Assembly (NCBI GenBank): GCA_944321955.1
Contig: CALUNG010000005.1
Location: 62,001 to 126,000, forward strand
Direction: 5' to 3'
Length of the DNA: 64,000 nucleotides
Source of the DNA: an uncultured Alistipes sp.
Lineage (GTDB): Bacteria; Bacteroidota; Bacteroidia; Bacteroidales; Rikenellaceae
Both the position numbers and the translations under genes were made by a program. Numbering within the stretch: position 1 is the stretch's first letter; every line of letters begins with the position of its first letter. Below are positions 1 to 64,000 of the stretch, piece after piece. The notes beneath the pieces are model-generated. The model searched no databases and was not told the DNA's origin. It saw nothing but the letters and a program-made list of their open reading frames with translations.

Positions 1-1743
1 CTCTACGACGTTTGATTCGCCCTGATAGCTGTCGAGGAACAGAACCTCCGACGGAGCGAAACGGTCGGCCTTCGTGAATGCGTTGTGTGCATTGTCGAGG
101 TTACCGGTCTTGAATGCATCGAACGAGAAGTAGATGTCGTTGTAGTCCCAACCGCCGTCGACGCAGGTCAGACGCATGTAGGGAGCGTTTTCGAAGCTGT
201 TCTGCGAGAAGATGTCATAGACGCTCTGCTTGAGGGCGAGCGGCCAGCTCTCCTGATACTTCGTCGTTCCGGCCATACCTTCGGTACCGGCAGCGATGGT
301 GAGGTGAATGGCGCGCCATACGGGGGTATTTCCGGTGAAGGTGTTGTCAACGACCTTCAGCGAGGGGAGCCACTGGTCCATACTGAAGGGGTTCATGTCG
401 GTGAAGAGACAGCCCTCGATTGTGAGGTTGTCGGAGCCGTTGCCGACATACATGCCCTTCCAGTATCCGGTGAACGAGCAGTCCTTTACGGTTACGTTGT
501 CGGTATTCTCATAGAACGAAACGGCCTCGGCGCGGCTTTCGGAGCCGGTGTATGAGAGGTCGACGTTGTCGAGCGTGACGTTCGAGCCCTTGATGTGCAG
601 TACGCGGTGCAGGTCCGATTCGACCTTCACGTTGCGCAGGGTTGCGCCCTCCTCGAGGTAGACGTACGAAGCGGCAACCGTCGAGCTGCAGCCGTCGAAA
701 GTTACGCCTGCGGGGATCGTAACGGGTTCGGTGAGGTTGAGGCCTCCGGCGAGGATCGTTTCGCCGCTCTTGGCGGCTGCGAGGGCCTCGGCGAGAGTGT
801 TGTAAACCGCGCCGGTCGAGGTGTTGAGGACACCGTCGAGATATACGGGCTGTTCGCCGTCGAATTCGGGAACGACCGTTACGTTGATGTCTGCCTTCTT
901 GGTGAGCAGGTTACCCGAAACGTTTGTGCGGTAGTTGCGCTGTACGGGGATGTTCGAGAACTCGTAGTCGGCAGCCACCTGAGCCTTGTTTGCATCGAGG
1001 AACGACATTGTGAAGTCGGTGAGGAACTGTTCGCCTTCGGGAGCGAATACGTAGTCGACGGTCAGTGAGCCGTCGGTACCGGCAAGAGCTACTGCATCGG
1101 CATAGGCCACGGCCGATGTGCTGCCGGTAAGTTCACCCGAGAGCAGGTCGATACCGGTGTACACGTTGTCGAATGCGATCTTCACCTTTGTGGGTACGAG
1201 CGTTGCGGCAGCCGCAGCAACCTCGGCCATGTCGAGGGTCTTGACGTTGAGCTGACCGAAGGGACGGCGGAGCTCGACGCTTACGGCCTTTGACTGGTCG
1301 GCAACGACCTGAGCCGTACCGAAGAATGCGTCGCGGGCGTCGTCGTTTCCGAGATAGTCGTCACCCTCGGCAAATGTTACGTTGCTGAAGTCGGCGGTGT
1401 TGTAGTGCAGGTCGCTCTTGAGATCGGCACCCTTCTTGTCGGCCCAGAAGACGAGGTCGTATGTCTCGCCCGTAACCAGACGTGCGGAGAAGGTGGCCTT
1501 GAGGTTCTGGACATCGGCATACTGACGTTCGCCGTAGAGTTTGCCGTCGAGGTAGATCTCCATGATGCAGCGGTCGACCGTTGTGCCGTCTCCTGCAACA
1601 CGGGTTTCGGCCATTTGGGCAGGCAGCGTAGTTGCTACCGTGACCTGAACATTACCATTGGTGGCGTCGAGCGACGTCTCCACCTTCTGGCAAGCCGTCA
1701 TCCCGAAAAGAAGCATGGCGGCTGAGAAAAGAATCTTTTTCAT
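1..1743 (-). CDS. Fimbrillin-like/beta-helix lipoprotein (3' end outside window)
   Basis: This gene begins at the ATG complement 1743 and stays open for 581 codons to the window edge, so its C-terminus is missing. A lipoprotein signal peptide ends at Cys18 (motif GMTAC). Residues ~30-293 form the module shared with the three following paralogs, with ETR at 46-48, GDGTTVDRCIM, LVFWADK, RRPFGQLNVKTLD and the closing strand PVQRNYRTNVSGNLLT. I believe this resembles the DUF6562/fimbrillin-like group, but that name is from memory. After residue ~300 the chain turns to Asn/Thr/Val-rich repeats such as NVTLDNVDLSYTG and NLTIEGCLF, typical of right-handed parallel beta-helices. It is the last gene seen in the fimbria-like run. 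Surface exposure is inferred; the ligand is unknown. Confidence 0.85.
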   Translation of the reverse strand, partial: MKKILFSAAMLLFGMTACQKVETSLDATNGNVQVTVATTLPAQMAETRVAGDGTTVDRCIMEIYLDGKLYGERQYADVQNLKATFSARLVTGETYDLVFWADKKGADLKSDLHYNTADFSNVTFAEGDDYLGNDDARDAFFGTAQVVADQSKAVSVELRRPFGQLNVKTLDMAEVAAAAATLVPTKVKIAFDNVYTGIDLLSGELTGSTSAVAYADAVALAGTDGSLTVDYVFAPEGEQFLTDFTMSFLDANKAQVAADYEFSNIPVQRNYRTNVSGNLLTKKADINVTVVPEFDGEQPVYLDGVLNTSTGAVYNTLAEALAAAKSGETILAGGLNLTEPVTIPAGVTFDGCSSTVAASYVYLEEGATLRNVKVESDLHRVLHIKGSNVTLDNVDLSYTGSESRAEAVSFYENTDNVTVKDCSFTGYWKGMYVGNGSDNLTIEGCLFTDMNPFSMDQWLPSLKVVDNTFTGNTPVWRAIHLTIAAGTEGMAGTTKYQESWPLALKQSVYDIFSQNSFENAPYMRLTCVDGGWDYNDIYFSFDAFKTGNLDNAHNAFTKADRFAPSEVLFLDSYQGESNVVE

Positions 1744-1773
1744 TAATGTTTTTTCGTTTTTGCTGACAGCATC

Positions 1774-1802
1774 CCCGTCCGCGAGAAGAATACGTGGACG
1801 GG
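1774..1802 (-). other. Intercistronic inverted repeat
   Basis: CCCGTCC (1774-1780) pairs with GGACGGG (1796-1802) across a 15-base loop in the spacer between two beta-helix lipoprotein genes. No T-run follows on the minus strand, so it is not a standard terminator. A role in processing or mRNA stability is possible. Confidence 0.4.
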
Positions 1803-1864
1803 AACGCATGATTCAGCGAGTTAATTTTTTTTGTCAGGGTTAGCAGTATTTCGTGTTCGGTGAA

Positions 1865-3700
1865 CTATTGGGCTATGCCGTTTACGACGATGTTCGAGCT
1901 GCCGTATGTTTCGGCACCGTTGAATACGCACTGGTCGTCGTATGTCAGCGTTACGCCGAGGCCTTCGCCCTGGTTTGCCCATGCATAGAGGGCGGGGAAT
2001 AACGAGGCGTACTCACCGGTGACCGTAAGTTTGGTGTTCTTGAGGTCGATGACGGTGGGGTACTGGTATGCGTTGCCGCCCTTGTTTCCGAGGGTCAGTG
2101 CTGCGACGTTGACCATGTTTCCGCTGCCCCAGTTACTCGAGTTGAAGTAGTTGGCAAACGATTCGGCCTCCTCTTCGCTGTTGTATTCACCGTCGGTGGT
2201 AAGGGTTATGGTCGTGTTGCTGACGTAAGCCGTACCGCCGCGCAGCATCATGCCCTGGGTATCGCCTTCGATGGTGCAGCCGTCGATGGTGAGCGAGCAT
2301 GGAACGTTGACGCAGACAGCGGTATTTGCCTTGAGCGTAGAGTTCTCGACGATCATCACCACGTTGTCGCCTGCCGAGGATGCGTTGGTCGAAAGGGCGT
2401 ATGCGCCGCAGTTGAGCGTGGAGTTGCGAACGATTACCGTCGAGTTGTCGACGCCCGTACCGGGGCCTATTCCCGAGCCGTTGGTGTTGAGCGTAACGCC
2501 ATCGAGGGTAACGGTGCCGTTTTCACCGGCATTGAAGATTGCATGTGTCGGTTTTTCCATGTTGTTGGCCTCGATCGTACCGTTCACGATTGAGAGAGTC
2601 GATTTCGTTGCGTCGATTGCGGTTCCTGCCTCGAAGGCGAGCTTGTGTCCGTCGAGGTCGATCGTCACCTCCTTGCCCTCTTCGATGTCGATCAGAGACT
2701 CTGCGGCCGTGAGGGTTATGTCGCCTGCGAGACGTGCGGCGCCGCCGGCGCTGATGACGTCGGCCAGGCCCTCCGAAGTCGATACTTCAACGGCATCGGC
2801 GTCGAAATCGATCTCCCCGTCGAAGTCGGGAACGACCGTAACGTTGATGTCGGCCTTCTTTGTAAGGAGGTTACCCGAGACGTTTGTACGGTAGTTGCGC
2901 TGTACGGGAATGTTCGTGAATTCGTAGTCGGCGGCAACCTGGGCCTTGTTTGCATCGAGGAACGACATGGTGAAGTCCGCGAGATACTGCTCGCCCTCGG
3001 CCTTGGGAGCGAATACGTAGTCGACGGTCAGTTCGCCATTTGTACCGGCGAGAGCCACTGCATCGACATAGGCAACGGCCTGGGTCGTTGCGGCAAGTTC
3101 ACCCGTTGTCAGGTCTATTTCGGTGGGGACGTTCTTGAAAGCCACCTTTACCATCTTGGGCTCGAGTGCGGGTGCTGCGGCCTTAACCTCGGCGAGGTCG
3201 AGGGTCTTGACGTTGAGCTGACCGAAGGGACGGCGGAGCGTCACGTCTACGGCCTTGGACTGGTCTGCAACGACCTGAGCCGAACCGAAGAATGCGTCGC
3301 GCGATTCGTCGTTACCGGCATAGTCGCCGATGAAAGCCACGTGTGCGAAGTCGGCGGTGTTGTAGTGCAGGTCGGACTTGATGTCGGTTCCGGCCTTGTC
3401 GGCCCAGAATACGAGGTTGTAGGTCTTGCCTGCGATCAGACGGGCCGAGAAGGTAGCCTTGAGGCCCTGCACCTGAGCGTACTGGTGTTCGCCGTAGAGT
3501 TCGCCGTCGAGATAGATCTGCATGATGCAACGGTCTACGGTAGTACCGTCACCTGCAACACGCGTCTCGAGCATCTGTGCGGGGAACGATGCGTTGACCG
3601 TGATTTGAACGTCGCCCGAAGCGGGGTCGAGCGATTCCGCCTTCTGGCATGCCGACATGCCGAAGAGGGCGATTGCTGCAAATAAAAACAGTCTTTTCAT
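1865..3700 (-). CDS. Fimbrillin-like/beta-helix lipoprotein, 611 aa
   Basis: A complete lipoprotein whose signal peptide ends at Cys18 (GMSAC). Residues ~30-293 are the shared fimbrillin-like module, with Thr46-Arg47 just before VAGDGT and the closing strand PVQRNYRTNVSGNLLT. Residues ~300-611 form a beta-helix-like region with short repeats such as GTVTLDGVTLNTNGSG, STVIVRNSTLNCGAYAL and CSLTIDGCTIEGDTQG. The C-terminus (YASLFPALYAWANQGEGLG) matches that of the paralog at 6663-8501, so these two also share their C-terminal fold; the gene at 3853-6522 carries a different one. The start is fixed by the MKRLFLF signal peptide. It was probably co-transcribed with its neighbours. Adhesion or pilus-tip function is inferred only. 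Confidence 0.9.
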   Translation of the reverse strand: MKRLFLFAAIALFGMSACQKAESLDPASGDVQITVNASFPAQMLETRVAGDGTTVDRCIMQIYLDGELYGEHQYAQVQGLKATFSARLIAGKTYNLVFWADKAGTDIKSDLHYNTADFAHVAFIGDYAGNDESRDAFFGSAQVVADQSKAVDVTLRRPFGQLNVKTLDLAEVKAAAPALEPKMVKVAFKNVPTEIDLTTGELAATTQAVAYVDAVALAGTNGELTVDYVFAPKAEGEQYLADFTMSFLDANKAQVAADYEFTNIPVQRNYRTNVSGNLLTKKADINVTVVPDFDGEIDFDADAVEVSTSEGLADVISAGGAARLAGDITLTAAESLIDIEEGKEVTIDLDGHKLAFEAGTAIDATKSTLSIVNGTIEANNMEKPTHAIFNAGENGTVTLDGVTLNTNGSGIGPGTGVDNSTVIVRNSTLNCGAYALSTNASSAGDNVVMIVENSTLKANTAVCVNVPCSLTIDGCTIEGDTQGMMLRGGTAYVSNTTITLTTDGEYNSEEEAESFANYFNSSNWGSGNMVNVAALTLGNKGGNAYQYPTVIDLKNTKLTVTGEYASLFPALYAWANQGEGLGVTLTYDDQCVFNGAETYGSSNIVVNGIAQ

Positions 3701-3806
3701 TTTTGTGTTTGTTTTTTGCCGGCTGAACCTTGCGTACGGATTTGGCTTCGATGCGCGGGGTTGCAGTCTGTCTAACGATTGTTTTGAGTTAAGTGTTTAT
3801 GTTGTA

Positions 3807-3834
3807 CCTGCAGGAGGGATCAGCCTCCTGCAGG
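3807..3834 (-). other. Perfect 11-bp hairpin between two paralogs
   Basis: CCTGCAGGAGG and CCTCCTGCAGG are perfect inverted copies separated by six bases, lying between the stop of the upstream gene (3853) and the start of the next (3700). There is no T-run after it on the minus strand. A transcript-stabilising or attenuating hairpin fits its place; no function is shown. Confidence 0.6.
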
Positions 3835-3852
3835 CAGTGTGTCTATGGATGT

Positions 3853-6522
3853 TTATTCAATTATGAGAGTACCCGAGCCTGTTGTGGACCATTGACGACC
3901 TACGGTCTTGTGTGTTTCGGTGAGGTCGCCCGTACGGTCTTCTCCGTTGAGGAATGTCGTCAGCTTGCCGGTGAACGAGCATCCGGAGAACTTTACCTGC
4001 GACTGGGTGTTGACCCATGTTCCGGCTATACCGCCGATCTCGAGCTGGTCGCCTTCGTCCTGGGCTCCGGTTAGTGTAACGTCGCCCGAGCACGAGCAGT
4101 TGGTGAAGGTATTGCCGTAGTGGATGTTTCCCGATATGCCGCCAACGTCGCATGTCGAACCGGTGACGTTGATGTTCGAGACGACGTTGGTTACATCTAT
4201 CGAGCCTTCGCCCATGAATCCCACGACACCTCCGACGTATGTACGGTAGATTCCGCTTTCGGCGTTGACATAGCTTTGGTCGTCGGCCTCGATCGTGAGG
4301 TTGGTGAGGTCTGCGTAGGCGTTATAGCCTAACATTCCGCCGACATAGACTCCTCCGTCGACCTTGATCGTACCCGTAAGCGTTATGTCGGAGAATTTCG
4401 AGGTATATGGAGTACCGGCAACGACGCCAACGTTCTGATAACCCTTTACTTCGGCATTATGGAACCTGAGGTTTTTGATTTCGCCCTGTTGCGTGTAGCC
4501 GAAGAATCCCACATCGTTCATGGAGGCGTTGCCGACCACGAGGTTGCTGATGGTGTGTCCGTTTCCGTCGAACGTGCCGTTGAATGATTTGCCGCTTCGG
4601 CCTATCGGGGTCCAGGTCTTGCCTGCAAGGTCGATGTCGCTGTCGAGTTTGAACACGACTTTCGAGAACGTGTTTCCGCCGTTGACGGCCGTGGCGAGGG
4701 CCTCGAGCTGTTCGCGTGTCGAGATGGTGTTTGCGGTATCGCCGTTCGATATTCTGACGGTACCTTTGCCCACGCGCTGTCCGCCCAGCAGGTCGCCGTA
4801 CTGCGAGAAGTGCGATGCGGCCATGTCGTCGAGGGCGTTGAGCGTAACGTTCACCACGCGGCAGTTGTCGATTACGACGACGTCGCTTGCCTGGTTGCCC
4901 TGGAAGCAGCCGATGAATTTGCTGACGGTACGGTCTTCGCGGGTCATGTAGGCGTTGATGACGGTATCCTCGACGGAGCAGCCGGTGAACGTGCAGGTCG
5001 ATCCGAAGAGCGAACCGAGATAACCGACCAGACCGCCGATCTGACCCGACTCACCCTCGACATACGAGGTGGTGACGCTTCCGCCCTTCACCGAGCAGTT
5101 AGTTGCCTCGATATGGTTCTCGGCCACGAAGCCGACCAGACCGCCGACCTTGTTTACACCCTCGACCGTGGAGTTTACGCTGTGTACGTTGTCGAGGATG
5201 ATCGTTCCGTAGGTACGGCCCATCAGTGCTCCGGCGTATGCGTTTCCGTTACCGTCGTTCACGGCCTTGACGTTTGCGTTCTCGATGGTGAGGTTGCGCA
5301 CCGTGACGCTGACGGCATCGCAGAAGAGGCCTGCGGACTGGGTATTCTTCTCGACCGAGTAGTTCGAGAGGGTGTATCCCTGACCTTCGAGTACGATGTT
5401 GCTTGCGCGCGTGATGGCGAGGGCATATCCGCCCATGTCTATGTCGTTTTCGATCTCCAGATATTTGATCTGGTTGTTTCCGGCGTTGAGCTGGTCGGCT
5501 ACCCAAGCCATTTCGGCGGGACTGTAGATGCAGTACACGTCGCGTACGGCGCCGTCGAACTCCTTGCTTACGGGAGTTACGGCCTTGAGCGACTCGCCGT
5601 CCCAGGGCTCGATCACGCCGCCGAAGTCGGGAACGACCGTAACGGTGATGTCTGCCTTCTTGGTCAGAAGGTTACCCGAAACGTTGGTGCGGTAGTTGCG
5701 CTGTACGGGGATGTTCGAGAACTCGTAGTCTGTTGCAACCGGGGTACCGGCATCGTCGAGGAACGACATTGTGAAGTTCACCAGACGCTGCTCGCCCTCG
5801 GCCTTGGGAGCGAATACGTAGTCGAACGTCAGTTCGCCTGCATTGTTCACGTTGTTTGCCGGAGCCACTGCATCGGCATAAGCTACTGCATCGGTATCGC
5901 CGGTAAGTTCACCGGTCAGCAGGTTGATTCCGGTCGGCACGTCGTCGAACGCGATCTTCACCTTTGCAGGTACGAGCGTGGGGGCTGCGGCCTTGACCTC
6001 GGCCATGTCGAGGGTCTTGACGTTGAGTTGTCCGAAGGGACGGCGCAGCTCGACGCTTACGGCCTTCGACTGGTCGGCAACGACCTGAGCCGTACCGAAG
6101 AAAGCGTCGCGGGCGTCGTCGTTTCCGAGATAGGCGTCACCCTCGGCAAATGTTACGTTGCTGAGGTCGGCGGTGTTGTAGTGCAGGTCGGTGTTGAGGT
6201 CTGCACCCATCTTGTCGGCCCAGAAGACGAGGTTGTAGCTCTTGCCTGCAACCAGACGTGCGGAGAAGCTGGCCTTGAGCGCGCTTACGGCCACGGTCTG
6301 GCGTTCGCCGTAGAGTTTGCCGTCGAGGTAGATCTCCATGATGCATCGGTCGGCTGTTGTGCCGTCGCCTGCAACACGTGTTTCGGCCATTCCGGCCGGA
6401 AGAGCAGCCGTGACGGTCAGCGTAGCCGTTCCGTCGGTTGCGGCACCTTCGAAGATGTCGGCTTTCTGACAGGCCGTCATGCCGAACATCGCCAGGGTTG
6501 CAAATAATAACAGTTTCTTCAT
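3853..6522 (-). CDS. Fimbrillin-like lipoprotein with GLUG/beta-helix tail, 889 aa
   Basis: The longest member of the array. The signal peptide ends at Cys18 (GMTAC), ETR is at 47-49, and the shared module runs to about residue 299 (PVQRNYRTNVSGNLLT, then VTVVPDF). The C-terminal ~590 residues differ from the other paralogs: they contain repeated GLUG-type units (VGGLVGFV, IGGLVGYL, VGGMLGYN, VGGVVGFM) and strands such as NCSVKGGSV and SGCSFTGKL. GLUG repeats are known from large bacterial adhesins and other cell-surface proteins and fold as a beta-helix. A surface adhesin presented by a fimbrillin-like base is the simplest reading. No peptidase or glycosidase motif was recognised. Confidence 0.9.
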   Translation of the reverse strand: MKKLLLFATLAMFGMTACQKADIFEGAATDGTATLTVTAALPAGMAETRVAGDGTTADRCIMEIYLDGKLYGERQTVAVSALKASFSARLVAGKSYNLVFWADKMGADLNTDLHYNTADLSNVTFAEGDAYLGNDDARDAFFGTAQVVADQSKAVSVELRRPFGQLNVKTLDMAEVKAAAPTLVPAKVKIAFDDVPTGINLLTGELTGDTDAVAYADAVAPANNVNNAGELTFDYVFAPKAEGEQRLVNFTMSFLDDAGTPVATDYEFSNIPVQRNYRTNVSGNLLTKKADITVTVVPDFGGVIEPWDGESLKAVTPVSKEFDGAVRDVYCIYSPAEMAWVADQLNAGNNQIKYLEIENDIDMGGYALAITRASNIVLEGQGYTLSNYSVEKNTQSAGLFCDAVSVTVRNLTIENANVKAVNDGNGNAYAGALMGRTYGTIILDNVHSVNSTVEGVNKVGGLVGFVAENHIEATNCSVKGGSVTTSYVEGESGQIGGLVGYLGSLFGSTCTFTGCSVEDTVINAYMTREDRTVSKFIGCFQGNQASDVVVIDNCRVVNVTLNALDDMAASHFSQYGDLLGGQRVGKGTVRISNGDTANTISTREQLEALATAVNGGNTFSKVVFKLDSDIDLAGKTWTPIGRSGKSFNGTFDGNGHTISNLVVGNASMNDVGFFGYTQQGEIKNLRFHNAEVKGYQNVGVVAGTPYTSKFSDITLTGTIKVDGGVYVGGMLGYNAYADLTNLTIEADDQSYVNAESGIYRTYVGGVVGFMGEGSIDVTNVVSNINVTGSTCDVGGISGNIHYGNTFTNCSCSGDVTLTGAQDEGDQLEIGGIAGTWVNTQSQVKFSGCSFTGKLTTFLNGEDRTGDLTETHKTVGRQWSTTGSGTLIIE

Positions 6523-6612
6523 TGTTTCAGGGTGTTTTTTTGAACCCCTCCCGCCTTTGCAGGCAGGAAGGGCCTTGGGTTTAATGTGTTATTTCGTGAG
6601 CGGCGAACCGTC

Positions 6613-6640
6613 GCGGCAAACCGTCCGTACGGTCTGCCGC
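6613..6640 (-). other. Intercistronic hairpin
   Basis: GCGGCA pairs with TGCCGC and, after one A/C mismatch, ACCGT with ACGGT, around a four-base loop. It lies in the spacer between the 618-codon and 889-codon lipoprotein genes and has no T-run, so it looks like an RNA structure within the operon rather than a terminator. Confidence 0.5.
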
Positions 6641-6662
6641 CACGGCTTGCAGCCTGTTTCCG

Positions 6663-8501
6663 CTACTGCTCTACGCCGTTAACGACGATGTTCTTGCTGC
6701 CGTAGGTTATGCCGCCCGTGAAGGTGCACTGCTCGTCGTAGTTGATCGTCACGCCGAGACCTTCACCCTGGTTGGCCCATACGTACATTGCCGGGAAGAG
6801 CGAAGCATAGCTTCCGGTGGTCTCTACGGTGGTATTCTTCAGGTTGAGGACGGTGGGGTACTGATACGAGCCTTCTCCCTTGTTGCCGGCGGTGATTGCG
6901 GCGAGGTTGACCATGTTGCCGGTTCCCCAGTCGCTCGTCAGGAACGCATTGGCGAACTCTTCGGCATTGGCCTGGCCGGTGAAGCTTGCGTCTGTATCGA
7001 ACGTGAAGGTGCTGTTGCTTACGTTGGCCGTACCGCCACGCAGGATCATGCCCTGCATGAGGGCCGTGATCTGGCAATCGTCTATGGTAAGGTCACAGGG
7101 AACGTTTACGAGTACCGGAGTAAGGGCCTCGAGGGTCGAACCTTCGATCGTGATCTTGATGCCGGTGCCTACGGGGTTGGCTGCGATCGTCGAAACGGCA
7201 TAACAACCGCACTTGAGTGTCGAGTTCCTGATAGTGATTTCGGCGTTCGACACGTTCGAGGCGGTACCTATGCAAGAGGCCTCGCTCTCGAACTCAATGC
7301 CGTCGAGCGTGACCGAGTAGCCCGTACCGCAAACCAGCGCAGCGTCTTCCTCGGAATTCATCTTGGCAACGATCTTTCCGTTGCTGAATGTGATGTCATT
7401 TTGTATGTTGTATGCGCAGGTGTTGCCGTTTTCGTTTGCAAAGGTGAGCGTATGGCCGTTGAGATCGACAAAGATATCGTTGAACGCCATGATCATTTTC
7501 GAGGCTGGGATGGTAAGGTCCTCCTCAAGTTTTGCATTGCCGCCAACACTCAGGAAATTGTTGAACTCGAGGAGACTCAGCACCTCGGTGACAGGTTGGT
7601 TGATCGTACCGCCGAAGTTGGGAACTACGGTAACGTTGATGTCGGCCTTCTTGGTAAGGAGGTTACCCGATACGTTGGTGCGGTAGTTGCGCTGTACGGG
7701 TATCGACGAGAAGTCGTACGCCCCGGCCACTTCCGCGCCGTTCTCGTCGAGGAACGACATTGTGAAGTCTGCGAGGAACTGCTCGGTGCCTGCGGGAGCG
7801 AGCACATAGTCGAACGAGAGATGTCCTTCGGCGTCGACAACGGCAGCCGCATCGGCATAAGCTACGGCGCTCTTTGCGTCGGTGAGCTCACCTGTGAGGA
7901 GGTTTATGGCGGTGGGAACCGATTTGAACTCGATCTTCACCTTCTTGGGTTCGAGAGCCGGAGCTGCGGCCTTCACCTCTGCGAGGTCGAGTGTCTTGAC
8001 GTTGAGCTGACCGAAGGGACGCTTCAGTTCGACGTTTACGGCCTGTGACTTGTCGGAGATGACCTGAGCCGTTCCGAAGAATGCGTCGCGGGCGTCGTCG
8101 TTTCCGAGATAGGCGTCATCCTCGACGAACGTTACGTTGCTGAGGTCGGCGGTGTTGTAGTGCGGGTCGGTCTTGAGATCCGTACCCATCTTGTCGGCCC
8201 AGAATACGAGGTCGTAGGTCTTGCCTGCAACCAGACGTGCCGAGAAGGTAGCCTTGAGACCCTGCACCTGAGCGTACTGGCGTTCGCCGTAGGGCTGGTT
8301 GTCGAGATAGATCTGCATGATGCAACGGTCTACGGTCGTGCCGTCGCCTGCAACACGCGTTTCGTCAAGTTGTGCCGGGAGTGCAGCCGTTACGGTCACC
8401 GTTGCCGTCCCGTCGTTTGTTCCGTTTTCCAGAACATCTGTCTTTTGGCATGCCGTCATGCCAAGCGCGAACATTGTCGCGAGAAAGAGTAATTTCTTCA
8501 T
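6663..8501 (-). CDS. Fimbrillin-like/beta-helix lipoprotein, 612 aa
   Basis: Start chosen at the ATG complement 8501 (MKKLLFLATMF), because it gives a normal signal peptide ending at Cys18 (GMTAC); an upstream in-frame ATG at 8519 would add six residues. Residues ~32-295 are the shared fimbrillin-like module with ETR at 47-49. The C-terminal half has short beta-strand repeats (YSVTLDGIEFES, AEITIRNSTLKCGCYA, CDLTIDDCQITALMQG) and ends with the same YASLFPAMYVWANQGEGLG block as the gene at 1865-3700, so those two look like the most closely related pair. A surface-exposed, beta-helix-tipped lipoprotein is inferred. Confidence 0.9.
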   Translation of the reverse strand: MKKLLFLATMFALGMTACQKTDVLENGTNDGTATVTVTAALPAQLDETRVAGDGTTVDRCIMQIYLDNQPYGERQYAQVQGLKATFSARLVAGKTYDLVFWADKMGTDLKTDPHYNTADLSNVTFVEDDAYLGNDDARDAFFGTAQVISDKSQAVNVELKRPFGQLNVKTLDLAEVKAAAPALEPKKVKIEFKSVPTAINLLTGELTDAKSAVAYADAAAVVDAEGHLSFDYVLAPAGTEQFLADFTMSFLDENGAEVAGAYDFSSIPVQRNYRTNVSGNLLTKKADINVTVVPNFGGTINQPVTEVLSLLEFNNFLSVGGNAKLEEDLTIPASKMIMAFNDIFVDLNGHTLTFANENGNTCAYNIQNDITFSNGKIVAKMNSEEDAALVCGTGYSVTLDGIEFESEASCIGTASNVSNAEITIRNSTLKCGCYAVSTIAANPVGTGIKITIEGSTLEALTPVLVNVPCDLTIDDCQITALMQGMILRGGTANVSNSTFTFDTDASFTGQANAEEFANAFLTSDWGTGNMVNLAAITAGNKGEGSYQYPTVLNLKNTTVETTGSYASLFPAMYVWANQGEGLGVTINYDEQCTFTGGITYGSKNIVVNGVEQ

Positions 8502-8617
8502 GGTTTTTGGGTGTTTCAAGGAGAAACTTTTCGGGGGTTTCTTCTTCGGATTATTATTTGTTTATCTGTTGTATTATTTATATGTTGTATGTTTCGTTCG
8601 GGTTGCGGTGTGTTGTT

Positions 8618-9478
8618 TCATGGTTCGGCGCGGAGCGTTATGCCGAGTTCTGCATTGGTGCCTGCCGAGATGTTCACACGGTAGTTGCGCTGAACCGGTA
8701 TCTGGCTGAATGCGTATGCATATTCCGTGTCGCTGCTGCCGGGGGCTGTTGCCGCGAGGTTGAAGTCGACGGTGCGGACGCCCTCTTCGGCGGGAGCGAA
8801 GAGATAGGTGTACCACTGGAGCTGTTCGCCCGTTGCGGCGATCTCGACCGCGGCGGTCGAGACGGCTGTGGCCGAGCCGCTGACCGTACCCGTAAGGGCG
8901 TCGAATGCGACGGGCATGTCGGCGAATGTAGCCGTAACGGTGTGGATGCCTGTTTCGGCAGGGATAAATCCCGTTGCGACGTTCAGACGGCAGACGGCGC
9001 GGCGGAGAGTCGCGTTGACATCCTGCGACTTGTCGGCCACCACGTCGGCAACGGCGTAGAAGGCGTCATACTCCGCATCGCAGGCTGTAAGGTCTGTCGT
9101 GATGGCGTTAATGTTGCGCAGTCCGGCCGATGTATCGTAGTGCAGGTCGGTGTCGGCCGTAGCGCCGGCCTTGTCGGCCCAGAATACGAACCTGTAGCTG
9201 CGACCGGAGAGCAGGCTGGGTTCGAAATTGAATTTTCCGTTGGCGTCGGCCGCGGCTGTATATCGTTTGCCGGCGTTGTATGGAGTACCGTCGGCGTTGT
9301 ATATCTCGAGGATGCAACGGTCGGCCGTGACCGTTTCGTCGGCGCGTGTGAAGTTGTCGGCCACGGATGCCGAGATACGGATGCTGACCGTTTCTCCCTT
9401 TTGCGTCGGGCCGCAATCGTCGTTGCTGCATGCTGCGGCCAGCAGCAGCGAGCTTAACAATATGATGGATTTCTTCAT
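8618..9478 (-). CDS. Short fimbrillin-like lipoprotein without beta-helix, 286 aa
   Basis: Start taken at the ATG complement 9478 (MKKSIILL), which gives a lipoprotein signal ending at Cys17 (AAAC). The protein has the array's shared module alone: FTRAD at ~43-47, TADRCILEIYNADG, YRFVFWADKAG, LRRAVCRLNV, a YLFAPAEEG segment and the closing IPVQRNYRVNISAG strand, then it stops within about 13 residues. It is more diverged than the long paralogs and sits next to the FimB/Mfa2-like gene. It could be a shaft or adaptor subunit, or the ancestral form of the module; which is unknown. Confidence 0.85.
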   Translation of the reverse strand: MKKSIILLSSLLLAAACSNDDCGPTQKGETVSIRISASVADNFTRADETVTADRCILEIYNADGTPYNAGKRYTAAADANGKFNFEPSLLSGRSYRFVFWADKAGATADTDLHYDTSAGLRNINAITTDLTACDAEYDAFYAVADVVADKSQDVNATLRRAVCRLNVATGFIPAETGIHTVTATFADMPVAFDALTGTVSGSATAVSTAAVEIAATGEQLQWYTYLFAPAEEGVRTVDFNLAATAPGSSDTEYAYAFSQIPVQRNYRVNISAGTNAELGITLRAEP

Positions 9479-9504
9479 GGCAGTCTGGGTTTGGGTCATT
9501 CGTA

Positions 9505-10508
9505 TCAATCGGGCAGCGTAATGTTTATGTCGCCGTCGAATCCGGGGTCGATGCCAATGCCCGGTTCCTTGCGGTTGGTCAGGTATTCGCCGCGGATGAT
9601 TGTGGTCTTGCCTCGTTCGATTGGCACGTTGATGCCGGAGTAGACGTTGAGCAGGGTATTGTCCTTGTCATAGACTTCGAGCGAGAGGTTTACCTGCGAG
9701 GTCTGGCCGTTGACGAAGATGTAGTCGAATCCGAGCGATGCTTCGGTATCGGACTGGGCACGATGTCGGCACGGAACGACACTTCGGTTTCGGCCTTGTT
9801 CGGCAGTCCGGTGTAGGCGTTGTATCTGACGGGGTAGTAGAGGTCGTACTTCCAGAGTACGTAGTAGTCCTCCCACTGCCAGAGATCGACGCGCGAGCCT
9901 TCGCCCTTTTGTTCGAGGCGTGTCATTTCGTGCTTGATGAACTCTTCGACGTCGGTACTTATCACCTCGACGCTGCCCATTGGGCTCGACATCAGTTGTG
10001 TCACTTCGCCGTGCGAGAACCACTTGTCCGAGGTGATGTCGAGGTCGAAACGAGCCTCATAGCTCTCCTTGGCATCGGTGTTGCCGGGGTATTGGCCGTC
10101 GAAACCGACATTCGAGAGGTCGTCGAGCCTGTAGATCGAACCTGTTCCGTCGGTGTCGCGGGCGGCGACTGCGAAAGCCACGCACCTGTATTTGCCTGCG
10201 GGGAGTTTTTCATCGAGCTGGATTGTGGCCGAGCCGTTTGCGTCCTTTACTGCACCAACTTCACGACGGATCAGCGGTTGCGGGCCGAAATCGTCGCGGT
10301 GAATCTCCACGATGAAGTACATGCAGTCGAAGCTCTCCTCGTTGCGTGTTCCGAGGATCGAGCTGTGGGTGAACGCGGGCGAGGTAGTCAACGTTATTCT
10401 GGTATCGACCAGCGTGGGATCTATCTCGTCGGACGGGTATTCGTGGACGCACGAGGCGGATGTTGCCAACACCGCCAGCGCCGCCAATGTTTTCAAAAGA
10501 TTCTTCAT
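9505..10508 (-). pseudogene. FimB/Mfa2-like fimbrial anchor lipoprotein, frameshifted
   Basis: The first frame starts at complement 10508 (MKNLLKTLAAL) with a lipoprotein signal ending at Cys20. It carries the FimB/Mfa2-type pattern: DCMYFIVEIHRDDFG, YRCVAFAVAA, LYYPVRYNAYTGL and VSFRADIV. Homology continues in the next frame as SDTEASLGFDYIFVNGQ, then VPIERGKTTIIRGEYLTN and IDPGFDGDINITLPD. The switch lies at about 9754-9761, where one missing base explains it; repair would give about 334 residues, a normal length for the family. Mfa2/FimB proteins anchor and limit fimbriae in the outer membrane. A sequencing error, a true null mutation or slippage cannot be told apart here. Confidence 0.8.
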
Positions 10509-10521
10509 ACCGCACCTCCGC

Positions 10522-11802
10522 TTATTTTATTCTGTATATCAGGGATATGCCACAACGTGTGACACCCCAGTAGTTTTTGGTCGAGGTGTCAAAACGCGTG
10601 CCGTTCTTGATATTGTAGTATGAGTTGTATCTGGTGTATATGTAGCCGGCACCTATGTTGAACTCCATTCCCCAGTGGTCGGAGAACTTGAGGGCGTAGC
10701 CGTAATCTATGCCGACGCCGTACATACCGTTGACATCCTGATATCGGGTGTTCTTGTCTACCGAGATGTTGAACTGACCGGCGGTGAGGTGAACGCCGAA
10801 GAAGTGGCCTTTCCATTCGGGTTTGAGCCAGTATCGTACCGAAGGCTGTACGGCCAGCGTACGGAAACGGTATGTGCGTGCCGTTGTCCAGCTGCTGTAA
10901 TAGATGGGGACGTCCACCGACCAGTGATCCGCGAAGCGGTATTCGGCTGCTACGTTTGCGACGACGAGGGCCCATGCCGGGATGTTGGTCTTGACGCTCC
11001 AGCGGCCCGATTCCCAGGAGTATTCGTCCTTTCGGGCTTGTGGTTGCGGGGCGGGAGTCGTTTCGGCTGCCGTCGTGGTCTGCAGCGTTTCGGTTTCGGC
11101 CGTAACGGCTGGCTCGGTGACAGGGGCCTGTTCCGTTGTGGGTTCCGCTGCCGGTGTCTGTTCCGTCGGTGTCAGTTCCGTCGCGGGTTCTGCTGCCGGG
11201 GTTTGCTGCACGGCCGTTTCGGGTTCGGCGGGCTGTTGTACGGGAGCCGCCGGCGTAGCCTCTACGGTTGTTTCGGCAGGTTGTTCCGTTACGGGCTCGG
11301 CCTGCTTTTCAGCTTCGGCGCGGCGTTGTGCTATAACCTCTTCTTTCTTGAGGAGCTTGACCATCGCCACGACATTGGCGTCACCATTGTATGCCTTGGT
11401 AAAGTTCTTGGTGACGTAGTACTCCTCCTTCATGCCCAGATTGGTTATGAAGTACGATTTGACCTGGCTGCTGCGGCTCTTGGCCATCTTGTAGTTGGAG
11501 TATTCGGTCTTGAACGAGGAACTGTAGCCGTTTACCGATATGAACATGTCGCCGTTTTCGATTTCGGTACGGTGCTGTTCGATCATTTCGGAAGCCTCCC
11601 TTATGGCATCCTCGTTACCGGCGTAAAAGAACATCGAAACTCGTGGAAAGAAATAGAACAGAATTTCCGATGTGGAGTCTGCCTTGAAAGTGGTCACGAC
11701 TTCCTCGCATTTTTCATCCGTTTCCGGACCCTGATCCGACGGTGCGGCGGCCGCTCCTGCTGCGATAAGCATGGAGAAGGTGAACGCCAATAGTTTACGC
11801 AT
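10522..11802 (-). CDS. DUF3575 outer-membrane protein with Pro/Thr/Glu linker, 426 aa
   Basis: Start chosen at complement 11802 (MRKLLAFTFSM), giving a signal peptide that ends near Ala20; the longer in-frame extension is AT-rich upstream DNA. Residues ~40-150 form an N-terminal domain with ISVNGYSSSF and LKKEE, of the kind found before DUF3575 domains. Residues 162-262 are a low-complexity Pro/Thr/Glu/Ala/Gln linker. Residues 267-426 match DUF3575: WSVKTNIPAWALV, RYWLKPEWKGHFFGVHL, GYALKFSDHWGMEFNIGAGY and a final GVTRCGISLIYRIK. This domain is common beside Bacteroidota fimbrial genes and is thought to be an outer-membrane barrel. It is the first gene of the fimbria-like run, 13 bases before the FimB-like gene. 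Confidence 0.85.
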   Translation of the reverse strand: MRKLLAFTFSMLIAAGAAAAPSDQGPETDEKCEEVVTTFKADSTSEILFYFFPRVSMFFYAGNEDAIREASEMIEQHRTEIENGDMFISVNGYSSSFKTEYSNYKMAKSRSSQVKSYFITNLGMKEEYYVTKNFTKAYNGDANVVAMVKLLKKEEVIAQRRAEAEKQAEPVTEQPAETTVEATPAAPVQQPAEPETAVQQTPAAEPATELTPTEQTPAAEPTTEQAPVTEPAVTAETETLQTTTAAETTPAPQPQARKDEYSWESGRWSVKTNIPAWALVVANVAAEYRFADHWSVDVPIYYSSWTTARTYRFRTLAVQPSVRYWLKPEWKGHFFGVHLTAGQFNISVDKNTRYQDVNGMYGVGIDYGYALKFSDHWGMEFNIGAGYIYTRYNSYYNIKNGTRFDTSTKNYWGVTRCGISLIYRIK

Positions 11803-12105
11803 AATTCTGTTTTTGATGTTTGGTGCAATAATACATAATATTTTTCTCAAAACAAACATTTTATGTTCTTTTGGATCCCCGTATGTGTGAAAAAAGGTCA
11901 ATTCGTGCATAAAAAAGTCCGTTTCGTTGATACAAACGGTCTTTTGGTGCTGAAAACAGGCTTTTAGAGTGTGTTAGAGGCGGGGTGATTGCATCAGTCA
12001 CCGCAATGTTAAAAAATTGTTAAGATTTTTTTCGACGGGATTGGATAACGTTGTTGCAGGTTTGCCTGTGGGTGCCTGAAAGTGGCCGTGTGCAGAGTTC
12101 GAAGG
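11803..12105. other. Intergenic region upstream of the fimbria-like run
   Basis: About 300 bases of AT-rich DNA with no credible gene. It carries a candidate promoter for the DUF3575 gene at 11826-11856 and, near 12000, a weak GGTGA/TCACC inverted repeat without a T-run. Confidence 0.6.
11826..11856 (-). promoter_or_regulatory. Candidate Bacteroidota promoter for the fimbria-like run
   Basis: On the minus strand TTTG (11853-11856) is followed after 19 bases by TATTATTG (11826-11833), one mismatch from TAnnTTTG. The spacing fits the known -33/-7 arrangement. The transcript would start about 15 bases before the ATG at 11802. Confidence 0.4.
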
Positions 12106-13317
12106 TCAACGTTTATGTTGCGGGACCATCGATGCGACTGTTGCGGCGCAGATGCACCATGCTGTCACGATGAACGAGAATCCGACCAAAAGAACATCGG
12201 ACCACATCAGTTCGACGGGATATTCGTTCGTGAGGAACGAATCGGCGGGGATTGTGATGATGCCGAAACGCTGCTGTATGAGACAGAGCGCGATGCCGAC
12301 GGCGAGGCCGGCCGTTCCGCCGATGCAGCAGACGAGCATGCCTTCGGCGGTGAAGATGCGGCGTATGAGTCGCGTATCGGCACCGAGGGCGCGGAGCGTG
12401 GCGATGTCGTCGCTCTTGTCGATGATGAGCATGACGAGCGAGCCGACGATCGAGAACGAAGCGATGACGAGCACCATCAGCGCTATGAGGAATATGCCCC
12501 ACTTTTCGTAACGCATTATGCGGTAGAGCGTAGCGTTCCGTTCGTCGCGTGTTTGGACCTTGAAGTCGCTGCCTGCGGCGCTTTGCACGGCGTTTTTGAC
12601 GCGGCCGTGGTCGGTGCCGTCGCTGCACCTTACAAGCAGGGCGGTGGCGCGTCCGGGGTAGTCGAAGAGGCGTTGGGCCAGCCGCAGCGAGGTTATGGCG
12701 TTGTTGCGGTCGGTCTCGGCGTCGATGGCGAAAGTTCCGGCCACGGGAAGCCTTTCGGAGGAGTATCCGTCGACGGGCAGCAGCGTCGAGAAGCTGTTGC
12801 GGCGGATGGCGTAGAGCCTCACGTCGTCGACCACGAACGAGTGTACCCCCAATGCATAGGCGAGGCCCTGTCCGAGGATAATGTTGTTGACATCTTCGCC
12901 GAGTTGCGGCTGGAAACGGCCGCTCTGCATCGTCTCGTCGACGGGCATAACTCTGGCGTAGTTGTCGTCGACGCCGCGTATGACGGCCGTGGTCTGGTTG
13001 CCGCGGTATTCGAGCAGGGCACCCTGCTCCACGGCGAACGATACGGCGGCCACGCCCTCGACGCGGTCGATGCCTTTGCTCCTCAGCGAGTCGATGTCGA
13101 AAGCCGAACCCTTTGCGGCCGAGACCGTTATGTCGGCGTCGTAAGCCGAGCAGAGTTGGCGTACCAGCGACTCGAAGCCGTTGAATACCGACAGCAGGAT
13201 GATCATGGCGGCGACGGGTACGGCCACGGCGGCCACGCTCACGCCCGAGATGATGTTGATGACCGAGCGCGAGTTGCGTGAGAAGAGGTATCGCCGTGCA
13301 AAGAGCCGCCAGAGCAT
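12106..13317 (-). CDS. LolE/FtsX-type ABC transporter permease, 403 aa
   Basis: An inner-membrane permease of the lipoprotein-releasing/MacB superfamily. It has an N-terminal membrane segment following RYLFSRNSRSVINIISGVSV (residues ~20-45), a large periplasmic domain (~50-265), and three C-terminal membrane segments (~272-300, ~320-345 and ~375-398). KSDDIATLRALGA is the cytoplasmic coupling motif typical of FtsX/LolCE proteins. In this family the permease works with a LolD-type ATPase to pull lipoproteins from the inner membrane; no ATPase gene is adjacent. It lies four bases after rbfA, at the end of the holB-folK run. LolC versus LolE assignment is not possible from one gene. Confidence 0.88.
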   Translation of the reverse strand: MLWRLFARRYLFSRNSRSVINIISGVSVAAVAVPVAAMIILLSVFNGFESLVRQLCSAYDADITVSAAKGSAFDIDSLRSKGIDRVEGVAAVSFAVEQGALLEYRGNQTTAVIRGVDDNYARVMPVDETMQSGRFQPQLGEDVNNIILGQGLAYALGVHSFVVDDVRLYAIRRNSFSTLLPVDGYSSERLPVAGTFAIDAETDRNNAITSLRLAQRLFDYPGRATALLVRCSDGTDHGRVKNAVQSAAGSDFKVQTRDERNATLYRIMRYEKWGIFLIALMVLVIASFSIVGSLVMLIIDKSDDIATLRALGADTRLIRRIFTAEGMLVCCIGGTAGLAVGIALCLIQQRFGIITIPADSFLTNEYPVELMWSDVLLVGFSFIVTAWCICAATVASMVPQHKR

Positions 13318-13321
13318 GGGG

Positions 13322-13666
13322 TTACTCCTCCTGTTTGAGCAGATGTTCGATGTTTTCGATGTATTCGAGCGAGTCGTCGATGAAGAACTCGATCTCGGGG
13401 ATGCTCTTTACCTGGTTCCGCATGCGGTTTCCGAGTGCATGTCGGATCTGGCGGGCATGTTCCCTGAGGGCTTCGAGTATTTCGTTGCTGCGTTCGAAGG
13501 GGAAGACGCTCACATATATCTTGGCATATCCGAAGTCGGGCGATACACGCACGGTGGTGACGGTGACCATTACGCCCTTGACCACGGGGGCCGCCTCCTT
13601 GGTGAAGATGTCGGCCATGTCGCGCTGAATCTGTCGCGCGATCTTCTGTTGACGTGTGTTTTCCAT
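13322..13666 (-). CDS. rbfA: Ribosome-binding factor A, 114 aa
   Basis: RbfA is a KH-fold protein that binds the 30S subunit late in 16S rRNA maturation. The sequence shows the family pattern: TRQQKIARQIQRDMADIF near the N-terminus, VMVTVTTVRVSPDFGYAKIYVSVF in the centre, and RHALGNRMRNQVKSIPEIEFFIDDSLEY towards the end. The start at complement 13666 (MENTRQQK) gives the usual length; the in-frame extension to 13747 runs into the neighbouring gene. It sits in a tight minus-strand run between the barrel protein and the LolE-like permease. Confidence 0.95.
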   Translation of the reverse strand: MENTRQQKIARQIQRDMADIFTKEAAPVVKGVMVTVTTVRVSPDFGYAKIYVSVFPFERSNEILEALREHARQIRHALGNRMRNQVKSIPEIEFFIDDSLEYIENIEHLLKQEE

Positions 13667-13683
13667 AGCGGTTATGAGTTTTG

Positions 13684-14475
13684 TCAGTCGAGACTGAATT
13701 TGAATGTTTCCTGATTCCTGTCGCGTTTGGGCCGTTTGACGCTCCACTCCCTGAAGCCTTCGCGGTTGAAGCGGAAGGCCACCTTGAAGCTGATCATCAG
13801 ATTGTCGACGGGCGAGCGCAGCGGCGTAAGGCTGAAGGGGTTTGCGTTCTGGTCGTCGAGACCGTTGTCATAGTACTTGTTGCGGTTGCGCATGATGTCC
13901 GAGAGTCCGAAGTAGTAGCGTGCGCGGAGTCCGAACTCAATCCTGCCCACGAGGAAGTCGATGCCGCCGCCTCCGGCCAGACCGTATTCGAGCCGGTTGT
14001 CGCGGGGCAGGAAGAAGTCGTAACGGCCGCTTGTTCCGGTCAGTTCGTTGGTGTATGTGGCGCTGATGTTGTATGTGAACGAGAGGGCCGCCTCGAGGTA
14101 TATTCTCACATGGTTCCTGAACATGTATGCATGGGGCTGCCACACGAGCGGAACGGTTATCGAGTTGACGTTGCGGGTGTAGTAGTGGTAGTCCTTCTTG
14201 TCCTCGTACATGTATGCGTCGGGCGAGTAGGAGAATCCCCTCTGCATGAACTCGACGTCGATGCCCACGGCGCCGACGAAGCGCGTGGGGGCGTAGTACC
14301 GCCACGACACGCCGCCCGTATATACGCCCCAGATGGCCTTGGTCTCCTGAGCCGGATAGAGGCGCGAGGTGGTCATTCCCCAGCCGCCGGTCACGCCGAG
14401 CGTGCTTTGTGCGGCGGCAACGGATGTCATTGCCACGGCCGCCACGGTTGCAAGTATTATTCTGAGCCTCTGCAT
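13684..14475 (-). CDS. PorT-like outer-membrane beta-barrel protein, 263 aa
   Basis: Start at complement 14475 (MQRLRIILATV) gives a cleavable signal peptide ending at AAAQ. The mature part alternates aromatic strands with loops: GVYTGGVSWRYYAP, GIDVEFMQRGFSY, VRIYLEAALSFTYNISA and EFGLRARYYFGLSDI. It ends with MISFKVAFRFNRE and a short basic tail. This matches the small 8-stranded outer-membrane barrel families of Bacteroidota, of which PorT/SprT (type IX secretion) is one member. A T9SS role is not shown and no other T9SS gene is in the window. It follows the Ig-like lipoprotein gene by five bases. Confidence 0.75.
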   Translation of the reverse strand: MQRLRIILATVAAVAMTSVAAAQSTLGVTGGWGMTTSRLYPAQETKAIWGVYTGGVSWRYYAPTRFVGAVGIDVEFMQRGFSYSPDAYMYEDKKDYHYYTRNVNSITVPLVWQPHAYMFRNHVRIYLEAALSFTYNISATYTNELTGTSGRYDFFLPRDNRLEYGLAGGGGIDFLVGRIEFGLRARYYFGLSDIMRNRNKYYDNGLDDQNANPFSLTPLRSPVDNLMISFKVAFRFNREGFREWSVKRPKRDRNQETFKFSLD

Positions 14476-14480
14476 GGTGG

Positions 14481-16553
14481 TTACTGGTTGAAAGTGTTGG
14501 TACGCAGCGAGGTGGCGCCGCCCAGAGCTCCGCCGAAGCCCATGCCGCCCATCTGGTTCTGGCCCTGGCCCTGATTGCGGTCGTTCTGGCCCTTGCCCTC
14601 CTTGAGTTTCTTCTGCCGCTCCTCCTCGAGTTTCTTGAGACGTTGCTCTTCGCGGTCGTCGAGCAGCTTGATGAGCGACTCCATGGTCACGGGTGCGAAG
14701 ATGCGCGACATGTCCATGTCGATCTCCATCTCCCAGTTGGCCTTGGTTACGAAGATGTCCTCGCCGTTGTCGTTGACGTATAGTTCCGAGCGTTCGGGCT
14801 GCCGCTGTTCGACGACGTTGCCCGAATCCCACTTGCCGTTGCCGTTGGCATCCTCTATTACGCGGAGCTTGATCTCGCCCGGCGAGACGTAGTTGAACTG
14901 CACCTTGCCCTGCGATACTCCCTTCTTCTCCTGCTGGAGGGTGCCCGTCGCGTTGGTCAGCTGCACGATGTATTTCGAGGTGTCACCCTCGCCCTTGTTC
15001 TTGACGTTGACGATAACCGTGGCGTACTTTTCGGGGTCGAGTGCCGTGTACGACCCCTGTATCGAGTCGTTCTGTTCGCCGGCCACGTTGGTGAAGCTTC
15101 CCGAAGGTATGAGCAGCTCGTATTTGAGCTTCTGTTTCCAGTCGGCCATGATGCGCCAGCGACGCATGTTGGCCGTGTCGCGCTCGAAGTGTACGGGTAT
15201 CTCGGTGCGTTCGCCCGTCTCGGCCACCTCGGCCAGACGCACGGCCGTGGAGTCGAACCTGACAAGCGGATAGTCGAAGTCGATTGTAAGGTGCTGTTCG
15301 GGATTTACGTCGCCCGTGGTCGCGAGCTTGAACTTGAAGGGGTTGGGCTTCTCGGGCGGGGTGTAGGTCTCGCCTGCGCGTTCGGCTCGTTCGCGCTCCT
15401 TCTCCTCCTTGAGGCGTTCGCGCTCCTCGTCCTTGGTCTCGATGTACTTCCATGCGAGCTTGAGCTCCTCGGTTGTACGTACGAGCTGGCGTATGGAGTC
15501 GTGCTTGTAGTATGTTATCTCGCCGCGGATGGTGTCGGGCAGGTCGGCCGCCGGAACGTTGAACCACAACGCCACCGTATCGCGTCCCACGGTCTGCGGG
15601 TCGTAGATGACCTTCTCCATTGGTATGCTGTCGAACCGTATGCTCTCGATGCGGGGATTGCGCGCCCCGAAGTAGAGCAACGCCTGATGGCAGTTCGGAC
15701 GCGAGCTCTCCTGCAGTATCTGACGCTTGAAGACGTCGTCGGTGAACATGCGGAAGTAGAGCTGCGGCTCGGCCGAGGGGTACATCCTGAGCGAATCGTA
15801 CCAGATGGCGAAATCGGGCAGTTCGGCCGGGTTGTACGTCCCCTCGAGGAATCCTATCTGGTCGGTACCGGCCTCGTACAGCTGGTTGCCGTTGGTATCC
15901 TCGAAGGCGTATATCCTGTAGGGTACGGGCTTGAGGTTCTGGGCGATGAATATTCCGTTGTTCTCGGCGCGGGCTATCACGTCGGGCTTGCGGTTGAACA
16001 TCGTGGAGTCGTAGCCGGGCGTGTCGGGCAGGCTGTCGGCGATGAAGAAGTAGATGAAGCTCTTGCTGACGCTGTCGGCCATGTAGCTGTCGGCCGTGTA
16101 GCCCGAGCAGACCAGCGAGTCGATCTCGTTGCCTGTCGAGAAGACGTAACGCGCCGCATGCAGCGGGTTACCCTCGTTGTTGTCGCAGATGGTACTGCCG
16201 AAGTTGAGGGCGTATGTGGTGTTTTCGCGCAGCGTGTCGCGTATCTGTATGGCCACGCCGCGGCCGCGGATCGTGAGCGTGGGTTTCTTCTTCATCGCGG
16301 GCGAGGTGAAGAACTCCTTGCTCTGGTCCTTTAGCTGCACGAATTCGTTGAATTCGATGTATATCTTGTTGCCCTTGAAGTTGGTCGTATAGTTGTCGGG
16401 CTCCATCAGCACGATGACCGGCGGGATGGTATCCTTGGGGCCTCCCTGCGGGGTCATGGTGCTTGCGCAGCGGCTGAACATGCCGCCGAAGAGCAGCAGC
16501 ACCGCTGCCGTGCGCAATATCCGCGCGTGATTGTCGTGTCGCTTGTCGTTCAT
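14481..16553 (-). CDS. Ig-like (Big_5 type) domain lipoprotein, 690 aa
   Basis: The signal peptide ends at Cys29 (FSRC) and is followed by TPQGGPKDTIPPVI, the usual start of a conserved Bacteroidota lipoprotein family with an N-terminal Ig-like domain (residues ~40-135, including GNKIYIEFNEFVQL and LRENTTYALNFGSTI). A second region (~200-250) has YRIYAFEDTNGNQLYEAG, and EIKLRVIEDANGNGKWDSG (~590) repeats this calcium-site-like pattern. Charged helical segments lie at ~370-395 and ~645-665, and the tail is Gly/Gln/Asn-rich. The family is widespread but has no assigned function. It sits in the folK-rbfA run. Confidence 0.8.
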   Translation of the reverse strand: MNDKRHDNHARILRTAAVLLLFGGMFSRCASTMTPQGGPKDTIPPVIVLMEPDNYTTNFKGNKIYIEFNEFVQLKDQSKEFFTSPAMKKKPTLTIRGRGVAIQIRDTLRENTTYALNFGSTICDNNEGNPLHAARYVFSTGNEIDSLVCSGYTADSYMADSVSKSFIYFFIADSLPDTPGYDSTMFNRKPDVIARAENNGIFIAQNLKPVPYRIYAFEDTNGNQLYEAGTDQIGFLEGTYNPAELPDFAIWYDSLRMYPSAEPQLYFRMFTDDVFKRQILQESSRPNCHQALLYFGARNPRIESIRFDSIPMEKVIYDPQTVGRDTVALWFNVPAADLPDTIRGEITYYKHDSIRQLVRTTEELKLAWKYIETKDEERERLKEEKERERAERAGETYTPPEKPNPFKFKLATTGDVNPEQHLTIDFDYPLVRFDSTAVRLAEVAETGERTEIPVHFERDTANMRRWRIMADWKQKLKYELLIPSGSFTNVAGEQNDSIQGSYTALDPEKYATVIVNVKNKGEGDTSKYIVQLTNATGTLQQEKKGVSQGKVQFNYVSPGEIKLRVIEDANGNGKWDSGNVVEQRQPERSELYVNDNGEDIFVTKANWEMEIDMDMSRIFAPVTMESLIKLLDDREEQRLKKLEEERQKKLKEGKGQNDRNQGQGQNQMGGMGFGGALGGATSLRTNTFNQ

Positions 16554-16570
16554 CTGTGTCGCTTAAGTTG

Positions 16571-17581
16571 TCATCTGCGGGAGGTTGCGGCCGCACCCGA
16601 ACCCGTGTCCGTGTCCGTTCCCGTATCCGTTCCTGTTCCGGAGCCTGTCTCCGTATCCGTTCCTTCTCCTGTCCCCTCGCCGCTCTCCTCGGGTGCGAAG
16701 CCGTAGCTCCAGCCGTCGAGCGTGTAGGGTGCGCTCTCCCACGTGCGGAACTGCAGCGTCGCGTCGGTCTGCGGCACGGAGCCGTCGATCTCGAAGTGGC
16801 GGTAGGCGTACATTCCTCCGGCCTCGTAGAGGGCGAGCACCATCACCTGCGGCGACGATGTCTTCATCGTGAGGCGCCCTTCGGCATCGCCTTCGGCGTA
16901 CGGTTCGGCCGTGACCGAGGGCTGGTTCAGGGTCTGCGAGGTGACCGTATTGGTTATGGTTGTCGCCATGGCGTCGGCGTACGATGCCGCCACCCACTCG
17001 TTGTTGACGTAGAAGGCGTATGCCGCAACGCCCTCGGCCACGGTTGCGGCGCCGTTCTCCTCGCTCTGCAGGTCGGGCTCGAGCACGAAGGTCGTCTCGG
17101 CCGGCACCATACCCACCGTCCAGCCGCTGTCGGTGTAGGATTCTGTCTTCCATGTACGGAACTGCATGGTGAGGTATGTCTGCGGCATGTTCTCGCCGGT
17201 GTCGTAGTGCATGTACGCGAACATGCGTCCCTCTTCGTAGACGGCCACCAGCAGTACGTGCCGCGCCGTCGTCTTGAGCGATATGCGGCCCTGCGGGTCG
17301 TTTTCGGCGTAGGGCTGCGACTCTGCATCGGGAGTCTGACGCTTTTCGCCCGTAGCGGTGTCGGTTATCACGCGGGCGACGGCATCCTCGTACGAGGCGA
17401 CGCTCCACTCTTTGCCCACGTCGTAGTAGGCGTATGCCGTGACCCCTTCGGCCACGGTGAGCGGGCCGCTCGAGACGGTCTGCAGGTTCGGTTTTATGAT
17501 GAAGGTCGTATCGTTGCTGACCTTCTTGAAGCAGCCCGTCAGCGCGAGGGCCGCCAATATTGTCGCCACTGTTCTTTTCAT
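16571..17581 (-). CDS. Lipoprotein with two tandem homologous domains, 336 aa
   Basis: The signal peptide ends at Cys17 (LTGC). Two units of about 135 residues are clearly related: DTTFIIKPNLQT to FRTWKTESYTDSGWTVG (~24-155) and ETTFVLEPDLQS to FRTWESAPYTLDGWSYG (~158-296). Shared marks are VAEGVxAYAFY, the EWxxASYxDAxA block, the PYAExDxxGRL block and FRTW. The last 40 residues are a Gly/Thr/Glu-rich tail. I do not recognise a named family. The gene's start overlaps the end of folK by four bases (ATGA), so it is in the same transcript; surface or periplasmic location is inferred. Confidence 0.8.
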   Translation of the reverse strand: MKRTVATILAALALTGCFKKVSNDTTFIIKPNLQTVSSGPLTVAEGVTAYAYYDVGKEWSVASYEDAVARVITDTATGEKRQTPDAESQPYAENDPQGRISLKTTARHVLLVAVYEEGRMFAYMHYDTGENMPQTYLTMQFRTWKTESYTDSGWTVGMVPAETTFVLEPDLQSEENGAATVAEGVAAYAFYVNNEWVAASYADAMATTITNTVTSQTLNQPSVTAEPYAEGDAEGRLTMKTSSPQVMVLALYEAGGMYAYRHFEIDGSVPQTDATLQFRTWESAPYTLDGWSYGFAPEESGEGTGEGTDTETGSGTGTDTGTDTDTGSGAAATSRR

Positions 17582-18066
17582 GCCTTAGATCTCTGTTTGC
17601 GTATCTGAGCGATGCTTTTGCCTAAGGTGGGGTGGACGAAGTCGCCCATCACCTCCGCCAGAGGGTCGAGTACGAAGTCGCGTTCGGCCATCAGCGGGTG
17701 AGGTACGGTCAGCCGCTGCGTGGCGATGACTTCGCGGTCGTAAAAGAGTATGTCTATGTCTATGGGCCGCGAGGCGTAACGTTGTCCCGTAGCGGCCTTT
17801 TCGCGCTCTTCGCGACGGCGGTCGCGGCCGAGCGAGTTCTCTATTTCGTGCAGGGCGTCGAGCACGGCATCGGGCGAGAGGCTGCTCTCGGCCACCAGCA
17901 CCTGATTGCTGAAGTCGGGGGCGTCGAATCCCCAGGCACGGCTGCGGTAGAGGTGCGACGCGCACACAACCTTTCCGATGCGGCTGTCGACCATGCCGCG
18001 TGCCTGCGACAGCAGGCTGTCGGCGGCGGGGGCGTTGCTTCCGGATATGAGTACCACGCGTGCCAT
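17578..18066 (-). CDS. folK: 2-amino-4-hydroxy-6-hydroxymethyldihydropteridine pyrophosphokinase (HPPK), 162 aa
   Basis: FolK transfers pyrophosphate from ATP to 6-hydroxymethyl-dihydropterin in folate synthesis. The HPPK signature is present: SHLYRSRAWGF, DFSNQVLVAES, LHEIENSLGRDRR and RPIDIDILFYD, then LTVPHPLMAERDFVLDPLAEV. The start at complement 18066 (MARVVLISGSN) overlaps the TGA of the upstream holB gene by one base, which fixes it; in-frame extension further upstream lies inside holB. Length is normal for a single-domain HPPK. Linkage to holB suggests translational coupling. Confidence 0.93.
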   Translation of the reverse strand: MARVVLISGSNAPAADSLLSQARGMVDSRIGKVVCASHLYRSRAWGFDAPDFSNQVLVAESSLSPDAVLDALHEIENSLGRDRRREEREKAATGQRYASRPIDIDILFYDREVIATQRLTVPHPLMAERDFVLDPLAEVMGDFVHPTLGKSIAQIRKQRSKA

Positions 18067-19214
18067 CACTTCAACGGTTTTATGAGTTTGCTCACGGCCA
18101 GCCCGAAGTGGGTGAAGACGATCTTGGGGTTTCCGTTCTGTGCTATCTGCGCCATGGCGCTCTCGATCTGGGCGATGAGGGGTTCGATGTTGTCGCTGCC
18201 CACGAAGAGGGCGAAATTCCTGCAGAACTTTGCCTCCTCGCCCCAGAGGTACGTGGCTTCGGCTGCGCCGGCATGCAGCATGTAGCTCTCGCGCAACAAT
18301 CGTGCGGCATTGCTCAGGAACTGCAGTTGCTGTTCGCGCGGCAGCTGCGCCACATCCTCGGCCCAGGTTATGAGTTCGAGGTGGCGGTTGTTGTAGCTGA
18401 AGCGCATGAGCGAGCAGAAGAGCTCGAAACTCTCGTGGCGTCGCTCGTCGGTAGCTCCGGCCAGCAGGTTCTGTAGTTCGCAGAGGTCGCCGCCGGCCAG
18501 ACGGGCCATGTTCCGTATCTTGGCGGGGTCCTGTTCGCCGGCGTCGCGTATGACCTTCTCGAGCACGTCGGGTGTCAGGCGCGGCACGGCCACCTCCTGC
18601 GTACGCGACAGTATGGTGCGCAGCAGCCGGTCGGGGCGTTCGCTCACCAGCAGGAAGAGGGTCTTGTCCCACGGCTCCTCGAGGATCTTGAGTATCTTGT
18701 TGGCGGCCTCCTCGTTCATGGCTTCGGGCTGCCAGATGATCACGCACTTGTACTCCGACTCGAAGCTCTTGAACGAGAGCTTGCGTATGATCTCGTCGGC
18801 CTCCTTTGCCGATATCACGCCCTTGAGGGTCTTGCCCAGATCGAGACGGTCGTACCACTGCTGCGGGGTGAGGTAACCGCGTGTTTCGGTAACGGCCTTG
18901 CGCCACGGCTCGATGAAGTCGCTGCTCAGCACGCTCTCGCCCGACTTCTTGCCCTGCTTGTTGACCGGAAAGACGAAGTGCAGGTCGGGATGTGCCAGCT
19001 CCTCGATCTGTCGGCAGTTGGGGCATTCGCCGCACGAGTCGCCGTCGTGGCGGTTGGTGCAGTTCAGATACTGCACGTATGCCAGTGCCAGCGGCAGCGT
19101 CCCGACGCCGGCCGGGCCCGAGAAGAGCTGGGCATGGCTGATGCGTCCGGCATCGATGCTCGATGTCAGGTGGCGTTTCAACTCCTGTTGACCGGTTATG
19201 TCGGCGAATCTCAT
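18066..19214 (-). CDS. holB: DNA polymerase III delta' subunit, 382 aa
   Basis: This is a clamp-loader subunit of the AAA+ family. It begins MRFADITGQQELKRHL and has the delta'/gamma pattern GRISHAQLFSGPAGVG, with the P-loop degraded (GVGT in place of GKT, as expected for a delta' that does not bind ATP productively). A zinc-type Cys cluster follows (CTNRHDGDSCGECPNC). NEEAANKILKILEEPWDKTLFLLVSE and RTILSRTQEV (SRC-like motif written SRT) complete the fold; the C-terminal domain from ~250 is helical. The first gene of the holB-folK-rbfA run. Confidence 0.92.
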   Translation of the reverse strand: MRFADITGQQELKRHLTSSIDAGRISHAQLFSGPAGVGTLPLALAYVQYLNCTNRHDGDSCGECPNCRQIEELAHPDLHFVFPVNKQGKKSGESVLSSDFIEPWRKAVTETRGYLTPQQWYDRLDLGKTLKGVISAKEADEIIRKLSFKSFESEYKCVIIWQPEAMNEEAANKILKILEEPWDKTLFLLVSERPDRLLRTILSRTQEVAVPRLTPDVLEKVIRDAGEQDPAKIRNMARLAGGDLCELQNLLAGATDERRHESFELFCSLMRFSYNNRHLELITWAEDVAQLPREQQLQFLSNAARLLRESYMLHAGAAEATYLWGEEAKFCRNFALFVGSDNIEPLIAQIESAMAQIAQNGNPKIVFTHFGLAVSKLIKPLK

Positions 19215-19267
19215 TGCTTCATTCTTTTTTTTCGGGCTCGGGGGCTTACATTGCTCTTTTCTTTTTC

Positions 19268-19341
19268 CCTGTCTGCCCCTCTCCCTCGTTTTTCCTGTCT
19301 GGCCCCTCTCTCTGTTCCCCTTGTCCGGCCCCTCTCACTCG
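19268..19341. repeat. Pyrimidine-rich degenerate tandem repeat
   Basis: Three imperfect units of about 21-27 bases built on CCTGTCTGGCCCCTCTC lie between holB and the flippase gene. No gene or terminator was seen in this 159-base gap. Confidence 0.5.
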
Positions 19342-19373
19342 TCCGGCCGGTTGACCGAGGCTTGCGCGGGTAT

Positions 19374-20843
19374 TTATCTCCGTTTGAGTGCCGCCCGCAT
19401 CAGCGCCCTGATGTCTATGTGTTCGCAGCGCACGGCCATGGCTGCATAGGCCAGCAGCAGTGCGGCGTCGATGATGTACCGGACGACTCCGCGGGTATTC
19501 GGCTCCACGACGTATTCGCTGACGAAGAATACGGCCAGGCCGACCACGACGTAGAGCGCTATGCGGCGCAGGTCGTACGGTGTCGGGAAGAAGCGGCGGT
19601 TGAGGGCGTAGCTGACCACGACCATCGCTGCCTCGGATATGAAACGTCCCCAGGCGGCTCCGTAGTATCCCCATCGTGGAATGAGCAGCGCGCCGCCCAG
19701 AATCGTGAAGAACAGTCCGGCGAACGTTACCACCATGGCGTAGACGGTCTTCTCCTCGCGCTTGTACCAGAACGAGAGGTTGAGCCATACGCCGTTGAGC
19801 ACGTTTGCGCCGAGGATTACGGGCAGTATGAATATTCCTTCGCGGAAGTCGGCGCCGACGATCAGTGCGAACAGCTCCTTGAAGAGGGCTATTCCGAGGA
19901 ATATCATCATCGAGGCCATGATATAGTATTTCAGTGCCGCGGCATTCATTGCCACGAACTCCTCCTTGCGGAAGTTCGAGAGGAAGAATGGTTCGGCGGC
20001 CAGACGGTACATCTGTGTGAAGAGCGTCATCACCACGGCGATCTTGGTTATGGCGCCGTATATTCCGAGTTGGGCCATTGCGCCTTCGGGCACGAGGTAT
20101 TTTATGAGCTGTCGGTCGACGAATTCGTTGGCCGTACCGGCGATACCGCTGATGAGCAGCGGCAGCGAGTAGACGAATACGGCTGCGAGCAGCAGACGGT
20201 CTATCCTGGGAGTCGTGCCTTCGGTTGTGGTCATGACCAGCACCCATGTGCAGATGCTTGCCACGAGGTTTGCGACGAAAGCCCATCCCACGCCGAAATC
20301 GGTGTCGAAGAGCCCGACGCCCCAGAATGCGAAGGCGAGCCCCACCTGCATGACTATGTTGAAGAGCTTGAGCGATACGAACTTCATGGCGCGGCCCTGT
20401 TCGCGCAGCCTCGAGAAGGGGATGCACGTACCCACGTCGAAGAGGACGATGGCGGCGACCACCACCACATAGAGCGGGTGGGCTTCATATTCGGGGCCCA
20501 TCACTGCCGATACGGGGCCTCTGAATACGACCACGAGTACGAAGAATACGAGGGCCGCGAGCGAGGTTATGCCCCATGTTGTGGCGAAGAGGCGTTTTTT
20601 TGCGGCCTGTACGTCTCCGCCGGCGGCTTCGGCCTTGGCGGCGAAGCGGAAATAACCAGACTCCATGCCGAGGGTCAGCAGCACCAGTGCGAAAGGTATG
20701 AGGGCATATACGTCCGTTACGATACCGTACGCCTCCAGCCCGAATATGCGGGTATAGAAGGGCGTGAGCAGGTAGCTCAGGAATCGTCCGAGTATGGTGC
20801 TGATGCCGTAGACGGCAGTCTGTTTGGCCAGTTTTTCGAGCAT
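19374..20843 (-). CDS. Polysaccharide/oligosaccharide flippase (MATE/Wzx-like), 489 aa
   Basis: A polytopic membrane protein with about 12-14 hydrophobic segments. The N-terminus (LAKQTAVYGISTILGRFLSYLLTPFYTRIF) is the standard opening of the Wzx/RfbX-type polysaccharide biosynthesis family, and VDRQLIKYLVPEGAMAQLGIYGA recurs in it. Such proteins flip lipid-linked sugars across the inner membrane. The start at complement 20843 (MLEKLAKQ) lies just after a -7 box; the longer in-frame extension is rejected because it lacks a signal and crosses the promoter. No glycosyltransferase genes are adjacent, so the substrate is unknown. Confidence 0.85.
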   Translation of the reverse strand: MLEKLAKQTAVYGISTILGRFLSYLLTPFYTRIFGLEAYGIVTDVYALIPFALVLLTLGMESGYFRFAAKAEAAGGDVQAAKKRLFATTWGITSLAALVFFVLVVVFRGPVSAVMGPEYEAHPLYVVVVAAIVLFDVGTCIPFSRLREQGRAMKFVSLKLFNIVMQVGLAFAFWGVGLFDTDFGVGWAFVANLVASICTWVLVMTTTEGTTPRIDRLLLAAVFVYSLPLLISGIAGTANEFVDRQLIKYLVPEGAMAQLGIYGAITKIAVVMTLFTQMYRLAAEPFFLSNFRKEEFVAMNAAALKYYIMASMMIFLGIALFKELFALIVGADFREGIFILPVILGANVLNGVWLNLSFWYKREEKTVYAMVVTFAGLFFTILGGALLIPRWGYYGAAWGRFISEAAMVVVSYALNRRFFPTPYDLRRIALYVVVGLAVFFVSEYVVEPNTRGVVRYIIDAALLLAYAAMAVRCEHIDIRALMRAALKRR

Positions 20844-20866
20844 GTACGAATGAAGCTTGTAACCTG

Positions 20867-20874
20867 CAAATATA
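20867..20874 (-). promoter_or_regulatory. -7 box for the flippase gene
   Basis: TATATTTG on the minus strand is a perfect TAnnTTTG, 23 bases before the ATG at 20843. No clear TTTG was found at the -33 spacing. Confidence 0.5.
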
Positions 20875-21264
20875 CAAACTTCGGCGGAAAAAGACGCTAT
20901 TTGCCGCCAAACAATGTTGTTGTGTGGCGAGCCGGATGTTTTTGCCGTGTTTTCGGAGGATATCATGCGGTCCGGCGGCGGGTCTGCGGGCAGGTCTGTT
21001 GGCAGGTCTGCGGCATCGTTACGGCGGGATTTTTTTGACGGTTTTGGCGTCCTTAACAAACGCTCTTGCAGGTCTGCGCCCATAAAAAGAGATTGCGCCG
21101 CCCCTGTCTGTGGGCGGCGCAACGGTCCTTGTCTCTGTTTGCATCGGTTTTTCGGGGCGCGGGCTTATGCGGCCGGCGTTCGTTCGTGCGGCTCTTCGGT
21201 TGTGCAGCCCCTTCCGGCGGTCAGCTTTTAGCTCGTGCCACCACCTCGGACGGACAACACTCCT

Positions 21265-21373
21265 GCCGTTCGGCCCGCTCTTCTGCCCTTCTCTTCGGTC
21301 AATCAGCCCTTCAGCCCTTCAGCCCTTCAGCCCTTCAGCTTTTCAGCCATTTGGCCGTTCGGCCCGCTCTTCT
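21265..21373. repeat. 20-bp direct repeats flanking an 8-bp tandem array
   Basis: An identical 20-base sequence occurs at 21265-21284 and 21354-21373. Between them CAGCCCTT is repeated four times perfectly (21304-21335), followed by two degenerate copies (21336-21351). Confidence 0.7.
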
Positions 21374-23683
21374 CTATCCGCGACGGCGGCGCAGCCATAC
21401 CGCTATGCCGCAGAGACCGATGATCGCCGGAATGACGTAGGTGTAGATGTCCCTGATTCTGAAGAACTGTGCCGGCGTGACGTTTATCTCCGTGTCGCGG
21501 TAGGCGGGACGTGTCAGCTTAACCGGATAGCGGCCGTCCGAGAGCCAGTACATGGCGTTCGCTATCATGTTGAAGTTCATCGCGCCGCTGATGTTGCCTG
21601 CGAGCTGCAGCTGTGCGTTGTCGAAGCAGTCGCTGTTGCCCACCACCATGATCCGCTGCTGCCGTTCGCCTATATTGCGAGTCAGGGCCACGGTCGTGAG
21701 GCGCGAACCCTGCACCTCGCCGCGCGACGGGTCGAGTGTCGGGGTTTCGTCCCTGAAGTTCGAGGTGTCGAACTCCACCCAGCTGTCGGCGGCCGAGGCC
21801 GTCAGCGGCGTGACGTGGAAACGGGTGGTATCCGTGACGCTCAGGGCTACGGCCGAGGGCATCGAGACGAAGGTTGCGGGACGGGCCGCCATCCTGTCGT
21901 AGAAGGCGAAGCCCTTCTCGCCGCTCTTGACGCCGTAGCTTGCCATGCGGTCGGCGTCGATCTCGGTACCGGCCTCGACGATCACACCCTTTTCGGCTCT
22001 CAGGCCGAGCTGCGACAGCAGCGGGTTGATCACCTGCTGACGGTCGGCTCCGGTGGTGACGAGCAGGTTGCCGCCGCGGTCGACGTAGTCTTTAAGGGCC
22101 TTCATCGTGCCGGTATCGAGCTTCCGATAGGGATCGGCCAGCACCACTATGTCGATATTGTCGGGAATGGCGGTTCCGTCGGCCGTGTCGACGCTCTGCA
22201 TGACATAACCCTGATTGATCAGGGCGTTGCGCATCGAGCGGAGCGAGGTGAAGATCGAGAATTCGCGGTCTCCCTTCTTTTCGAACGAGCGTTCGCCGTG
22301 TCCCGTGACGAATCCCACGCGGGCGGGGCTTGTCTCGAGCGTGCGCAGTGCGGCCGTGATCTCCTCTTCACCGGGATTGGGGTTCATCTCGTTGTAGCGG
22401 CGCAGACGGGCCTGCTTGCCTCCCCATTCGATGACCCTGACGAAACCGTACTCCTCCCGTGCGAGGTCGACCTGCGGGGCGAGCTCCTCGGCCGACTTGA
22501 GGCGCGAGGCCCCGACCTTGTATTTGCGGGCCACCTTTTCGGCTATCTGACGTACGTCGCTGTCGGGATAGCGTGCCGTCAGCACGGAGTCGGCCTGCGG
22601 CGGGTAGTAGTAGACGTAGCGCATGCGTATCTCGGGCTTGAAGCGCGTGTACTCCTGGAAGCGGGCCGCATCCCGGCCGTATGTTCCCGGTGCGAAATCC
22701 GACATCTCGCCCGAGAAGACGTTGACGTAGGAGGTGACGGTCATCGGTCCTTCGAGGTTCGCGACCGTCCGTTGGCTCTCTTCGGTGAGTGTTCTCTGCC
22801 GTCCGGCCGAGGCGTCGCAGTAGAGTCTCAGTGCGGGGCGCGAACCGACATATCCTATGGCAACGACCACCACCACGGGTACCAGACAGCGCACGGCCTT
22901 CACCGCGCGGCGGCTGTTGCTGCGGCGGTTGTCGACCACGGCCACCGAGAGCCAGATGAAGAGTGCGATGATCGCCAGGAAGTATATGACATCGTCGCTG
23001 ACGATCAGTCCGCCGATCATGTTGCTGGCGCGGCCGTCGATCGAGAGCCAGTATGTGAAGTTGCTGAGCAGGGGCGACGATTCGCCGATCTTTCCTATGA
23101 GGCTCAGCACCGAGAGTGTGGCGAGCGTCGCTATGGCGGCCACCACCTGATACGACGTGAGTGTCGACATGAAGAGGCCTATGGCGCAGTAGGTGCAGAT
23201 GAGCAGGAAGAGTCCCAGCAGGCCTGTGGCCACGGTCCCGAGGTCGAAGGCCGGAACTCCGAACCACATCACCGCCACGGGCAGTGCGAGGATCAGTGTC
23301 ATGACGAGAGCGCAGACCACCAGAGCCAGATATTTTCCGAAAATGAGCTGGAATGTGCTTACTGGCGACGAGTATGGGAGCTTGATCGACTCGGAGGAGT
23401 ATTCGCGGCTCATTACGCCCATCGTGAGCAGCGGCACGTAGAGGTAGATTATGGACTGTATCTGTTCGAGGTATCCGAACATTCCGAGCACCAGTCCGTT
23501 GGTGACGCTGAAGTTGATGGCGCGGCCGGTGGCCTTTGCGCCGACGATCTGTTGCAGTATGTCGCAGAAGTCGAGCGAGACGTGTACGGCGAAGGCCATG
23601 AGTATGAGCCATGCTATGGGCGAATAGAAGAGCATGGCCAGTTCCGTACGTTTTATGCGGTTTATTATTCTTATCGAATCCAT
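21374..23683 (-). CDS. GldF-GldG fusion ABC transporter subunit, 769 aa (copy 2)
   Basis: The first ~265 residues are an ABC-2-type permease like GldF: FYSPIAWLILMAFAVH, MGVMSREYSSESIKLPYSSPVSTFQLIFGKY and LLICTYCAIGLFMSTLTSYQVVAA. After a membrane segment at ~270-290, residues ~300-735 match the GldG-type auxiliary domain (EGPMTVTSYVNVFSG, TAALRTLETSPARVGFVTGHGE, VVLADPYRKLD, YVDRGGNLLVTTGADR), and a last membrane helix precedes a basic tail. In gliding flavobacteria these are separate proteins acting with GldA. It follows its paralog by 47 bases. The substrate is unknown; a general envelope role is likely since gliding is not expected here. Confidence 0.85.
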   Translation of the reverse strand: MDSIRIINRIKRTELAMLFYSPIAWLILMAFAVHVSLDFCDILQQIVGAKATGRAINFSVTNGLVLGMFGYLEQIQSIIYLYVPLLTMGVMSREYSSESIKLPYSSPVSTFQLIFGKYLALVVCALVMTLILALPVAVMWFGVPAFDLGTVATGLLGLFLLICTYCAIGLFMSTLTSYQVVAAIATLATLSVLSLIGKIGESSPLLSNFTYWLSIDGRASNMIGGLIVSDDVIYFLAIIALFIWLSVAVVDNRRSNSRRAVKAVRCLVPVVVVVAIGYVGSRPALRLYCDASAGRQRTLTEESQRTVANLEGPMTVTSYVNVFSGEMSDFAPGTYGRDAARFQEYTRFKPEIRMRYVYYYPPQADSVLTARYPDSDVRQIAEKVARKYKVGASRLKSAEELAPQVDLAREEYGFVRVIEWGGKQARLRRYNEMNPNPGEEEITAALRTLETSPARVGFVTGHGERSFEKKGDREFSIFTSLRSMRNALINQGYVMQSVDTADGTAIPDNIDIVVLADPYRKLDTGTMKALKDYVDRGGNLLVTTGADRQQVINPLLSQLGLRAEKGVIVEAGTEIDADRMASYGVKSGEKGFAFYDRMAARPATFVSMPSAVALSVTDTTRFHVTPLTASAADSWVEFDTSNFRDETPTLDPSRGEVQGSRLTTVALTRNIGERQQRIMVVGNSDCFDNAQLQLAGNISGAMNFNMIANAMYWLSDGRYPVKLTRPAYRDTEINVTPAQFFRIRDIYTYVIPAIIGLCGIAVWLRRRRG

Positions 23684-23730
23684 TGTCGGTTGATCGGGTT
23701 ATCGATTCATGAATGTCGTGAGGGCCGCAG

Positions 23731-26040
23731 TCAGTTCCGGCTGCGCAGAACCCTTACGAGCACGCCTGTTGCGAGCAGCAGCGCCGGCAGCAGGAAGAGG
23801 AATATCGCCTTGCATGCCTTCAGGCCGCCGTCACCGACGGTTATGACCCTGTCGGCGGCTTCGTGCCGTTCGATGCTGACGGGATATTCGCCGTCAGACA
23901 GGTAACGGAAGCACTCCATGGCGTATGCCTGGTTGGCGACCGGACGGCCGTATTCGCGCTGTATTGTCATCTCGCCGTTGCTGAAGCAGTCGGCGTCGCC
24001 GAAGACCAGAATACGCTGCCGGCGGTCGCCGCACATGCGTTCGAGGGCCACGGCCGTGGTGTAGCTGCCTTCGCTTTCGCCGTCGGCGGGGTTGCACGTC
24101 GGGGTACTCTCGGCGACGTCGGCGCTCTGCGTCTCGACCCATACGCCGCGGCTGTCGGTGCAGAGCAGGGGCGTAGCCTTGAACGGGCCGTCCGCCGCAA
24201 TCTCTATGGCCGCGCATGCGGGCATCGATATGTACACTCCATTATCGGTGAGGTTCTCGCGGAATTCGGGCATTGCCCCGGCTGCGGCCTCGGTGGGTTT
24301 GGCCACGATCAGGTCGGGGGCGAAGTCGTCGGTGGGCTCTACGAGCACTCCGTCGCGAAGCCTTACGCCGAGTTTTTTGAGCAGCGGGTTCATCGCTTCG
24401 CCGCGACCGGCATCGGCCATGACGAGCATGTTGCCGCCGCGCTCCACGAAGCGTTCGATGGCCTGCAGCTGCCGGCTGTCATAGGGCCGCGCCACGTCTG
24501 CCACGATCAGGATGTCGATGTCGTCGGGTATGTCGTCGCCATGCGAGAACTCCATCTCGTAGACGTCGAAACCGGCCGTCTCGAGCGAGTACCGCTGGTA
24601 TTTGCCCACGGTGAAGGCGTTGTAGTCGCGTTCGGCGCCGCGGTATATCTCGCGCGAGCCGTTGCCCGTAAGCATCGCCACCTTCGGGGAGTTGCCCGAC
24701 AGCCGCTTGAAGGCCGTCGTGATCTCGAGTTCCGAGGGGGAGCTCTCCATGTCCCGGAAGTCGTGCAGCAGCACCTCGTTGCCCTCGCCGTCGCGTATCA
24801 CGCGCACGAACATGTGGTTCTCGTCCGCGAGGATCTTCGTCACTTCGGGGAAGTCGGCCTGCATCCGTTCGGGCGAGCGGTAGCGCGAGGGGTTGAGGTT
24901 GTAGACGGCTACGGCGTAGTCGCGTATTTCGTCGAGGCTCTTGTCCCTGAGTTTGGGCATCTGGCAGAAGCCGCCGGGACAGCGGTCGTAGTAGTAGACG
25001 CGGCGCACCTCGATGTCGGGCCGGAAGAGACGGAAGTTGTCGAAGATCGTCTCGCGGCGGTAGTATTTGATGGGCAGATGCCTGAACGACATGTTGTCGA
25101 GCAGGTTTATGTAGCTGGTGACCGTGACGGGGCCCTTGACCTCCGTCAGCACTTCGCGGCTCGTGGCCGAGATCGAATTGCGCCTGTCGCCCGTTGCGTC
25201 GTAGACACCCGAGAGGATCTGCCGCGAGGTTGCGAATGCCGCAACGGCGGCTGCGGCCACTGTTGCCAGATAGATGGCGGCGCGTTTGACCCCTCCGACC
25301 GACCGGCGCGGCAGGGCTATGCGCAGTGTTGCGGCCGCCACGAAGAGGGCGATGATAATGATGAAGTATGTCACGTCTACGCTGCGCAGCGCACCGGCGA
25401 ACATGTATTCGGCGCGGCCGTTGAGCGAGAGCCAGTATGTGATCTCCGATATCCAGTCGCTGTCCTGCCCGACACTGCCGACGTACCGCATGGCGGCCAG
25501 GGCGATGAAGGTGTAGAGGGCGGCCACCACCTGATACGAGGTCAGCGACGACATGAAGAGGCCGACGGCGCAGTAGGTGCAGATGAGCAGCCAGAGGCCC
25601 AGCAGTCCGGTGAGTACGGCGGGCCAGTCGAAGTGGGGTATGCAGAGGGCGCCGCAGACCACGGCCAGAACCGGCACGATGAGCAGCGTGAGGCCGAATG
25701 TTATCGAGGCGAGGTACTTGCCGGCGACGAACTCGAAACTGGTTATGGGCGACGAGTACGGGAGCTTGATCGAGCCGCTGCTCGCCTCGTTGCTGATGAG
25801 GCCCATGGTCAGCAGCGGGATGTAGATGTAGAGCGACGAGCTGATTCGCTGGAAGAGGCCGTCGTCCATGAAGAGGCGTTGCGTTACCGACACTCCGTAA
25901 TCGCTTCCGGCGACATTCTGGAGCAGACTCCAGAAACCGTATCCGGTGATTACGGAGAACACCACCAGTATGAACCACGCGATCGGCGAGAAGAAGAGCG
26001 AGGCCAGTTCCGTGCGGGCTATTCGAGCTATGATCTTCAT
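23731..26040 (-). CDS. GldF-GldG fusion ABC transporter subunit, 769 aa (copy 1)
   Basis: Same architecture and exactly the same length as the following gene. Permease part: FFSPIAWFILVVFSVI, MGLISNEASSGSIKLPYSSPITSFEFVAGKY, LLICTYCAVGLFMSSLTSYQVVAA. GldG-type part: KGPVTVTSYINLLDN, TTAFKRLSGNSPKVAMLTGNGS, LIVADVARPYDSRQ and FVERGGNMLVMADAGRG. The C-terminal helix is ALLLATGVLVRVL. The two copies differ mostly in the periplasmic domain, so they could form a heterodimer served by the ATPase encoded 13 bases upstream. A duplicated rather than split GldF/GldG pair is the notable point. Confidence 0.85.
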   Translation of the reverse strand: MKIIARIARTELASLFFSPIAWFILVVFSVITGYGFWSLLQNVAGSDYGVSVTQRLFMDDGLFQRISSSLYIYIPLLTMGLISNEASSGSIKLPYSSPITSFEFVAGKYLASITFGLTLLIVPVLAVVCGALCIPHFDWPAVLTGLLGLWLLICTYCAVGLFMSSLTSYQVVAALYTFIALAAMRYVGSVGQDSDWISEITYWLSLNGRAEYMFAGALRSVDVTYFIIIIALFVAAATLRIALPRRSVGGVKRAAIYLATVAAAAVAAFATSRQILSGVYDATGDRRNSISATSREVLTEVKGPVTVTSYINLLDNMSFRHLPIKYYRRETIFDNFRLFRPDIEVRRVYYYDRCPGGFCQMPKLRDKSLDEIRDYAVAVYNLNPSRYRSPERMQADFPEVTKILADENHMFVRVIRDGEGNEVLLHDFRDMESSPSELEITTAFKRLSGNSPKVAMLTGNGSREIYRGAERDYNAFTVGKYQRYSLETAGFDVYEMEFSHGDDIPDDIDILIVADVARPYDSRQLQAIERFVERGGNMLVMADAGRGEAMNPLLKKLGVRLRDGVLVEPTDDFAPDLIVAKPTEAAAGAMPEFRENLTDNGVYISMPACAAIEIAADGPFKATPLLCTDSRGVWVETQSADVAESTPTCNPADGESEGSYTTAVALERMCGDRRQRILVFGDADCFSNGEMTIQREYGRPVANQAYAMECFRYLSDGEYPVSIERHEAADRVITVGDGGLKACKAIFLFLLPALLLATGVLVRVLRSRN

Positions 26041-26053
26041 TTGGGGAGGCGTG

Positions 26054-26995
26054 TTACTGGTTGTTGTTTCGGAGTTTTCCGGAGAGCTGTGCGAAGATCG
26101 TCTCGAGCGAGTGGTGTTCGAGCGAGATCTCCTTGAGTCTCCAGCCCTTTTCGATGCTGAGGGCGATGATCCGTTCGGTTATGGTGTCGTCGCCCTCGAA
26201 GCGTATCTTGAACAGGCCGTCGCAGATATGCTCGACGTTCAGCACGCCGGGTATGGCCTTGAGCTCCTCGACGGCGGGCGGCAGTGCGAATACGACCTTG
26301 AGGCTGTTGGGCACGGCGTAGTTGTTGAACTCCTGCATCGAGCCCGAGAAGACCATACGGCCGTGTTCGATCATGCGTATGTTGTTGCAGGTGGCCTGCA
26401 CTTCGGCCAGGTTGTGGGTCGACAGGAGCACCGAGTGGTCGGCGGCGATCTCCTTGATGAGGCCGCGTATTTCGAGTACCTGATTGGGGTCGAGGCCGTT
26501 CGTGGGTTCGTCCAGCACGACGAACGGCGGGTTGTGGACGATGGCCTGCGCTATGCCGACGCGCTGCTGGTAACCGCCCGAGAGGTTTTTGATGAGTCGG
26601 CGGCTGAAGTGGTCGATGCTGCACTTCTGCTTGACGGCATCGACGGCGGCGCGCACCTTGCGGGCCTCTACGCGGCGCAGCACGGCGCAGTGCACCAGAT
26701 ACTCGTCGACCGTAAGGTCGGGATAGAGGGGCGGTTTCTGTGGCAGGAAGCCGATGTTCTTTTTGGCCTCGACGGGATTTTCGCGGAGGTTTATGCCGTT
26801 GATGAATACGTCGCCTTCGGTCTGGTTCAGCACACCGCAGATGATGTTCATGGTGGTCGATTTGCCGGCGCCGTTCGAGCCGAGCAGACCCATTATTCCG
26901 GTGCTGTCGATCGAGAGGTTGATGTCGCGGATTGCCCAGTCTACGCTGTAACGGTGTGACAGGTGCCTGACTTCTACGATTGGCCTGTTTTCCAT
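26054..26995 (-). CDS. GldA-like ABC transporter ATP-binding protein, 313 aa
   Basis: A cytoplasmic ABC ATPase. Walker A is GSNGAGKST (~38-46), the signature is LSGGYQQRVG (~139-148), Walker B is VVLDEPTNGLDP (~162-173), and the H-loop is LLSTHNLAEV. The C-terminal ~85 residues form the accessory domain seen in GldA and NatA-type ATPases. It starts MENRPIVEVRHLSHRYSVDW. It precedes two GldF-GldG fusions by 13 bases and so almost certainly powers them. The export substrate is not identifiable from sequence. Confidence 0.9.
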   Translation of the reverse strand: MENRPIVEVRHLSHRYSVDWAIRDINLSIDSTGIMGLLGSNGAGKSTTMNIICGVLNQTEGDVFINGINLRENPVEAKKNIGFLPQKPPLYPDLTVDEYLVHCAVLRRVEARKVRAAVDAVKQKCSIDHFSRRLIKNLSGGYQQRVGIAQAIVHNPPFVVLDEPTNGLDPNQVLEIRGLIKEIAADHSVLLSTHNLAEVQATCNNIRMIEHGRMVFSGSMQEFNNYAVPNSLKVVFALPPAVEELKAIPGVLNVEHICDGLFKIRFEGDDTITERIIALSIEKGWRLKEISLEHHSLETIFAQLSGKLRNNNQ

Positions 26996-27086
26996 TTTAT
27001 ATAAATATATGTATATGAAAAGAGTTTGGGATGTCGTTTCGTTGTTTTTCGAGCCGGAATATCCCGTTTACAAACGTGAGTTCCGA

Positions 27087-27118
27087 CAAAAGTAATCGAA
27101 TTATGCGACAAAAACAAT
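27087..27118 (-). promoter_or_regulatory. Candidate promoter for the GldA/GldFG run
   Basis: On the minus strand ATTG (27115-27118), 20 bases, then TACTTTTG (27087-27094), a perfect TAnnTTTG. The 5' leader to the ATG at 26995 would be about 85 bases. Confidence 0.45.
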
Positions 27119-27328
27119 AATTGCCACGCCAAAACTCGGACGCCACAAAGAGCGTGATATTTTTTTGAAAAAAATATGAAAAAAATTACATTATACAATG
27201 TACGAAATCGGGGGCTGGCGATTCGTTTGTTTAAGCATTGTGACACGAATTGTGACGGATTGTAATATTTGTCTTTTTGAGGTTTTTTTGCATTCGGTTT
27301 AGGACGTGTCATGTTGCTGAATTTTTCA

Positions 27329-27336
27329 TATCTTTG
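27329..27336 (+). promoter_or_regulatory. -7 box of the SusC-SusD-BACON operon
   Basis: TATCTTTG is a perfect TAnnTTTG only three bases before the ATG at 27340. A transcript from it would start at about 27342, which argues for translation from a downstream codon such as the GTG at 27385. No convincing TTTG lies at the -33 distance. Confidence 0.5.
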
Positions 27337-27339
27337 CGA

Positions 27340-30300
27340 ATGGATAGGGTTAATGAAGAAACCGTTAAACTTTTAGTGTGCTTAGTGAATAAAATTCTAC
27401 TACTCAGATTCTATTTCACCTCGCCTTTTTTCAGGAAGATCATATCGGTTTTCGTGATCATGCTGTTTGCATTGGGCAACGCATACGGTCAGAGCGTGAA
27501 GATAACGGGTACGGTTACCGACGGTTCGGGCAATCCGATGGTCGGCGTGACGGTTGTACCCGAGGACAAGGGGAAGGATCTCTCCGCGGCCGGTACCACC
27601 ACAGATCTCGACGGTAAATATTCGGTGACGGTGTCCCGCACCCCGACTCTTTCGCTGAACTTTTCATTCCTGGGAATGAAGGATAAGAGCGTCGAGGTGG
27701 GTAACCGTACGGTCATCGACGTGACGCTCGAGGAGGATGCCATCGGAGTCGAGAGCGTCGTGGTCACGGGTATCTACACCCGCAAGGCCGAGAGCTTTAC
27801 GGGAGCCGTGAATACCATCTCGGCTTCGGCGCTGCAGGCCGTGAGCAATCAGAACGCCTTCGAGGCTCTGAAGAACATCGACCCGTCGCTGATGATACTC
27901 GACAATCTCGAAGCGGGTAGCGACCCCAACGCCATGGCGTCGATGCGCCTGCGCGGTACGTCGTCGTTCCCTGCTGACGGTACCGCCCTCAAGAGCAACT
28001 TCATCGATGACCCGAACATGCCGCTGTTCATACTCGACGGTTTCGAGACCAGGGCCGAAACCATCATGGACATGGACATGAACCGTATCCAGAGCATCAC
28101 CATTCTGAAGGACGCCTCGGCAAAGGCCATCTACGGATCGAAGGCCGGCAACGGTGTGATCGTCATCGAGACCAAGTCGCTCAATTCGGGTCAGACGCTC
28201 GTATCGTACAACGGTACGGTTTCGCTGGAGGTTCCCGACCTGTCGAGCTACAACCTCTGCAACTCTCTTGAGAAACTCGAGATCGAGCGCCGCGAGGGAT
28301 TCTATTCGGACAGAACCTATACCGATGATGTCGTTGAGGGTATGACCATTTACTACCGCCGTCTGAAGAGGGCCCTCGAAGGCGAGGATACCTACTGGCT
28401 TGCCAAGCCGTTGCGTCTGAGCGTCAGCCACAAGCACTCGCTGAGCATCGAGCTCGGTTCGAAGGACCTGCGCTCGATCACCACCTTCGGCTACAGCGAC
28501 ACTCAGGGTGCGATGAAGGGTTCGGACCGCCAGACGGTGCAGGGCAGCATGAACCTGTCGTATCGCCGCGGCAAGTGGGTGTTCCGCAACATCATGAGCG
28601 TTGCCTACATGGACAGCAACGACTCTCCGTACGGAACGTTCGATACCTATACGACACTCAACCCGTATGAGTCGCCATATACCGATGAGGGTCAGTTGCG
28701 CCAGTATCTCAACAGTTCCTATGACGAGACGGATAAGATAGGCAACCCTCTTTACGATGCACAGCTCAACACGAAACTTACCGACAGCTATATCAACGTC
28801 ATCAACAACTTCTACGCCGAGTTTCAGGCTTGGGACTTTCTCAAGCTGGTTGCCCGTGTGGGAGTGGACACCAAGCGCACCGAAGCCGAGGAGTTCTATC
28901 CGGCGCAGCACTCGAAGTTCGTCGACCTGATGACCAGCGATTCGGATGACAACCGCCTGCGTGCCGGATCGTACGACGCCACCAACGGTAAGTCGACGAC
29001 CTTTTCGGGCGACATCTCGGCGCAGTTGAACAAGTCGTTCGACGGCGGCCACGACCTCTTCGCCACGTTGCAGTACTCGCTCTCGCAGCAGAAGTACAGT
29101 GAGGTTACGCACTATGCCGAGGGTTTCCCCAACAGCTCGATGGACGACATCACGTTTGCCCGCCAGTACGCTTCGGAGAAGACCCCGACGGGATATACCG
29201 GTCTGAACCGTGAGATCGGTGCCCTGGCCACGGCCGGATACAGTTATCAGGACCGTTACATGGTAGATGCTACGCTGCGTGCCAACGGATCGTCGGCGTT
29301 CGGTACCAACAAGCGATGGGCTCTGTTCTGGAGTGCCGGTGTGGCGTGGAACCTCCACAAGGAGCGTTTCCTCTCGTCTGCCAAGTGGCTGCAGCAGCTG
29401 AAACTTCGTTTCTCGGCCGGATCGTCGGGTAACCAGAACTTTTCGTCGGTAAATTCGCTGGCCGTCTACAAATACTACAACGACCGCTTCTACAACGGCT
29501 TTACGGGTGTTACGCTGAACAATCTCGAGAACCCAAATATCGGCTGGGAGCAGAAGATGGACTACAACCTGGGTCTCGATTTCCGCACGAAGGACATCAC
29601 CCTTACGGTCGATGCCTATATCTCCGATACGGAGAACATGATATTCTCGCGTGCACTGATACCGTCGGTGGGCTTCACGACCTTCAGCGACAATATGGGC
29701 AAGGTTCGTAACAAAGGTATCGAGACATCTCTGTCGTACCGTGTCCTGAGCGGACGCAACGGCTTCCTGATACTTACGGGCAAGATCGCCGTGAACGACA
29801 ACCGCATACTTCGCATCTCCGACGCCCTGCGCGAGTACAACCGCCTGCAGCAGGAGCAGGCTGCCGAGTCGGGCAGCACGGCTCCGGTCATACAGTACCG
29901 CGACGGTCTTCCGGTCAACTCGATATGGGCGGTACCGTCGCTGGGTATCGATCCCGTTACCGGATATGAGATATTCATCAATTCGGCAGGAAATCTGGTA
30001 AACGAGTGGAGTGCCTCGAACCTGGCATACTGCGGTTCGTCGGACAACCTCTACAACGGCAACTTCAGCATATCCGGAGAATGGAAAGGATTAGGAATAA
30101 ACGCCGTATGTACATATTACGGGGGGGGGGTACAAATATAACACCACTCTCGTAAACAAGGTAGAAAACGTCTATATAGGCGACAATGTCGACCGCCGCA
30201 TCTACTCTTCGCGCTGGTACTACAAGGGTCAGGTTGCGCAGTATCGCAACGGATACTATGACCCGACACAAGCCACTTCCCGATTCGTACAGCGCGACAA

Positions 30301-30493
30301 CGTACTGAACATCTCGTCGGTATCCATCTATTATGAATTCCCGCAGAAGCTCATTTCCAAGGCGAAACTGAGCCGTCTGCGTCTGACGTTGCTTGCCAAC
30401 GACCTCTATACTTTTTCATCAATCGAAATCGAACGCGGAACATCGTATCCCTATGCGCGAACCTTCTCGTTCTCGGTTTCGGCAACATTCTGA
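27340..30493 (+). CDS. SusC-like TonB-dependent receptor, frame broken at a G10 tract
   Basis: An outer-membrane importer of the SusC/RagA family. It has a signal peptide (VFVIMLFALGNAYGQ), a carboxypeptidase-D-like N-terminal domain (VKITGTVTDGSGNPMVGVTV), a TonB-box region (ESVVVTGIYTRKAESFTGA), a plug and a long beta-barrel. There is no STN domain, so FecR-type control is not expected. At 30121 ten G shift the frame and translation ends at 30141 (933 residues). With nine G the frame reads YGGGYKYNTTLVNKVENV and on to FSVSATF at 30493, about 1,050 residues with the C-terminal Phe expected for barrel assembly. The start could be ATG 27340 or GTG 27385 (NKILLLRFYF); the latter fits the promoter better. 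Confidence 0.88.
30121..30130 (+). repeat. G10 homopolymer in the susC-like coding region
   Basis: Ten consecutive G begin exactly at a codon boundary (927 codons after 27340). The count of ten puts the downstream 360 bases out of frame; nine keeps it open. This is the classic layout of a slipped-strand contingency tract, though an assembly error is possible. Confidence 0.9.
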
Positions 30494-30499
30494 TGCGCA

Positions 30500-31999
30500 A
30501 TGAAAGGAATATTATATAAAATATTGTTCGTATTGCCGCTTTCGGCACTTGTTTTCAGTTCGTGCGAGAATTGGCTCGAGGCGTCGTCGAGCTCCAACGT
30601 AGAGGCCGACAAGCTCTTCCAGACGCGCGAAGGCTTCCATGACGCGCTGACCGGAATCTACATGAACATGGGTGAGAGCGATGCCTATGGCGGTTACATG
30701 ACATGGTACTGCAACGACTGCATTGCATATCCGTTGGGAACGACTTCCAGCATTACCAATTATTTTCAGCGCCATGAATACGGCAACAACACGACCAGGC
30801 CGATGGTCGAGGCCATCTGGTCGCGCTGTTACAATATCGTGGCCAACATCAACATGATTCTGCGCGAGCTTGAGGCGCGCCGCAACGTCATAGCGAACCA
30901 GGACGAATACAACATCATCAAGGGGGAGCTGCTGGGCCTGCGTGCGTATATCCACTTCGACCTGTTGCGCCTGTACGGCGTAGCCGTATGGAATGCCGAC
31001 AATCAGGGGAAACTGACGGTTCCCTACTGCCGCGAATATTCGGCGAATGTTACGCCGCAGCGTTCGTATGCCGATACCGAGGCTCTTCTGATGGAAGATC
31101 TCAACGGGGCGATCGAGGCGCTTGGCGAGAGTGATCCTTTGGTTATGGATGCGTCGCGCAAGGCCGAGTTCGAGTCCAACTACAATCTCGACGGTTACTG
31201 GTCGAAACGACAGAAACACTTCAATTACTATACGGCTCTGGGACTGATGGCCCGCGTTTACCAGTGGAAGGACGACAAGGCGAAGGCGGCCGAGTATGCG
31301 CAGCAGGTTATCGACGGGGCCGAGGGCTCTTTCGTGACGTGGGCGAATCCCGATGCGATCCTCACGGCGACAAATGACGACAACCGCGACTGGACCTTCT
31401 CGACGGAGCATATCTTCTCGCTGGAGGTTACCAACCTGTCGACGAATACCTCCGGACTGCTGTTCGACGTTGCCGGTTCACAGAACGGCATATGCCTGCC
31501 TTCCAATACGGTCGACAACCTGCTCTTCGTACGTTACGATGAGGCGACTGGTTCGCAGGCCGGAGTCGAGGACCTTCGCGGACCGGCCATGCGCCTGCGT
31601 GTGGGAGCCTACGGCTATTATGACTACAAACTCTACTATTCGACAAATTATGCATCGGCCTACAGAAATCTGATGCCGATGATGAAGTTGTCCGAAATGT
31701 ACTACATCGTTGCCGAAAACTACGTTGCTCTCGGTCGGAACGGTGATGCGCTGGCCGCGTTGGACAAGGTGCGCGTTGCACGCGGTGTCTCCGATGCCTA
31801 TGAGTCGACTGCGGATGCCGCAACCGAACTGATGAAGGAGTACTACCGCGAGTTCATCAGCGAAGGGCAACTGGTATACTACCTGAAACATTGCCGCGTA
31901 TCGTCGTCGATCGAACCGTCGTTCGACGTGACGTACGAGGATCTTGTCTACCCGTATCCCGTCGACGAGGTCAACTACGGGCGCGTGCAGGAGTTGTAA
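30500..31999 (+). CDS. SusD/RagB-like surface lipoprotein, 499 aa
   Basis: The lid and ligand-binding partner of SusC-type channels, anchored outside the cell. The lipobox is FSSC with Cys22, followed by ENWLEASSSSNVEADKLFQT, the usual SusD opening. TPR-like helices follow (GELLGLRAYIHFDLLRLYG; YYTALGLMARVYQWKDDKAKAAEYAQQVID), with the C-terminal SusD signature MPMMKLSEMYYIVAENYVALG and LDKVRVARG, and EYYREFISEGQLVYYLKH near the end. It starts six bases after the reconstructed stop of the SusC gene, so the pair is one operon. The ligand is unknown; no glycoside hydrolase lies nearby. Confidence 0.93.
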   Translation: MKGILYKILFVLPLSALVFSSCENWLEASSSSNVEADKLFQTREGFHDALTGIYMNMGESDAYGGYMTWYCNDCIAYPLGTTSSITNYFQRHEYGNNTTRPMVEAIWSRCYNIVANINMILRELEARRNVIANQDEYNIIKGELLGLRAYIHFDLLRLYGVAVWNADNQGKLTVPYCREYSANVTPQRSYADTEALLMEDLNGAIEALGESDPLVMDASRKAEFESNYNLDGYWSKRQKHFNYYTALGLMARVYQWKDDKAKAAEYAQQVIDGAEGSFVTWANPDAILTATNDDNRDWTFSTEHIFSLEVTNLSTNTSGLLFDVAGSQNGICLPSNTVDNLLFVRYDEATGSQAGVEDLRGPAMRLRVGAYGYYDYKLYYSTNYASAYRNLMPMMKLSEMYYIVAENYVALGRNGDALAALDKVRVARGVSDAYESTADAATELMKEYYREFISEGQLVYYLKHCRVSSSIEPSFDVTYEDLVYPYPVDEVNYGRVQEL

Positions 32000-32024
32000 A
32001 CATTGAAAAGAGGAGGAACGAACC

Positions 32025-32843
32025 ATGAACAGATTCATACATGCGATTTTCATATTGACGGTTGTTACCGTCGTGGCGGCGACATTCGGTTCATGCAGGA
32101 AATCGGAGATCCCGGTTTTCGACATTTCCGATTCGGCCGTGCATTTCACTTCGAAGTCGAATGCATTCTCGATGCGCGGCATGACCGAGGAGACGGCCGA
32201 TCTGTCGATCGAGTTGGAATATATAGGTCCTGTGACCGACTATGACCGCGAGGTGGCACTGAAGGTCACCGGCGAGGGTGAAGATGCCGCCGTCGAGGGC
32301 GTAGACTTTACAATCAAGAGTTCGATGGTGCCGGCCGGGTCGCTTGAGGGCCGGGTTGTCCTGGAAGCAAGGAAGCTCGACGACTCGACGCCCCGCAAGA
32401 GCGTCGTGCTGGAGATCGTGCCCAACGGGAACTTCGTTGTCGGATTCAAAGCCTATGCCAGTACGACGGTTACGTGGTCGGAGGAGTATGTGCGTCCTTC
32501 GGGTTATGTGTGGACGGACTGGTACAACTATTTCAGCCCCTATTACAGCAGGGCCATTCACGAACTCTATATCGAGACATTCGGTGAGGATATAGAGCGC
32601 TATGTCTTAAGTCCTTCACTGCCTAACGAGGAGAACGGCTACATATACAAGTCTTACACGTGGTGGATGTCGGCGTCGCGGACGCTTCGCGAGAAGGTTC
32701 AGCAGCACGACCGCGAGAATCCCGATTCACCGCTGATGCACAGCGACGACTGCATGTATTACAAGTCGTATGAAGTTGCAGCCGGAGCCGGCGAGGTGCC
32801 GTCGCGCATACCGACCATACTCGAAACGCTTGAAGTTCTGTAA
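32025..32843 (+). CDS. DUF4843-type lipoprotein, 272 aa
   Basis: A lipoprotein with Cys24 (FGSC) and residues RKSEIPVF following. The N-terminal half has the DUF4843 pattern: AVHFTSKSNAFSM, ELEYIGPVTDYDREVALKV, VEGVDFTIKSSMVPAGS and RKSVVLEIVPNGNF, a Calx-beta-like fold. The C-terminal part (WYNYFSPYYSRAIHELY) holds the conserved aromatic segment. This family is regularly encoded just after SusC-SusD pairs and before PKD-like lipoproteins. Its last base overlaps the ATG of the next gene. Function beyond surface ligand handling is unknown. Confidence 0.85.
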   Translation: MNRFIHAIFILTVVTVVAATFGSCRKSEIPVFDISDSAVHFTSKSNAFSMRGMTEETADLSIELEYIGPVTDYDREVALKVTGEGEDAAVEGVDFTIKSSMVPAGSLEGRVVLEARKLDDSTPRKSVVLEIVPNGNFVVGFKAYASTTVTWSEEYVRPSGYVWTDWYNYFSPYYSRAIHELYIETFGEDIERYVLSPSLPNEENGYIYKSYTWWMSASRTLREKVQQHDRENPDSPLMHSDDCMYYKSYEVAAGAGEVPSRIPTILETLEVL

Positions 32844-34390
32844 TGCTTATGAAAGTAAAAACCATATCCATAATATCGGCAATTGCCGCATGCGTGATGT
32901 TCGTGTCGTGCTACAAGGACCAGAGTACGGAGGCGACCGTCACGTTCCCCGACATCGTCATCGAGAATTCGGGCGAACCCATCAATATCGGCTATGGACA
33001 GACTCTCGAGATGGAGCCCAAGGTCCGTCAGGAGGGTTACGGTACGAGCGAACTGACATACCACTGGGAGATGGACCTGCGTCCGAATAATACGAACAAC
33101 CGTCTGGATCTGGGAACGGAACGGCATCTGTCGTTCGTTGTATCCAATTCGCCGTCGAACTCGCCGTATAATCTTACCCTGACGGTCACCAATCCCAAGC
33201 TCGGTATCTCGGCTATCTCCAACTGGGAGGTTTACGTCTCCAACTCCATGGGAGAGGGCCTTCTGGTTGCATATACGCGTGACGATGGCGTTACGAGCGA
33301 CCTGGACCTCGTACGTGCGGCCAATATCACGTACGATGCCCCGAGTTCGCCGCAATATGTCCGCAACCTCTATTCGCTCTCCAACGACGGAGCCACCATC
33401 GACGGCGAGGTGCGTGCCATGATTTCGCGCATGGCTTCGAACGGAGCCTCCTACAATGAGGGCTATGTCATTGTGGGAACCGACAAGGAGGTTCTTGGTC
33501 TTGATGCCCTCGATTACACGATCGACAGAAAGAATGCCGACCTGTTCAACAACTATTCGCCGGAGACGTACCGTGTCGATGCGCTGTTCAACTATGCCGG
33601 TTACATAAGCGGAATAGTTGTCAACAATGAGGCGTATGCCGTAACTTGTATGAATGACAACTATTATCTTGTACTCAACTATCCGACAGTTACGCGTAAT
33701 ATCTTCACGGCCGACAATGTCTCCAGCGGGGCTCTCGATGGCGGATTTATCGCGGTATTCGACGAGACCGAATGCAAGTTCGCCTCGATGGTGGGGTGGC
33801 AGGCATCGACCGCGTCGTTCACCTTCTGCAATTTCGACGATGCGTTCAGCCTTGCAGGCGCGAAGTCGTTGGGCGCAGGCTGCCTTAACAATCAGCGCAA
33901 TGCCTTTGTGATACGCGATGCCGAGGGCAAGGACCATCTCTGTATCAGCGATAAAGAATTCCCGTCCAACGTCACATCGTACGCCTTGACGCTGCCCGAG
34001 GTCGACGATGCCGTTTCGTTTGCCTTCTGCGACAATTCGGACATCTTCTACTACGCTACGCCCTCCAAGATATATGCTACGGTACTCTCTGGAAGCGTAA
34101 CCGTAACGCAGGCTTTGACATGGACCCCCGATTCGGCCGACGAGCGTATTACAAAGATACAGCACTACCGCCAGGCCTGGTATGGGTCCCAGAGGCTCGA
34201 TCTCAGTTACGCATTCGCGATACCGACCAACCGTACGCAGGTGGTTATCGTGACGCACAACGACAAGACGGGCGAAGGAAAGATCTACCTGCGCGGATTT
34301 AACGTGAGCACGGGCAAGTTTACCATGACTTCCAACGGCACGTTCGACGGTTTCGGCCGTATTACCGCTGTGGCCCCGACGATGAGATAA
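32843..34390 (+). CDS. PKD-like family lipoprotein, 515 aa
   Basis: Two starts are possible: ATG 32843, overlapping the previous stop, or ATG 32849 (MKVKTISII). From the second, the lipid cysteine is Cys21 (FVSC). A PKD-like domain is visible at ~45-135 (YGTSELTYHWEMDLRP, SPYNLTLTVTNPKLGISAISNWEVYV). The remaining ~370 residues resemble beta-propeller strands (GLLVAYTRDDG; DNYYLVLNYP; GGFIAVFDETECKF). The family accompanies SusCD-DUF4843 operons in Bacteroidota and is assumed to bind ligand at the cell surface; no enzyme motif was recognised. Confidence 0.83.
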   Translation: MLMKVKTISIISAIAACVMFVSCYKDQSTEATVTFPDIVIENSGEPINIGYGQTLEMEPKVRQEGYGTSELTYHWEMDLRPNNTNNRLDLGTERHLSFVVSNSPSNSPYNLTLTVTNPKLGISAISNWEVYVSNSMGEGLLVAYTRDDGVTSDLDLVRAANITYDAPSSPQYVRNLYSLSNDGATIDGEVRAMISRMASNGASYNEGYVIVGTDKEVLGLDALDYTIDRKNADLFNNYSPETYRVDALFNYAGYISGIVVNNEAYAVTCMNDNYYLVLNYPTVTRNIFTADNVSSGALDGGFIAVFDETECKFASMVGWQASTASFTFCNFDDAFSLAGAKSLGAGCLNNQRNAFVIRDAEGKDHLCISDKEFPSNVTSYALTLPEVDDAVSFAFCDNSDIFYYATPSKIYATVLSGSVTVTQALTWTPDSADERITKIQHYRQAWYGSQRLDLSYAFAIPTNRTQVVIVTHNDKTGEGKIYLRGFNVSTGKFTMTSNGTFDGFGRITAVAPTMR

Positions 34391-34432
34391 TTATGTAGAC
34401 ACACATTCATAACCCATTAAAAATATACGCTT

Positions 34433-36517
34433 ATGAAAACTTTCAAACTTATGATTGCAGCGGCCGTAGCGCTGTTCGCAGTTGTCGGGTGCTCGAAGGA
34501 TACCACCGAGGACGCCCTGACGATGGGAACCACCGAGATTTCGGTTCCGGCCGCAGGCTCGACGCAGCCTTTGACATTCACGGCCAATACATCGTGGACC
34601 GTATCGAGCGACCAGGACTGGGTTACGTTCGACCGCATGAGCGGTGATGCCGGCGAGGCTACCGTCAACATGACCGTCGATGCCAATCCCGACTATGAGA
34701 ACCGTACGGCTACGGTTACGATCAAGGCCGGTACGAAGACCACTCTCTTCAAGGTCGTACAGAAGATGCTTGAGACCTTCTCTGCAGAGTTCGTATATGA
34801 GATAGGGCCCGAGGAGCAGACCATCGAGTTCGCCACGGAGTCGAACAAGGAGTACGAGTTCCTGATCGGCGAGGAGTGCGAGTCGTGGATCCGTCCCGCA
34901 GCCAGCCAGTCGGCCGTACCCGAGTCGTCGGTTGCCCGCTTCACCGTTTCGGCCAATACGTCGGTTGCCCCTCGTGAAGGACGCATCGTTGCCAAGGTCG
35001 GTGACGTCGCCTACGCCCTGATCGTAAAGCAGAATGCCGATTTCGAGTACATGACCGCAGCAACGGCTACGTGCTACGGCCGTACCATGAAGATCTATGA
35101 CGGTACTTACTACAAGTATAACGAGTACGGAATAGAGTTGACCAACGAAGAAGGCGTGAAGGTTGTTTTGGCAATTAACGCTGCACGTTCGGAAAACTAT
35201 CTGTCGGAACTTCCGGTTGGAACCTATACTGTCGATGCATCGGCATCCCACACTCCGGGAACCTTCTCCATCAAGACTTCTGACGGCAGCGAATCGGTTT
35301 ACACCACAATTTTCAATGGCGAGACCGAAACGACTGTTGCCGACGGAGAGATTTCGGTTGCAAAGGAGGGTAATACCTATACCATTCTCGCATCGCTCAT
35401 GGACAGCCGCGAGAACGTTCTCCGCTACTCGTTCGTAGGTGAGATTCCGACCATTGATGACAAGAGTCTCGGCGGATATTTCTATAAGCTCAACAGCGAG
35501 GGACAATACGATACCTATTTTTCATCCAAAGCCAATCTGTGGAGTCTGACTGTTCTTGTCAGCAAGGAACTTTCGTCAGACGCCAAGTCGTTCCCCGCAG
35601 CGTACATAGATTTTAACATCTATGGAGATTCTTCTACGGAGTTGCCGACCGGAACATTTACTTTCATGACGGGAGAGCAGGATTCGGAAATACCGTATGC
35701 AAACGGTAATTGGAACTACAAGACAGGTGATGCTACCAGTGGATCCGTTTATGATGAATACGATGACGAGGGCAACAATCGCGGTTGCAATGTTAAGGAC
35801 GGAAGTACGGTAACCATCAGCAAGAATGCCGACGGTACCTACAAATTTGAGTTCGACATGGATCTGGTTTATGAGGAAGAGGATTACACCTATGACGGCA
35901 CAGTTGATAATGTTGAGGTCCGCTCCGAAATAGGAAAATCCAAACTTGACCCGGTTCCTGATGGAGACATCGTTGCGGATAATACCGGCATATTTGGAGG
36001 AACTGCTCTGTATTGGGGTGACAAGGCCGTATTCGAAGCTCTCGATCCGGCTCCGTCGTTCTCGCTGCCGGAAGGCGTTTCGTTGTTGACTTTGGGCTAC
36101 ACCTATTTGAATGGTCTGCACCCGCTTTATCTTGGTATATGCGCACCTTGGACATTTGCTGGAACCTCCACTACGAGTCGCGATCCGCTTCCAGATGGAA
36201 CTTATACATTCTCGGAAACTCCCGAGTTAAACACGTTGGTGCCGCTGTTCAACAATGTAACTAATTATACATATTTCAAGAACGGCTATACCGGAACGTC
36301 TTACTTCGTTCACGGCGGTTCGATAACAATATCCGATTCGGGGCAGACGATTACTTTCGATTTGAAGATGTCTCCTTTTGCAGATGCTTCAGGTAAAGAC
36401 TACGATCGTACCAAAGAGTATTCTCTTACGGGAACGATGAAGACGAGTATTTCGGGAGTGCGTAATTACTCTAAGAATGCGAAATTTGCCAAGATTTGGA
36501 CAGATCCGCAGGAATAG
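34433..36517 (+). CDS. BACON-domain lipoprotein, 694 aa
   Basis: The signal peptide ends at Cys20 (VVGC). Residues ~38-105 are a BACON domain (SVPAAGSTQPLTFTANTSWTV; WVTFDRMSGDAGEATVNMTVDANPDYENRTATVTI). A second BACON-like unit follows at ~115-205 (FEFATESNKEY-like region, ESSVARFTVSANTSVAPREG). The C-terminal ~480 residues are beta-rich with two related halves (LPVGTYTVDASASHTPG; LPTGTFTFMTGEQDSEIP; LPDGTYTFSETPELN), perhaps three repeated beta-units. BACON domains are carbohydrate- or mucin-binding candidates. It is the last gene of the operon; an intrinsic terminator lies 33 bases after it. Confidence 0.87.
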   Translation: MKTFKLMIAAAVALFAVVGCSKDTTEDALTMGTTEISVPAAGSTQPLTFTANTSWTVSSDQDWVTFDRMSGDAGEATVNMTVDANPDYENRTATVTIKAGTKTTLFKVVQKMLETFSAEFVYEIGPEEQTIEFATESNKEYEFLIGEECESWIRPAASQSAVPESSVARFTVSANTSVAPREGRIVAKVGDVAYALIVKQNADFEYMTAATATCYGRTMKIYDGTYYKYNEYGIELTNEEGVKVVLAINAARSENYLSELPVGTYTVDASASHTPGTFSIKTSDGSESVYTTIFNGETETTVADGEISVAKEGNTYTILASLMDSRENVLRYSFVGEIPTIDDKSLGGYFYKLNSEGQYDTYFSSKANLWSLTVLVSKELSSDAKSFPAAYIDFNIYGDSSTELPTGTFTFMTGEQDSEIPYANGNWNYKTGDATSGSVYDEYDDEGNNRGCNVKDGSTVTISKNADGTYKFEFDMDLVYEEEDYTYDGTVDNVEVRSEIGKSKLDPVPDGDIVADNTGIFGGTALYWGDKAVFEALDPAPSFSLPEGVSLLTLGYTYLNGLHPLYLGICAPWTFAGTSTTSRDPLPDGTYTFSETPELNTLVPLFNNVTNYTYFKNGYTGTSYFVHGGSITISDSGQTITFDLKMSPFADASGKDYDRTKEYSLTGTMKTSISGVRNYSKNAKFAKIWTDPQE

Positions 36518-36550
36518 TATAATACAATTTCGCACTATATCTGAAGACGG

Positions 36551-36590
36551 TTGCGCCACTCCTTTGCGGGGTGGCGCAATTTTTTATTTT
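36551..36590 (+). terminator. Intrinsic terminator of the SusCD-BACON operon
   Basis: TTGCGCCAC (36551-36559) and GTGGCGCAA (36571-36579) form a perfect 9-bp stem, extendable by three pairs, followed directly by TTTTTTATTTT. Confidence 0.9.
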
Positions 36591-37268
36591 ACGTACCGCA
36601 GTCCGCGGGCCTATTCGTCGCCGCCGCGTATGTGTCTCCGCGGACGTGTTCCCGTGCATGTGTCTCCGCGTATGTATTTTCGTGCCCGTCAAACCTCGCT
36701 TTCCGGCCTGCTCCATATTCCCGCCCTGCCTATCCCGTTCCTCCGTTCTTGCTTTCCATTCCATCGTCCTTGTCCCCGCCGCCGTGCATGTGTTCCCGTG
36801 CCCCCTCCCGCTTCTGTTCCGTCTCTTCCTGCCCTCGCCCCCGTTCCACCCTGCGGCCTGTGCTCACCGTCTCCGCCGGCCGGCTTTCCAAGCCATGCCC
36901 GCTGTCCTCATTCTCCGTCCCGCCGGCTTCGCCCGGCCGCCGCAAGCCCCCCCCCACAAAAAAATATCACGCCCCGAAATCTCAAACCGCCGGTACGATA
37001 TGTCGTTGGCATCGACGGCAGGCGCGAAAAAAATGTCATGCCTCTGCATGTAAAATCCATGTCGCGCTTCGGCCTGAATTTTCAACTGAAAAGTTCCATA
37101 TCCGGTTGTTTTCATACATGGAGCAATAGTTTCCTGCAGAATGCTTTAGCTTCTGCGGGGCGAATGCGATGCGACAAACAGAACAGTTTGTGCGACGCCG
37201 AATGCCTGCCAGACGCGTGTGTGCCGCGATGACTTATCAACAGAGTGATGATAAAAAACAGAATAAAA

Positions 37269-37312
37269 TCAATAATATGGTGCTTGTTATTAATAAAAAA
37301 CGTATAATTTTG
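37269..37312 (+). promoter_or_regulatory. Dyad plus -7 box, copy A
   Basis: TCAATAAT (37269-37276), nine bases, GTTATTAA (37286-37293), 11 bases, then TAATTTTG (37305-37312). The -7 box is 49 bases before the ATG at 37362. The same module precedes the other three paralogs. Confidence 0.6.
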
Positions 37313-37361
37313 ATGTGTAACGAACGTATTTAATAAGTTAAACCCCCAAAACAAAAATTTT

Positions 37362-38828
37362 ATGAAGCTCAGAAATCTGCTTATGATGATGCTTGCCGTA
37401 TTTTCGTTGACGTTTGCGGCCTGCGACGGTACTGATGAAGTAATTATCGATGACGGTACGGAACAACCCGATGGAGAGGATCCGACGGACGAACCCGACG
37501 ATCCGATTTACGGAGCGGAGTTTACCATAACCGTATCGGATATTACTCCCGTCGGCGCGCTGGTCAGTGTAGTACCGGTCGATGCTGCGGCAACATACTA
37601 TTTCGATGTGATAGAGAAGTCGTTTTATGACGAATATTCGGACAAGCTCCAGTTTGCCGAAGAGACTGTGGCGGAGGTTTCGGAGTTGGTTGGGGCTTTT
37701 GGCCTGACGTTCCAGGATATGCTGACTCAGGGCGAGTACGAACTCGAATATACTACTCTCGATCCTTCGACCGAATATTATGCCTACGCATTCCGTGTCG
37801 ACGCCGACGGTACGGTCAATTCGTCGTTCGTAACGACTGTGCCGTTCACCACGGCCGATGTCGTTCCTTCGTCGAACACCTTTACCGTAACGGAGGATGG
37901 CGGTTACATAACGGTAACCCCCACCAACAACGACCGCTACGTATGGGATGTGATGGAGACTGCGGTAATCGATGCCTTTACCGACGACCAGATCATCGAT
38001 TTGGTTGTCTATAACCGCGGTGCGGATCTGTCGGATTATACGGCTGTCGGTCCCGACTCGTACAACTATGCTGACATGCTGACGGTCGGCGTTTCGTATA
38101 CCGTTGTGGTATTCGGTTACGATCTGGCCCCGACGACCGGCCTTACCAGGTTCGAGTTCACGTTTGAGGGCGCGGGTGACGGCCCTGATTCGTCCGGTCT
38201 TGTGGATACCAACATTACGGGTGACATCGACTTGGATGCCTTCTACGGTGTGTCGGAATATCACGGTGACCTCTATGGATCCGGTACGGCCGTATGGAAG
38301 ATCGAAATGATGACTCTCCCCGGAGACAAATTCTTCCTGGAGGTTTATCGCGACCTTTCGACGGGCTTCTCCGATCCGTCGGGTACGTACGTGATCGATC
38401 CGACGAAGTCGATGGCTGTGGGTACGGCTCTTCCGGGATATGTCGAGCTCGGCGCAGACGGTAACCCGACAAGTTATGGCTGTTTCTACAGATCGAGCGA
38501 TTATGTAATGTATGCAGCGCTTGTCGAGGGTTCGGTAACCGTCACCAACAACAACGACGAAACGTATAGCGTTGTTGTCGATGCGAAGGATTCCAAGGGA
38601 CACAAGCTGACCTGCGACTTTACCGGCGATTTCGACGTGTACGACTGGTCGAATATGTCGCTGCCGTCATCCGCAGACGGCATGACGATCAAGGATGGCC
38701 TGCGCGACCCTGCATGCGTGCAGATGCAGCCCATGCGTAACATTTCGTCCGAAGATCACGTGCGTGAACTTGCTCCGACCGTTGCTTCGTACTCCCGTTT
38801 GGTCAATCGCCCGCTCGTGCGCCGATAA
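37362..38828 (+). CDS. Tandem FnIII-like surface lipoprotein A, 488 aa
   Basis: First of four paralogs. Signal peptide MKLRNLLMMML ends at Cys21 (FAAC), followed by an acidic stretch (DGTDEVIIDDGTEQPDGED) of the kind that directs lipoproteins to the cell surface in Bacteroidota. Two FnIII-like units with helical insertions follow: ~50-165 (FTITVSDITPVGALVSVVPV; TEYYAYAFRVDADGTV) and ~170-270 (NTFTVTEDGGYITVTPTNND; YTVVVFGYDLAPTTGLTRFEF). A third beta-domain spans ~285-440, with SVTVTNNNDETYSVVVDAKD. The tail is basic and ends RPLVRR. Ligand unknown. It is the most diverged copy at the C-terminus. Confidence 0.85.
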   Translation: MKLRNLLMMMLAVFSLTFAACDGTDEVIIDDGTEQPDGEDPTDEPDDPIYGAEFTITVSDITPVGALVSVVPVDAAATYYFDVIEKSFYDEYSDKLQFAEETVAEVSELVGAFGLTFQDMLTQGEYELEYTTLDPSTEYYAYAFRVDADGTVNSSFVTTVPFTTADVVPSSNTFTVTEDGGYITVTPTNNDRYVWDVMETAVIDAFTDDQIIDLVVYNRGADLSDYTAVGPDSYNYADMLTVGVSYTVVVFGYDLAPTTGLTRFEFTFEGAGDGPDSSGLVDTNITGDIDLDAFYGVSEYHGDLYGSGTAVWKIEMMTLPGDKFFLEVYRDLSTGFSDPSGTYVIDPTKSMAVGTALPGYVELGADGNPTSYGCFYRSSDYVMYAALVEGSVTVTNNNDETYSVVVDAKDSKGHKLTCDFTGDFDVYDWSNMSLPSSADGMTIKDGLRDPACVQMQPMRNISSEDHVRELAPTVASYSRLVNRPLVRR

Positions 38829-38857
38829 CGAAACAGACGGAATCTGTATCTGGTTGA

Positions 38858-38903
38858 AGATGGAGGGCTTTCCCGTACGGGAAGTCCCTCCATCTTTTTT
38901 TTG
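38858..38903 (+). terminator. Intrinsic terminator after lipoprotein A
   Basis: AAGATGGAGGG (38858-38868) pairs with CCCTCCATCTT (38887-38897), with an inner TTCCCG/CGGGAA stem, followed by a T-run. Confidence 0.9.
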
Positions 38904-39076
38904 TTTGCGGCCGTCGTTTTTTTCTCCTGACTGCCGCAATGTTCGCTGTCACGGCCTTGCAGCGATGCCGTCGCTGCCGTACCCTGCCATGCGATATGGT
39001 GAACATCGTTTGCGTTCCCTTGAACCCGCGCTGCAGGTCTCCTGTTTTGATTTTTATAGCGGAAAAGCAGGGAAAA

Positions 39077-39120
39077 TCAATCACTACGCACCTGTTTTTA
39101 ATAAAAGATAATTAATTTTG
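39077..39120 (+). promoter_or_regulatory. Dyad plus -7 box, copy B (degenerate arms)
   Basis: TCAATCAC (39077-39084), nine bases, GTTTTTAA (39094-39101), 11 bases, TAATTTTG (39113-39120). Spacing is kept although the arms no longer pair well. The box is 48 bases before the ATG at 39169. Confidence 0.5.
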
Positions 39121-39168
39121 AAGCGAGACCGATGCATTTAACAAGTCAAACCCCAAAAACGAAAGATT

Positions 39169-40488
39169 ATGAAGTTGAGAAGTCTGCTTATGATGATGCT
39201 TGCCGCATTTGCGTTGACGTTTGCGGCCTGCGATGGAGCCGATGACGGAACGAAGGAGACCCCCGGCGGCGGAGATTCCGTGTTTGCTCTCACGGTCAGC
39301 GACATAACCGCATCAAGTGCCACGGTGTCGGTAGTTCCTCTGGATGCAACCGTTACCTACTATTTCGATGTAGTAGAGAAGTCGGCCTTCGACAGATACA
39401 GCGATGCTCAGGCATTTGCAACCGACTACATCGCCGCTCTGAAAGAGGATATTGAGCAGTTGGAATTGCCGTTGTCGGACCTGCTTTCACAGGGCAATGA
39501 TTCGTACTCCTATGCAGGAACGTTCACCCCATCGACCGAATATTATGCGTTTGCCGCAGGAGTCGATGCCGACGGCACGATTACTACCGACGTTGTAACC
39601 AAAGCCTTCGCGACCCGGGAGGTATTACCGTCGGACAACATCTTTACCGTAACCGAGGATCTCGGCTATATTACCGTCACCACGAGCAACAACGATCCCT
39701 ACGTATGGGAGGTATATGAAGCGGAGACATTCGAAGGGTATAGCGATGATGAGATCATCGAAACCGTTCTGGAAACTCTTGGCGAGGACCTGCCTTACTA
39801 TACGGCTACCGGTACGGATTCGTACGACTATTCGTCGATGCTGACCAACGGAGTGGAGTATGTCGTTGCCGTATTCGGCTACGACGGCGGTCCGACGACG
39901 GGTCTGACCCTGTACAGGTTCACGTACGATGGTGAGACCGGAGGCAGCGATACCGACCTCACGGGTGATGTCGAATTTACTGCGGCAGATGCATGTGTGG
40001 CCGAGTATTACGGTGACTATTATGAATCGGGTACAGGCTACTGGCACATAAGGTTGTCCAATGAAGCGACACACGATTCCGTCTCTGCGTCGTGCTTCTC
40101 CGATCTTTCGGCCGGTGAGAATCCCACCGGCACGTACGTTATCGCCGATGATACCTCTACCGATGTCGGCACCGCCACAGGGGCGTACTACTGGGCTGGT
40201 GATATTTTTGCCAAGTTGGTAGAGGGAACATTCAACGTCACCAGGTACGACGACGGTAACTGTACCGTTGCCGTCGACACGAAGGATTCGGCCGGAAACA
40301 GGGTTACCTGCAACTATTCGGGATTCATGACCGTGTATGTATACCGGGACTATATGTCGCTTCCGTCGACCGGGTCGTTCGTTCCTTTCAGGGATCGCGG
40401 GTCGAAGATCGTCTCGACCATGAAGCCGCAGCGCAAGCCGGACTCCATAAAGGCTCGGGATCTGCGCGGCAGGGTCGTTCTCCGATAA
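39169..40488 (+). CDS. Tandem FnIII-like surface lipoprotein B, 439 aa
   Basis: Second paralog, with the shortest acidic linker after Cys21 (DGADDGTKETPGGGDS). FnIII-like unit 1: FALTVSDITASSATVSVVPL to TEYYAFAAGVDADGTI. Unit 2: NIFTVTEDLGYITVTTSNND to YVVAVFGYDGGPTTGLTLYRF. The third domain begins LTGDVEFTAADACVAEYYGDYYESG and includes TFNVTRYDDGNCTVAVDTKD. The tail after LPSTGSFVPFRDRGSKIV is basic (MKPQRKPDSIKARDLRGRV) and ends VLR. Closest to paralog C. No catalytic motif seen; the repeated Asp-rich YYGD loops could bind calcium, which is a guess. Confidence 0.86.
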   Translation: MKLRSLLMMMLAAFALTFAACDGADDGTKETPGGGDSVFALTVSDITASSATVSVVPLDATVTYYFDVVEKSAFDRYSDAQAFATDYIAALKEDIEQLELPLSDLLSQGNDSYSYAGTFTPSTEYYAFAAGVDADGTITTDVVTKAFATREVLPSDNIFTVTEDLGYITVTTSNNDPYVWEVYEAETFEGYSDDEIIETVLETLGEDLPYYTATGTDSYDYSSMLTNGVEYVVAVFGYDGGPTTGLTLYRFTYDGETGGSDTDLTGDVEFTAADACVAEYYGDYYESGTGYWHIRLSNEATHDSVSASCFSDLSAGENPTGTYVIADDTSTDVGTATGAYYWAGDIFAKLVEGTFNVTRYDDGNCTVAVDTKDSAGNRVTCNYSGFMTVYVYRDYMSLPSTGSFVPFRDRGSKIVSTMKPQRKPDSIKARDLRGRVVLR

Positions 40489-40508
40489 CGTCCGGAGATG
40501 GCCGACGC

Positions 40509-40550
40509 AAAAGAGAAGGGGAGTCTCGTTGGTGGCTCCTCTTTTTTCTC
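40509..40550 (+). terminator. Weak terminator after lipoprotein B
   Basis: AAAAGAG at 40509-40515 can pair imperfectly with CTCTTTT at 40539-40545 around a GC-richer inner region, and the T-run follows. Confidence 0.55.
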
Positions 40551-40562
40551 TCTTCGTCGGGT

Positions 40563-40645
40563 CATCGTCTTTTCGCCGGAGCATCGCCTTTTCGCCGTGG
40601 CATCGTCTTTTCGCCTTTTGCCTTTTCGCCGGAGCATCGTCTTTT
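40563..40645. repeat. 19-bp tandem repeat
   Basis: About four imperfect copies of a 19-base unit built on CATCGTCTTTTCGCCGGAG, one of them interrupted by extra bases. It lies in non-coding DNA after paralog B. Confidence 0.65.
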
Positions 40646-40889
40646 TCTCCTTTGTGGCGAGCCTCGCATTTCCCGTTTCTGCGGCGGCAGCGGAGATCGA
40701 TTTGTGGATACGTTTGCCGCGAAACGGTTGGCGGGGTCGTAACCCGTCGTCACCGGGCGTTTCTAACTCTGTCACCGCAAAATACGCTTCACACGATACT
40801 GTGGCCCGTTTCTGCTGTCGATTTTTGCCGCTTCCCGGACTGCACGCATGCAGTCGTGGAAAGGTATGTGTAAAAAAATTAAATAAAAT

Positions 40890-40932
40890 TAATAACAATG
40901 TGCACGTTATTAAGAAAAAATAATTAATTTTG
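40890..40932 (+). promoter_or_regulatory. Dyad plus -7 box, copy C (perfect arms)
   Basis: TTAATAAC (40890-40897), nine bases, GTTATTAA (40907-40914): the arms are exact inverted copies. TAATTTTG follows after 10 bases (40925-40932), 49 bases before the ATG at 40982. The dyad covers the expected -33 region. Confidence 0.65.
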
Positions 40933-40981
40933 AGGCGTAAACGATGTATTTAAGAAGTCAAACCCCTAAAATCGAAAAATT

Positions 40982-42391
40982 ATGAAGTTTAGAAATCTAC
41001 TTTTAATGGCTCTGGCTGCATTCTCGTTGACGTTTGCGGCTTGTGAAAAGGACGACGGCGTAGGCGTTGAAGACGATGGTACGGAAGAGACTCCCGGCGG
41101 CGAGGATCCCACGCCGGATGATCCGGATGAAGTTACGTTTGCCATTTCGGTCAGCGACATAACCGCGACCGGAGCTACGGTATCGGTAGTTCCTTCGGAT
41201 GCGACGGTGACCTACTATTTTGCGGCGATCGAGAAGTCGACCTTCGACAGCTACAGCGATGCTCAGACATTTGCAACCGAATACATTGCCGAAGTCAAAT
41301 CATATGTCGAGTTGCTCGGCTATGAGTTTTCCGACCTGCTTTCGCAGGGCAATGATTCGTACTCTTATGCAGGAACGTTCACCGCATCGACCGAATATTA
41401 TGCGTTTGCCGTAGGAGTAGATACCGACGGCACTGTTACGACCGATGTCGCTACCGAGGCCTTCACGACCGGTGAGGCTGTTGCATCGGACAACACCTTT
41501 ACCGTAACCGAGAATCTCGGTTATATCACCATCACCCCGAGCAACAACGATCCCTACGTATGGACCATCAGCGAAGCCGAAGGTCTCGACAGTTTCACCG
41601 AAGAAGAGCTGATATCGGCCGTAATCAGCGACCTGGGAGCCGACATCACCAGTTACATGGCTACCGGTACGGATTCGTACGACTATTCGTCGGTTCTGAC
41701 CAACGGTGTTGAGTATGCCGTTATCGTATTCGGTTACGACGGCGGTCCGACGACGGGACTGACCCTGTACAGGTTCACGTACAAGGGTGAAAGCGGTGGC
41801 GACGTAACGCTCGAGGATACCAATCTTACGGGCGATGTCGATTTCTCCACTGCAGATGCATGTGTGGCCGAGTATTACGGCGACTGGTATGGATCGGGTA
41901 CAGGCAACTGGTACGTCACGTTGATGAATTCGACGACGGAGGATTGCATCGCCACGGAGTACTTCACCGAGCTTTCGGCCGGTACCGATCCCACAGGATC
42001 GTTCACTATCACCACCGAGACTACTACCGATGCCGGTACCGCCATACGTGGATACATGGATGACTATAGCTTGTACGGATCATGCTATCTGGCCGACGGG
42101 GGCTATACCTATGCCACGTTGGTAGAAGGAAGCGTCACCATTACCAAGAACGCCGACGATACCTATACCGTTGTTGTCGATACGAAGGATTCGGCCGGCA
42201 ACAAGGTTACCTGCAACTATACCGGGGCTCTCGACATCTACGATTCGTCCGATTATGCGTCGCTGCCGTCGACAAAGTCGATCGTTCCTTTCAAGGATCG
42301 CAAGTCGAAGATAGTTTCGAGCATGAAACAGCAGCGCAAGATCAACACCGTAAAGGCTCTGGATCTGCGCGAAAAGGTTCTTCTCCGATAA
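40982..42391 (+). CDS. Tandem FnIII-like surface lipoprotein C, 469 aa
   Basis: Third paralog. Signal peptide MKFRNLLLMALAAF ends at Cys21 (FAAC) and an acidic linker follows (EKDDGVGVEDDGTEETPGGE). FnIII-like unit 1: FAISVSDITATGATVSVVPS to TEYYAFAVGVDTDGTV. Unit 2: NTFTVTENLGYITITPSNND to YAVIVFGYDGGPTTGLTLYRF. Third domain: TGDVDFSTADACVAEYYGDWYGSG and SVTITKNADDTYTVVVDTKD. Tail: KSKIVSSMKQQRKINTVKAL, ending VLLR. Very similar to B across the whole length, as is the DNA upstream of it and of D, so the duplications look recent. Confidence 0.86.
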   Translation: MKFRNLLLMALAAFSLTFAACEKDDGVGVEDDGTEETPGGEDPTPDDPDEVTFAISVSDITATGATVSVVPSDATVTYYFAAIEKSTFDSYSDAQTFATEYIAEVKSYVELLGYEFSDLLSQGNDSYSYAGTFTASTEYYAFAVGVDTDGTVTTDVATEAFTTGEAVASDNTFTVTENLGYITITPSNNDPYVWTISEAEGLDSFTEEELISAVISDLGADITSYMATGTDSYDYSSVLTNGVEYAVIVFGYDGGPTTGLTLYRFTYKGESGGDVTLEDTNLTGDVDFSTADACVAEYYGDWYGSGTGNWYVTLMNSTTEDCIATEYFTELSAGTDPTGSFTITTETTTDAGTAIRGYMDDYSLYGSCYLADGGYTYATLVEGSVTITKNADDTYTVVVDTKDSAGNKVTCNYTGALDIYDSSDYASLPSTKSIVPFKDRKSKIVSSMKQQRKINTVKALDLREKVLLR

Positions 42392-42410
42392 CGTTCGGAG
42401 ATGACCGATG

Positions 42411-42453
42411 AAAAAGAGGAGAGGACTCTCGTCGAGGGTCTTCTCTTTTTTTG
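42411..42453 (+). terminator. Intrinsic terminator after lipoprotein C
   Basis: AAAAAGAG at 42411-42418 pairs with CTCTTTTT at 42443-42450 enclosing further imperfect pairs; the T-run continues to 42452. Confidence 0.75.
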
Positions 42454-42689
42454 TCTTTTTACCGGGGCATTGTCTCTTCGCTATTGTGGCAGGCCTCGCA
42501 TTTGCGCGTTGGCGGTAGCGGAATATGTTTTGACGGTGAACGCATCCGTCGTTCCGGGGTTTCCCGTGCTTTGTCGCCGCAAAATGCGCCTCTCACGATA
42601 CTGTGGCCCGTTTCTGCTGTTGGTGTTTTGCTTTTTTTCGGACTGCATGCGTGCTGTCATGGAAGATATGTGTAAAAAATTAAATAAAA

Positions 42690-42733
42690 TCAATAATGAT
42701 GTGTATATTATTAAGAAAAAATAATTGATTTTG
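42690..42733 (+). promoter_or_regulatory. Dyad plus -7 box, copy D
   Basis: TCAATAAT (42690-42697), nine bases, ATTATTAA (42707-42714), 11 bases, TGATTTTG (42726-42733). One arm mismatch and one -7 mismatch relative to copy C. The box is 51 bases before the ATG at 42785. Confidence 0.55.
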
Positions 42734-42784
42734 AAGTTGTTTTTGAAACAAACAAGTCAAATCCCCCCAAAAACAGAAAGAATT

Positions 42785-44161
42785 ATGAAGGTTAAAAATT
42801 TACTTTTGATGGCTCTGGCCGCATTCTCGTTGACGTTTGCTGCCTGCGAGCCTACCGAAGAGCCTGTGGTCGACGACGGAACGGAAGAGGTTCCCGGCGG
42901 CGATGACACTACGCCGGATGATCCGGACGACGGTACTGAAGAACCTGTTGAGGTTGTGTTTACCGTATCGGTAACAGACATCACCACGAACAGTGCAACC
43001 GTATCGGTAACGCCTTCGGACGCAACCGTTACCTACTATTTCGACGTGATCGAGAAGTCTGTTCTCGACATGTACGGTGATGCCATGGCATTGTTTGAAG
43101 ATGTCATTGCGGATCTTCAGAGCTATGAGTCTTATGGATATTCGCTGGCTGATTTCCTTTCGAAGGGAGCAGACTCATATACGTATGAAGGCGACGTGGC
43201 CCTTGACCCCTCGACCGAATATTGCGTATATGTTGCGGGCGTAGATGCCGACGGCACGATTACGACCGACGTTACGACCGAGACGTTCACTACCGAGGCG
43301 ATAGTACCGTCGGACAATACCTTTACGGTCACCGAAACCAACGGTAACGTCGAGATTACGCCGAGCAACAACGATCCCTATGTATGGGACCTATATAAGA
43401 CGTCGTCACTCGAAGGGTATGCCGATGATGAAATCATCGAAGCCGTCATATATACTCTTGGCGAGGATCTGCCGTACTATATGGCTACCGGACCCGACTC
43501 GTACGACTATTCGTCGGTACTTGAGGAGGGCGTATCGTACACGGTACTGGTATTCGGTTATGACGGTGGTGCGACGACTGGCCTTACCAGGTACGAGTTC
43601 ACGTATGAGACTGCCGCTGCTACAGATGAGGTTGCTCTGACCATGACTGGCGGTTATTTTACTTTTTATGGAGACGAAGACGATCCTAACGTAAACAATT
43701 GGAATCTGGATTTCTACAACGATACCGCAAACCTTTGGGTTAATTTCAACTCCGAACTGTCGGCCGGTACGAATCCTTCGGGCGAGTACACCATCGATCC
43801 TGAAAACGGGACTGCAGCAGGTACGGCAGTCTCGAAATTATCGACATACTCAAGTTTCAGTGAAACGGGAGATTATTATGAAATCGTACTCGTAGAAGGT
43901 TCGTTCACTATATCTGCAGACGGCGAGAACTATAAGGTTTCCGTCAATGTCAAGGGTGAAGACGGCAAGACCTATACCTGCGAATACAACGGTGCACTCG
44001 ATCTGTTCGACGTATCGACGGATGCGTCGCTTGCGCCTTCGCGTAAGGTTCTGAATGCCGATCTCCGCAAGGTGGCCAAGCTCCGTTCCGTTGTCAAAAA
44101 GTTGGGCGTATCGGAGGTTGGGAATACCAAAATCATGAAACTCTCGAGCGTACTCCGATAA
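42785..44161 (+). CDS. Tandem FnIII-like surface lipoprotein D, 458 aa
   Basis: Fourth paralog. The start at 42785 (MKVKNLLLMALAAF) gives the same signal peptide as C, with Cys21; a TTG 60 bases upstream lies on top of the -7 box and is rejected. The acidic linker is the longest (EPTEEPVVDDGTEEVPGGDD onward). FnIII-like unit 1: FTVSVTDITTNSATVSVTPS to TEYCVYVAGVDADGTI. Unit 2: NTFTVTETNGNVEITPSNND to YTVLVFGYDGGATTGLTRYEF. The third domain has diverged from A-C (TMTGGYFTFYGDEDDPNVNN) but keeps the VEGSFTI block; the tail is basic and ends SSVLR. Ligand unknown. Confidence 0.86.
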   Translation: MKVKNLLLMALAAFSLTFAACEPTEEPVVDDGTEEVPGGDDTTPDDPDDGTEEPVEVVFTVSVTDITTNSATVSVTPSDATVTYYFDVIEKSVLDMYGDAMALFEDVIADLQSYESYGYSLADFLSKGADSYTYEGDVALDPSTEYCVYVAGVDADGTITTDVTTETFTTEAIVPSDNTFTVTETNGNVEITPSNNDPYVWDLYKTSSLEGYADDEIIEAVIYTLGEDLPYYMATGPDSYDYSSVLEEGVSYTVLVFGYDGGATTGLTRYEFTYETAAATDEVALTMTGGYFTFYGDEDDPNVNNWNLDFYNDTANLWVNFNSELSAGTNPSGEYTIDPENGTAAGTAVSKLSTYSSFSETGDYYEIVLVEGSFTISADGENYKVSVNVKGEDGKTYTCEYNGALDLFDVSTDASLAPSRKVLNADLRKVAKLRSVVKKLGVSEVGNTKIMKLSSVLR

Positions 44162-44185
44162 TCGGAACAGCGCGACACATGAATG

Positions 44186-44225
44186 AAAAAAGAGGGGTCA
44201 CCCGTTCGGGCGACCTCTCTTTTTT
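44186..44225 (+). terminator. Intrinsic terminator after lipoprotein D
   Basis: AAAAAAGAGGGGTC pairs with GACCTCTCTTTTTT, with an inner CCCG/CGGG pair around TT. The A-run and T-run flank make it potentially bidirectional for the convergent GDPD gene. Confidence 0.85.
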
Positions 44226-44244
44226 GTCGTTGTGTGTAAGGCCG

Positions 44245-45153
44245 TCAGCGGCGCAGTTTGTGGCGACCCTTCGACTTGAGGTATTCGATAACCAGAGCCG
44301 GGCGGTCGGTCTGTATGATCGACGAGCCTATTTCGAGATGTTTGCCATAGACGCGGTCGGGATCGGCCACGGCATCGTCATCGCAATATCCGCCGCCGAC
44401 GCTGTCCCAGAGGGTGTCGGTCCATGCGCGGGCGCCACGCTCGTTGATGAGTGCAATGCAGTCGATGTCGGACTGGCAGATCTTGTTGTACATGCAGATC
44501 TCGTATGCGGGGCAGGGATACTCGTCCAGGAAGCGGTGGAGCTTCTCGACCGATGCGGGAACGGCCGGCGAGAGCATGGGCATGAACATTATCGGGCGTC
44601 CGTCGATGGCCTTTACTGCCTCGTCGAATTCGCAACCGCATTTGATGATCACCTGATCGAGCATGTCGAGACGCACCAGCAGGTCGTATATCATGTCGAG
44701 ATAGGGCCAGCCGTTGGCGTCGATGTTCACCAGCACCTTGTCCTTGCAGGTCTTGAGGAGCTCCTCGAGGGTCGGTATGCGGCACTTGGTGGTGACGCCG
44801 TGACCCGAACGCAGGCGGAATTTACTGAGGTCGGTCCACTTGAGGTCCGAGACGAGGCCCTTGGCCTTTGTGGTGCGGTCGGCACGGCGGTCGTGCATGA
44901 CGATCAGCACGCTGTCGGAGGTCATGGCCACGTCTATCTCGACGATGTCCACGCCCATTTCGATGGCGCTCTGCATTGCTTCGATCGAGTTTTCGGGCCA
45001 GTTGCGCCAGTCGCCGCGGTGCGAAGCCACGAAGACGTATTTCGATTTGGGGTCGCGCATCTCTTCCATGAGACGTTCGGTACGTGTGCGCTGTGCTGCC
45101 AGCGATATTGCAGCCGTCAGAGTGAACAGCAGCAGAAGAAGTTGTTTTTTCAT
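44245..45153 (-). CDS. Glycerophosphodiester phosphodiesterase, periplasmic, 302 aa
   Basis: GDPD enzymes hydrolyse glycerophosphodiesters to glycerol-3-phosphate and an alcohol using a TIM barrel and a metal. The classical residues are here: HRG at 45-47, PEN at 53-55, EID at 72-74 and MHD at 86-88. The start MKKQLLLLLFTLTAAISLAAQ is a cleavable signal peptide without lipobox, so the enzyme is probably periplasmic. It is separated from the upstream PQQ-like gene by a terminator, so it may be read at a lower level or from its own promoter, which I could not find. Together with the second GDPD it points to phosphodiester scavenging. Confidence 0.92.
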   Translation of the reverse strand: MKKQLLLLLFTLTAAISLAAQRTRTERLMEEMRDPKSKYVFVASHRGDWRNWPENSIEAMQSAIEMGVDIVEIDVAMTSDSVLIVMHDRRADRTTKAKGLVSDLKWTDLSKFRLRSGHGVTTKCRIPTLEELLKTCKDKVLVNIDANGWPYLDMIYDLLVRLDMLDQVIIKCGCEFDEAVKAIDGRPIMFMPMLSPAVPASVEKLHRFLDEYPCPAYEICMYNKICQSDIDCIALINERGARAWTDTLWDSVGGGYCDDDAVADPDRVYGKHLEIGSSIIQTDRPALVIEYLKSKGRHKLRR

Positions 45154-45175
45154 TTTTTGAAGCGATTTTCGGGTT

Positions 45176-45211
45176 GAAAAAAGAGGAGGGACCCCTTCGG
45201 GAGCCCCTCCC
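45176..45211 (-). terminator. Intrinsic terminator of the SusCD-GDPD operon
   Basis: On the minus strand GGAGGG pairs with CCCTCC around an inner imperfect CCC/GGG stem, and TCTTTTTTC follows. It lies between the PQQ-like gene and the periplasmic GDPD gene. Confidence 0.75.
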
Positions 45212-45255
45212 TGCCGTTGGATAGGTTGTTTATACAGCGGTCTTTGGTGTTTTTG

Positions 45256-47454
45256 TTACTTCTGTACGCAGGTGTGGCGGCAGTCGGCATACTTCATCGG
45301 CCACGGGGTGTTTCCCGGGGCAGTGCAGCCACCGTATCCCAGCTTGACCAGTACGCCGTGACGCTCTTCCCAGTTGTTGTGGAATTCGCATGCCAGATAG
45401 ATCATTCCGTCGTCGCCGATCATTACCGAGGTCCACATGCGGGCGGCCGTAGCGGTGCCGGTGTCGATGCCGGCTTCGCGTACGAGGTCGTAGATCTTGG
45501 CCTGAGCCAGCACGGTGCATTCACCCGTAGCGTAATCGGGACGTATCACGTAGTATGTGCCGTTGTCGGCAGCCACATGTATGTTACCGGCATTGTCCAC
45601 GGCGGGAGCACCCGCAACGTCGGCTCCGCACTTGAACTGCCAAGCCTTCGTGCCGTCGGTGGCTACGGCATATACGCCGCCGTCGCCGTTCTTGTTCTTG
45701 AGGGCCACGATAAGCTCTCCCTGCGGGCCGACGATGATGCCGCCCTGGTCCTGATTGGCGACATTTTCGATTATGTGGTCGAACTTCCATGCCTGGCTCG
45801 CGCCCGGGGCTGATGTGCCGAGGCCGGCGGCTGCCGGAGCGGCTATGACGTGCAGGTTGTACGTTCCGGACTCTGTTCCTTCGATACCGACGCTCGCTAT
45901 GCAGTTGACTCCGTCGATCGAGGTGCATGCCACGCCGCTGGCCGACTTCTTCCATGCCCACGAGTAGCCGTAGCGTACGCCGAATGGTACGTAGGAGCCG
46001 AATGTCTGGTGAGTTTGCGTGGGGTTGTCGAGCAGCGACTGGTTTGCGGCGTACATTCCGTAGTTTGCGAACCACGCTACGACGCCCTCGGACGAGAGGG
46101 CCATTCCGCTGAATACGCCTCCGGCCGGGCCTCCCGTACCGCCCGTATTGCCAGAAACGTATGCCACACGTTCACCCGTAGCCTTGTCGATGGAGAGAAC
46201 CGTACCTGTGGTTCCGGCATTACCGACGTAGATGCACTTTTCGCCTATGGCCGGGGCCATCTGGTTGAACGAAGGTTTCGGCGTCGCGCCGTTACCGTAG
46301 AACTTGTCGTTGGTGAAGCTCCACTTTTTGGCTCCCTGAGGGTCGAATGCGGTGATGCAGGCATTGCCACCGTCGCCTCCGCAGGCATATATTGCGCCGC
46401 CGTCGGCCTCGATCGAGGGATTGGTGTTCTGACTGCCCGTAAAGCCTATGTTCTGCTGCCATAGCAACGTTCCGTCGGACGATATCTTGTAAAGGTCGGT
46501 TGAGTTCGACGTGGTGAAGTAGACGTTTCCGTCGCCGTCGATTGCGGGCGTATGGCTCGTAAAGCCGTTTACGCCGCCGGCGGCTGCGTATGCCCACTCG
46601 GCCATGAGCGCATATTCGCACTTCGAGGCGTCGATGGCGATGTCGTAGCGCGTACCTGCAGCCAGAGCCTGCTTGGCCTCGGCCGTATAGCCGTACCATG
46701 CGCCTCCGGCGCGTACCGATATCTTGATTTGGTCGCCGGTCTCGATTGCCGGGTTGACCATAAGCAGACCTTCGGTTCCGGTGTCGACGGTTGCGCCTTC
46801 GGCGAACTCGAGCGTCGCCGAGGGTTGTGCCTCGACGGCTGTCAGGGCTGCCTCCGTATCGTCGAGGGCGAGCGTAAAGCTGCCCGCAAGGTCGCGACCG
46901 GCAACCGATACGCGGATGCTTTCGAGAGCCTTGCCGCCGATTTCGGACGATGCGGTGTTGGTGAAGCTCAGGCGGAGCATTGCCAGCTTGCTGCGGAACA
47001 GAAGCTTGCCGTCGCTGCCGACCGATGCCACGGCAAGGTCGTTGTCGGCAATGTCGTGGCCGTCGAGTCCTTCGGACTGCGTTGCATCGACAGTGACGTT
47101 GGCCTGTGCGGCGTTGTCGCCTGCGGATGCGTCATAGGGATAGTATGCGGCCACGACCTTTGCGCCGTCGGTAGCCGTACCTTCAAAGAGACCTTCGCGT
47201 TTGCCGTCGAATTCGGGCTTGAGTGTGAAGGGTACGTTGGTGTCGGCATCGGTGTAGACGCCTATGCGGTCGCCGTTGCGCCACAGCACCTCGAGGCCGT
47301 CCTCGCCGAGCGACGTGCGCACCGACTCGAAGAGGGCCGTGATTTCGGTTTTGTTGCCGTCGGTCGCGGTTGCGTTCTGACCGTCGGTGGTGGCATCCTT
47401 TGCACAGCCGGCAACCATTGCGGCCATAGCCACCATATAGATGAATCTTCTCAT
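45256..47454 (-). CDS. Fimbrillin-like/PQQ-type beta-propeller lipoprotein, 732 aa
   Basis: The signal peptide ends at Cys17 (VAGC). Residues ~30-275 match the N-terminal domain common in Bacteroidota surface proteins of the fimbrillin-like type (KTEITALFESVRTSLGEDG; VLWRNGDRIGVYTD; AYYPYDASAGD). Residues ~290-730 are PQQ-like propeller blades: HTPAIDGDGNVYFTTSNSTD, PSIEADGGAIYACGGDGGN, PAIGEKCIYVGNAGTTG, PAVDNAGNIHVAADNGTYY and SVMIGDDGMIYLACEF. The same blades occur in the PKD-propeller gene at 48735-50378. These propellers bind ligands or proteins rather than a PQQ cofactor in most lipoproteins. Linked to SusCD and GDPD genes. Confidence 0.85.
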   Translation of the reverse strand: MRRFIYMVAMAAMVAGCAKDATTDGQNATATDGNKTEITALFESVRTSLGEDGLEVLWRNGDRIGVYTDADTNVPFTLKPEFDGKREGLFEGTATDGAKVVAAYYPYDASAGDNAAQANVTVDATQSEGLDGHDIADNDLAVASVGSDGKLLFRSKLAMLRLSFTNTASSEIGGKALESIRVSVAGRDLAGSFTLALDDTEAALTAVEAQPSATLEFAEGATVDTGTEGLLMVNPAIETGDQIKISVRAGGAWYGYTAEAKQALAAGTRYDIAIDASKCEYALMAEWAYAAAGGVNGFTSHTPAIDGDGNVYFTTSNSTDLYKISSDGTLLWQQNIGFTGSQNTNPSIEADGGAIYACGGDGGNACITAFDPQGAKKWSFTNDKFYGNGATPKPSFNQMAPAIGEKCIYVGNAGTTGTVLSIDKATGERVAYVSGNTGGTGGPAGGVFSGMALSSEGVVAWFANYGMYAANQSLLDNPTQTHQTFGSYVPFGVRYGYSWAWKKSASGVACTSIDGVNCIASVGIEGTESGTYNLHVIAAPAAAGLGTSAPGASQAWKFDHIIENVANQDQGGIIVGPQGELIVALKNKNGDGGVYAVATDGTKAWQFKCGADVAGAPAVDNAGNIHVAADNGTYYVIRPDYATGECTVLAQAKIYDLVREAGIDTGTATAARMWTSVMIGDDGMIYLACEFHNNWEERHGVLVKLGYGGCTAPGNTPWPMKYADCRHTCVQK

Positions 47455-47477
47455 GGGTCTTAAGGTTTTACGTGTAG

Positions 47478-47603
47478 TCAGATCAGATCGCCGCCGTCTT
47501 CATAGTCGCGGCCGGTCTCGTCCGAAAGTGCAAAACCCGACTCGGGAAGAATTTCCGCCATGTCGATGAGCGGAGTGTTGTATGTCCTGATAGTTTTCTT
47601 CAT
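47478..47603 (-). CDS. Small protein, 41 aa
   Basis: An open frame from complement 47603 begins MKKTIRTYNTPLIDMAEI and ends with an acidic, Gly-rich stretch (DETGRDYEDGGDLI). It fits neatly between the GDPD lipoprotein gene and the PQQ-like gene, 23 bases before the latter's start. Small proteins opening MKKTY-NTP-type and ending in acidic residues are common beside Bacteroidota surface-protein genes, as far as I recall, but have no known function. No signal peptide or membrane segment is visible. Confidence 0.6.
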   Translation of the reverse strand: MKKTIRTYNTPLIDMAEILPESGFALSDETGRDYEDGGDLI

Positions 47604-47632
47604 TGTATCGGGTTTAATCTCATTATGAAATG

Positions 47633-48616
47633 TTATCTCAGCCCCTTGGCGTCGAGATATTCGTCGACGAGCTCCACGAAGTCGGTCTGTACGAAGTCCG
47701 ATTCCGAAGCGATGAAGGCGTCGAGCGTCGTATAGTCGCCGTCGAGCATTTCGCGGTCATAGTCGGTGAGCAGATTGGAGTACGAGAGGTATCCTGCGGC
47801 GCGCACCTCGCGGCCGATGTTGCCACCCTCGATGTAGAGCGTGTTGGTGTACTGGAAGAGCTTGGCTCCGGGCAGCGACGCATATTTCGAGCAGTCGGCC
47901 GCACTCGAGATGAAGGGGTGTACGGCGATGTTTACGTCCTTGCGCTGATACTCTTCGGCTTCGGAGTAGCTGCTGCCGATGTAGAGCATAACCTGTCCGG
48001 TCATGCCGGTCTCCTGAATCTCGCGGACGAGTTTGCCCACGGGGATGTTCTTGCCGCCGAGGTCGAGGTTGACGTAGATACGGTCCTTGCATGCGAGCAG
48101 AGCCTCTTTCAGCGTGGGGACCTTTATTCTGTTGCCGTTCTCGTCGACATAGGGGTTCGAGCCCTTGCGCATGTCGAACTGCTGGATCTCGTCGTAGGTA
48201 AGATCGGCCACTTCGCCGGTACCGGTAGTGGTCTCGTCGATCGTGGAGTTGTGCATCAGTATCAGCACGTTGTCCTTGGTCTGGCGCACGTCGAGCTCGA
48301 CCATGTCGGCACCCTTCTCGATAGCCTTCTCGATGTTGGGAATCGAGTTGTCGGGGATGTTCTTGAGGAAGCCCTCATAGGTGTTGGCGCGGTGTGCGAC
48401 GATGAATATGCGGTCGCGCGTACCGCTCACGGCCTGCTCCTCGATAAGGCGGTTGAAGAGCTCGAGCAGAGTTTCGTCTGCCGGCGTCGGCCTGTCTTCA
48501 TCGTTGACGGTCGTATCGGGATTCTCGTTGCCCGACTTTTCGCAGGCCACGAATGTCGTTGTCGTCGTGAAGAGCAGGGCAACGGCAAGTGCGAGTTTAA
48601 GATATTTCCTGATCAT
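47633..48616 (-). CDS. Glycerophosphodiester phosphodiesterase-like lipoprotein, 327 aa
   Basis: The signal peptide ends at Cys25 (FVAC) and is followed by EKSGNENPD, an acidic stretch suggesting display on the cell surface. The GDPD fold is clear (MVELDVRQTKDNVLILMHNSTID), but catalytic motifs deviate from the usual: HRA instead of HRG (75-77), PDN instead of PEN (88-90), and MHN instead of MHD (121-123). Both catalytic-type histidines and the ELD acids (107-109) remain. It may act on an unusual phosphodiester or be weakly active. It lies between the PKD-propeller gene and the small protein, in the SusCD run. Confidence 0.88.
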   Translation of the reverse strand: MIRKYLKLALAVALLFTTTTTFVACEKSGNENPDTTVNDEDRPTPADETLLELFNRLIEEQAVSGTRDRIFIVAHRANTYEGFLKNIPDNSIPNIEKAIEKGADMVELDVRQTKDNVLILMHNSTIDETTTGTGEVADLTYDEIQQFDMRKGSNPYVDENGNRIKVPTLKEALLACKDRIYVNLDLGGKNIPVGKLVREIQETGMTGQVMLYIGSSYSEAEEYQRKDVNIAVHPFISSAADCSKYASLPGAKLFQYTNTLYIEGGNIGREVRAAGYLSYSNLLTDYDREMLDGDYTTLDAFIASESDFVQTDFVELVDEYLDAKGLR

Positions 48617-48665
48617 CTTTCTCTGTTTGTTTTATTCTCTTTTATGACTCCCTTATATACTCCCG

Positions 48666-48708
48666 ACGGGAGTGGAGGGACCCATGTAATGAGACCCTCC
48701 ATTCCCGT
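48666..48708 (-). other. 14-bp intercistronic hairpin
   Basis: Positions 48666-48679 pair fully with 48695-48708 (one G-T pair) around a 15-base loop, in the 118-base gap between the PKD-propeller and GDPD genes. No T-run follows on the minus strand, so an mRNA-stability or partial attenuation role is more likely than termination. Confidence 0.6.
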
Positions 48709-48734
48709 GGGATGACAGGTTGTTTCGCATGAGA

Positions 48735-50378
48735 CTATTGCTGACGGTTGGTGTGGCGACGGTCGTGTGCGAACATTGGCCACTCGGAATTTGCGGGACC
48801 CGTGCAGTCTTTGTACGACAGCGAAACCAGACCGCCGAATGTACGCGTATCGTCATCGGTGAAGCAGATGTAGATCTTGCCGTCGTCGCCGATAACGGGC
48901 GAGCACCAGATCTTGGCGGCGTAGAGTTCGCTGAAGGAGTCGGCATAGCGGCTGTCCTCGGTAACGAGCTCGGCGATGTTGCGTTTGAGCAGCAGGTCGC
49001 AGGTGTCGCCGTTACGCTTTACGATGTAGTAGTTGCCCGACTCCGAAGCGAAGTGGATGTTGCCGGCGTTGTCGATTGCGGGCGAACCCGAAACCTTCTC
49101 CTGTACGCTGTAACGTGCAACCACCTGGCTGGTCTTGGGATCGCAGATGGCGATACCGCCGTTGGTCTGGCCGAGCGTATAGTTGAGCGTACCGACGATG
49201 AGACCGTCCTCGGTTACGGCTACGCCGCCCTGGTCATGCGGTTCGGTATCCTCGATGCGGATGATCGAGACCTCTTCGCCGGTAAGGCTGTTGATGACGT
49301 AAACCTTGGTTCCGAGCTGGTCGGTGATCAGGCCGCAGACACAGTTCGTACCGTTGACGTTGATGCAGGCCAGACCTCCGTAGGGAGTCTGCTTTGCGAA
49401 GTCCGAAGCGGTGCTTGACGAGTAGATGCTCCAGGCGTAGTCCACGCCGTCGGTACCGTTGTCGAGGCCGCTCTGCGACAGACCGAAGAGACCGTAGACG
49501 CCGCCATACCAGTGGAGCATGCCCTCTTTCGAGATGGTGATGCCGTTGCGGGCACCTCCGGCCGGGCCGCCGTTACCGTGACGGCAGTAACCCTTGCGCG
49601 CGCCCGTAGCCTTGTCGATGGCCAGGATCGAGCCGGTAGTACCGGTATTGCCCACGTAGATGTTCACGTCGCCGATACCCGGAACAACGGACCATACGGT
49701 CGGTTTGAGGTCGCCGGTGGTGAAGAAGTCCTTGAAGCGCCACTTCTCCGTTCCGTCGGGGTTGAATGCCACGTACACGCCGTCGGTACCGACCGTACCG
49801 CCACCCACGAATACCGTACCGTCGGTATCGATACTCATGTTGCCCCACATGGTCGAAGTGGGATCGGTCGGGGTGAAGATTGGCTTCTTCCAGAGCAGTT
49901 CGCCCGTTGCCGAGAACTTGTAGAGGTTGTTGTCGCGGCACGAGGTGTAGATGTTGCCTTCGTTGTCGATTGCGGGAACCGTACCCGAGTTGTAGCCCTC
50001 CATGCGGCCTACCCAGTTGAGCGTGACGTCACCCTCGTCCTGTACGGCTGCGGGGTTTACCACCAGGTTCTTGCGGCGCTCGGCCTTGTTGCCGTCGGCG
50101 TCGGTCACCGAGAGGGTTACAACGAACGTTCCGTTCGTCTCGAAGACGTAGGTTGCGGTGTTGCCCGTGAGGGTGGCCACGTCGCCGATGGTCCACTCGC
50201 ATGTGTAGGGCTGTTTGCCGCCCGTGGTCTTGTTGGTGAAGGTTATGGTCTCACCCGCGGAGCACGGGTTCTGCGAGATTGTGAAGTCGGCCGTGATGAC
50301 CGAAGATCCTTCACCCGATTTGGTGCAACCGCAGAACAGGGCTGCCGTTGCGATGATTGAAAACAGAATCTTTTTCAT
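48735..50378 (-). CDS. PKD plus PQQ-type beta-propeller lipoprotein, 547 aa
   Basis: The signal peptide ends at Cys18 (FCGC). A single PKD domain occupies ~28-108 (FTISQNPCSAGETITFTNKT; YVFETNGTFVVTLSVTDADG). From ~120 the chain forms propeller blades: VPAIDNEGNIYTSCRDNNLY, SIDTDGTVFVGGGTVGTDG, GIGDVNIYVGNTGTTGSI, SPAIDNAGNIHFASESGNYY and PVIGDDGKIYICFTDDD. It shares most blades with the gene at 45256-47454 but has a PKD domain in place of the fimbrillin-like one, so the two are domain-swapped relatives. Directly after the SusD gene; probable surface binding protein. Confidence 0.87.
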   Translation of the reverse strand: MKKILFSIIATAALFCGCTKSGEGSSVITADFTISQNPCSAGETITFTNKTTGGKQPYTCEWTIGDVATLTGNTATYVFETNGTFVVTLSVTDADGNKAERRKNLVVNPAAVQDEGDVTLNWVGRMEGYNSGTVPAIDNEGNIYTSCRDNNLYKFSATGELLWKKPIFTPTDPTSTMWGNMSIDTDGTVFVGGGTVGTDGVYVAFNPDGTEKWRFKDFFTTGDLKPTVWSVVPGIGDVNIYVGNTGTTGSILAIDKATGARKGYCRHGNGGPAGGARNGITISKEGMLHWYGGVYGLFGLSQSGLDNGTDGVDYAWSIYSSSTASDFAKQTPYGGLACINVNGTNCVCGLITDQLGTKVYVINSLTGEEVSIIRIEDTEPHDQGGVAVTEDGLIVGTLNYTLGQTNGGIAICDPKTSQVVARYSVQEKVSGSPAIDNAGNIHFASESGNYYIVKRNGDTCDLLLKRNIAELVTEDSRYADSFSELYAAKIWCSPVIGDDGKIYICFTDDDTRTFGGLVSLSYKDCTGPANSEWPMFAHDRRHTNRQQ

Positions 50379-50413
50379 TTCAGAAAATTTTAAGTTGGTA
50401 TGATTGTATGATG

Positions 50414-51769
50414 TTATTCGGCATATCCGGGATTTTGCGGATATTTGTCATGACCGGCCAGGTCGCGTTCGTCCTGCGGTATGGGCCACAGCAGCAGGAA
50501 GTCGCGTCCGTTCCACATTTTGTAGAGGTCGGTGCGGCCCGTGCGCTTGATGTCGAACCAGCGGTGGCCTTCGGCATAGAACTCGCGGTTGTACTCGTCG
50601 AGCAGCATGTTCTGATACTCGCTTTCGGTCATCGATGTGGGCAGGGCCACGTTTTCATAGCGGGTCTTGAGGAACTCGTCGAGCGTAGCCAGACCGTCGA
50701 CATTGCCCTGCGCTTCGGCCTTGGTGAGGTACACGTCGGCCAGACGCAGTACCATGAGGGGCGATTCGCTGGGGGCGGGATTTGCGATGAACTGGTGCAT
50801 CGAGGTGTTGCCGTTGGGGAACTTTATCACGCGCAGCGGCTCTTCGTCGGAGAATGTAGCGGCGTGGCGGATGTCACCCTGACGGAATGCGTCGTCGTTG
50901 TAGAGCGACGAGAATGCATCGGCCGAGGGGGCATAGTTCCACGAACCGTCGGTATCGTTTACCGACTCGAAGAGGCGTTTGTAGCTTGTGGTTCGCTGGT
51001 TTGCCAGCGTGAGAATCGTTTCGGTGCTCTTGGTGCCCGAGATGAACATGTCGGCGAAATCCTCCGGGGTCTCGACGGGTTTGAGGGCGCTGTTGCCCAG
51101 AACCATGTCGGCATAGGTCACGGCATCGGAGTTGCGACCCTGCCAGAGGCATACCTTTGCCATCAGGGCGTAGCAGGCCTCCTTCGAGGGGTAGTACATC
51201 GAGTAGAACGAACCCAGATACGATTCGGCCTCGCCGAGGTCGGTTTCGATTTGCTTCCACACCTTTGCCTGTTCCGAGATGGGAATTACATCGGTCGTAG
51301 GCTCGAGGATTATGGGCACGTTACCGTAACGCGTCACCAGTTGGAAATAGATGTAGGCGCGGAAGAAGTATGCCGTACCCTTTGCCGTATTGACGGTTTC
51401 GGACTGGCTTGCGGCGTTGTTGGCGGCCTTGAGCAGCTCGTTTACCTGGTTGAGGCTCGTAAAAGCGGTCTGCCAGCGGCTTTTTGCCAGCGACGACGAG
51501 GCGGATTCGATATCGGCGTGCACGTCCGAGTAGGTGAAGCCGGGACCGTCTCCGAAGTTTTCTCCGAGGTAGTCGCCGTCGAACCAGAAGGCGTGTACGA
51601 GGTTCTCCATCTGATAGAGAACGCCGTTTGTCAGTTTGCCGAGATCATCGTCGGTGAGTGATTCGGCCGGGATAGCGTGTTTGGGCTTGACGTCGTCGAG
51701 CATGCCCGAGCAACCCGAGGCGGCCGTCATTGCGGCCAGAGCCATTACTGTATAAATTATGCGTTTCAT
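50414..51769 (-). CDS. SusD/RagB-like surface lipoprotein, 451 aa
   Basis: The lipobox is ASGC with Cys20, then SGMLDDVKPKHAIPAESLT, a normal SusD opening. AYFFRAYIYFQLVTRYGNVPII and EACYALMAKVCLWQGRNSDAVTYADMVL are its TPR-like helices; PLMVLRLADVYLTKAEAQG is the C-terminal SusD signature and DEYNREFYAEGHRWFDIKRTG the usual end. It follows its SusC partner by 27 bases. It would capture the ligand at the cell surface; by context that may be a glycerophosphodiester-containing molecule, which is inference. Confidence 0.93.
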   Translation of the reverse strand: MKRIIYTVMALAAMTAASGCSGMLDDVKPKHAIPAESLTDDDLGKLTNGVLYQMENLVHAFWFDGDYLGENFGDGPGFTYSDVHADIESASSSLAKSRWQTAFTSLNQVNELLKAANNAASQSETVNTAKGTAYFFRAYIYFQLVTRYGNVPIILEPTTDVIPISEQAKVWKQIETDLGEAESYLGSFYSMYYPSKEACYALMAKVCLWQGRNSDAVTYADMVLGNSALKPVETPEDFADMFISGTKSTETILTLANQRTTSYKRLFESVNDTDGSWNYAPSADAFSSLYNDDAFRQGDIRHAATFSDEEPLRVIKFPNGNTSMHQFIANPAPSESPLMVLRLADVYLTKAEAQGNVDGLATLDEFLKTRYENVALPTSMTESEYQNMLLDEYNREFYAEGHRWFDIKRTGRTDLYKMWNGRDFLLLWPIPQDERDLAGHDKYPQNPGYAE

Positions 51770-51796
51770 ATTTCGATCGGTAGTAGGTCTTCTGTT

Positions 51797-54700
51797 TTAG
51801 AATTTGAACTGTGCGCCGAAAAGGTACGAGCGCATGGTGGGCGAGTAGCCGAAGTCGGTACCGTAACCGGCCGAAGCGGGGCCGCTGGACATCGACACTT
51901 CGGGGTCATAGCCGTCGTATTTGGTGAACGTGAGGGCGTTGTCGACGGTGAAGTAGACCTTTATTCCGCGCATGCGGATCTTCTGCATCCACTTCTGGGG
52001 CAGGTTGTATGCGAGGGTTATGGTCTTGATCTTGAAGTACGAAGCGTCCTCGAGGTAGCGCGACGAAGTGAGCAGGTTGTAGTCCACGTCGTAACCGGTG
52101 TGAGCGCCGGCGATGAGGGGACGCGGAACGGTGTTCGACGTACCTTCACCGCGCCAGTAGTTGAGGGCGGCGTCACGGCTGACGTTGAAGTACTGGGTGA
52201 CGGTACCTTCGCTGTCGGGGACCGACACGGCACCCGACGAGAGGCCGAGGCTCTCGGTACCCTCCTGACCGCAACCCTTCCATGCGGCGAAGATCTTGCC
52301 GCCTATGGAGTACTGGCAGAAGATAGTCAGTTCGAGGCCTTTCCAGGTCATCGACGAGTTGATACCGCCGAATACGTCGGGGGTAGCCTTGCCGCAGATT
52401 ACGCGGTCGTTGTCGTCGATATCGCCGTCGCCGTTCTTGTCGTAGTACTTGACGTCACCGGCACGTACGCCTTTTTCGTAGAGGGCTGCGGGGACATCCT
52501 CGTCACGCTGGTAGATGCCGTCCATTCGGAGCATGTACCATGTGCTGACGGGCTGGCCGATGATGAGGGCGTGCTTGTTGCCGCCGTAGAGGGCAGCCTG
52601 GCTCACCACGATGATGTCGGTATTGTCGAGCAGTTTGACCAGTTTGTTCTTGTTGTATGAGATGTTTGCGTTGAGGTCCCACTTGAAGGCGCGGTCGATG
52701 ACGCGTCCGCCGATCGAGAACTCGACGCCGTAGTTGTCCATCGAGCCGATGTTGGAGGCGATCGACGTGTAACCGGTGGTCGAGACGACCGGTTTGTTGT
52801 AGAGCAGGTCGTCGGTACGCGAGTAGAATGCGTCGAGGGTGGCGTTCATGCGTCCGTTGAACATCTCGAGGTCGAGGCCGACGTTGTATTTGGTCGACTT
52901 CTCCCACTTGAGGTTCTGCGCCGACTGCGAGATCTGCAGACCCGACGATCCGTTGTACGAAGCGCCGGCCGAGACGAGCGACATTGCGGCCCAGTTGCTG
53001 ATACCGTTCATGCTGCCGGTCTGTCCGGCACTGAGGCGGAGTTTGAGTTCGTTGAGCACGTCGGTCTTGGGCATGAACTTTTCGTTCGAGATGATCCAGG
53101 CCACCGAGGCGGCGGGGAAGAAACCGAACCGGTTGTTCTTGGGGAATCGCGACGAACCGTCGGCACGGAACGAGAAGTTGACGATGTAGCGGTTGTCCCA
53201 GTTGAGCGCGCCGCGGAAGAAGTACGACTCGAGGGCGTATGCGTTGTAACCGATCGAGCCGGCATAGATTTCGCTACCCGAGGTTATGAGGTCGAAGCTC
53301 GACGAGGGGAATGCGCCGTTTGCGTAGTTGTCGCTGGCGGCACCGAATGTCTCATACTCGTACTTTTCGAACGAGTGGCCGGCCATTACCGAGTAGAGCA
53401 GCAGGCCTGCCGAGTTGTTGTACGACAAGACGTTGTCGATGACATAGCGGAACGAGTTGTCCTTCTGTTCGGAGAGGGCGTGCCAGCCATCCTTGTAACC
53501 GCGGTCGGTGTGGTTTTCGGTCAGTTTCTTGATGGTCTTGTCGTAGATGCTGTAACCGCTGATCGAGGGGGTCCACTTGAGGCCCTTGACGGGGGTTACG
53601 TCGAAGCTGATTGTACCCTGCAGCTGATACTTGTTGATGTAGTAGTCCTCCTCGTTGATCATCATCACGGGGTTGTGGCGGGTGATTCCGTCGGTACTCA
53701 TCACGCGGTACGAGCCGTCCTCGTTGTAGGGGGTGTACCATGGCTGCTCCTCACGAGCCGCGCGCAGTACCTTGAGCGAACCGTCGGTCTCCTCGACCAT
53801 GTCGTAACGGGCGTATGCACCCGAGAGGTTAAGGTTGAGTTTCAGCCATTTGGCTATTTCGTGGCTGAACTTTGCACGGCCGGTGTACTTCTTGAACTCG
53901 GTCGTGTTGAGGTAACCCTGCTGCTGCTCGACGCCGGTCGAAACGTAGAAGAGGGTCTTGTCCGTACCGCCCGAGATGCTTGCCGTTGCTCCGCCGCGCA
54001 GTGCCAGCTTGCGCGAGATTGCGCCTACCCAGTCGTAATCGGCGGGGTTGGCCGGTATGTAGAGCTCCTTGATCTGGTTCATCTGGGTGTTGTAGTTGTC
54101 GATGGCGGTCTGCATTACGTTGATGTACTGCTGGGTGTTTGCCATCGGGATGTCGTGGGCAACCTGGGCGGCGCCGTAGTAACCTTCGATGTCGACGGTG
54201 GTCTTGCCCTTGCTTCCGGACTTGGTGGTGATGATGATGACGCCCGAGTTTGCACGCGAACCGTAGATCGCCGTAGCCGAGGCATCCTTCAGCACCTCCA
54301 TGCTTTCGATATCGGCGGCGTTGATGTTGGGGTACGACTCGGCGGGGATACCGTCGACCACGTAGAGAGGCGTCGAGTTACCGGAGATCGAGCTTACGCC
54401 TCGCACGATGACGTTTGGCGTTGCTCCCGGGATACCCGAGGCGTTCGATACGCTCACACCGGTGACACGTCCCTGCAGGGCCTTCATCGGGTCGATTTCG
54501 GCACCGCGGTCCACGTTGTCCATCTTGACCGTAGCGATCGACGAGCTGACGAGTTTCTTGGACTCGACGCCGTAACCGACCACAACCACGGCATCGATAT
54601 CCTCGGCGCCGGGTTTGAGCGTGACGTTGATTTTGGTGCGGTTGTTCACCACGGTCTCAAGTGACTCGTAACCCAGAAACGAGAAGTCGAGCACGCCGTT

Positions 54701-55183
54701 CTGGGCGATGTCGATCGAGTAGTTTCCGTCGACGTCCGTGGTGGTGCCGTTGGTGCTGTTCTCCTTGTCCACGACCGTCGCTCCGATGACGGGCATGCCC
54801 TTGTCGTCGATGACCTTTCCGGTCACCCTGATGATCTTGGGTTGTGCCGTCTGCTCTTCGCGGGCCTTGGTGATCAGGATGCTCTTGCCCTTGACGGAGA
54901 ACGTAACGTCCTGACCGGCAAGGATCTGTTTGAGCACGTTGTCGATCTCTTCGTTGTCGGCCGAAACGGAGATGGTCCGTTTCATGTCGATGTCGTTGGA
55001 TTTGACGGCTACCGAGTAACCGTACTTCTGTTGCAGTTCCATGATTGCCGTCTCGACTGTGGCGTTGTCGAGTTTGAGGGTCAGTTTCTGCGTCTGGGCC
55101 GCCGACGGCAGCGCCATGACCGCCATTACCGACAGCAACAATACGAATTTTGCCGACAGAATGGTTTGTAGAAGTCTTTTCAT
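51797..55183 (-). CDS. SusC-like TonB-dependent receptor with STN domain, 1128 aa
   Basis: After a signal peptide (ending SAAQ) comes an STN domain (~35-110: NATVETAIMELQQKYGYSVA; VDNVLKQILAGQDVTFSVKG-like segment), which contacts a FecR anti-sigma factor. Then a carboxypeptidase-D-like domain (IRVTGKVIDDKGMPVIGATV), a TonB-box region (DAVVVVGYGVESKKLVSSS), the plug (GRVTGVSVSNASGIPG; IVRGVSSISGNSTPLYVVDG; ATAIYGSRANSGVIIITTK) and a barrel ending FGAQFKF. It starts 74 bases after the FecR gene. Complete and intact, unlike the other SusC in the window. Confidence 0.95.
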   Translation of the reverse strand: MKRLLQTILSAKFVLLLSVMAVMALPSAAQTQKLTLKLDNATVETAIMELQQKYGYSVAVKSNDIDMKRTISVSADNEEIDNVLKQILAGQDVTFSVKGKSILITKAREEQTAQPKIIRVTGKVIDDKGMPVIGATVVDKENSTNGTTTDVDGNYSIDIAQNGVLDFSFLGYESLETVVNNRTKINVTLKPGAEDIDAVVVVGYGVESKKLVSSSIATVKMDNVDRGAEIDPMKALQGRVTGVSVSNASGIPGATPNVIVRGVSSISGNSTPLYVVDGIPAESYPNINAADIESMEVLKDASATAIYGSRANSGVIIITTKSGSKGKTTVDIEGYYGAAQVAHDIPMANTQQYINVMQTAIDNYNTQMNQIKELYIPANPADYDWVGAISRKLALRGGATASISGGTDKTLFYVSTGVEQQQGYLNTTEFKKYTGRAKFSHEIAKWLKLNLNLSGAYARYDMVEETDGSLKVLRAAREEQPWYTPYNEDGSYRVMSTDGITRHNPVMMINEEDYYINKYQLQGTISFDVTPVKGLKWTPSISGYSIYDKTIKKLTENHTDRGYKDGWHALSEQKDNSFRYVIDNVLSYNNSAGLLLYSVMAGHSFEKYEYETFGAASDNYANGAFPSSSFDLITSGSEIYAGSIGYNAYALESYFFRGALNWDNRYIVNFSFRADGSSRFPKNNRFGFFPAASVAWIISNEKFMPKTDVLNELKLRLSAGQTGSMNGISNWAAMSLVSAGASYNGSSGLQISQSAQNLKWEKSTKYNVGLDLEMFNGRMNATLDAFYSRTDDLLYNKPVVSTTGYTSIASNIGSMDNYGVEFSIGGRVIDRAFKWDLNANISYNKNKLVKLLDNTDIIVVSQAALYGGNKHALIIGQPVSTWYMLRMDGIYQRDEDVPAALYEKGVRAGDVKYYDKNGDGDIDDNDRVICGKATPDVFGGINSSMTWKGLELTIFCQYSIGGKIFAAWKGCGQEGTESLGLSSGAVSVPDSEGTVTQYFNVSRDAALNYWRGEGTSNTVPRPLIAGAHTGYDVDYNLLTSSRYLEDASYFKIKTITLAYNLPQKWMQKIRMRGIKVYFTVDNALTFTKYDGYDPEVSMSSGPASAGYGTDFGYSPTMRSYLFGAQFKF

Positions 55184-55257
55184 CTTGTCATTTTGGTTTT
55201 TGTTTGTAAGGTCTGTTTGTTTATCTGTTGTCTCTCATTAACCGTTGAGATCTCCTT

Positions 55258-56286
55258 TCAGTGTTTTCGGGTTATGAATATCACTTCGCCGCGGCGGCTG
55301 ATGTCGAGGTCGCCCTGGGCGTTGAGTGTCTGCAGAATCTGTTCGAGGCTCTCGTCGTTGATGAACGAGGCGTAGTATCGTTCGTTTGCGACGCTCTCGT
55401 CCTCGATCAGTATCTTGGCGTTGAAGTGCCGGGCCAGTGAGGTGGCTATGTCGCGGAACCGCTGGTTGACGAACATGAATCCGCCGCCGTCGACAAGCGG
55501 ACGGTAGTAGTTGGGTATGAAGTTGTGGCGCGAGACCATTCCCGTGAGTTTGTCGTACTTGGCTATTTCGCCGGGTTTGAGCATGATGTTTCCGCCGTTG
55601 CCTTCCCTGTTGACTCCGATCTTCACCGAACCTTCGACAAGTGCCACTTCGCACTCCGAGTCCTCGACATAGGAGCAGATGTTGAACTGTGTACCGAGTA
55701 CCGTCACGTCGATTTCGCCTGCCGATATCACGAACGGGGCCGATTCGTCGCGTGAGATGTTGGCGTATGCTTCGCCCTGCAGGAATACATGCCGGCTTTC
55801 ACCGTCGAACTTTTCGGGATAGACCAGACGGCTGTATGAGTTGAGGCATATTGTCGAGTTGTCGGGCAGCACCACGGTGCGTGTTTCGCCGCCGGCGGTG
55901 TATACTTCGACCCATTCGGTGGGGGCTGATATCTGCGTTAGCATGTAGACCAGGGCTGCGGCGAGCGGAAGAGCCGCCAAGGCGGCCACGCGCTGTGTCC
56001 AGCGGGCCATGTTGCGCACTCCGTGCATGATGCTGCGGCCATAGTTGCGGCTGTTGGCATGCCGTGCGGAGGTGTCGAGTCCCGTTCGGCTGCGGAATAG
56101 GCCGAAAGCCCTGTCGGCGGCGGCGTCATCCGTTACCCGGGTGTCGTCGAGCAGTTCGCGGAGCATGGCGTCGGCATCGGGATTGTTCTCGTTTTCGAGC
56201 AGCCATTGCTCGAACTCTGCCGTATCGGTCGTGTCGTCCGTATAGTAGCTCTTCAGGGACGGTCGGTCGTAAACTTTGGTGGGCAT
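55258..56286 (-). CDS. FecR-like anti-sigma factor, 342 aa
   Basis: Start placed at complement 56286 (MPTKVYDRPSLK); in-frame ATGs further up (56313, 56460) would add a Pro/Arg-rich N-terminus and are less likely. The cytoplasmic N-terminus (~1-90) should bind the sigma factor. A membrane helix lies at ~93-112 (VAALAALPLAAALVYML). The FecR domain follows (WVEVYTAGGETRTVVLPDNS; SRHVFLQGEAYANISRD; FVISAGEIDVTVLGTQFNI) and then a DUF4974-type C-terminal domain (FVNQRFRDIATSLARHFNAK). It couples the STN-bearing SusC to the ECF sigma factor encoded upstream. Confidence 0.92.
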   Translation of the reverse strand: MPTKVYDRPSLKSYYTDDTTDTAEFEQWLLENENNPDADAMLRELLDDTRVTDDAAADRAFGLFRSRTGLDTSARHANSRNYGRSIMHGVRNMARWTQRVAALAALPLAAALVYMLTQISAPTEWVEVYTAGGETRTVVLPDNSTICLNSYSRLVYPEKFDGESRHVFLQGEAYANISRDESAPFVISAGEIDVTVLGTQFNICSYVEDSECEVALVEGSVKIGVNREGNGGNIMLKPGEIAKYDKLTGMVSRHNFIPNYYRPLVDGGGFMFVNQRFRDIATSLARHFNAKILIEDESVANERYYASFINDESLEQILQTLNAQGDLDISRRGEVIFITRKH

Positions 56287-56464
56287 TGTCGTTTCTGTTT
56301 GTCTGTTCCGCATAAAGAACACCAGCAGCAATGCAAATACCCAATCGGGCACGGGGATTTTTTTGTCCGCACGCATTTTTTTCGGGTGCCGCGCCCTTTG
56401 CCGTCTGTGGCGGGGCGGGCTGATGTGCGTGCTGTTTGGGAGCGGGGGCGGATTCCGCACTTTC

Positions 56465-56473
56465 GGGGGGGGG
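56465..56473. repeat. G9 homopolymer between sigma and FecR genes
   Basis: Nine G on the plus strand (C on the transcribed strand) lie 21 bases downstream of the sigma-factor stop codon and about 180 bases before the FecR start. Confidence 0.8.
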
Positions 56474-56493
56474 CGTGCGACGGACGGCGGCGC

Positions 56494-57054
56494 TCAGAGT
56501 CTGCCGCTGTCGAGATACTCGTGCATGTGTTTGAGGGCCAGTTCCATGTGGCGGTCGACGGTGCGTACCGAAAGCCCGAGAGTGTCGGCTATCCAAGTGT
56601 TTGACATGTGTTTGGAGCGGCTCATGATGAATACTTCGCGGCGGCGCTGCGGCATGCTGTCGATGGCGGCACGGATGCGGGCTTCGAGTTCGTGCATCGA
56701 ATAGGATATCTCGACGTTGTTTTCGGACTGACCGTTGTCGTCGATCGTATCCGTAAGCCGCACCATGTTGTACTTTGCCCTGAAGTGGTTGAGCACCTCG
56801 CGCTTCGAGAGTACGAAGAGGAAGTTCCGCATCGAGAGCTCCTCGTTGAGACGGTCGCGGTGCAACCATACCTTCATGAAGACATTCTGCACGATGTCCT
56901 CGGCCGTGTGGCTGTTCTTGACCAGTCCGCGGACGAACGCGAAGAATGTGGGATAGTATCTCCGGAAGAGTATCCCGTAATCTTCTATATTTCCACTTCT
57001 TAGTCCGGCAATCAACTCTTTTTCGGAGGTGCCGGTGTTTTCAGGTTTGAGCAT
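56494..57054 (-). CDS. ECF RNA polymerase sigma factor, 186 aa
   Basis: An ECF sigma factor of the Bacteroidota SusCD-FecR type. Region 2 spans ~20-85 (YGILFRRYYPTFFAFVRGLV; AEDIVQNVFMKVWLHRDRL) and region 4 ~125-180 (IDSMPQRRREVFIMSRSKHM; IADTLGLSVRTVDRHMELAL). The start at complement 57054 (MLKPENTG) is preferred; the in-frame extension crosses the -7 box. Its transcript probably begins only a few bases earlier. It should be held by the FecR protein and released when the STN-type SusC binds ligand. Confidence 0.92.
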   Translation of the reverse strand: MLKPENTGTSEKELIAGLRSGNIEDYGILFRRYYPTFFAFVRGLVKNSHTAEDIVQNVFMKVWLHRDRLNEELSMRNFLFVLSKREVLNHFRAKYNMVRLTDTIDDNGQSENNVEISYSMHELEARIRAAIDSMPQRRREVFIMSRSKHMSNTWIADTLGLSVRTVDRHMELALKHMHEYLDSGRL

Positions 57055-57061
57055 GACGACA

Positions 57062-57069
57062 CAAATATA
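57062..57069 (-). promoter_or_regulatory. -7 box of the ECF sigma factor gene
   Basis: TATATTTG on the minus strand is a perfect TAnnTTTG, seven bases before the ATG at 57054. The mRNA would be nearly leaderless. A T-rich stretch, but no exact TTTG, lies at the -33 distance. Confidence 0.5.
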
Positions 57070-57297
57070 CTTTTTTCCCTGACCTAAAAAACGCGTTATG
57101 ATGTTTTGTAGCAGAGATTTCAACTTTTTTTAACAAAGTTGATTTTCGATTGGGTAATTGTTGTTTCTGATGTGTTCTATATATAATATACCATGCATAA
57201 AATGTTGTATTTTGGAACTTTTGTGCTCTCTGCAACGATTGTTGATAATTTTGAAACAATTTGTCTGCGGCGGTTGTTCTTTACGGATAAAAAATAG

Positions 57298-57305
57298 TAC
57301 CTTTG
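57298..57305 (+). promoter_or_regulatory. -7 box of the purine operon
   Basis: TACCTTTG is a perfect TAnnTTTG; GTTG lies 21 bases upstream as a three-of-four -33 match. It would give a leader of about 390 bases before purE. Confidence 0.55.
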
Positions 57306-57337
57306 TGTGCGGATTCGGGGGAAGCCCGGTTTCGGAG

Positions 57338-57433
57338 GAGGAGGGGAAAGTAATGAACCCGATTCCGTAGGGAGAGGGGAAGTGAAGGACCCGATTCCGC
57401 AGGGAGAGGGGGAGTGAAGAACCCGATCCCGTA
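57338..57433 (+). repeat. 32-bp tandem repeat in the purE leader
   Basis: Three consecutive 32-base units (57338-57369, 57370-57401, 57402-57433) share the core GAACCCGATTCCGTA with small changes, followed by the first bases of a fourth. Each unit is purine-rich in its first half. Confidence 0.8.
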
Positions 57434-57703
57434 AGGAGAGGAAAAGGTTAATCTGAATCTTAATATTTATAATATGTATTCCGTGTTGCCGGTTATATGC
57501 AGGATTGCTCATTTGCCATCCATGTCGATGCCGTATTCGGCGGGGGCTGATTTCGGTTCGGCGGTGTCGTGTGCGGGTGTGCGCAGGTCTCGCCGACAGC
57601 GTGTGCAAACGGATTGTGCAACAAACATATAGTATCGGAGCCGCTGTAACACATTGTGTTATGGCGGCTTCCGGTTTGAGGGAACGATATTGATTCTGAA
57701 GAT

Positions 57704-58171
57704 ATGAAAGTCGGTGTTATAATGGGATCGTCGAGTGACTGGGAGGTCATGTCGGCGGCAACGGAGATGCTCGAGAAGCTCGGCATACCTTACGAGAAGC
57801 GTGTGGTGAGTGCACACCGTACGCCGGGCCTGCTTGTGGAGTACGCCACGACGGCGCGCGAACGCGGGCTGGACGTAATCATCGCCGGAGCGGGCGGAGC
57901 CGCTCATCTGCCGGGCATGGTTGCCAGCATGACGCCGCTGCCGGTCATAGGCGTGCCGGTAAAGTCGCGTGCGCTGAACGGACTCGATTCGCTGCTGTCG
58001 ATCGTGCAGATGCCGGGCGGCGTGCCCGTTGCCACGGTGGCCATCAACGGTGCGAAGAACGCCGCGCTGATCGCCGCGTCGATCCTTGCGCTGCATGACG
58101 AGGGCGTACGCGAACGTCTCGACGATTTCCGTCGCCGTCAGACCGAAGAGGTACTCTCAATCGAGTTGTGA
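57704..58171 (+). CDS. purE: N5-carboxyaminoimidazole ribonucleotide mutase, 155 aa
   Basis: Class I PurE converts N5-CAIR, made by PurK, to CAIR. The signature is complete: [13 protein letters not shown] near the N-terminus, SAHRTP with the catalytic His, and [14 protein letters not shown], then [20 protein letters not shown] and [13 protein letters not shown]. First gene of the operon; its TGA overlaps the ATG of purK by one base, so the two are translationally coupled. Confidence 0.96.
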
Positions 58172-59262
58172 TGCAGCGGACGATAGGCATAATCGGAGGG
58201 GGTCAGCTGGGGCTGATGATCGCCGAGCAGGCGCATCTGCTGGGAGCACGGTGCGTTGCACTCGATCCGTCGGCCGATGCTCCGGCCTTCAGGGTCTGCG
58301 ACGACCATATCGTAGCGGCCTTCGACGATGCGGCAGCCCTCGAGGAGCTGTGCCGCCGCAGCGATGTGGTGACATACGAATTCGAGAACGTTCCGGGCGA
58401 ACTGCTGGTCGATCTGGAGCGCCGTTACAACATAAAACAGGGCTTCCGCCCGCTGTTCGATTCGCAGGACCGCCTGCGCGAGAAGGATAATGCCCGCGCC
58501 AACGGACTGCGTACCGTGGAATACGCCGCGGCGGACGATGAGGCGTCGCTCGATGCGGCGGTAGCGAAGATCGGCTGCCCGTGCGTGGTGAAGACCCGCA
58601 CGCTGGGATACGACGGCCACGGACAGGTTGTCGTGCGCGGCGAGGCCGACATGGAGCGTGCGCGTGCGTTGTTGCCGGCGCCGCTGATCGTCGAGCAGTT
58701 CATGCCCTTCGACTACGAGGCGAGTGCCATCGTGGTTGCCGACGACGAACGCGAGATCTGCTTCCCGGTGGGCCGCAACATCCACAAGGACGGCATCCTC
58801 GACCTCTGCATCGTGCCCTGCGCCGACGGCGGCATGGCCGAACGCATCGCCGACGAGAGCCGCGCCTTCATGCGCCGCTGCGGATACCGCGGCATACTGG
58901 CCATCGAGTATTTCGTGCGCGGCGATGAAATCTACTTCAACGAGATGGCTCCGCGACCGCACAACAGCGGACACTATACCATCGAGGGGTGTACGACCAA
59001 CCAGTTCCGCGAGTTGTGCCGTTTTCTGCTGGGGATGCCGCTCGAGGAGCCGCGTCTGGTAGCGCCGACGGTCATGAAGAATATTCTGGGCTGCGACCTC
59101 GGGGCGGCCGAACGCATTGCGGAGCAGCGGTTGCCCGGTGTCTACGTGCACATCTACGGCAAGAGCGTCTGCAGGCCACTGCGCAAGATGGGACACATAA
59201 CGTTCGTGGGGATGACGCCCGAACGCTATTCGGCCGAATGGCCCGACAAGTTTGCAAGATAA
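58171..59262 (+). CDS. purK: 5-(carboxyamino)imidazole ribonucleotide synthase, 363 aa
   Basis: PurK makes N5-CAIR from AIR, bicarbonate and ATP. It is an ATP-grasp enzyme: the N-terminal GIIGGGQLGLMIAEQAHLLG, the central CPCVVKTRTLGYDGHGQVVV and the metal-binding IEYFVRGDEIYFNEMAPRPH followed by NSGHYTIEGC are all present. It ends KMGHITFVGMTPE. The ATG at 58171 is used; a GTG one codon earlier would add one residue. It overlaps purE by one base. Confidence 0.96.
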   Translation: MQRTIGIIGGGQLGLMIAEQAHLLGARCVALDPSADAPAFRVCDDHIVAAFDDAAALEELCRRSDVVTYEFENVPGELLVDLERRYNIKQGFRPLFDSQDRLREKDNARANGLRTVEYAAADDEASLDAAVAKIGCPCVVKTRTLGYDGHGQVVVRGEADMERARALLPAPLIVEQFMPFDYEASAIVVADDEREICFPVGRNIHKDGILDLCIVPCADGGMAERIADESRAFMRRCGYRGILAIEYFVRGDEIYFNEMAPRPHNSGHYTIEGCTTNQFRELCRFLLGMPLEEPRLVAPTVMKNILGCDLGAAERIAEQRLPGVYVHIYGKSVCRPLRKMGHITFVGMTPERYSAEWPDKFAR

Positions 59263-59278
59263 GCGAAATGAACATAAT

Positions 59279-62200
59279 ATGAAGGATTACCGTATTTTTG
59301 TCGAGAAACGCCCTGCGTTCCGGGTTGAGGCCGAGAGCCTTCGCCGCGAGTTGAACGAGCATCTGGGGCTTCATGTCGCCGAGTTGCGACTGATCAACGT
59401 TTACGACCTGTTCGGGTTTACGCCCGAGCTGCTCGAGAAGTGCCGTTATCAGGTCTTCGGCGAGACGGTCACCGACACCGTTGTCGACAGTGTCGATCTG
59501 ACGGGGCACAGTTATCTTGCCGTCGAGTACCTGCCGGGTCAGTTCGACCAGCGTGCGGCGTCGGCCGAGGATTGCGTGCGGCTGATCGAGCCGTCGGCCG
59601 ATGTGCGCATACGCAGTGCGCGCCTGCTGGTGTTCGACGATACGGTCACCGATGCCGACGTCGACCGCGTGCGCGGCTACGTGATCAACAAGGTAGACTC
59701 GCGCGAGAAGGATCTGAGCCGTCTGGCCGCCATGGAGAATCCTCCGGTGAAGCCGGTGCCGGTTCTCGAGGGTTTCCGGGCCATGGCCGATTCCGAGGCT
59801 GGCGACTACTGCCGCCGCATGGGTCTGGCCATGAATGCCGACGACCTGCGCGAGGTGTTGCGTTACTTCCGTGAGGAGGGGCGCGATCCCTATGAAACGG
59901 AGCTTCGCATACTCGACACCTACTGGAGCGACCACTGCCGCCATACGACCTTCACGACGGTACTCGATGGCATCGAGGTCGAGGAGTCGTTCATCAAGGA
60001 CGACATCGACTCCACGCTGTCGCTCTACATGAAGATGCGCCGCGAGCTGGGACGCGAACACAAGAGTCTCTGCCTGATGGATCTTGCCACCATCGGTGCG
60101 CGCTACCTGCGCAAGAACGGTTACCTCGACGATCTGGAGGTGAGCGACGAGAACAACGCCTGCAGCATATACATTACGGTCGATGTCGACGGCAAGCCCG
60201 AGAAGTGGCTTCTGCAGTTCAAGAACGAGACCCACAACCATCCTACCGAGATCGAGCCTTTCGGCGGTGCGTCGACCTGCCTGGGCGGAGCCATACGCGA
60301 CCCGCTGTCGGGGCGCAGCTATGTCTACCAGGCCATGCGCGTCACGGGTGCGGGCGACATTTACCGTCCGGTGAGCGAGACGCTCGAGGGCAAGTTGCCG
60401 CAGCGCGTGATCAGCACCAAGGCGGCGGCCGGATATTCGAGTTACGGCAACCAGATAGGCCTCGCCACCACCCACGTGCGCGAGATATACCACGACGGAT
60501 ATACGGCCAAACGCCTCGAGGTGGGGGCCGTCGTCGGGGCGGTACGTGCCGAGAACGTGCGTCGCGAGGCGCCCGTTGCGGGCGATGCTGTGCTGCTGCT
60601 TGGCGGCCGCACGGGACGTGACGGTATCGGCGGAGCCACGGGTTCGTCGAAGGAGCACAACGCCCACTCTCTCGAGGAGTGCGGCAGCGAGGTGCAGAAG
60701 GGTAATGCCCCCGAGGAGCGCAAGCTCGAGCGGCTGTTCCGCCGTCCGGAGGTTACGCGCCTGATCAAGAAGTCGAACGACTTCGGTGCGGGCGGCGTGA
60801 GCGTTGCCATCGGCGAGCTGGCCGACGGTCTGGACATCTGGCTCGACCGCGTGCCGGTGAAGTACAGCGGCCTGAACTCCACGGAGCTGGCCATCAGCGA
60901 GTCGCAGGAGCGTATGGCGGTAGTTGTCGAGGCCGGCGACGTCGGGGAGTTCATGCGTTACTGCGCTTCGGAGAACGTCGAGGTCACGCACGTGGCCGAC
61001 GTTACGGATACGGCCCGCATGCGCATGTACGACCATGGCGTGAAGGTTGTCGACCTGGCCCGTTCGTTCATCGACAGTGCCGGAGCACCGCACTACGCCC
61101 ACGCTACGGTTGGAGCCGTCGCCAAACGCAATCCCTTCGAACGCAGGATGGAGGGCGAGACGCTGACCGACCGCATGAAGGCCGATCTGTCGGACCGCAA
61201 CGTGTTGTCGCAGCGCGGCCTTATCGAGATGTTCGACTCGACGATCGGAGCCTCGACGGTGCTGATGCCGTTCGGCGGCCGCACGCAGGATACCGAGACC
61301 CAGGTATCGGTACAGAAGATTCCCGTCGGCGATGCATATACCGACACGGCCAGCATCATGGCCTTCGGATACAACCCCTTCATTTCGGAGTGGAGTCCCT
61401 ATCACGGTGCGGCCTATGCCGTTATCGAGGCTGCTGCGAAGGTGGTTGCCGCGGGAGCCGAATACAGGCACATGCGCTACTCGTATCAGGAGTATTTCGA
61501 GCGCATGACCTCCGATCCGAAGACGTGGGGCAAGCCTCTGGCGGCGCTGCTGGGTGCGCTGAAGATGCAGGAGGAGCTGAAGCTTCCGTCGATCGGCGGC
61601 AAGGACTCGATGAGCGGCACGTTCGGATCGCTCAACGTTCCGCCGATGCTTATGGCCTTCGGCATCACCACGGTCGACGCGGGCCGTGTCATAAGTCCCG
61701 AATTCAAGCAGGCGGGCGACTACGTCTATGTCGTACGTCACCGTCCCCTGCGCAACCATATGCCCGACTGCGAGCAGTTGCGGCGCAACTTCACCTATGT
61801 CAGCGAGGCCATCGCCGGCGACCGCATCAAGGCGGCTTATGCCGTCGGTTTCGGCGGTGTGGGCGAGGCTCTGGCCAAGATGGCCTTCGGTAACCGCATA
61901 GGTGTCGAGGGCGAGATTTCGGAGAGTGCGCTGTTCGACTATTCGTACGGTTCGATCGTGGTCGAGAGCAGAGAGCGCCTCGATTACGATGCTGCCGAGC
62001 TGGTAGGTATGACCATTGCCGACGAGGCGTTGCGTCTCAACGGCGAGAACATGCTCCTTTCGGAGTTGAGGTGGGCCAATACCGAGCGCTTCACCACGGT
62101 CTATCCCGACAAGGGCGACAACCATGCGCCGATGGCCGTCGATACGCAGCACAAGTCGCGCATGGCCGAGTACAGGGGACCGGCCGTCGAGCACCCCGTG

Positions 62201-62992
62201 GCCTACCTGCCCGTATTCCCTGGAACCAACTGCGACTACGATACGGCGCGTGCATTCCGGCGTGCCGGCGCCGAGGTTACGACGAGTGTCTTCCGCAACC
62301 TGACGGCCGACGACATCACCGGTTCGATCGCCGAGATGAAGCGCTGCATCGATGCCTGCCACATCTTCGTGCTGAGCGGCGGTTTTTCGGCGGGCGACGA
62401 GCCCGACGGCAGCGGCAAGTTCATCGCGGCGGTGCTTAACAACCGCGAGGTTGCCGACGCCATACACCGTCTGCTCGACCGCGGCGGCCTGATTCTGGGT
62501 ATCTGCAACGGATTCCAGGCGCTGGTCAAGTCGGGACTGCTGCCCTACGGACGTCTGGGTACGGTTACGGTCGATTCGCCGACGCTCTTCCGCAACGACG
62601 TGAACCGCCACGTGTCGCAGATCGTCTCGACGCGTGTCGAGGCCGTGTCGTCGCCATGGCTCAAGGGATTCGACGAGGGCGACATCCACTCGATCGCCGT
62701 CAGCCACGGCGAGGGCAAGTTCATGGTCGGCGAGAAGCTTGCGGCGCAGCTCTTTGCCGAGGGACAGGTTGCCTTCCGTTATGTCGACCCGCTGGGCCGT
62801 CCTACGGACGAGGCGCCCTATAATCCCAACGGCTCGTATTATGCCATCGAGGGTATTACCGATCCGACGGGACGCATCCTCGGCAAGATGGGCCACACGG
62901 AGCGTTACGACGACAACCTGATGAAGAACATTGCGGGCGAGAAACGCCAGACGCTCTTCGCCAATGCGGTTAACTATTTCCGTCACAAATAG
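59279..62992 (+). CDS. purL: Phosphoribosylformylglycinamidine synthase, large form, 1237 aa
   Basis: Converts FGAR, glutamine and ATP to FGAM. All parts of the large single-chain form are present: an N-terminal PurS-like region, two AIRS-like halves (GGASTCLGGAIRDPLSGRS; LKLPSIGGKDSMSGTFGSL), and a C-terminal class I glutaminase with the nucleophile motif GICNGFQ and the His/Glu region SHGEGKF. The start at 59279 (MKDYRIFVEKRP) is preferred to 59252, which overlaps the end of purK. Length is as expected for the family. The long open frame on the opposite strand is a codon-bias shadow. Confidence 0.96.
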   Translation: MKDYRIFVEKRPAFRVEAESLRRELNEHLGLHVAELRLINVYDLFGFTPELLEKCRYQVFGETVTDTVVDSVDLTGHSYLAVEYLPGQFDQRAASAEDCVRLIEPSADVRIRSARLLVFDDTVTDADVDRVRGYVINKVDSREKDLSRLAAMENPPVKPVPVLEGFRAMADSEAGDYCRRMGLAMNADDLREVLRYFREEGRDPYETELRILDTYWSDHCRHTTFTTVLDGIEVEESFIKDDIDSTLSLYMKMRRELGREHKSLCLMDLATIGARYLRKNGYLDDLEVSDENNACSIYITVDVDGKPEKWLLQFKNETHNHPTEIEPFGGASTCLGGAIRDPLSGRSYVYQAMRVTGAGDIYRPVSETLEGKLPQRVISTKAAAGYSSYGNQIGLATTHVREIYHDGYTAKRLEVGAVVGAVRAENVRREAPVAGDAVLLLGGRTGRDGIGGATGSSKEHNAHSLEECGSEVQKGNAPEERKLERLFRRPEVTRLIKKSNDFGAGGVSVAIGELADGLDIWLDRVPVKYSGLNSTELAISESQERMAVVVEAGDVGEFMRYCASENVEVTHVADVTDTARMRMYDHGVKVVDLARSFIDSAGAPHYAHATVGAVAKRNPFERRMEGETLTDRMKADLSDRNVLSQRGLIEMFDSTIGASTVLMPFGGRTQDTETQVSVQKIPVGDAYTDTASIMAFGYNPFISEWSPYHGAAYAVIEAAAKVVAAGAEYRHMRYSYQEYFERMTSDPKTWGKPLAALLGALKMQEELKLPSIGGKDSMSGTFGSLNVPPMLMAFGITTVDAGRVISPEFKQAGDYVYVVRHRPLRNHMPDCEQLRRNFTYVSEAIAGDRIKAAYAVGFGGVGEALAKMAFGNRIGVEGEISESALFDYSYGSIVVESRERLDYDAAELVGMTIADEALRLNGENMLLSELRWANTERFTTVYPDKGDNHAPMAVDTQHKSRMAEYRGPAVEHPVAYLPVFPGTNCDYDTARAFRRAGAEVTTSVFRNLTADDITGSIAEMKRCIDACHIFVLSGGFSAGDEPDGSGKFIAAVLNNREVADAIHRLLDRGGLILGICNGFQALVKSGLLPYGRLGTVTVDSPTLFRNDVNRHVSQIVSTRVEAVSSPWLKGFDEGDIHSIAVSHGEGKFMVGEKLAAQLFAEGQVAFRYVDPLGRPTDEAPYNPNGSYYAIEGITDPTGRILGKMGHTERYDDNLMKNIAGEKRQTLFANAVNYFRHK

Positions 62993-63031
62993 ACAGATCG
63001 ACAGGGGCAGAGCAATTATCAATACAGAGAG

Positions 63032-63748
<717 letters not shown>

Positions 63749-63844
63749 TTTTACGGCCCTTGCGGGCCGCATGAGAGCACATACCGGCCGGAGATGTTCC
63801 GGAGTTTTTGACGAGGCGGTTCGCGGCCGGAAGCAGAGAAGAAA

Positions 63845-64000
63845 ATGCAGGATATAAAGAACACAATCGAGAGACTGCCGGATGACGAACTGCACGAGGA
63901 GTGCGGCGTATTCGGCGTATTCGGCGTACCCGACGCGGCGGGGCTGACCTATTACGGTCTGCATGCCCTGCAGCACCGCGGACAGGAGGGTTGCGGCATC
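63845..64000 (+). CDS. purF: Amidophosphoribosyltransferase, N-terminal fragment
   Basis: The first 52 codons are in the window; the rest is beyond the edge. The first 19 residues are a short propeptide, then [13 protein letters not shown] places the expected N-terminal nucleophile at Cys20 after processing. The family segment [19 protein letters not shown] follows. PurF starts purine synthesis from PRPP and glutamine. Downstream placement after purC matches the operon's logic. Confidence 0.92.

Follow-up and report, generated by a model that had tools for sequence, protein, structure and literature searches.

The SusC-like importer gene studied here reads as a single gene split at a run of ten G, and the locus is probably phase-variable by slipped-strand mispairing, an assessment that rests on sequence comparison. 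The run would be the mispairing site, at which a single G is gained or lost at replication, and each change in length would decide whether the final 120 residues of the SusC barrel are read in frame. The ten-G state of the assembly would be the OFF form. Because the end of the barrel and the C-terminal Phe are missing from its protein, the truncated SusC is unlikely to assemble and should fail to do so in the outer membrane, with presumed loss of the protein. The nine-G gene of a sister species would be the ON form; since that species carries it, the OFF state can probably revert, and both states should coexist in a population. Switching within a strain is likewise inferred, as would be any polar effect on the SusD partner and any benefit of switching, e.g. 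escape from phages or antibodies, or savings on an importer that is not in use. The length of the homopolymer sets the reading frame and differs between close relatives, with the rest of the gene intact, as is characteristic of slipped-strand loci.

The SusC-like gene and its run of ten G

The window, i.e. the whole stretch of 64,000 nucleotides that was analysed, comes from contig 5 of a draft genome that totals 2.06 Mb in 30 contigs. On its forward strand, the first piece of a SusC-like TonB-dependent transporter extends from 27277 to 30141, as indicated by the ORF, by Pfam and by a SusC profile that we made from the sister species and ten other relatives. This piece contains the CarboxypepD_reg domain, the Plug and most of the barrel (Pfam values of 2.6e-12 for CarbopepD_reg_2, 9.1e-12 for Plug and 3.8e-14 for the barrel). 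Its start codon is uncertain, with in-frame ATGs at 27340 and 27463, among others. The stop comes directly after the G run (30121-30130, forward strand), which the sequence and the relatives point to as the proposed slippage site, the TAA of the ten-G frame being at 30139-30141. In another frame of the same strand, the 120 residues that complete the SusC barrel occupy 30131-30493, open and conserved, with a C-terminal Phe followed by the stop TGA at 30491-30493. Alone, this second piece matched no Pfam family. In the first piece, the match to the SusC profile runs to profile position 874; in the second, it covers positions 870 to 997 (E 1.1e-62). Since both pieces match one SusC profile, the comparison indicates that they are one gene split at the run, and no further frame break was found in about 2.8 kb 5' of the run or in the 363 bases 3' of it.

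The succession of CarboxypepD_reg, Plug and barrel, then a SusD gene, is that of SusC/RagA TonB-linked outer membrane proteins, and the protein of the sister species aligns to the solved SusC homologue 8aa4_A over residues 3-1002 of 1005 (E 7.2e-56). Four genes follow on the forward strand: a SusD-like lipoprotein, the SusC partner (30500-31999; Pfam SusD-like_3 9.2e-14, SusD_RagB 2.5e-6), a DUF4843 protein (32025-32843; Pfam 5.7e-11), a PKD-like protein (32843-34390; Pfam PKD_2 2.6e-10) and a BACON-domain protein (34433-36517; Pfam BACON 5e-20). The spacing suggests that the last three probably belong to the same operon.

An earlier note on this DNA had described ten G that start at a codon boundary and a frame that ends at 30141, and both sequence and ORF confirm it. 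The lost end of the barrel is real, but it counts 120 residues and not the roughly 117 given in that note; likewise, the C-terminal Phe ahead of SusD is present, but its codon is 30488-30490, and 30493, where the note had put it, is the end of the stop. The proposal that nine G restore the frame is borne out by the sister species, whose gene with nine G is unbroken, and by the SusC profile that spans both pieces. GGG, the codon of the run, was rightly called rare elsewhere in the gene, the 75 other Gly codons being GGT (33), GGC (21), GGA (20) and GGG (1). In nineteen other window genes, GGG accounts for 37 of 1007 Gly codons, these codon counts resting on a set of 19 to 21 window genes of our own choice.

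We compared the G runs of the window with two kinds of shuffled sequence. In whole-window dinucleotide shuffles, 6.45 runs of at least seven G are expected and 10 are observed, a number reached by 13 of the 100 shuffles; as a count, the long G runs in the window are nothing unusual. When synonymous codons were shuffled among 21 genes of the window, together 39.9 kb with the focal gene counted up to 30120, a run of at least nine arose 0.002 times per shuffle (2000 shuffles). The same 21 genes, the focal one up to the run, contain zero G or C runs of at least six, where 4.3 of length six are expected. A run of ten G inside coding sequence is unusual. The window contains two other runs of nine that seem to be intergenic, one at 36947-36955, ahead of a gene at 37362, and the other at 56465-56473, between a gene that by eye is sigma-factor-like and its neighbour.

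The nearest relative of the gene is that of Candidatus Alistipes excrementipullorum (L040), the contig of which is letter for letter that of genome G006 (L053), a genome of the host's own genus; this makes the host an Alistipes species. This sister species has nine G at the run and 1005 residues unbroken from the contig start to the stop, the comparison of ten with nine G being one of two draft genomes. The 921 bases around the run found matches in 14 of 180 Alistipes genomes, and the whole of that stretch matched, besides the host genome, only in G006. Twelve distant homologues (41-60% identity) all keep the frame at the site. Gly-Gly-Gly is present there in the sister and in 8 of these twelve, and the longest G run at the site is six in Sphingobacterium faecale and three or less in the other eleven. 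Since the distant homologues keep the frame without a long G run, the long run is an acquired one. The pattern TAC, at least nine G and a nearby Tyr-Asn occurred, among the 180 Alistipes genomes, only in the host genome and the sister; no match was found in a plasmid collection, nor in viral contigs with a query of twelve window bases and eight G.

Between the host and sister genes, the 120 codons beyond the run differ by 7 synonymous and 3 non-synonymous changes (dN/dS 0.13), compared with a dN/dS of 0.10 before the run and 0.12 in SusD, values that pair the host gene with an in-frame sister and pool the share of the broken lineage with that of the sister. The dS is 0.09 beyond the run vs 0.31 before it. 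Over window positions 27463-31999, compared with L053, dS jumps between 0.04 and 0.73 from block to block along susC, as if pieces had been exchanged between species. Because dS is unusually low beyond the run and uneven in blocks, the run shared by the two species may reflect a recent gene exchange, younger than the species, and not long retention.

Run lengths and positions in Alistipes

Exact runs of nine G outnumber exact runs of seven in 160 of the 180 Alistipes genomes (4732 vs 1373 runs), compared with 9 of 88 genomes from 21 other genera of the family (551 vs 3522); this contrast is plain, although it counts related genomes and a Fisher value, which ignores their kinship, carries no valid probability. 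The 20 Alistipes genomes without an excess of G9 comprise 8 ties and 12 reversals, e.g. G001 and G017. The host genome contains 3, 2, 11 and 1 exact runs of seven, eight, nine and ten G, respectively. In G013, twenty evenly spaced stretches covering 400 kb exhibited 8046, 2146, 360, 9, 0, 1, 16 and 0 G and C runs of lengths 3 to 10, and in the whole genome runs of 7, 8, 9, 10 and 11 number 7, 7, 109, 8 and 3, respectively. The counts fall with length in five genomes from elsewhere in the family (e.g. 78, 24 and 7 for lengths 7, 8 and 9 in G202). Most Alistipes genomes present a two-peaked distribution, with lengths 6-8 scarce and a sharp peak at nine; the other genera mostly show decay, with exceptions such as G191 (51 G9 and no G7). 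Runs of at least ten are present in 137 of the 180 Alistipes genomes, some of them at contig ends.

For tracts of Campylobacter jejuni, excerpts of PMC8224891 report an insertion bias at lengths 8-9 and a deletion bias at 10-11. From the rates in those excerpts we computed a steady state in which nine is the commonest length (43%), ahead of ten (24%) and eight (21%). As the Alistipes length mode is nine, as these rates predict, the run in the window is taken as a likely slippage site.

A general loss of mismatch repair was considered as the cause of the runs and rejected, because most genomes, the host genome among them, have both MutS and MutL domains; these are domains, from which activity is presumed. 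A MutS_III domain was found in 162 and a MutL domain in 174 of the 180 Alistipes genomes, and among the 70 genomes that are at least 90% complete the numbers are 68 for MutS and 70 for MutL. The Alistipes genomes with no MutS match (18) or no MutL match (6) are mostly incomplete; G016 and G157, 87% and 77% complete, had no MutS match.

The host genome carries twelve G or C runs of at least nine, of which 3 are in SusC-type genes, where about 0.5 would be expected from its 27 Plug domains at an assumed 3.1-3.2 kb per gene (P 0.011). Besides the focal run, a signal peptide has a C9 (L008) and a regulatory domain a G9 (L013), both in frame. The gene regions read around the 27 Plug matches were the focal one and 14 others, the top-scoring among the matches listed. 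In G016, 4 of 17 runs are in SusC-type genes (P 0.033, SusC share estimated in the same way). In G013, 3 runs were found in 78.7 kb of SusC-type genes vs 16 in the 400 kb of background, which is no excess, in a set of 20 of 86 genes that were the top-scoring among the matches listed and that leans towards unbroken genes.

We also pooled 85 runs in 85 loci, 66 of them of ten, 17 of eleven, one of twelve and one of thirteen. Thirty genomes contributed their first run each, and 60 places were hand-picked among the runs listed, which is not a random sample; L097, a stretch rich in G next to Ns, is excluded, as are runs less than 60 bases from a locus end. Nine of the 85 are in SusC-type genes, with P from 0.007 to 0.14 for an assumed SusC share of 4-7%. 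Taken together with the single genomes, a SusC-specific enrichment of runs is weak, unclear or absent. By codon usage, 44 pieces were coding-like, and 40 were given to Pfam. The share of genes out of frame in this sample is uninformative on their usual state, since it holds only runs of at least ten.

The nine SusC-type loci come from other species (L060, L070, L109, L111, L118, L124, L135, L136 and L137). In six of them the run puts signal peptide and mature protein into different frames; in L060 and L109 it splits the gene further in, and in L111 it is in frame. The second piece of L060 was recognised by the SusC profile and not by Pfam. The break in the focal gene comes late, unlike most SusC runs in the relatives. 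In four other loci from other Alistipes species (L055, L084, L126 and L130), G or C runs of 10-11 split hybrid two-component sensors with Reg_prop, Y_Y_Y, HisKA and HATPase domains into two frames. The other runs are in or beside unrelated genes, housekeeping ones included (matches to HSP70, GidA and AIR carboxylase), or between genes. At L069 (1501-1510, reverse strand), a G10 coincides with what by eye is the lipobox of a DUF5017 protein, the frame of which is broken there. Two runs of 11 G of genome G023, at L073 (1501-1511) and L140 (2001-2011), have similar AT-rich flanks, apparently between genes, and are possibly a repeated element.

These distributions bear on the explanation that survives best beside a selected switch, namely that the run slips and the gene flips as an unselected by-product of mutation. 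It is compatible with the slipped-strand mechanism and concerns its purpose, and we consider it a serious possibility, albeit a doubtful one. In its favour, the 400 kb of G013 contain 40 runs of nine per Mb, partly between genes, the 20 G013 SusC-type genes examined show no excess, and the window's two other nine-base runs seem intergenic. The absence of any other run of at least six from the 21 window genes speaks against it, as do the runs of the pooled sample in SusC-type genes, six of nine at the signal peptide, and in the four split sensors; none of this is decisive.

The earlier note had proposed a slipped-strand switch of the SusC gene. The part that finds support is a probable switch, considering a break only at the run, a sister with nine G and a conserved gene end (dN/dS 0.13). 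A dedicated SusC switch is too narrow, because the runs are genus-wide and lie at background density in the 20 of 86 SusC-type genes examined in G013. A broader reading, which we put forward tentatively and just short of calling it probable, is that Alistipes is a poly-G contingency genus, in which runs of six or seven would be driven to nine despite MutS and MutL, and runs in SusC and sensor genes would flip glycan-uptake loci. On the same tentative footing, the SusC runs, often at the signal peptide, would be the slippage counterpart of the inversions of Bacteroides.

A second SusC gene and the remaining alternatives

The SusC gene of L124 was followed through its orthologues, found in six Alistipes species; it has a run at the end of the signal peptide. 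The run is of ten in G016, nine in G013, eight in G143, eleven in G012 and eight in G141, and is interrupted in G157. Read from the ATG, the gene encodes 1044 residues in G013 and 1043 in G157, and 43 to 50 in the other four, which are out of frame. The mature part is open in all six, over 1009 residues, or over 837 to the end of the fetched stretch in G143. For the out-of-frame copies of G012, G141 and G143, dN/dS is 0.067-0.077 at a dS of 0.37-0.64, and over all 15 pairs it ranges from 0.067 to 0.229. As long-dead genes would lack such low dN/dS values, these copies are unlikely to be long dead. The pattern fits a reversible poly-G switch and not decay, reversibility being argued from the several run lengths in relatives in which the gene is still under selection. 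Either four assemblies are wrong in different ways, or the OFF state would be short-lived and reversible. The comparison of homologous loci that the earlier note had suggested was informative in this way: it gave nine vs ten G for the focal gene and its sister, and runs in other SusC genes of Alistipes, among them this one gene with lengths from 8 to 11.

The same data weigh on the possibility of an assembly or sequencing error, with the true run in frame and the gene intact, which we regard as unlikely. Homopolymer length is a common error class, the host genome is a draft in 30 contigs, and the gene of the sister is unbroken. However, an error would leave unexplained so rare a run inside a gene, the pile-up of G9 with few G7 and G8, and the four different run lengths in five assemblies of the L124 gene. 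Even if the length given here were wrong, the run would remain a slippage-prone site.

It is quite improbable that the break is real and is bypassed at expression, the RNA polymerase or the ribosome slipping on the G run to give some full-length SusC. Long homopolymers can be slippage sites, and polymerase slippage in poly(A) tracts of Buchnera is mentioned in excerpts of PMC2831843. The runs of 8, 10 and 11 in the L124 gene would, however, need slips of differing sizes or directions.

A fixed pseudogene, i.e. an old frameshift in a gene out of use, is very unlikely. The frame is indeed broken in the host assembly, but there is no other break, the end of the gene and SusD are conserved (dN/dS 0.13 and 0.12), and out-of-frame copies of the L124 gene are under strong constraint. 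The earlier note had named a fixed ten-G run with a decayed downstream part as the outcome that would speak for a plain pseudogene; what we found downstream is an open and conserved frame. Inversion of promoter DNA, as in the SusC/SusD loci of Bacteroides fragilis, with the G run incidental, is hardly credible. A 14-base AT-rich inverted pair does lie upstream (27170-27183 and 27322-27335, 93%), but its complexity is low, and 1.2 kb of sequence contains four pairs of this weak kind.

Significance and comparison with known systems

If the slipped-strand reading of the locus is true, a common gut genus would switch importers by the mechanism of Campylobacter and Neisseria, and not by inversions of the Bacteroides type. 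The 4732 runs of nine G in 180 genomes correspond to about 26 per Alistipes genome on average, many of which may be intergenic. Strain-level work on Alistipes would then need to record the lengths of such runs, differences that are readily written off as errors. Immune responses can target SusC proteins; excerpts of PMC10939037 mention a T-cell epitope. Among the papers listed by literature searches on Alistipes, Bacteroides, Bacteroidales and Bacteroidetes, we found no report of homopolymer switching of SusC genes, which is weak evidence of absence. A literature match for Ornithobacterium hominis was set aside, as it concerned 'susceptibility' and not SusC.

Phase-variable SusC/SusD loci of Bacteroides fragilis were reportedly described by Nakayama-Imaohji et al. 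2009. That work is cited in PMC12632263 and PMC11868660, and inversions near susC/susD also appear in PMC10939037. The B. fragilis loci resemble the locus in the window in gene family and in their setting in gut Bacteroidales, with on/off switching there. A site-specific recombinase inverts DNA in B. fragilis, whereas here an in-frame homopolymer would change its length.

To our knowledge, Campylobacter is without MutS/MutL mismatch repair, in contrast to Alistipes, where most genomes have MutS and MutL domains. Large repeat-based repertoires are listed for Neisseria, Campylobacter, Helicobacter and Treponema in the partial text of the review PMC11868660. The loci of C. jejuni, as far as the excerpts of PMC8224891 describe them, are similar to those considered here in having G or C runs within frames (there G7 to G13), with single-base changes biased to middle lengths, and in counting surface-related genes among the targets. 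They differ in phylum and in targets, which here are a SusC importer and, in the relatives, hybrid two-component sensors. The Alistipes length peak at nine is sharper, many of its runs look intergenic, and switching is deduced here from sequence.

The mutation-prone homopolymers of Mycobacterium tuberculosis, in the part of PMC11868660 that treats them, likewise involve frameshifts at homopolymers within genes, with reversibility inferred at most. Unlike that case, the Alistipes relatives exhibit several lengths of one and the same run, in a gene that is kept under selection.
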